Shown here one piece after another: positions 1 to 21,687 of a stretch of 21,687 nucleotides of DNA. Source of the DNA: a virus; the IMG/VR virus record IMGVR_UViG_3300001750_000032, positions 1 to 21,687 of that record; one strand, given 5' to 3'. Every line of letters starts with the position of its first letter. Within the stretch, counting starts at the first letter, position 1. Both the position numbers and the translations under genes were made by a program. The notes under the pieces were generated by a model that saw only the letters and a list, made by a program, of their open reading frames with translations, did no database searches and was not told the origin of the DNA.

Positions 1-3000
1 CTTTCACTTATTTTTTCAGACTTATTATTTGCAAATTTTTCTATATCTTTGGCTAATTGATTAAATTCAAAATCAAACATTTTATTTAATGGTTTTTTTA
101 ATAAAGTTTTAAACTCTGCTTTTGTCACTTCAAAATATTCTCTAAAATTATTTATTTTTTCAGTATTGAACTTCAATTCTTCTTTCATTGTTTCAAGATA
201 TTCTTTATCTGTTTCATGAGGTCTTTTTTTTCTATGATATTCAAGAAAACTTTCACCCATTTGTTTTTTAACAATAATATTTTTGTAAGGTATTTTTTGA
301 GAAGTATATGGAAGAATTTTCCTTCTTTCTCTTTTTGAAAGCTTTAATCTTTCCATAGTATCAAAAGCTTCAATTTCTCCTAATAAACTTTTATATTTTT
401 TATATGCTAAAGACTTAGCTTTTTTAGGATCTGAAAGCGTAATATTATCTTTAGTTAATTTAGTAAATTCTTTTTTTAATTCTTTTATACTCTCTAAACT
501 TTTCGCATCTTTTTTACCTTTTAACTTTGCAAATTCTTTTCTTATTATCTCTCTTTTTTTTGTGTTTAAATCAATAGTTTTTTTAATAGATGCCATAAAA
601 GGTTTAGAACTACCACCAGAAGCAAAAGTTTCTATTGCTTGAACACCGTGTGTTAATTCATGCATTAAAGCTCCTGGAATATTGTTCATTCCACCTTTTA
701 TTTTTATTGACCTACTTTTATTATTCCAAGCACCACTCGTAAAACCTTCTTTTGAATCTAACTCAACCTTTACAGTTATATTTTTTAACTGAGGGTAGTT
801 TTTAAAAAGAACATCATGTTTAAGAATTTCACTTAATTTTTTTTCATATCGACCAACTTTTAAATCATCTATTAGTTTAGCTTTTGAATCATCAAGTTCA
901 AATTTCATTTTCCCTTCTTTTGACTTAATAAATCCAGTTTTTTCCCAAACCTTTTGTTCATCTATTCCTTCTTTAAGCATTTTTTTTGCTTTATCTTCCA
1001 TCTTAATATTATGACTTTTTGCTTTTTCTCCAGCCATTATAAATTTAGTTTCAGTAGATGTATTTGGAGTGGCTTTTCGACTAAAAACTTTTTCTGATTC
1101 AAATTGTTTAGCTAATCTTCGTGCTGAAGATCCGTTCAATTTAAGTAAACCATCAAGAAAATCAGTTATTTTTTGAATAATTTTTCCAAGTTTTGTTTCT
1201 CTGTATTTATCTCTACTTTTTAATATTTGAGAAAACATATTAGCTTCATTTTCTTCTAACCTTAATGCGTTGTCTTTAACTTTACTTGGATCAAAATTAA
1301 GTTTATTTTTACCCATTAATTTACGCATTTCTCTTCTAAGACTTAAAGCTTCTTTATTAGTAATCATATTAAGTTGTTTGAACCTATGGTACATCTCATG
1401 ACTTACGATTCCTTTGTTAGCATAGTCTATATCAATTTTAATATTACCATTTTTTTGAGAACCTAAAATCCTTCCATCAGTATCTAATTGACCAGTTTTT
1501 ATAGCATATTTAATAGTTCCATCATCAAATTTTTTAACAAGTTCTATTGTGACTCTTTGGTTATTGTCAAATATTACAGAAACATGACCTTCAGGGGTTA
1601 TATTTACCTTTTGTCCTTTGAACATACTATGTATATCTTTAATATTAACACCTTCACCAAGAAGATTGCTTATATTAAATTTTTGATCTTCTGACATTTT
1701 TTCTTGTAAATAATCTGATTGTTCTTGTATATCTTCATCTTGTTTAAAATCAATATTATCATCATATTTTAAATCAGGGAGAGGTGGTATATCTTGTGTT
1801 TGATCTACTTCAGGTTTTACTTCAGGTTTTTGATCTATATTTTGATGTTTTTCGATAATAAAATTTACTTCATTTTTTAAATTCTTTAAAATAGGGTTTT
1901 GGTCTACTAATTTTAAAAGATCTTTTACTTCTATATCTTTATTAGCTAAAGAACTATCTATATCTTTTAAAATCATTCTTTCTTTTTTTGATAAAGGTGC
2001 TTCATTTATTTGTTCATTTATTTGTTCATCTATTACAGGTTTTTGATCTACTTGTTCATCTATCACAGGCTGTTGATCAATAGTCTCATCTACTATAGGC
2101 TGTTGGTCAATTTGTTCATCTATTACAGGTTGTTGATCAATATCTTCGTCTATATTTTCATCTACTTGTTCGTCTATTACGGGTTGTTGGTCAATATCTT
2201 CATCTATTATTGTCTGTTCATCTACCTGTTCGTCTATATTTCCATCTATATTTTCCTGTGGTTTTTGACTTCGCATAGAAGCTTTACTCGTAACTCCACC
2301 AACCATACCAGCAGTAAGAAGAACTTCAACATCTTTTGCAGATTTTTTTATTGCTTTATATATTTTTATAGCATCAGACGCATCGTCTAAACCTTCTTTG
2401 GTAAGAACACTTAATCCTGCATCAGCAAGATGTTCTGCATATTCAGTTCCCATTTCAGTTCCAGTTTTAGCACCCCAAACACCAAGAGCAGCAAGCCCTT
2501 TTTTTACTGCTTCTTTTTTCAATAGTTTATCAACACTAAGTTTATTTAATTTGGTTGATATAGCTCCCATTGTTAAAGAAGCAGTTAACGCATTGGATTC
2601 AGAGACATCTTTATTTTTTCTTATTCTTTTATAAAAATCAGCAGCAGCAGTCATTCCAATAGATAAAGAACTTATTAATGTAGATCCATTAGAAAGAATA
2701 TAACCAATAATTTGAGGTGCAATACTTGCGATACCATCACCAAATTGAGTTATTAAGTATTCTGGTTCCAATAATAAAGATGGGTTATCCCAAAGTTTTT
2801 TATCTTTTATTTTATCAGAAGTTCCTAAGTCTAAACCTAATATTTTTCTATCACCATGAAGAATTTTCTCATCTTCAGTTGTCATTTTATGTAAATAATC
2901 TCTAAGATCTCCAGCTAATCCAGAATGACCAGTATTTAAGAGATTTCCAACAGTTTTTTCAACATAATCTATTTTACCTGCACCAAAAGCTAATATATCA

Positions 3001-3281
3001 CCAAGTTGTTTATCAATCATTACAGCAGCTCTTGGAATCATTTTTACAGAAGCTTTTAATCCTCTTTCAGTTTTATCTCTGGTTCTATCTAAAAAACCTT
3101 CGTCTTCATATTCTTCTTCTCCCCTATCATTATATTTTTGCTCAAAACCATAATCCAATTCAGGGATATGACTGTATTCTGTATCTGTTTGGTCAGGTAA
3201 ATTATCTGGAACATTATATTTTGGTTGTTGAGTATCATATTCACCAAAAGTATCATAAGTTAATTCTGGTAGATAATCCAT
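1..3281 (-). CDS. Polyvalent virion protein with two metallopeptidase motifs, partial
   Basis: The frame opens at an ATG at 3281, one base after the stop of the 502-aa gene, with an AGAGG ribosome site, and stays open to the left edge: at least 1093 codons with no stop. Residues 1-75 are acidic. Residues about 185-220 are hydrophobic and small-residue rich, as in phage ejection proteins. Residues about 340-427 are acidic tandem repeats. A first zincin site HEMYH lies at residues 628-632, followed by EENEA, which could supply the third zinc ligand. Residues about 745-800 resemble the LPD23 domain of phage polyvalent proteins, and a second zincin site HELTH lies at 874-878. Polyvalent proteins are known to be packed in virions and injected with the DNA. 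I infer that role here, together with processing or host-protein cleavage. The domain names come from memory of the families. The C-terminus lies outside the window. Confidence 0.75.
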   Translation of the reverse strand, partial: MDYLPELTYDTFGEYDTQQPKYNVPDNLPDQTDTEYSHIPELDYGFEQKYNDRGEEEYEDEGFLDRTRDKTERGLKASVKMIPRAAVMIDKQLGDILAFGAGKIDYVEKTVGNLLNTGHSGLAGDLRDYLHKMTTEDEKILHGDRKILGLDLGTSDKIKDKKLWDNPSLLLEPEYLITQFGDGIASIAPQIIGYILSNGSTLISSLSIGMTAAADFYKRIRKNKDVSESNALTASLTMGAISTKLNKLSVDKLLKKEAVKKGLAALGVWGAKTGTEMGTEYAEHLADAGLSVLTKEGLDDASDAIKIYKAIKKSAKDVEVLLTAGMVGGVTSKASMRSQKPQENIDGNIDEQVDEQTIIDEDIDQQPVIDEQVDENIDEDIDQQPVIDEQIDQQPIVDETIDQQPVIDEQVDQKPVIDEQINEQINEAPLSKKERMILKDIDSSLANKDIEVKDLLKLVDQNPILKNLKNEVNFIIEKHQNIDQKPEVKPEVDQTQDIPPLPDLKYDDNIDFKQDEDIQEQSDYLQEKMSEDQKFNISNLLGEGVNIKDIHSMFKGQKVNITPEGHVSVIFDNNQRVTIELVKKFDDGTIKYAIKTGQLDTDGRILGSQKNGNIKIDIDYANKGIVSHEMYHRFKQLNMITNKEALSLRREMRKLMGKNKLNFDPSKVKDNALRLEENEANMFSQILKSRDKYRETKLGKIIQKITDFLDGLLKLNGSSARRLAKQFESEKVFSRKATPNTSTETKFIMAGEKAKSHNIKMEDKAKKMLKEGIDEQKVWEKTGFIKSKEGKMKFELDDSKAKLIDDLKVGRYEKKLSEILKHDVLFKNYPQLKNITVKVELDSKEGFTSGAWNNKSRSIKIKGGMNNIPGALMHELTHGVQAIETFASGGSSKPFMASIKKTIDLNTKKREIIRKEFAKLKGKKDAKSLESIKELKKEFTKLTKDNITLSDPKKAKSLAYKKYKSLLGEIEAFDTMERLKLSKRERRKILPYTSQKIPYKNIIVKKQMGESFLEYHRKKRPHETDKEYLETMKEELKFNTEKINNFREYFEVTKAEFKTLLKKPLNKMFDFEFNQLAKDIEKFANNKSEKISE
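2004..2262 (-). repeat. In-frame acidic tandem repeats in the polyvalent protein gene
   Basis: About eight degenerate units of 24-30 bases encode a ten-residue pattern close to PVIDEQVDQK and PVIDEQIDQQ, with shorter variants such as NIDEQVDEQ. The repeats are contiguous with no spacers and stay in the reading frame. They form an acidic, probably flexible linker between the N-terminal hydrophobic part and the first metallopeptidase domain. Copy number may vary between related phages. Confidence 0.8.
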
Positions 3282-3282
3282 T

Positions 3283-4791
3283 TTAGTATGTACCTCTTTG
3301 TTGATTTAGTTTTTCAATATAACTATCAAAAGCATTTTTCTTTGCCTGTGTCATTGTAAGATTATTGTTTACACCTTCCATTATACTTTGTTTTATTATA
3401 TCTTTCCTGCTTTTTTGAAACTTCATTGCATTTTTAGCTAAAGCTCTTCTTACCTCTACTTCTGTTCTATTATCTCTATTTGCTAAAGCGTCTACCATAC
3501 TTTGATTGGCTTTATATTGCATAGCGTATTTATCAGCTTGATTATTGCTTCTATTTATAATATTTAATTTATCTTGCATTGATTTTCGAGATAAAGAAGA
3601 CCACCATCCAGTTTGATCTTGTAATTTTTTTTCTACACTTGGGGTTAAGTATATTTTTCCACCAGGTTTTTTATAATCTGAATTCAATTCTTCTTCTGCT
3701 CTATAATAGGTTTGTTGGTCTTGGTAAGAAAGTGAATTTATATCTTCACCACTTTTTTCTTTCAATCTCTTTAAAGTTTTTTCATTTGCCTTGCTTCGTT
3801 GAATACTAACATTTAATTCATATCTACTTTTTTCTAACTCTGCTTTTTCTTTTCTTTCAATATCTTTAATTGTAGTTCTACTGTCAGTCACAGCACTCAT
3901 TTTTTGATTAAATTCAATAATAGACATATTTTTTACTTCATCTTTAGACGGTATTGACCATGTAGGTAACATATCTCCTTTTTTATTCCAATCATAGAAA
4001 CTATCATAAGTTTCTTTTGTTACACTTGGAATAAAACTTTTTGCAGCATTTGCCCTATTTTCTGCATTTTCTAATTTTGTTTTATTATATTTAGCTAAAT
4101 CTTGTTCTTGTTTCGTTAAATATTTCTCCTCACTCCTCCCTTTTTCGGTTAAATAATTTCCTTTTTCCATTAAAAATCTTTCTGTTTTCATTGCATGTTC
4201 GTCTTTTTCTCTTTTTATTTTCGTAAGATAAGCAGCTTCTGCTCTTTCTTTTTTAATTTTCTCATCTTTTTCTCTCTCTTCTTTTTCAGTTATAGGATTC
4301 ATTCTTGGTGTAGCTGCTCGAACTTTTTCTTCATAAGAAGCGTTAGCGTCCCATATTGGTTTTCTATCTACTTTTTCTATTGCATTTCTTTTAAAATCTA
4401 TACTATTACTTGAAGGAGCAAATCTTAAATTTGCCCTTGGAATCGGTGTTCCACCGGTTGTTCCATACATACTATTCCCTTGCTGAGAAGAGGAAGTTCC
4501 ATAAGCTCCACCATTAGCCATGAGTTCTCTTTCTTCTTCATATATTCTTCTTTGATATTCTTTTTCTTCTTGATCTATCCTAAAAGCCCTTTCTACTTGT
4601 GCTCTATCATAAGCCCTTTGTTCATCTGCTATCATTAGATTTTCTCTATTCATACCTTTTTCGTATGCTTCACGTTCAGCAGCTAATAATCTATCTTCTT
4701 GATTATACTTAAAAGATTCAGCAGCTCTCCTTGCTTCCATACTACTGCCCATCAGATTTCCATAGTTTGTTTCTTTTATATAAGGATTCAT
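3283..4791 (-). CDS. Helical, charged protein, probable internal virion or ejection protein
   Basis: The product has 502 residues. I do not recognise a named family. It is rich in Lys, Glu, Arg and Gln, with long stretches that should be helical or coiled coil at about residues 15-90 and 165-250, and again at 300-345. A low-complexity Gly/Ser/Thr/Gln stretch separates the first two (about 92-115). It has no signal peptide, no clear membrane segment and no catalytic motif I can see. It starts at an ATG preceded by AGG and follows the 160-aa gene by two bases. One base separates its stop from the polyvalent protein gene, so the three are probably translated from one message. Its position after the 368-aa ejection-like protein and before a giant injected protein suggests a DNA-ejection or inner-core component. 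That role is inferred from context only. Confidence 0.6.
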   Translation of the reverse strand: MNPYIKETNYGNLMGSSMEARRAAESFKYNQEDRLLAAEREAYEKGMNRENLMIADEQRAYDRAQVERAFRIDQEEKEYQRRIYEEERELMANGGAYGTSSSQQGNSMYGTTGGTPIPRANLRFAPSSNSIDFKRNAIEKVDRKPIWDANASYEEKVRAATPRMNPITEKEEREKDEKIKKERAEAAYLTKIKREKDEHAMKTERFLMEKGNYLTEKGRSEEKYLTKQEQDLAKYNKTKLENAENRANAAKSFIPSVTKETYDSFYDWNKKGDMLPTWSIPSKDEVKNMSIIEFNQKMSAVTDSRTTIKDIERKEKAELEKSRYELNVSIQRSKANEKTLKRLKEKSGEDINSLSYQDQQTYYRAEEELNSDYKKPGGKIYLTPSVEKKLQDQTGWWSSLSRKSMQDKLNIINRSNNQADKYAMQYKANQSMVDALANRDNRTEVEVRRALAKNAMKFQKSRKDIIKQSIMEGVNNNLTMTQAKKNAFDSYIEKLNQQRGTY

Positions 4792-4793
4792 TT

Positions 4794-5276
4794 TTAACCT
4801 ATGTTACCCATTTGAAAAGTGTTATATGCATTATACATATTATTCCCAGTATTAGATACTGATTGTTGCTGATTCATCATGTTTATATTACCACCAAAGT
4901 TTTGAGACATATCAGTACTATAATTAGAAAGAGCATCGCCTTTACCTGGTCTTTGAGAACTATAATTAGCGTCTCTTGCGCCAAATATATTATGTGTCGA
5001 TCTACCTTCTAAAACCTTAGTATTTTGTAACCCCATAAGTCTTCTGCGTTCCATTTCTCTTTCTCTTTCTTCATCCGACAAACTATCTAAATATCTATCA
5101 TCTCTTTCTCTTCTGTTACTTTGATATAATTCCATTTGATTTTGGAAGTTTTTATTAATTGGAGCAGAATGGTCTGTTACTCCTCCAGGAAGAATTCTTG
5201 AATTATTATTGTTTCTACTCGCATTTTGAAGAGCAAAAAATTCTCTTCGTTCACTCATAATATCATCAATATTCAT
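4794..5276 (-). CDS. Asn/Arg-rich small virion-associated protein, unrecognised
   Basis: The product has 160 residues and belongs to no family I recognise. The middle (residues about 50-85) is strongly charged and probably helical. The last third is rich in Asn, Gln, Met and Gly and probably unstructured. The last 14 residues end in YNAYNTFQMGNIG, nearly the same tail as the upstream 368-aa protein (YAYNIFQMGNRG), so the two proteins share a C-terminal motif. It lies in a tight cluster, two bases from each neighbour, between two probable ejection proteins. The start is an ATG behind GGGGG in the 3' end of the previous gene. An accessory role in the ejection apparatus is an inference. Confidence 0.5.
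   Translation of the reverse strand: MNIDDIMSERREFFALQNASRNNNNSRILPGGVTDHSAPINKNFQNQMELYQSNRRERDDRYLDSLSDEEREREMERRRLMGLQNTKVLEGRSTHNIFGARDANYSSQRPGKGDALSNYSTDMSQNFGGNINMMNQQQSVSNTGNNMYNAYNTFQMGNIG
4804..4834 (-). repeat. Copy 1 of a 31-base direct repeat at a gene 3' end
   Basis: This segment encodes the conserved C-terminal tail of the 160-aa protein. It matches 5289..5319, at the end of the next gene upstream, at 26 of 31 bases by hand alignment. Four of the five differences are G/A exchanges. Confidence 0.7.
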
Positions 5277-5278
5277 TT

Positions 5279-6385
5279 TTACCCCCGATTACCCATTTGG
5301 AAGATATTATATGCATAATCCCTATCATCTTTTGCTTGACCTTGGGCAGCCATAATATTAGATCCTGCTTCCATACCTTCTGCTTTTGACTCTCCACCAT
5401 ACATTTGTGCCTTTGCAATATTACCAGCACCAGTTTGATATATATCTGCTTTTTCAGATCCAGCTCTTTGTAAATAACCACCCTGTGTTCCAGCAGCTTG
5501 TTGACCCATCGAAGCCACATTTTGCAACGGGTTTAAAGAATCATAATATCTTTTCAGGAAATTATCATAATCATTTGTAGCAAATTCCTGATTAAACCTT
5601 GATGCTTCTTTTAAAGCTCTCCCACTTAAAGCCCCACCTCTTGCAGCAGCAGAAGTTTCGATGCCTCTTATTCCTTCTGCAAGTCTTGCTTGATATCCTG
5701 GGGCTTGAGTGTAATCTCCGGGGCCGGAATTTATTTTCTTTGTCAATTTTCCAAGAGCATCAACGCCATATTTTCTCCATGGTTCTAATAGTGCTGAAGC
5801 ACCTTCTTGTGCAGTTTGGATGCTTTTTACAGATGAATCCATACCTTTATTATATGTGTTCATCATTTCATTTGCAGATTTTTCTCTTGCTTCTGCTGCT
5901 CTCTTAAATTCATTTGCCTGAGTTATACTTCTTTCTTTAGCTCTTCTATCAGATTCTGCTTGTTGTTCTCTATATATTTGTTGCTGTTGTTCCCATTTAG
6001 CTTCTCGTTTTGCTATTGAATCTGCTTCTCTTTGTCTTGCTTCTACTTCATATTTATTTATTCTTTCATCTCTTTCTCTTGCAAGTCTTGAAGCTGTTTC
6101 TTGTTGTCTTTTAGCAGCATTTTCGCTTCTTTTATCTGCATAAGCTCTATCTCTTTGTAGATTTGCTCTTTCTGTCTGTTTAGCCCGATCTGCTGCATAA
6201 GCTGCAGCTATTCTCTCTTTTTTCCTTGCAGATGCTCTTCTGTCTGCTTCAAATTCTGCATTACTATATCTCGTATCAGGATTATATTTTAAGCCTTCTC
6301 CCCAACCTCTATTGTCCATAGGCTTTGATGCTATATAATCAGAAAGTTTTTCATCACTCCAACCTGCAAATTGACTCTCGAACAT
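5279..6385 (-). CDS. Internal virion / DNA ejection-like protein
   Basis: The product has 368 residues and starts at an ATG with a strong AGGAGG site. Residues about 45-175 are a long Arg/Glu/Ala/Gln coiled coil. Residues 228-300 hold the segment PGYQARLAEGIRGIETSAAA, then RGGALSGRALKE and an NPLQNVASMGQQAAG-type stretch. I know this pattern from many podovirus and siphovirus proteins annotated as DNA transfer or internal virion proteins (P22 gp7/gp20-like in role, not clearly in sequence). The Gly/Ala-rich end may be membrane-active. It is the first gene of the probable ejection cluster and shares its C-terminal tail with the following 160-aa gene. Confidence is good for a virion ejection role and low for any named homologue. 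Confidence 0.65.
   Translation of the reverse strand: MFESQFAGWSDEKLSDYIASKPMDNRGWGEGLKYNPDTRYSNAEFEADRRASARKKERIAAAYAADRAKQTERANLQRDRAYADKRSENAAKRQQETASRLARERDERINKYEVEARQREADSIAKREAKWEQQQQIYREQQAESDRRAKERSITQANEFKRAAEAREKSANEMMNTYNKGMDSSVKSIQTAQEGASALLEPWRKYGVDALGKLTKKINSGPGDYTQAPGYQARLAEGIRGIETSAAARGGALSGRALKEASRFNQEFATNDYDNFLKRYYDSLNPLQNVASMGQQAAGTQGGYLQRAGSEKADIYQTGAGNIAKAQMYGGESKAEGMEAGSNIMAAQGQAKDDRDYAYNIFQMGNRG
5289..5319 (-). repeat. Copy 2 of a 31-base direct repeat at a gene 3' end
   Basis: This is the partner of 4804..4834. It encodes the YAYNIFQMGN tail of the 368-aa protein. The two copies are in the same reading frame relative to their genes, so the similarity exists at protein level too. 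Confidence 0.7.
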
Positions 6386-6401
6386 GTTTTCCTCCTATTT
6401 A

Positions 6402-6737
6402 TTATGTTATTTCAAAACCTGATATAACACATCCTATTTTATTTGTTACTGATGCAATCATTACTACCTCACAACCAGGTTCTAACATTTGGTTTATTAG
6501 AGCACCACAAATCCAAGAACTATTACCTGCAAGTGTTTTAGCTTTTACAATTCTATTTATATAAGATGCAGACCCTTCTGATGGAACAATATTTATAGTG
6601 ATAGTAACAGGTGTATTATTGTCATTTACAAAAACAGCATTTTTTATATAACCTCTTGTCTTTGAAGGAGCTGTGTAATAAGTAGCTTCTGAATCTGTTA
6701 TAGCAACTCCATCAACAAATAATTTTGCTAAAATCAT
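6402..6737 (-). CDS. Small beta-rich virion protein, function unknown
   Basis: The product has 111 residues. It begins MILAKLFVDG, and the segment YYTAPSKTRGYIKNAVFVND followed by alternating Val/Ile/Thr residues suggests an immunoglobulin-like or jelly-roll beta sandwich. Similar short proteins with a Y-T-x-P-x-x-K-x-R-x-x-I-x-x pattern occur in phage tail gene clusters, often unnamed. It starts at an ATG behind AAAAAAGG, between the kelch/gp10C gene and the ejection genes, which fits a tail or baseplate part. No catalytic residue is visible. The beta fold is an inference. Confidence 0.55.
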   Translation of the reverse strand: MILAKLFVDGVAITDSEATYYTAPSKTRGYIKNAVFVNDNNTPVTITINIVPSEGSASYINRIVKAKTLAGNSSWICGALINQMLEPGCEVVMIASVTNKIGCVISGFEIT

Positions 6738-6749
6738 ACTAAACCTTTT

Positions 6750-8144
6750 TTAAAATTTACAAGCTTTAATTTGTGCATATGTACCTACTAAAACAGTTTT
6801 TACAGGCTCTTCCATTGTTAATTCGTAAATTCTATTTCTACTTTTACCCAATCTACGCCATACAGCTCTTGTACCATATTGTTGAAATTGGCCTATTGAA
6901 ACCGTTTTACCATCAGACCATGTATTACCACCATCATCAGACCATTTTAATGTAGCTTGTGGATCATAACCATCTTCTGTAGAAGTTTTATTTAAACCAA
7001 CGCCAGCTTCAAACTCAACCTCAACTCTGTTATGGATTACATTAACATGGTTTTTATTTATTATCTGAGTTCGCCTTGTTCTTTTTATTGGAAAATTAGC
7101 ATCTGTATAGGTATTCATATCTAATGCATAAATTTCACCAGTAGCAGAATCACCAACAAGAGCATAATTTGATCTTTCTCTTGGGGATAACTCATATCCA
7201 ACAACATCCTCTGCATCTTTTATTCCGCTTTCTTCATACCAAGCTTCAAACATAGCAGCTAATTCATCTATCCATGGACTGTCGATTGGTAGTTGCACAG
7301 TTAAACCAACCTCTGCTCTATGTGCACCAGGAGTATCTCTAAATTCTCTTGTTTCAACACAAGCATAAGTTAATATTGGCTCGGCATCCCCACCAGTAGA
7401 GATTGAATTATCTGACCCACCAGTACCTTTTAGTGAATTAATATTTCTAACCATACCACCGCCTGATTCCCATGTACTTCCATCGTAATCAAAAGTATAA
7501 CTATTTTGAAACGAAGCTGCTTTCGAATTATCACCACTCATACCAGCCCGAGACAAAGAAGTAGGTGCTACAGCTATTGTACTCCATGAAGAACCTGTCC
7601 ATTCTAAAGGAGGTTTAGTGGTAGTATTTTCACCGGTTGTTATAGCAGCACTGATATTTCCACTTCCACTTATCTCATAAACTGCAAAAGGTAAATCATT
7701 TTCTAACGACCATGCTGTACCATTATAAGAAAATGTACCATTTATTGGATTCTCAGATGTATTTCTTCCACCCCAAACCAACATATTAGAAGAAGTTGTT
7801 GCTGCACTTGATGAATGTTCAGTATTAGTAGGAGCATTAGTTATTGATGACCATATAGTCCCATTAAATATTTCTGAAGTATTACAAAAATTCCCATTAT
7901 TATCAATAGAACCCAAACTGACAACAGCATCTGTTGGTGATCCTCCACAAATATGTCTTTGTCTTGCTAAAAGTAAAGAAACATCTGTTTCCCATATAAA
8001 ATTACTATAATGTTCTGTGGTATCAGTTATTACAGAAGTAGGAGTCCTACCACCACAAACCAAACTATTATTACTGCTTCCACAAACATCATGCCATAGT
8101 CTTCCTGTCAATAAATCTTCCGCCACACTCCAAACACCAGGCAT
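6750..8144 (-). CDS. Kelch-like repeats fused to a gp10-type C-terminal domain
   Basis: The product has 464 residues in two parts. Residues about 1-260 hold five repeats roughly 40-47 residues apart, each with an aromatic-x-G-x-x-W element (EIFNGTIWS at 91, FSYNGTAWS at 138, LEWTGSSWS at 180, FDYDGSTWE at 218, and a weaker copy at 44). This suggests a kelch-like beta-propeller. Residues about 326-458 match what I know of the C-terminus of the P22 gp10 tail stabilisation family: GEIYALDMNTYTD, PIKRTRRTQ, RVEVEFEAGVG, LKWSDDGGNTWS and RAVWRRLGKSRNRIYE. The N-terminal part of gp10 is a separate gene two positions upstream. The propeller may bind a surface or a tail fibre; that is inferred. The start is an ATG behind AAAAGG. 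Confidence 0.7.
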   Translation of the reverse strand: MPGVWSVAEDLLTGRLWHDVCGSSNNSLVCGGRTPTSVITDTTEHYSNFIWETDVSLLLARQRHICGGSPTDAVVSLGSIDNNGNFCNTSEIFNGTIWSSITNAPTNTEHSSSAATTSSNMLVWGGRNTSENPINGTFSYNGTAWSLENDLPFAVYEISGSGNISAAITTGENTTTKPPLEWTGSSWSTIAVAPTSLSRAGMSGDNSKAASFQNSYTFDYDGSTWESGGGMVRNINSLKGTGGSDNSISTGGDAEPILTYACVETREFRDTPGAHRAEVGLTVQLPIDSPWIDELAAMFEAWYEESGIKDAEDVVGYELSPRERSNYALVGDSATGEIYALDMNTYTDANFPIKRTRRTQIINKNHVNVIHNRVEVEFEAGVGLNKTSTEDGYDPQATLKWSDDGGNTWSDGKTVSIGQFQQYGTRAVWRRLGKSRNRIYELTMEEPVKTVLVGTYAQIKACKF

Positions 8145-8145
8145 A

Positions 8146-8823
8146 TTATATCCTTTTTAAAAAATTAGTTGATATATGATCTTTAAGTTTTTGACTATAA
8201 CATCCAAGAACATCATCAAGTATTTTATTTTTTATACACATTTTTAATCCTGACATTAATTGACCCATAAGATTTTGCATTTCAGATGGTGAACTTGTAT
8301 CATTTGTTTCTAAATATTGATTTATCCATCTTCTTGTGTAGCTCTTTAATTGATGGTTATCAACACTTGAAAGATCTTGTTCTGATAAAGACTCTGCTTC
8401 TCTTTTTTTAATTTCAGACCAATGTTTTATCTCTCTTATTCTTGAACCAGCAGAATGTTTTATCTCATTTAATCTATATCTATATTCATCCAATTTCACT
8501 TCTAATAATTGTTTTTTAAGATAATTATCTTCTTTTAAGATCCGTTCTTTTACCATCTCTTTCTTAATTAATAATTTCCTATACTCAAAGGAAAAAGAAA
8601 TTACTCCCTGAAACATAACCTTTTGTTCTCTTACTGCTTGCCAATATTTACTTGCATGTGTGGGGAATTTTAAATCGTTTAAAACAGAAACTTCCATCTC
8701 TGTTCTTGTCCTGTTCATCTGAGCAGAGTAAACAGTGTGTTCTAGTTCTTTAGAAAGGGTTGTTAATTCAGAAAAAGAATCCTTACTTAAAAGTTCCGAT
8801 TGTTTTATTATTTCTAAATCCAT
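8146..8823 (-). CDS. Coiled-coil phage protein of unknown function, inside the split gp10 locus
   Basis: The product has 225 residues, starts at an ATG behind AAAAGG, and ends one base before the kelch/gp10C gene. A near-motif RTRTEMEVSVLNDLKFPTHA at about residues 38-57 is followed by KYWQAVREQ. I recall this pattern from unnamed proteins in podovirus structural clusters. Residues about 85-150 are a strong Lys/Glu/Leu helical stretch, likely coiled coil. It has no signal peptide or membrane segment. It separates the two halves of the gp10-like protein, so it may be a tail needle, a connector or an assembly factor. The sequence does not decide between these. Confidence 0.6.
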   Translation of the reverse strand: MDLEIIKQSELLSKDSFSELTTLSKELEHTVYSAQMNRTRTEMEVSVLNDLKFPTHASKYWQAVREQKVMFQGVISFSFEYRKLLIKKEMVKERILKEDNYLKKQLLEVKLDEYRYRLNEIKHSAGSRIREIKHWSEIKKREAESLSEQDLSSVDNHQLKSYTRRWINQYLETNDTSSPSEMQNLMGQLMSGLKMCIKNKILDDVLGCYSQKLKDHISTNFLKRI

Positions 8824-8835
8824 TTTTTACCTTTT

Positions 8836-9801
8836 TTACCATAAACTTGACCATTGATGCCATTGGTTTGAACCAATATCTAAAACCCAAGTAGCATTAG
8901 CTGTTGGAAAAGAAATTACATAGAAAGTTCTACCTTCAAGTGTATAGGTATAAGCAGTTGCATCAGAAACAACAGCATAAGAACTTAATCTATAATCAAT
9001 ATTACTTGGAGATACATGTTCAAATCCATATCCATTACTTCTTGCTATAAAACCTTTATTTGTTAACCAATATAAAACGCCTTCTACCTCAACAACAGAT
9101 CCTATAGCTCCACAACCTACATCAAGTGATCCACCCTGAACTCTATCAAAGGGAAAATCAGGGTTGCTTGAAACATGATATATTTCCATTGTTCTCGTAC
9201 CTAACAGCCAAAGATTTTTTTGCGTAGATCCTAATCCCACCAAATTATCACTTGCTGTTTCTGCCGTTGCATAATCCAATGCGTCCCAAGTAAAACCATC
9301 ATATAGTTTAGATGTATAAAAACGACCAGAATCTTCCTCAGAAACTACAAAATAGCCATGTGAAAAAACACAATGAGAAGCAGAAGGAAAACTTGTATCA
9401 GTTATTTTTGTTAAACTATCAGTGGTGGCTATATATCCGTTACCACCACCATCTATAACAAGTAAATGCACGCCATTATCAGCGGTTGATATTTTACCTG
9501 TTGAAGATAATAATGTCCCCAGTGTAGTTTTTGTAAAATCTTCTGAAAACTTACCCAATTCAACACCAGTAACATAAAACAAATCGTTTCTTGTAAAACT
9601 TAACATTCTTACTTTACTATATGAAGTATCTAAAACCTTTATCATACCAGGTGTTCCATACATTGCTATTGTATTTTTAGGTTCTTTATTATCGAAAACA
9701 GGAAATAAATTTATACTCTGCTGTGCATTTATTTCTTTAGATCTGCCTTCATATGAACCTCCAAGAAAGGGAATCTGTATACTTTCTTCTTCTTTATTCA
9801 T
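8836..9801 (-). CDS. gp10-like packaged DNA stabilisation protein, N-terminal part only
   Basis: The product has 321 residues. It opens with IPFLGGSYEGRSKEINAQQS then NLFPV, the typical start of the P22 gp10 family, which sits below the portal and gp4 and closes the channel after packaging. Later family-like elements are WLLGTRTMEIYHV, GCGAIGSVVEVEGVLYWL, and the end segment TANATWVLDIGSNQWHQWSS. P22 gp10 is about 470 residues. This protein stops near the point where the family continues with a C-terminal domain of about 130-150 residues, and that domain is found at the end of 6750..8144. It follows the gp4-like gene by three bases, matching the gp4-gp10 order of P22. The start is an ATG behind GAGGT. 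Confidence 0.75.
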   Translation of the reverse strand: MNKEEESIQIPFLGGSYEGRSKEINAQQSINLFPVFDNKEPKNTIAMYGTPGMIKVLDTSYSKVRMLSFTRNDLFYVTGVELGKFSEDFTKTTLGTLLSSTGKISTADNGVHLLVIDGGGNGYIATTDSLTKITDTSFPSASHCVFSHGYFVVSEEDSGRFYTSKLYDGFTWDALDYATAETASDNLVGLGSTQKNLWLLGTRTMEIYHVSSNPDFPFDRVQGGSLDVGCGAIGSVVEVEGVLYWLTNKGFIARSNGYGFEHVSPSNIDYRLSSYAVVSDATAYTYTLEGRTFYVISFPTANATWVLDIGSNQWHQWSSLW

Positions 9802-9804
9802 TTC

Positions 9805-10734
9805 TTACCTCATAACAGGTTGTAAAAACATAGAGGTTTTCTCTACATCAAAAGATTTAACATAAAACTTAGCTTCTGCTGCAAGAGCCATTAAATTTTG
9901 ATCAGGTGTTACCCCTATTTTTATACCTATCCTTATTGCTAAATTTAAGACTACTGCATCCATCCATTCAACAGGAAACTCACCATTATCTGTACTTGCA
10001 TCAAAATCCATAATAGGATATTTTAAAGTCATTTGAACAGTTTCTTGAACATTTGAGCAAGTAGGCCATAAATATAAAATACCATTATCAAGCTGAGCAT
10101 CATAGAAGAATTGATTTGCAACTCCAATTGTGGTTTTGTCAGGTAAGTTCATATACTCTTGTCTTGAAATAGGTATTAAATCAAAAGAGTTTCCATTGGC
10201 TGAAATATACCTTGCTTCTATTATTTTTAATGGTCGTTGTATTTTAGTCGTATAAACATAAACATGGTTATCAATAACAGAAGATTCTGTTAAAGCATCA
10301 GTTATAGTTACTGTATTTCCAGATGGAGAACCATTAACTGTTGTCCATTGGACTGTACTATCTTCAAGCTCTATTCCTATATAATCTCCATCGTTTATCC
10401 CTGTTATAGAATCTACATCAATCGTTAAGTCTGCTGCTGCTCCAGTCACCTTCATCTCTGTTTTAACCATTGAAGCCGAACAATTATCACCAGTTGATCC
10501 AAGAAGATAAGATTGCTTTTCATAGCCAAGGATTAAAGTAACATCTCTTTCAAGCCAAAGACCTATACCTTCTGCTTGCCATCCTTTTAACATTAAATTT
10601 AAAGTTCTACCACCATCAGTAAGTTCTTCGGCTGTAGGTTCTTCTCCTATTGCTATACCTCCTAATAATCGGTAAGCTTCACTAACCATACCATCTCTAT
10701 CTAATGTAAAATCGTAAGAACCAGAAGTAGCCAT
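9805..10734 (-). CDS. gp4-like tail accessory (head completion) protein
   Basis: The product has 309 residues. The N-terminal segment, residues about 10-70, carries RDGMVSEAYRLLGG, then EELTDGGRTLNLMLKGWQAE and GLWLERDVTLILGYEKQSYL. I associate this with the P22 gp4 tail accessory factor family, the ring that attaches under the portal. The middle (residues 80-160) looks like an inserted beta domain, and the C-terminal third returns to family-like sequence (ARYISANGNSFDLIPISRQE, then NLAIRIGIKIGVTP). P22 gp4 is about 166 residues, so the extra length is in the middle and C-terminal parts, as in longer phage relatives. It lies directly before the gp10-like gene. The start is an ATG behind AAGGA. 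Confidence 0.75.
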   Translation of the reverse strand: MATSGSYDFTLDRDGMVSEAYRLLGGIAIGEEPTAEELTDGGRTLNLMLKGWQAEGIGLWLERDVTLILGYEKQSYLLGSTGDNCSASMVKTEMKVTGAAADLTIDVDSITGINDGDYIGIELEDSTVQWTTVNGSPSGNTVTITDALTESSVIDNHVYVYTTKIQRPLKIIEARYISANGNSFDLIPISRQEYMNLPDKTTIGVANQFFYDAQLDNGILYLWPTCSNVQETVQMTLKYPIMDFDASTDNGEFPVEWMDAVVLNLAIRIGIKIGVTPDQNLMALAAEAKFYVKSFDVEKTSMFLQPVMR

Positions 10735-10737
10735 TTT

Positions 10738-10863
10738 TTATTCCTTATGTGTCTTTTTGTTTTTAAACGGTGGAAAAGGAGGTGCATCGAATTTTCTATT
10801 TGAAGCTGTTGTATTTGTTTTATCATCTTCTAATTTTTTTTTATAAATTTCTATCTCAGTCAT
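10738..10863 (-). CDS. 41-aa small protein with a proline-rich motif
   Basis: The frame reads from an ATG at 10863 to a TAA at 10738, with AAGGA six bases before the start. The product has a charged helical first half (MTEIEIYKKKLEDD), then a FDAPPFPPFKNKK tail. It fits between its neighbours with gaps of nine and three bases, which argues that it is a real gene. I do not recognise it. Similar short Lys-rich proteins often sit before head-completion genes in phages. Confidence 0.55.
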   Translation of the reverse strand: MTEIEIYKKKLEDDKTNTTASNRKFDAPPFPPFKNKKTHKE

Positions 10864-10872
10864 AAAAATCCT

Positions 10873-11100
10873 TTACAAATCATTCTGATTCTCTGTTATA
10901 AAAACATCTTCTTGCTCTGGTCTTGGTTCAGGTACAGATTGATTATCTTCTCTGCCCTTTACAAAATCTTGAGGATGTCTTGGTTCCCAGCAACTTTTAC
11001 AGACTATGATTCCAGTCCATTCTTTTAAAGTGTTACTCATTCTAACTTTTTTTTTACATCTATCACATATTCTCCAAAAGTTACCAGGAATGTAAGTCAT
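10873..11100 (-). CDS. Zinc-ribbon-like small phage protein
   Basis: The product has 75 residues. It begins MTYIPGNFWRICDRCKKKVR and holds two Cys pairs, CDRC at about residues 12-15 and CKSC at about 34-37, spaced as in a treble-clef or zinc-ribbon fold. WEPRHPQDFV follows, then an acidic Pro-rich tail. I know this small family from many tailed phages, always next to head and head-tail genes and without a proven role. Metal binding is inferred from the four cysteines. It starts at an ATG behind AAAGGA, two bases after the previous gene. Confidence 0.75.
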   Translation of the reverse strand: MTYIPGNFWRICDRCKKKVRMSNTLKEWTGIIVCKSCWEPRHPQDFVKGREDNQSVPEPRPEQEDVFITENQNDL

Positions 11101-11102
11101 AT

Positions 11103-11543
11103 TTATCTTTCCTTTAGTCTAACACAAATTAAAATATTATAAATATCTCCAACATCAGCACCGTTTGATGTTAAAAGGATATCACCTGTTCTATCTCCTT
11201 CTTCTCCAGGATCTACTAAACCACCAAATTCTTTAAAATCTACACTATTTTGAGAGTCACCTCCAATGGTTAAAATTGGTACATTTGCTGCTCTATCCCA
11301 TTCTAATAGAATACTTGTAAAACCTTTTACATCATAGCTTATATATTCTATTACTGTTCTTGTTGGAATAGAGCCATTCAAACATCTCAATTCAGAAATA
11401 TCTAATTTTACTACATCAGTTTCACCTGTACCATCAGATACACATCTGATCATTTTTACAACTCTACGCCAACCATTCTTATTAGGTGGATTTTCATCCC
11501 AATTTGGTGGGTAAACCCATTGTTCACTGACTGTATCAGCCAT
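11103..11543 (-). CDS. Unrecognised structural-cluster protein
   Basis: The product has 146 residues. It begins MADTVSEQWVYPPNWDENPP, and the rest has mixed beta character (RTVIEYISYDVKGFTSILLE, LLTSNGADVGDIYNILICVR). I recall unnamed phage proteins with a similar tone in this position but cannot name a family. It starts at an ATG behind GGAGAG. The gene upstream of it in the block is 12272..12997, and the gap between them is filled by an HNH gene on the other strand, so its transcription must read through that insertion unless a local promoter exists. Confidence 0.6.
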   Translation of the reverse strand: MADTVSEQWVYPPNWDENPPNKNGWRRVVKMIRCVSDGTGETDVVKLDISELRCLNGSIPTRTVIEYISYDVKGFTSILLEWDRAANVPILTIGGDSQNSVDFKEFGGLVDPGEEGDRTGDILLTSNGADVGDIYNILICVRLKER

Positions 11544-11593
11544 GTTATCTCTCCATTGTTTTTAATTTTTTATTCATTATCTTTCCTTTGTTA

Positions 11594-11622
11594 TTGACAG
11601 TGTTATCTACTAATGCTATTAT
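11594..11622 (+). promoter_or_regulatory. Near-consensus sigma70-type promoter for the HNH gene, leaderless placement
   Basis: TTGACA at 11594-11599 and TATTAT at 11617-11622 are 17 bases apart, with a TGC extended -10 element at 11614-11616. The expected start of transcription, seven bases after the -10 element, is 11629, the A of the HNH start codon. No ribosome site can fit between the -10 element and the ATG. Confidence 0.7.
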
Positions 11623-11628
11623 GTTTAT

Positions 11629-12291
11629 ATGAGAAAAAATAAATATATCGAACCAAACACAAAAATAAACAGATGGACAGTTAAAAAGCGTATTGCAAAA
11701 CTTAATAAAAGCAATCAAGCTATGTATCTTTGCGAATGCGAATGCGGTACTATAAAACAAGTTGCCGGTTTTCGTCTTAGGAACGGATATACTAAATCCT
11801 GTGGTTGCCTCGCCAGAGAACTCAGTTCCGAAAGGTTCACGACACATGGTCTTACAAAACATCCTCTTTTCTCCATCTGGTGTTCTATGATGAATAGATG
11901 TTACAGTAGGAAAAACAAAGCATACTGTGACTATGGCGGTAGAGGAATTTATGTTTGCAATAGATGGCATGATGTTTCCTTATTCATAAAAGATAATTCC
12001 CATTTAGCAAAAAAAGGTCTCTCCGTAGACAGAGTAGACAACGATAAAGGATATTTCCCTTCAAACACTCGTTTTGTAACCAGAAAAACACAAGCATTAA
12101 ATAGACGCTCAAATGTAAACATAACGTATAATGGAGTCACAAAACCTATTTTCGAATGGGCAGATGATCTAAACATTAAACCAAAAACCCTATGGAGAAG
12201 AATTAGACAATTAAATTGGTCTATTGAAAAAGCCATGTTAACTCCAGTTAAAAAATATCGTTATTCTACAATCATCGCTGAGCAGCCATAA
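11629..12291 (+). CDS. HNH homing-type endonuclease, free-standing
   Basis: The product has 220 residues. A Cys-rich N-terminal part (C35, C37, C39, then C58 and C60) resembles a zinc-binding module. Then come HPLFSIWCSMMNRCY (78-92), DYGGRGIYVCNRWHD (101-115), LSVDRVDNDKGYFPSNTRFV (131-150) and TQALNRR. This is a well-known phage HNH/AP2-associated endonuclease family. The C-terminal part (about 164-205) looks like the DNA-binding repeat ITYNGVTKPIFEWADDL plus a helix-turn-helix. The gene is opposite to all neighbouring structural genes, has its own promoter, and overlaps the end of the convergent 241-aa gene by 20 bases. Its GC content is higher than its neighbours (about 37-48% in the lines I counted). 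It probably inserted by homing; its target is unknown. Confidence 0.85.
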   Translation: MRKNKYIEPNTKINRWTVKKRIAKLNKSNQAMYLCECECGTIKQVAGFRLRNGYTKSCGCLARELSSERFTTHGLTKHPLFSIWCSMMNRCYSRKNKAYCDYGGRGIYVCNRWHDVSLFIKDNSHLAKKGLSVDRVDNDKGYFPSNTRFVTRKTQALNRRSNVNITYNGVTKPIFEWADDLNIKPKTLWRRIRQLNWSIEKAMLTPVKKYRYSTIIAEQP

Positions 12292-12997
12292 AAATGTAAT
12301 CAACAGTCATTGTATTAGCGACCGCTTCTCCATTTTGGCAACCAAAACTTATTGCCATGTATTCATCATCCGGAATTGTTCCTGAGGATAAAGATCCTTT
12401 TTCAACATCATCAACGTAATATTTTATAGTATCTACACCATCCCAATAAAAACCAACCTCAATATCAGTTGCATCTACGAGTGATCCTATATTAGATGCT
12501 GTAGTAACAATTGAATTTTTCATAATATGGAGATTTATAAGATCGTTTCCATCATTAGACTGAAACCAAATTCCATCAGTAGGGGCTGTATCTATAGGAT
12601 CTGTTTGTGTTGAATGAATACCTATTATAAATGAGGTTTGATCAACATCATCACCCTGAAATTTAGCTTTAAACCAAGCCTTTTTACCAGCCTGTATTCT
12701 CCAGCCTTCAAGGTCATTTGTTCCACCATCATGTGACTGCTGTAACCATAAACTATCATCCTCATTAGCTGCATTTGTTATTACAACTGCTCCTCCTACA
12801 TAAGTATCAGACTGTGCAGCAGCAGAAGTTCCTGTTCCAACAGATGTAGCAGTTATCACCCAGTCAGTAGCAGTGTATGGCATAAAATCATCAAAAAAAG
12901 TTACAATTTTAGTAGGATCTGTATCTATAAATGATCCTAATGTATTACCTGATATATTATTTGTTATACCATTCGGAAATCTTGTTGGTGAACTCAT
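12272..12997 (-). CDS. Beta-rich virion protein with lectin-like features
   Basis: The product has 241 residues. It begins MSSPTRFPNGITN, followed by a DPTKIVTFFDDFMPYTATDW segment, then GKKAWFKAKFQGDD, DGIWFQSNDGND, EVGFYWDGVDTIKYYVDD and a final TVDYIFMAAQR. I recall this pattern from unnamed virion proteins after the capsid gene in marine and other podoviruses. The aromatic-rich alternating pattern suggests a concanavalin-A-like sandwich. The C-terminus looks complete, so the HNH insertion behind it probably did not truncate it, although the last 20 bases overlap. It starts at an ATG with AGGAG and is the first gene after the terminator behind the capsid gene. A decoration or surface role is an inference. 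Confidence 0.65.
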   Translation of the reverse strand: MSSPTRFPNGITNNISGNTLGSFIDTDPTKIVTFFDDFMPYTATDWVITATSVGTGTSAAAQSDTYVGGAVVITNAANEDDSLWLQQSHDGGTNDLEGWRIQAGKKAWFKAKFQGDDVDQTSFIIGIHSTQTDPIDTAPTDGIWFQSNDGNDLINLHIMKNSIVTTASNIGSLVDATDIEVGFYWDGVDTIKYYVDDVEKGSLSSGTIPDDEYMAISFGCQNGEAVANTMTVDYIFMAAQR

Positions 12998-13020
12998 ATA
13001 TTATTCTCCTATTTTTTTAG

Positions 13021-13053
13021 AAAAAACTCAATCTTATTTTTAAGACTGAGTTT
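13021..13053 (-). terminator. Intrinsic terminator after the major capsid gene
   Basis: On the minus strand a 13-base-pair stem (arms 13041-13053 and 13024-13036, with one G-T pair) with a four-base loop is followed by a run of T that continues into an A/T stretch. It starts 14 bases after the capsid stop. It could lower expression of the downstream tail genes relative to capsid, which is common in phages. Confidence 0.8.
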
Positions 13054-13066
13054 GATTATTTTAAAA

Positions 13067-13975
13067 CTACGCACCAGCAGATCCGTATATACCTCTTGGA
13101 TCAGAACATCCACCAGAAAAACGCATAAAACTTTTAGCTTTAGCATTATCAGTATCAAAATCATTGTCCTGTCTCAAGTTATAACTATCTCTTTCAAACA
13201 AAGTCATTCCCTGCTGAGCATCTGTTCTAATAAACCATGCTTTAGAATCAGTGAAATAGTTATTCATATGAATACCATTTGGAATAGCTTTAGTATCAAG
13301 AAGGACATTTGTTGCATTATTAGCTGTATCATTCTGAAGGACAGACTTAAAAATCCTGTGTGCATCCCAAAGATTATCAGGATGAATATGTAAAGACACA
13401 GCATTAAGATTTATCTGATGTCCCATTTCATCTGTTGCTGTATTAATCATATTAATAAGATCTTCAACAGCAGTTTCAGACAGATCAGCAGGAGTAGAAA
13501 GTTCATTACTCCATTCACCTGCTTGAGATGGATGATCAGTTGCAAGAAGCTCTTTACCATCACCATATGTATAGCTTGAATTAAAAGCTCTGTTATAGAT
13601 ATTAGCAAGAACTATTTCTTTTGTCTGTCTCATAACAAAAGCATTACCTTCAGCCCTTGATCCACCTTTTTTCTCATAAAGATTGTCTTTCATTTCATTA
13701 TAGGTAACTATAAAACCCAAACCATAAGAAACATGAGTAAACCTCGTGGTGTATCCCTGTCCATCAGTTGCATAAGTAAAAGGACTACCTTCTGAAACAA
13801 CAGGTGCAAGTGGAAAGCCATAATTCTGTAAAACCTCTTCGTATGCCTGGGACGAATTTTTAATATTAAATAATTTCGTATACTGTTTTTCATGCTGTTT
13901 ATATACACGTCCCCATCTTGCATATAGTCCAGGCCATAATTCTTTTGGATGTGTGCTTGTTGATATAACTCCCAT
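13067..13975 (-). CDS. Major capsid protein, Mu gpT-like
   Basis: The product has 302 residues. It begins MGVISTSTHPKELWPG. Family-like elements are GLGFIVTYNEMKDNLYEKKG (about 86-105), MRQTKEIVLANIYNRAFN (about 115-132), GKELLATDHPS, then PNGIHMNNYFTDSKAWFIRT (about 228-247) and a C-terminal GGCSDPRGIYGSAGA. This matches the Mu-like major head subunit group of the HK97 fold. It forms the icosahedral shell. It follows the decoration-like gene, starts at an ATG with a strong AAGGAG site, and is followed by a terminator, both consistent with high expression. No N-terminal propeptide like that of HK97 is visible, in keeping with a separate scaffold gene upstream. Confidence 0.85.
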   Translation of the reverse strand: MGVISTSTHPKELWPGLYARWGRVYKQHEKQYTKLFNIKNSSQAYEEVLQNYGFPLAPVVSEGSPFTYATDGQGYTTRFTHVSYGLGFIVTYNEMKDNLYEKKGGSRAEGNAFVMRQTKEIVLANIYNRAFNSSYTYGDGKELLATDHPSQAGEWSNELSTPADLSETAVEDLINMINTATDEMGHQINLNAVSLHIHPDNLWDAHRIFKSVLQNDTANNATNVLLDTKAIPNGIHMNNYFTDSKAWFIRTDAQQGMTLFERDSYNLRQDNDFDTDNAKAKSFMRFSGGCSDPRGIYGSAGA

Positions 13976-13999
13976 TTTACTCTCCTTTTAAAATATTAT

Positions 14000-14599
14000 T
14001 TATATACCAGTAGTATATCTCTGAGTATGAAGATTAATCATTACTTCCCAAACAGCATTATCACCAACAACATTGCTTGTTCTACAAGATAATCTAAGTA
14101 TTTTCATCTGTAAAGTATTGGTAGTAGCAGCCGTACTACTATCAAGTTCTACACCACTTTTACCAGTTACAGTCGAAGCTGTACCAAAGATATAATCAGC
14201 ATTTAAACCTACATCTGTTGCAGCAAGAGCAGCTCCAACACTATCCTCTTGAATCTCAAATACAAGATCAGGATCATCTGCTACCATAGCAATTCTCTCT
14301 GTACTTGCAGGATTATAAGATTTATCAAGATTGTCTGGATCAGCCATAAAACCAACAATTACACCAGAAGTATAAGCACCACCAGCAGCAGTTGTTTTAT
14401 TAATTTCAGGTAAAGTCCCAGGTTCAAAACCTTTATATACAGCAGTATTTGATGTCCCTGTTACAATAACTGGATCACCTATATAAAGAGCAGTTGCATA
14501 AGTTGATGGGATATAATAAGGGTTTACTGCCCCATTATAATTCTCACCATTTTTATGTCGTATAGGGATTAACCCTTTTTTTGCATCTACATTAGCCAT
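14000..14599 (-). CDS. Capsid decoration-like protein
   Basis: The product has 199 residues. It begins MANVDAKKGLIPIRHKNGE. Then come ALYIGDPVIVTG, GGAYTSGVIVGFMAD, ERIAMVADDPDLVFEIQED and a C-terminal segment NAVWEVMINLHTQRY. This order, with a metabolite-like VADDPDLVFEIQ core strand, is typical of small phage proteins placed just before the capsid gene and often called head decoration or structural proteins. A beta-tulip-like or barrel fold is likely but inferred. It starts at an ATG behind GGAG and sits 24 bases before the capsid gene, so the two are probably expressed together in high amount. Confidence 0.65.
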   Translation of the reverse strand: MANVDAKKGLIPIRHKNGENYNGAVNPYYIPSTYATALYIGDPVIVTGTSNTAVYKGFEPGTLPEINKTTAAGGAYTSGVIVGFMADPDNLDKSYNPASTERIAMVADDPDLVFEIQEDSVGAALAATDVGLNADYIFGTASTVTGKSGVELDSSTAATTNTLQMKILRLSCRTSNVVGDNAVWEVMINLHTQRYTTGI

Positions 14600-14610
14600 T
14601 ATTTGTTCTC

Positions 14611-15084
14611 CTATTTCTTGTTATTTTCTATTGATATTCCTTCTGAAGGAATATATCTACCATCTGTACCATGATTTCCGCCATTTCCTTTTCCTGCTTT
14701 TATAACTGATTCACTTTCATTGATTTTATCACTTTTAGCTTTTTGATCCATTTCATAAAACTCTTCTGGAATTTCCATGAGATAAGATCTTGTTCCATCT
14801 CTATCAGAAATAATTGACTTATAATTACCAAGACCAACATCTCTATTCCTTTCATCTTTTTCTGCAAATTCACCATTTTCTTTTGATACAAAATCGTATC
14901 CACCTTCCTTTGCATACTGTAAAAAACCCTTATGATCTTTTACCCACCTTTGTTTATACCCTTTCCTTGGTATAGTCCCCATTCTTGATCTTGGTGAACC
15001 GTAAGGTATTCTTTCTTTTCTTTCTTTAACTTTTCGAATTTTTGCCTCTATTGTTCTTTTATCTTCTGACTTTTTACCATTCAT
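14611..15084 (-). CDS. Basic phage head-cluster protein, function unknown
   Basis: The product has 157 residues. The first 45 residues are strongly basic (KIRKVKERKERIPYGSPRSR), followed by RWVKDHKGFLQYAKEGGYDF. I recall such a pattern (conserved Arg-Trp, then a Gly-Gly-Tyr element) from unnamed proteins between scaffold and capsid genes in several phages. The C-terminal part is polar and Gly-rich. It overlaps the scaffold-like gene by 11 bases. The nearest good ribosome site, AGGAG, is about 15 bases before the ATG, so translational coupling is likely. Binding to DNA or scaffold is possible given the charge but not shown. Confidence 0.6.
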   Translation of the reverse strand: MNGKKSEDKRTIEAKIRKVKERKERIPYGSPRSRMGTIPRKGYKQRWVKDHKGFLQYAKEGGYDFVSKENGEFAEKDERNRDVGLGNYKSIISDRDGTRSYLMEIPEEFYEMDQKAKSDKINESESVIKAGKGNGGNHGTDGRYIPSEGISIENNKK

Positions 15085-15919
15085 AATTTTTTAGGAACTC
15101 CTCTTTTGTAAATCCTGGGATATCTTTAATGAATCTTCCACATGCTTCTTTAGCAGAAGCGGGGAGATTTCCAAATGTTTGTTTCTTTTTATTCGGTTTA
15201 GTTTCTCCATCTGACACGACTGTCGTTGCTCTCCTTCTTCTTCTTGGAGCATTATTTTCTTCAAAGTCTTCAGGATACCTGTCTTTTGTTTCTTTTTTAA
15301 CCTCATTATATAGATCAATGCCAGTAAGACCTGTTTCATCAGAGATAAATTCAGACATCTTTGCAGCATAATTCCTCAATTTTTTATTTTTATTAAACCA
15401 TTTGTTTTCAGACAACCAATCATCAAATTCCTCTTCTGATTCAGATTTTCTATTATCTACATACTCAGGAATATCTAAAGTAAGATTACTTTTCTCTTCC
15501 TCCATTCTATCAAATGTTTCAAGATCTCCATCTTCTGCTGCTAATCTCTGTTTTTTAGTAATATCTTTTAAAGCTTTCGCATATGCTTTCTCTGAAAGTC
15601 CTTTCTGATATTCCCTAAAATCTCCGAATGTTTTTTTCATACTTGATATAGTATTTTTTAAACCAACAACAGTACCATCAAGTTTTTTCATTCGTTCACG
15701 CATTATTGGTAATTCTGTTTCTCCTCTTTCAAGGAATTTTTCAGCACTAACCCATCTATTCTTATCTCCCTTGAAATTATCTTCTTTTACCCAACCCATC
15801 CTTCTTGCTCTATCTTCTACATCTGTATCCACGTCTGTATTTATATCTTCATCTTCATCTACATCCACATCTGTATCTATATTTTCTTCTACATTTTCTT
15901 CTACATTTTCTTCTTCCAT
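15074..15919 (-). CDS. Scaffold-like capsid assembly protein
   Basis: The product has 281 residues. The first 35 residues are a very acidic low-complexity stretch of Val, Asp and Glu (ENIDTDVDVDEDED). Then comes ARRMGWVKEDNFKGDKNRWV with AEKFLERGE (about 38-68), a pattern I know from many phage scaffold-like proteins. A helical coiled-coil stretch (about 70-145) follows, and the C-terminus has a run of five arginines (PRRRRRA) and a Lys-rich segment. In P22 and relatives the basic C-terminal part of scaffold binds coat. The order portal, scaffold, capsid is as expected. It starts at an ATG behind AAGGA. Confidence in a scaffold role is fair and based on pattern and place. Confidence 0.7.
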   Translation of the reverse strand: MEEENVEENVEENIDTDVDVDEDEDINTDVDTDVEDRARRMGWVKEDNFKGDKNRWVSAEKFLERGETELPIMRERMKKLDGTVVGLKNTISSMKKTFGDFREYQKGLSEKAYAKALKDITKKQRLAAEDGDLETFDRMEEEKSNLTLDIPEYVDNRKSESEEEFDDWLSENKWFNKNKKLRNYAAKMSEFISDETGLTGIDLYNEVKKETKDRYPEDFEENNAPRRRRRATTVVSDGETKPNKKKQTFGNLPASAKEACGRFIKDIPGFTKEEFLKNYEW

Positions 15920-15931
15920 TATTATTCCTTT

Positions 15932-16243
15932 TTATTTAATTATCGCTGCTATATCTTTATCGCTCATAAGCTGATAACTATCTTCATCCATTCCAATAAC
16001 CTTATATCCACCACCCTTTGTAACATAAACTTTATCTCCGATTTTTGGCTTTGGATCATTCCATCCCTCAAAAGCATTTCCGCCTACTGCAATTAAAGTA
16101 GCCTGTACCTGAAACATATCTCTTTTGTCTTTTACTGTAATTGGAATCCAGATACCTCCATCTGTTTTATCATTTGTTTCTTCTAATTTGACTACTATCT
16201 TGTATTCAACTGGAGCTAAACCGCTTGTATTGATATCTTTCAT
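15932..16243 (-). CDS. groES-like: Phage GroES-like co-chaperonin
   Basis: The product has 103 residues, close to the about 95-110 of GroES and T4 gp31. It shows the GroES order: GLAPVEYKIVVKLEE (7-21), the mobile loop TDGGIWIP (27-34) whose I-W-I stands for the I-V-L triplet that contacts GroEL, ATLIAVGGNAFEG (48-60), PKIGDKVYVTKGGGYKVIG (65-83) and a C-terminal YQLMSDKDIAAI. It should cap the host GroEL and help fold a phage protein, most simply the capsid protein three genes downstream. No GroEL gene is in the window, so the host chaperonin must be used. It starts at an ATG behind two AAGGA-like sites, between a 74-aa gene and the scaffold. Confidence 0.85.
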   Translation of the reverse strand: MKDINTSGLAPVEYKIVVKLEETNDKTDGGIWIPITVKDKRDMFQVQATLIAVGGNAFEGWNDPKPKIGDKVYVTKGGGYKVIGMDEDSYQLMSDKDIAAIIK

Positions 16244-16263
16244 AATTATTTTCCTTTTCCTTT

Positions 16264-16488
16264 TTAAATATTATTCCTTAATTCTAAAATTAAATCAATA
16301 CCATAAAGTATTCCAACTGCCTTTGCTGTTTCTTCAATAGTTCCATGACCACCTTGAAGAGTATTTCCATTTTCTAAGCCCTTTGAAATTAAAGATCTTG
16401 CCTCTCTTAATTCAAATAAGATCTTTTTAGTAATTTCATTTTCTTTCCATTCATTAAATTCTTCCTTTGTTATACTGTTGTTCGACAT
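16264..16488 (-). CDS. Small protein between portal and co-chaperonin
   Basis: The product has 74 residues, probably all helical: EEFNEWKENEITKKILFELR, then a Gly-rich turn (GNTLQGGHGT) and a second helix (ETAKAVGILYGIDLILEL). Short proteins of this pattern, with an E-W-x-x-x-x-x-T-x-x start, often follow the portal gene in phages and have no proven role. It overlaps the portal gene by 35 bases, with its AGAAGG site inside portal codons, so translation is probably coupled to portal translation. Confidence 0.6.
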   Translation of the reverse strand: MSNNSITKEEFNEWKENEITKKILFELREARSLISKGLENGNTLQGGHGTIEETAKAVGILYGIDLILELRNNI

Positions 16489-18412
16489 TATTCACCTTCT
16501 GACTATCTCTAACTTGCTGTTGATTGTTTATACCTTGATGTTGTTTACTTTTAAGATTATTTAAATCTTGTAAAAAAGTTTTATATTCTTCTAATTGAGT
16601 TCCTTCTTCCTCTGCCTCTGCTTTAGCAATTTGTAATATTGCATCAGCCCTTAACTTTTCTATTTCTGCAAATATTTTCCTCCTATTAAAGTCTGCTTCC
16701 ATTTGTTCAAGTTCTAAACGTTGTTTCTCAATACCTATTTTTTCCAATTCTGGATTAGGTGGTTGAGGTTTCCTTTGATCAGGTGGTAATAGTAAATTTT
16801 CAGGTGCTTTAATAGCTTTTAAATATTGAGCTGTTATAGCATCTTCATTTAACCCTTCTCTACCAGATATTCTCATAACTGATTCAGCCTTGCCAACTCT
16901 CTGAACATCTAATGAAAACATTGGTTCAGCAGAAGGTATTATATTAAAATCTTTACCATTAAAATCTTCAACTTTAAATTGTTCATCAAGTACTGCGACA
17001 TATTGTGTATTATCTACATACTTAGCATTAAGTTCAGCTATTAATTTAAATTCTTCTGTCATAGCTCTATATATTCTTTTATATATACCGCTAAAAACCT
17101 TTAATCCTTGCTCAATCAAAGCTGTTACAGTTGCTGCTGAAACATTCTCACCAGGTTTATTACCAGCAATAGCATCCTGTACAGAAGATATATCTTTTCC
17201 AGCAGAGATTAGCATTCCAAGTAGAGAAAATAATACTTGAGAAGGTTCTTTTACTGGAAGAGGAAGAATTCCTGATCTTAAATCCTGACTCATTACATTT
17301 GTTGTTTTCCATTCACCAGGCTTAAATTTAACCTCACCACGATTAAGATTTAGACCTCTTGCCATAAAACCACCACCAAGATTAGCAAGTGTACCAGCAT
17401 CTAAGAGTTGATTGATAGACGTATTAATACTGCTATTAATAGGACATAACAAAGTACCAAAAGCAATGTCATAAAAACCTCCGTCAGGGTTTGGGAAAAA
17501 AGGATATTTAACAAAATACTGTAAAGGTTCAATTCTTATTGGTTTTCCATTTTTAAATTTAATACTGTTTTCATCATATCTTGCTACAATCCTAAAAACC
17601 TGTTTTGATTCATGATGAACAGTTACTATATATGGCTCTTTATAACCATCTTCATCAAGATCAAGCCATCTATGCTGTTCTAAAAATAAATGAGGTGAAT
17701 CATTTTGAACATCTATATTATCATTTATATCTTCATTGTTATTATCTAAATATTTTCCATCACCACCTATTTCAATATCAAGCCATAAATCAGCATTTGA
17801 CATTTCAATAGCGTAATTTTCATACTGATAGAACTTATGAGTTATTCTTTTTGCTGATTTAATACATTCAGTGTTATTATTAATAACAACATCATCGAAT
17901 GTAAGAAACTTAGAAGATGGTTTTTCAAGCAAACTATCATAATATATTTTTTTAAAACAAGTACCTGTTATTGGTAAAACATGAAGCATTTTATCCATAC
18001 CATCAAGCCAACCATCCATTTCTTCAAGTAATTGAAAATCCATATATTTACAAATTCTTGCAGCACGAGCTTCTTTTTCTCCTGATTCATCCTTACCTAT
18101 AACCTTAGCATTTACTATTTGTTCATCTGGTATAAGTTCAGGGTAGGCTCGACTAGCAAATTGAATACCAGCTACAGTAATAAGAGGATATTTAACATTA
18201 GCTGCTCCCTCCCATGGAAAACTTTTAGCTTCAGGAGTTTGCTTTGCAAGTTTCATTGCTTCTTTATTTATGGTTTCAATATTTCTTCTTGATTCTACAT
18301 CTATTTCATACTCTTCGACAACCTTTAAACCGATTTCATCAAGTAAGGATTGCTCCAAGTTTACTGCAATATTCTCACTCTCTATATAACCTTCAAGTCT
18401 TTTAATATCCAC
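16454..18412 (-). CDS. Portal protein, P22-like
   Basis: The product has 652 residues, within the usual 600-750 of P22-type portals. Family-like elements are SRRNIETINKEAMKLAKQ and FPWEGAANVKYPLI (about 41-78), RAARICKYMDFQLLEEMDGW (about 115-135), GTCFKKIYYD (about 152-161) and, near residue 420, SSVQDAIAGNKPGENVSAAT. The C-terminal 110 residues are a long Glu/Gln/Lys/Ala helix, like the portal barrel. It makes the ring at one capsid vertex through which DNA is packaged and ejected, and docks the terminase. The start is a GTG at 18412, behind AAGGGA and overlapping the terminase stop by 11 bases. An internal ATG start would remove the first conserved segment. Order terminase-portal is standard. 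Confidence 0.85.
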   Translation of the reverse strand: MDIKRLEGYIESENIAVNLEQSLLDEIGLKVVEEYEIDVESRRNIETINKEAMKLAKQTPEAKSFPWEGAANVKYPLITVAGIQFASRAYPELIPDEQIVNAKVIGKDESGEKEARAARICKYMDFQLLEEMDGWLDGMDKMLHVLPITGTCFKKIYYDSLLEKPSSKFLTFDDVVINNNTECIKSAKRITHKFYQYENYAIEMSNADLWLDIEIGGDGKYLDNNNEDINDNIDVQNDSPHLFLEQHRWLDLDEDGYKEPYIVTVHHESKQVFRIVARYDENSIKFKNGKPIRIEPLQYFVKYPFFPNPDGGFYDIAFGTLLCPINSSINTSINQLLDAGTLANLGGGFMARGLNLNRGEVKFKPGEWKTTNVMSQDLRSGILPLPVKEPSQVLFSLLGMLISAGKDISSVQDAIAGNKPGENVSAATVTALIEQGLKVFSGIYKRIYRAMTEEFKLIAELNAKYVDNTQYVAVLDEQFKVEDFNGKDFNIIPSAEPMFSLDVQRVGKAESVMRISGREGLNEDAITAQYLKAIKAPENLLLPPDQRKPQPPNPELEKIGIEKQRLELEQMEADFNRRKIFAEIEKLRADAILQIAKAEAEEEGTQLEEYKTFLQDLNNLKSKQHQGINNQQQVRDSQKVNNVEQQYNKGRI

Positions 18413-21053
18413 CTATTGAATCCCTTCCATTATTAGAAAAAAAACTATTTTTTTGATCCTCTAAGCCATCTAATAAATCCAAGTCAGAATAATGAGTGTC
18501 TAATAGCATGATCCTATACAAGTTTTCACACATATGGTCATCCTTGTCAATTGGCTTCTGAGTTTCCTTATCATAAACATAACCTTCTATTTCAAAAATA
18601 GTCCTAACTAAATCATCAAAAATAAATAAAGAAGGAGTGTTGTTTGCTCCTTTTAAATGATTCTTAATTTCAAGTATTCCTGCTGTTTTATCTTTAGTAG
18701 CTGTTTCAAGATAAAACCCATACTGAGCAAGGACTAAGCTTACTTTTTCAAACACAGTATTTGGGTTATTACTATCACCTTTAGCAAGAGGATCAATAAT
18801 AATTCTACCTACTCTATAGTTGTTTTGTTTTATACATCTGACTATCTGTTCTCCTACCCATTTTCCATCTCCATGTTCCCATATTTCATTAATAAGATAT
18901 TTTATACCAGTAGGGCTAACTGCACAAAAAAGGATAGCTTGTTCTGTTCTTGGATGAATATCTATGGCTATATCTACAATCCAATCCAATGGTATTTGAA
19001 ACCTTTCAACAAGGTGGATTTTTCTGTCATATTGTGGATAAACAAGACCATCCATATATGCAGGTACACCATTTAATCTTATCTTTCTTTCTTCTGGAGT
19101 TAAAGCTTTTGAAAACTGATCAAGACCTTCCTTAGTAATACCAAAGCCTACATTTTCAAAACTTTCAACATGAACATTAAAAACACTCATATCAGGACGA
19201 CCATTTTCATCAACAGCTTTAATAACCTCTCTATCTACCCATGCTTCCTTTAATAGAGTCATACAAAAAAGTTCTCTACCACATCTATCAACAAGACCAC
19301 GAGCATTTGCAATTCTTATCGGTCTTTTAGGTGGTTCATCATAAACGATTAAATCACCAGACCAACCTTCATGTAAACCAGAATCCTGAAGATTACTCAT
19401 TACCTCAATAGAGCTTCCAGTCTCTTCATCAGTCCATAAATACTCTATCCCATCATTATTTTTCTTCCTGGTAACTTTTCTATTCGCAGGCATCCACTTA
19501 AAGAGTTCAGGAATAATAACAGATTTGATTTGTTTGTTCCAATCCTGTCCTATATATCTTACCTTCCTTGGTAAATTATGAGGGAAATAGAGAGATTCTT
19601 TATTCCAAGGATAAAAGCCAAGCATAGTTGATATGGCAAGTATCGTGCCAAGTGTTGTATTGTGATGAACTATACCGCCAGCGAAATAATTCTTATAAAA
19701 AGGAACTTCAAAGTCATAAACCTCTTGCAATGCGTCAATAGGTGTGATACTATTAATAGTATGATAACCAATTACATTAAAAGGAGAGGATAAATCACAT
19801 GAAAAAGGAACTTTGGAACGTAGACGAGATAAGAAATTTGATAGAAAACGAACAAAAAACTTTAAAGAAGGTAGCTTTATCTTACGGTTGTTGTACCGCA
19901 ACGATGCAAGTTTACTGCAAAGAGAAGAATATAAAGCCCAAAATGGGTGTTCCTGCGAAAGTCTACCCGGTTGAGCAAATACGGGATTGGATAGAGAACC
20001 AAGGGAAGACGCATAAATGGATTGCTGAGCAAATAGGTTGTTCAAACCAACATATCTCAAGAATTTGCAAAAAGAATAAGATAAAGACTCATAGATCGGG
20101 GCCGAGAAGAGGGGAAGGACATCCTGGTTGGAAGGGTGGTCGGCATCAACGTAAGGGTTATTGGTATGTTTATAATGCTGATCATCCAAATTGTACAAAA
20201 AATCGTTATGTTGCTGAACATCGTCTTGTAATGGAGAAAAAGATCGGTCGTTATCTAACAAGGAAGGAAGTTGTTCACCATCTTGACGGTAATCGTGTAA
20301 ATAATCATCCAGACAACCTTCATATTTATCCTTCAAATGGTGTTCATTTGTGTGAAGGATTCCATGGTCGTTTACCAAACTACAGCCTTGAAGATTGTCA
20401 AAAGATGCTTGAAGCTGCTCAACGTAGAGCCAACCATGCGAAGTTAAAACGCGGTGATGATCAGCAAGGCCAAGAGTCTCACCGTTAGACATATTTAAAT
20501 TGTAACATTTGTGCAGACCCTTCTTTTTAATAGGTGGGTTTGCATAAGTAACTACTTTTTTATTTCCATCCCAAGCATATACTTCGAATGGTTTACTTTT
20601 TTCATACAATTCACCAATAGTTTTTTTACCTTGTGTAGTCTCTATAAGTGTATTAACCGTTGCGCATTTCCCAGATCTGTTACCCCCCGTGAAACAGAAC
20701 ACTTTATACATTTCTTTTTTCCAACCATCAAGAATCAAAGCCTGTTTTGGATTAGGAGTATCAAAAAACTCAATCTTATTAGCATTCTTATACTCAGCCA
20801 TCCTTGTCATTAATTCAATTTCTTTTAGAGCTATTCTTTTATACTCTTCTTCAGTGGCCACATTACTTTTTTTACCAATAAGCTTATTAGTAACATTCTT
20901 TTTTATCTTAGCATTCCCATTCTTTACTTTAAGGTTATATTTATCATCATTATGAATAAACTTATTCTTACCAGGTGAAGGTGGATAAATAGATTTCTTT
21001 TGATTAGCTATAGCCTTCAACCTTTCAATATCAACATTATCTTTAACCTTCAT
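18402..21053 (-). CDS. terL: Terminase large subunit precursor containing an intein
   Basis: The precursor has 883 residues, of which 130-465 are an intein; the spliced protein would be 547 residues, normal for the family. The packaging ATPase motifs are a Walker A formed only after splicing (GGNRSGK, then TTLGT), Walker B DLIVYDEPP at 567-575 and a coupling-type segment after it. The nuclease domain shows acidic residues at D698 (AIDIHPRTEQA), D754 (IIIDPLAKGD) and the DKDDHMCENLYRIM segment at 836-849. It cuts concatemeric DNA and drives it through the portal. The start is an ATG behind AAGGA that overlaps the upstream gene by 11 bases. Without splicing the P-loop is broken, so DNA packaging depends on the intein. 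An antisense HNH gene lies wholly within its coding sequence. Confidence 0.9.
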   Translation of the reverse strand: MKVKDNVDIERLKAIANQKKSIYPPSPGKNKFIHNDDKYNLKVKNGNAKIKKNVTNKLIGKKSNVATEEEYKRIALKEIELMTRMAEYKNANKIEFFDTPNPKQALILDGWKKEMYKVFCFTGGNRSGKCATVNTLIETTQGKKTIGELYEKSKPFEVYAWDGNKKVVTYANPPIKKKGLHKCYNLNMSNGETLGLADHHRVLTSHGWLYVEQLQASFDNLQGCSLVNDHGILHTNEHHLKDKYEGCLDDYLHDYRQDGEQLPSLLDNDRSFSPLQDDVQQHNDFLYNLDDQHYKHTNNPYVDADHPSNQDVLPLFSAPIYESLSYSFCKFLRYVGLNNLFAQQSIYASSLGSLSNPVFAQPGRLSQEHPFWALYSSLCSKLASLRYNNRKIKLPSLKFFVRFLSNFLSRLRSKVPFSCDLSSPFNVIGYHTINSITPIDALQEVYDFEVPFYKNYFAGGIVHHNTTLGTILAISTMLGFYPWNKESLYFPHNLPRKVRYIGQDWNKQIKSVIIPELFKWMPANRKVTRKKNNDGIEYLWTDEETGSSIEVMSNLQDSGLHEGWSGDLIVYDEPPKRPIRIANARGLVDRCGRELFCMTLLKEAWVDREVIKAVDENGRPDMSVFNVHVESFENVGFGITKEGLDQFSKALTPEERKIRLNGVPAYMDGLVYPQYDRKIHLVERFQIPLDWIVDIAIDIHPRTEQAILFCAVSPTGIKYLINEIWEHGDGKWVGEQIVRCIKQNNYRVGRIIIDPLAKGDSNNPNTVFEKVSLVLAQYGFYLETATKDKTAGILEIKNHLKGANNTPSLFIFDDLVRTIFEIEGYVYDKETQKPIDKDDHMCENLYRIMLLDTHYSDLDLLDGLEDQKNSFFSNNGRDSIGGY
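19725..19753 (+). promoter_or_regulatory. Possible extended -10 promoter for the nested HNH gene
   Basis: TTGCAA at 19725-19730 and TACTAT at 19748-19753 are 17 bases apart, with TGA at 19745-19747 giving an extended -10 (TGATACTAT). Each hexamer matches four of six consensus bases. It points toward the HNH gene and lies within the antisense of the intein C-terminal splicing region. Transcription would start near 19760. Confidence 0.4.
19747..19762. repeat. 16-base perfect palindrome over the -10 region of the nested HNH gene
   Basis: ATACTATTAATAGTAT is a perfect inverted repeat that overlaps the putative -10 element and start point, where a repressor operator would sit. On the other strand it encodes intein residues around HTINSI. 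A chance palindrome of this length is not rare in 21 kb of AT-rich DNA, so this is a suggestion only. Confidence 0.3.
19781..19789 (+). promoter_or_regulatory. Ribosome-binding site of the nested HNH gene
   Basis: AAGGAGAGG lies nine bases before the ATG at 19799. It decides the start of the antisense HNH gene and is itself inside the intein coding sequence of the other strand. Confidence 0.6.
19799..20488 (+). CDS. HNH endonuclease encoded antisense inside the terminase intein
   Basis: The product has 229 residues. Two similar helix-turn-helix units lie at about residues 8-48 (VDEIRNLIENEQKTLKKVAL, then a short recognition helix) and 57-97 (VEQIRDWIENQGKTHKWIAE), an internal duplication likely to bind DNA. 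After a GEGHPGWKGG linker comes an HNH_3-like domain: AEHRLVMEKKIGRYLTRKE (139-157), VVHHLDGNRVNNHPDNLH (158-175) and a final H183, with H160/H161, N169 and N173 as the likely core. The gene lies fully inside the intein, on the opposite strand, with a good ribosome site. GC is about 40% by hand count, against about 30% outside. The last about 25 codons run antisense to intein block B. It is the likely homing endonuclease of this intein; activity is inferred. Confidence 0.88.
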   Translation: MKKELWNVDEIRNLIENEQKTLKKVALSYGCCTATMQVYCKEKNIKPKMGVPAKVYPVEQIRDWIENQGKTHKWIAEQIGCSNQHISRICKKNKIKTHRSGPRRGEGHPGWKGGRHQRKGYWYVYNADHPNCTKNRYVAEHRLVMEKKIGRYLTRKEVVHHLDGNRVNNHPDNLHIYPSNGVHLCEGFHGRLPNYSLEDCQKMLEAAQRRANHAKLKRGDDQQGQESHR

Positions 21054-21408
21054 GAGCTAAATCCTTTTCTTCATCTATCTCTTCTCTATCTTCATCGTAA
21101 CTATAAAAACAAAAACCTACCTGAAGGAAATAATTCTTAAAAGCATAGACTATCTTTGGAGTTTTATCCCATATAAGAGTCAAATTATAACCATTATAAT
21201 AATCCTCTATATCATCTAAACTATTTTTAAAGAACTTAATACCAACAGTTAAAATTTGTTTTTTAATGTTTTTAGTCTTGTCCAATTTAATCAAACGAGT
21301 ATTATATGATAAATTATCATTCTTAGATATCATAACTCTATCAGCACAACTCTCTATAATTCTTTTAAGTTTTAAACATACATGGCTTTCAGCAGACTTA
21401 TTCATCAT
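21043..21408 (-). CDS. Unrecognised protein upstream of terminase
   Basis: The product has 121 residues, starting at one of two adjacent ATG codons (21408 or 21405) behind a strong GGGAGGA site. It has mixed helical and beta character, two Cys near the N-terminus, and a very acidic end (YDEDREEIDEEKD). Its stop overlaps the terminase start by 11 bases, so translation is probably coupled. This is the usual place for the small terminase subunit, but I see no clear helix-turn-helix or TerS-like pattern, so I do not call it one. It is the first gene of the block in the window. Confidence 0.6.
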   Translation of the reverse strand: MMNKSAESHVCLKLKRIIESCADRVMISKNDNLSYNTRLIKLDKTKNIKKQILTVGIKFFKNSLDDIEDYYNGYNLTLIWDKTPKIVYAFKNYFLQVGFCFYSYDEDREEIDEEKDLAHEG

Positions 21409-21687
21409 TTATTCCTCCCTTATACCTTTTAAAATAACTTTATATATACTAAAAAGAAAATAACATAAAACACAAAAATATACAACAGCTAAACTATTTT
21501 CATTTATTTTAATAAAAGTGCTATGAGGCTATTGCAATTAATGTCAAAATATGTTATAACTTAGTAAAAACCTTGAAATTAGTAAAAAACAACAAATACA
21601 TTATCTAAAAGAAAAAACGCTAAGTATAAACCACTCGCATCAAGTGCGAAGGGATTCTATATCCTTTTACGGATCGCTTTACAACTG
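21409..21687. other. AT-rich intergenic stretch with short hairpins at the right edge
   Basis: No gene is visible in these 279 bases. The left part is A/T-rich and holds the ribosome site and the possible promoter of the first gene. The last 55 bases differ: GC is higher and several small inverted repeats occur (TCGCA/TGCGA at 21635-21649, GGAT/ATCC around 21652-21664, and ATCC/GGAT around 21661-21674). This could be the end of a structured RNA, a terminator of a gene beyond the edge, or the end of a mobile element. I cannot decide from the fragment. Confidence 0.4.
21509..21537 (-). promoter_or_regulatory. Possible promoter for the structural block
   Basis: On the minus strand TTGCAA (21532-21537) and TATTAA (21509-21514) are 17 bases apart, about 100 bases before the first gene. 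A perfect TTGACA also occurs at 21542-21547 but without a good -10 at the right distance. The region is very AT-rich, so chance matches are likely. Confidence 0.3.

Follow-up and report, generated by a model that had tools for sequence, protein, structure and literature searches.

An HNH endonuclease gene on the strand opposite to a phage terminase intein

In 2009 Dassa and colleagues reportedly described split inteins whose two halves flank a free-standing endonuclease gene. In mycobacteriophages, inteins lie in the ATPase domain of the terminase large subunit (TerL) and were spliced in a reporter, and two of them cut intein-less terL (Kelley et al. 2016, PMC5050341). Phage methylases carry the ShiLan domain, an insert with a hidden HNH gene that presumably remains part of the host protein, as it has no splicing domains (Arsenault, Gosselin and Gogarten 2025, PMC11855218). 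No intein whose endonuclease is antisense came up in our literature search, which did not extend to most subscription articles and preprints; among the latter is bioRxiv 2025.01.02.630785 (Gosselin, Arsenault and Gogarten, 'Actinobacteriophage inteins ... non-canonical architecture'), which, judged only by its title and its citation in PMC11855218, suggests unusual overlapping-frame intein/endonuclease arrangements and is where a precedent would most likely be found.

The terL gene of the window and its intein

In the window, by which we mean the whole 21,687-nucleotide stretch of viral DNA that was analysed, terL is encoded on the (−) strand and the portal gene (16454-18412) comes next after it. 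The features of terL are:

18402..21053, (−) strand: terL precursor ORF, 883 aa, with the intein in frame (phrog_2 match, 1.9e-8)
19659..20666, (−) strand: intein, 336 aa, TerL aa 130-465, GGNRSGK^C...HHN^TT in Walker A
20409..20666, (−) strand: N-terminal portion of the Hint domain, with blocks A and B, at intein aa 1-86 (L248 alignment; pLDDT 88-98 over residues 1-90)
19659..19769, (−) strand: C-terminal portion of the Hint domain, with blocks F and G, at intein aa 300-336 (TIGR01443; L248 alignment; pLDDT 93-97)

The preliminary description had given exactly these boundaries for the intein. The insertion point falls between the Lys and Thr of the TerL Walker A motif, and intein-less TerL homologues (L003 and L004) show it to be an in-frame insertion at a conserved site. 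No stop occurs across the intein, and host gene and intein form one continuous ORF rather than the two ORFs that define a split intein. The Pfam profile Intein_splicing matched at 2e-8, slightly below its gathering score, and TIGR01445 and TIGR01443 matched as well. The element qualifies as an intein by its blocks A, B, F and G, a nucleophile at position 1, a C-terminal HN and C, S or T at +1. All splicing residues had been claimed to be present, which is borne out for Cys1, the block B His, the penultimate His, the terminal Asn and the +1 Thr. In block B, however, Ala (ADHH) takes the place of the usual Thr here and in the closest relatives, which counts against the explanation favoured below. 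At 336 aa it is not a mini-intein (no endonuclease, about 130-150 aa), nor is it a conventional large intein with an in-frame endonuclease domain in the same polypeptide, its HNH being on the opposite strand.

In the AlphaFold2 (AF2) model, the ends of the intein fold as a Hint domain (pLDDT 88-98) while the sense-strand centre is predicted to be disordered (pLDDT mostly 35-55). Foldseek matched this model to the Mtu RecA, Ssp DnaB and Npu DnaE inteins (E 5e-6 to 1e-5), and the predicted structure meets the definition of a Hint fold. As a tblastn query against the phage collection the intein gave no hit, and PDB sequence searches returned nothing useful for either the intein or the HNH protein.

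The HNH gene and its start signals

Read on the opposite strand, the centre of the intein is an intact HTH-HTH-HNH gene, whose features are:

19725..19753, (+) strand: probable HNH promoter, TTGCAA-N17-TACTAT with a TG-extended -10 (8/12)
19784..19789, (+) strand: Shine-Dalgarno sequence AAGGAG, 9 nt upstream of the HNH ATG
19799..20488, (+) strand: antisense gene for the HNH homing endonuclease (229 aa), starting with ATG and overlapping block B at its 3' end (PF13392, phrog_20891, synonymous shuffles)
19859..20002, (+) strand: first HTH unit, HNH aa 21-68 (HTH_17, 3e-5; helices 22-28 and 33-42)
19973..20077, (+) strand: second HTH unit, HNH aa 59-93 (HTH_38 and others, weak; helices 58-67, 72-79 and 83-92)
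20219..20329, (+) strand: HNH_3 catalytic domain, HNH aa 141-177 (PF13392; residue conservation)

A complete HNH gene with two HTH units had been proposed, together with the concern that its product might fail to match any HNH profile. This did not occur: HNH_3 (PF13392) matched at 5e-8, above cut-off, and phrog_20891 at 2.5e-25, and the two HTH matches stand as listed. H161, N169, N173, N180 and H183 are invariant in a 25-sequence alignment, all 25 representatives match PF13392, and by its above-cut-off match and invariant H and N positions the product has the HNH_3 domain and conserved catalytic residues of an HNH_3 homing endonuclease. AF2 modelled the HNH protein confidently (mean pLDDT 86.7), and comparison of this model with the PDB gave no fold match below 1e-3. 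An IMG/VR scan with the window HNH as a single sequence found nothing; an alignment was required. Block B is antisense to the last ~25 codons of the HNH ORF and therefore lies inside it, so that simple insertion of the HNH gene between the splicing blocks does not describe the arrangement.

In the TerL phase the antisense frame has 0 stops, whereas synonymous shuffles averaged 9.5, and chance is excluded as the source of this open frame because none of 20,000 shuffles was stop-free. A chance ORF, or an assembly artefact that fused a phage HNH gene to terL, could be entertained on the grounds that the window is a single metagenome contig and that the L001 contig starts inside a related intein. 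We give it virtually no credence: beyond the shuffle test, 107 distinct sequences (170 relatives reduced at <95% HNH identity) share the design, and the artefact is already refuted by independent isolate genomes with the same design, namely those of Pectobacterium phages, PHS3, Enterobacter cloacae DSM 26481 and E. coli MEI003.

The HNH gene had also been credited with a ribosome site, which is present, and with a possible promoter, for which the evidence is divided. In the window the promoter is weak, lying below the threshold of a generic scan that found no (+) strand promoter there, and this weakness counts against the explanation favoured below; like sites nevertheless recur at the same place in relatives. 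Across the family, a Shine-Dalgarno sequence precedes 55% of upstream ATGs versus 17% of internal ones, and a sigma-70-like promoter-like site occurs in 51% of upstream regions versus 3-10% of control regions (other coding regions and the opposite strand). Separate expression of the HNH gene is thus backed at the family level by the enrichment of both signals, without transcription or translation data.

Relatives, selection and mobility

The HNH gene was found antisense within a TerL Walker-A intein in 170/170 intein-associated relatives, in one constant phase. In these the frame antisense to HNH held 0 stops in 30,540 codons, versus 119 stops in 3,607 codons of the corresponding frame of 59 free-standing HNH relatives outside inteins; the remaining two antisense frames had similar stop levels in both sets. 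A conserved sense-strand centre with a non-conserved antisense frame would have refuted the preliminary description, and reading the antisense strand of these inteins gave the opposite, homologous inteins keeping the HNH frame. The relatives carry both Hint motifs (N and C) and HN^[STC] at the Walker A of TerL, and in the other large group the HNH 3' end overlaps most of blocks A-B.

Codon-position rates (1/2/3, intein frame) were 0.33/0.25/0.59 in the Hint-N part and 0.24/0.48/0.21 in the centre, where the HNH wobble positions are fastest. The sequence comparison thus indicates that the rate pattern switches frame at the HNH, with purifying selection on the HNH protein. This bears on the possibility that the intein is conventional, its sense centre being a real novel endonuclease domain and the antisense frame a by-product. 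The sense frame is open throughout, as it is in inteins with in-frame endonucleases, but the centre is disordered in the AF2 model and fastest at its own codon position 2, the opposite of a selected protein, while it is the antisense product that matches HNH families (2.5e-25) and has free-standing homologues; such a reading retains almost no plausibility. Equally hard to sustain is removal of the insert at the RNA level as an intron, with an incidental open sense frame. Group I introns commonly carry HNH genes, but Rfam gave no match in the window at the gathering threshold, leaving the definition of a group I ribozyme unmet, the full Hint motif set and Hint fold are found, all 170 copies keep an open sense frame, and the terL transcript contains the HNH gene only in antisense orientation.

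An HNH-less mini-intein at the same TerL site (L248, 144 aa, with a 30-residue linker) places the Hint-N border near intein aa 88 when aligned, as had been suggested as a check. That a mini-intein was invaded in reverse holds insofar as the HNH is antisense within the intein; the family, however, is old and widespread and not the result of a single recent invasion. The HNH tree puts some free-standing HNHs among the antisense ones, with weak support. The common HNH 'KxGD' motif was rejected as a sign of shared overlap ancestry, since the block B His-His codons, read in this phase, already account for it.

Intein-less alleles are common, as 779/780 matching E. coli genomes match solely outside the intein/HNH unit; the terL of E. 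coli ET729, for example, is empty at the position occupied in E. coli MEI003. In six independent pairs the HNH is 68-75% identical and the C-extein only 26-34% identical. Only such unrelated-extein pairs were used as evidence of transfer, because dual coding also slows divergence of the unit and partly confounds close pairs; lower divergence of unit than extein in close pairs was rejected as a sign of transfer. Homing fits the intein-less alleles, L248, the copies with a decayed HNH and the presence of similar units in unrelated TerLs, and the proposed joint movement of intein and HNH gains support from the similar units and empty sites, homing itself being inferred.

The HNH could instead be a resident regulator or a fossil that is or was translated and no longer drives homing, perhaps a repressor or a source of antisense RNA, its layout kept by vertical inheritance with terL. 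TerL is essential, making intein loss difficult, and a few copies have decayed (L038 is interrupted, L024 lacks the HTH part, and L269/L270 have the centre deleted with the intein frame retained). We regard this as unlikely, given that 86/89 representatives retain an HNH frame covering the profile, that the HNH protein is under purifying selection, that units remain this similar in such dissimilar TerLs, and that intein-less alleles abound.

Proposed mechanism and comparison with known systems

The element is very probably a mobile intein of the class-1 type, paired with a homing endonuclease that has its own gene, overlapping the intein on the other strand. Both frames are intact and selected, one phase holds family-wide, start-site signals and empty sites are present, and the unit occurs in unrelated TerLs. 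Splicing, DNA cleavage, homing and expression timing are inferred, as follows. Reading of the terL strand would give a precursor from which the Hint domain, formed by the intein ends, would excise the whole 336-aa intein, disordered centre included, restoring the TerL Walker A. Opposite-strand reading of the same centre from its own start would give the HTH-HTH-HNH protein. During mixed infection this protein would probably bind terL alleles that lack the intein and cut or nick them at the codons for Walker A, and repair off the occupied allele would copy intein and HNH together.

It is likely, if less firmly supported, that this represents a large, old class in which splicing domain and endonuclease are overlapping opposite-strand genes in fixed phase, the endonuclease being transcribed from its own promoter in the opposite direction to the host gene; for the Koroua group, the overlap would span the catalytic Hint blocks, with all three codon positions held by both strands. 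Expression of the endonuclease would then not depend on that of the late, essential host gene, with the two still homing together, a stable coupling of two selfish functions on one DNA stretch with their expression uncoupled. Such elements are widespread, with >100 distinct phage and prophage copies, and are missed by standard annotation, whose pipelines keep one gene and drop the other or mark it broken: TerL is called incomplete in E. coli MEI003 and is likewise affected in PHS3, and the Koroua HNH is unannotated. More than 100 natural long, deep antisense overlaps with one frame needed by an essential gene offer a rare test bed for overlapping-gene evolution, and with isolates and an E. coli prophage available the mechanism is open to direct testing.

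Like the window, split inteins make the endonuclease as a separate protein from the intein locus, but they divide both host gene and intein into two pieces, whereas here both form one open frame. Free-standing phage endonucleases (Squillium gp42, phiH, IME-SA4 and Thibault) belong to the same HNH_3 family, often with HTH units, but are separate genes on their own DNA and, as a set, have the corresponding antisense frame broken by stops. The ShiLan domain (PMC11855218) resembles the window in hiding an HNH gene in an insertion open in the host frame, and its methylase region is a distant match to the window's HNH family; its HNH, however, lies in another frame of the same strand without splicing domains, a definition that the window element, with a Hint intein around an opposite-strand HNH, does not meet. 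The mycobacteriophage TerL inteins (PMC5050341) share the Lys^Thr P-loop site (their TerL1-a) and also use a neighbouring P-loop site, but their tested active endonucleases are in-frame LAGLIDADG domains, whereas the window carries an opposite-strand HNH gene with its own start signals, which breaks the rule that inteins contain their endonuclease as a domain.

The terL locus and its antisense HNH gene

The window is a complete IMG/VR record, 21,687 bases long. Almost all of its genes are on the minus strand, and portal, head-closure and head proteins are among their products. The features at the terL locus are:

16454-18412, portal gene
18402-21053, minus strand, TerL open reading frame, continuous, 883 aa
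19659-20666, minus strand, intein, TerL residues 130-465
19799-20488, plus strand, complete HNH open reading frame, 229 aa, with two helix-turn-helix (HTH) regions and an HNH_3 domain

The preliminary description had claimed a TerL intein here, and this was confirmed by the Intein_splicing model (2e-8), by the intein_Nterm and intein_Cterm models, and by interruption of Walker A. The intein begins with CATVNT, ends with VHHN^TT and splits the motif GGNRSGK^TT, which is unbroken at the insertion point in TerL relatives with an empty site (GSNRIGKTT in database locus L003, GGNRLGKTT in L004). The complete antisense 229-aa HNH gene with two HTH units, also claimed there, was borne out by matches to HNH_3 (PF13392, 5e-8) and phrog_20891 (2.5e-25), and the ribosome site proposed for it is present as AAGGAG, 9 nt 5' of the ATG. 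GC content is 40% in the HNH ORF vs 32% in the whole window. The HNH 3' end falls at intein residue 60, and block B is therefore within the overlap.

AlphaFold2, given an alignment of 24 of these inteins, modelled residues 1-90 (pLDDT 88-98) and about 301-336 (93-97) with high confidence, and most of the centre with low confidence (35-55). Foldseek matched this predicted structure to the Mtu RecA, Ssp DnaB and Npu DnaE inteins (E about 5e-6 to 1e-5). The HNH model (mean pLDDT 86.7) has two HTH units, an HNH core and a C-terminal helix, and had no significant fold match in the PDB.

Three further observations concern the window and related sequences. The window HNH and that of related locus L101 carry an extra N-terminal HTH (HNH residues 1-57) absent from most group members, perhaps a domain gain altering target recognition. 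The contig of L001 (IMGVR_UViG_3300033388_004240) starts within the C-terminal part of a closely similar intein (1-108), its upstream part missing. A second, different HNH endonuclease (phrog_374, 2e-60) lies at 11629-12291 on the plus strand, opposite the head operon. The minus strand contains stops there, so this gene resembles an ordinary free-standing insertion.

Conservation of two overlapping frames

Opposite the window HNH, the TerL phase has 0 stops in 228 codons. When the gene's own synonymous codons were permuted 20,000 times, a mean of 9.5 stops arose and no shuffle was stop-free; phage codon usage predicts 11.0 stops, and other genes of the window phage have 6-20 per 229 codons in the same phase. 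The open antisense frame of the window HNH is thus not due to chance.

We found the same arrangement among relatives. Scanning IMG/VR with an alignment of window, Koroua and PHS3-type HNHs returned 80 loci. In all 80 the antisense strand is free of stops in this one phase and encodes Hint motifs within the Walker A of a TerL. Once more viral contigs and genome contigs had been scanned, 229 HNH-bearing loci were classified, of which 170 were within inteins (107 distinct HNHs at <95% identity, so the loci are not independent). All 170 were antisense in a single common phase, with HNH codon positions 1, 2 and 3 opposite intein positions 1, 3 and 2, and their antisense frame had 0 stops in 30,540 codons vs 119 in 3,607 (3.3%) for the 59 HNH loci without an intein, mostly free-standing. 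Stop rates in the other two antisense frames were similar in both sets (3.7 vs 3.6%, 5.2 vs 4.4%). A reverse search from the intein side recovered an antisense HNH in 97/104 loci; of the remaining seven, five were incomplete or truncated at a contig end, and two had no HNH. The frame is therefore conserved across homologous TerL inteins. Among 167 inteins with both Hint ends, 166 had a C-terminal HN, 166 a +1 S/T/C and 160 a Cys start, at least four of the Cys-start exceptions being partial profile matches. Insertion sites in the P-loop were G^[ST]GK[ST] and GK^T, and extein families include Terminase_6 and Terminase_3.

Codon-position change rates, measured in pairs of relatives (intein positions 1/2/3), reveal two selections. 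Hint-N outside the HNH overlap (0.33/0.25/0.59) changes as an intein-frame gene should, fastest at position 3. The centre (0.24/0.48/0.21) is fastest at intein position 2, the HNH wobble position; rather than a conserved sense-strand domain, these rates show a conserved HNH protein opposite an intein frame mainly required to stay open. Where the longer HNHs of the Koroua-type group cross Hint-N, change is slow at every position (0.22/0.23/0.29), which fits constraint acting from the two strands; for the window's group, the rates beneath the HNH tail (0.42/0.32/0.57) are dominated by the intein frame.

Start signals accompany the HNH frame. A Shine-Dalgarno sequence and start upstream of the HTH were present in 66/85 representatives with complete N-termini, and Shine-Dalgarno sequences preceded 55% of upstream vs 17% of internal ATGs. 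Sigma-70-like sites (>=9/12, within 150 nt upstream) occurred in 45/89 representatives (51%). Control frequencies were 3-10% in extein and HNH regions and 24% for the complementary strand of that upstream region. At >=10/12 there were 21 representatives vs 0-4 in controls. Examples are near-consensus, such as TTGACATCCAATAAAATTGGATGATATAAT in locus L154. The possible promoter proposed for the window HNH is supported by the family more than by its own site, TTGCAATGCGTCAATAGGTGTGATACTAT, which scores only 8/12 and aligns with TTGACAGGGGTCAATAGGAATGATACTCT of locus L060. This enrichment is good evidence, though short of conclusive, because conserved intein residues QEVYDFEV dictate part of the sequence.

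Mobility, decay and annotation of the unit

One E. coli genome, MEI003, carries the unit; in 779 others only part of the query is matched and, among the matches listed, this part is the terL flank alone, i.e. intein-less terL. One and the same codon is the occupied site in MEI003 and the empty site in ET729, with no scar left. The MEI003 intein shares 92% DNA identity with its counterpart in a prophage of Enterobacter cloacae DSM 26481. Identity drops to 84.7% when intein and extein are taken together, so the extein is clearly the less similar part. In six independent pairs HNHs are 68-75% identical and C-exteins only 26-34%. Insertion-site labels clustered on the HNH tree.

L248 (998-2200, plus strand) holds a mini-intein of 144 aa that lacks an HNH, at the same Lys^Thr TerL site as the window intein, with a linker of ~30 residues replacing the HNH segment. 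Its alignment places the insertion borders near intein residues 88 and 300, and it is a useful ancestor-like or HNH-loss control. The HNH is deleted or interrupted with the intein frame intact in L269/L270 (part of the centre lost) and in L024/L025 and L038 (no intact HNH), which represent the decay stage of the homing cycle. A broken intein frame over the HNH was found in none of the 170 intein-borne copies, an asymmetry that would be expected of an essential host gene and a dispensable endonuclease.

Among the top database relatives of the window HNH are those of Pectobacterium phage Koroua, with its sisters, and of Pseudoalteromonas phage PHS3. Koroua and PHS3, both isolates, supply a second and a third case of the arrangement, and their HNHs match over their full length at 49% identity. 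The Koroua HNH (232 aa) is unannotated, antisense within a 754-aa 'hypothetical protein' adjoining portal that is TerL with an intein at GFG^C...HHN^TGKS. The PHS3 annotation includes the HNH and misses the overlapped TerL as a single ORF; this TerL is a 708-aa frame with an intein at GAG^C...HHN^SGKS. RefSeq flags the MEI003 TerL (L338 901-3188) as incomplete, its N-terminus missing, because the overlapping antisense HNH was annotated in place of the intein. The TerL-intein frame is intact over its full length, and such miscalls are probably a systematic annotation error. The MEI003 C-extein also carries a tandem duplication, VVVNSSNPPVKDRVNSMNAMFCNANGERR twice, of unknown meaning.

Proposed homing cycle and comparison with known systems

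Together, these data establish two intact, separately selected frames in fixed phase, with start signals, presence/absence polymorphism and transfer. Hint domains splice and HNH endonucleases home. By inference, without splicing data, the window intein would splice out of the TerL precursor, the HNH would recognise Walker A codons via its HTH units, and repair would copy the unit into empty terL. Transcription on the opposite strand within a late gene would uncouple the HNH from TerL timing and hold it apart from the precursor. For practical purposes the architecture can be taken as certain, and the homing mechanism is likely.

Novelty of an antisense endonuclease in an intein is probable, though not fully checked. 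Our literature search, limited in coverage, found none, and a preprint (10.1101/2025.01.02.630785) may describe one; PMC11855218 cites it together with overlapping frames. Among published oddities the ShiLan domain comes nearest, a methylase insertion whose HNH uses a different frame on the same strand and which has no splicing motifs (PMC11855218). The ShiLan methylase region is a distant match to our HNH family. In mycobacteriophages, TerL inteins splice, and two of them cleave empty terL; an in-frame endonuclease, including LAGLIDADG at a P-loop site, is the known rule for inteins in TerL (PMC5050341), whereas in the units described here the endonuclease is encoded on the opposite strand.
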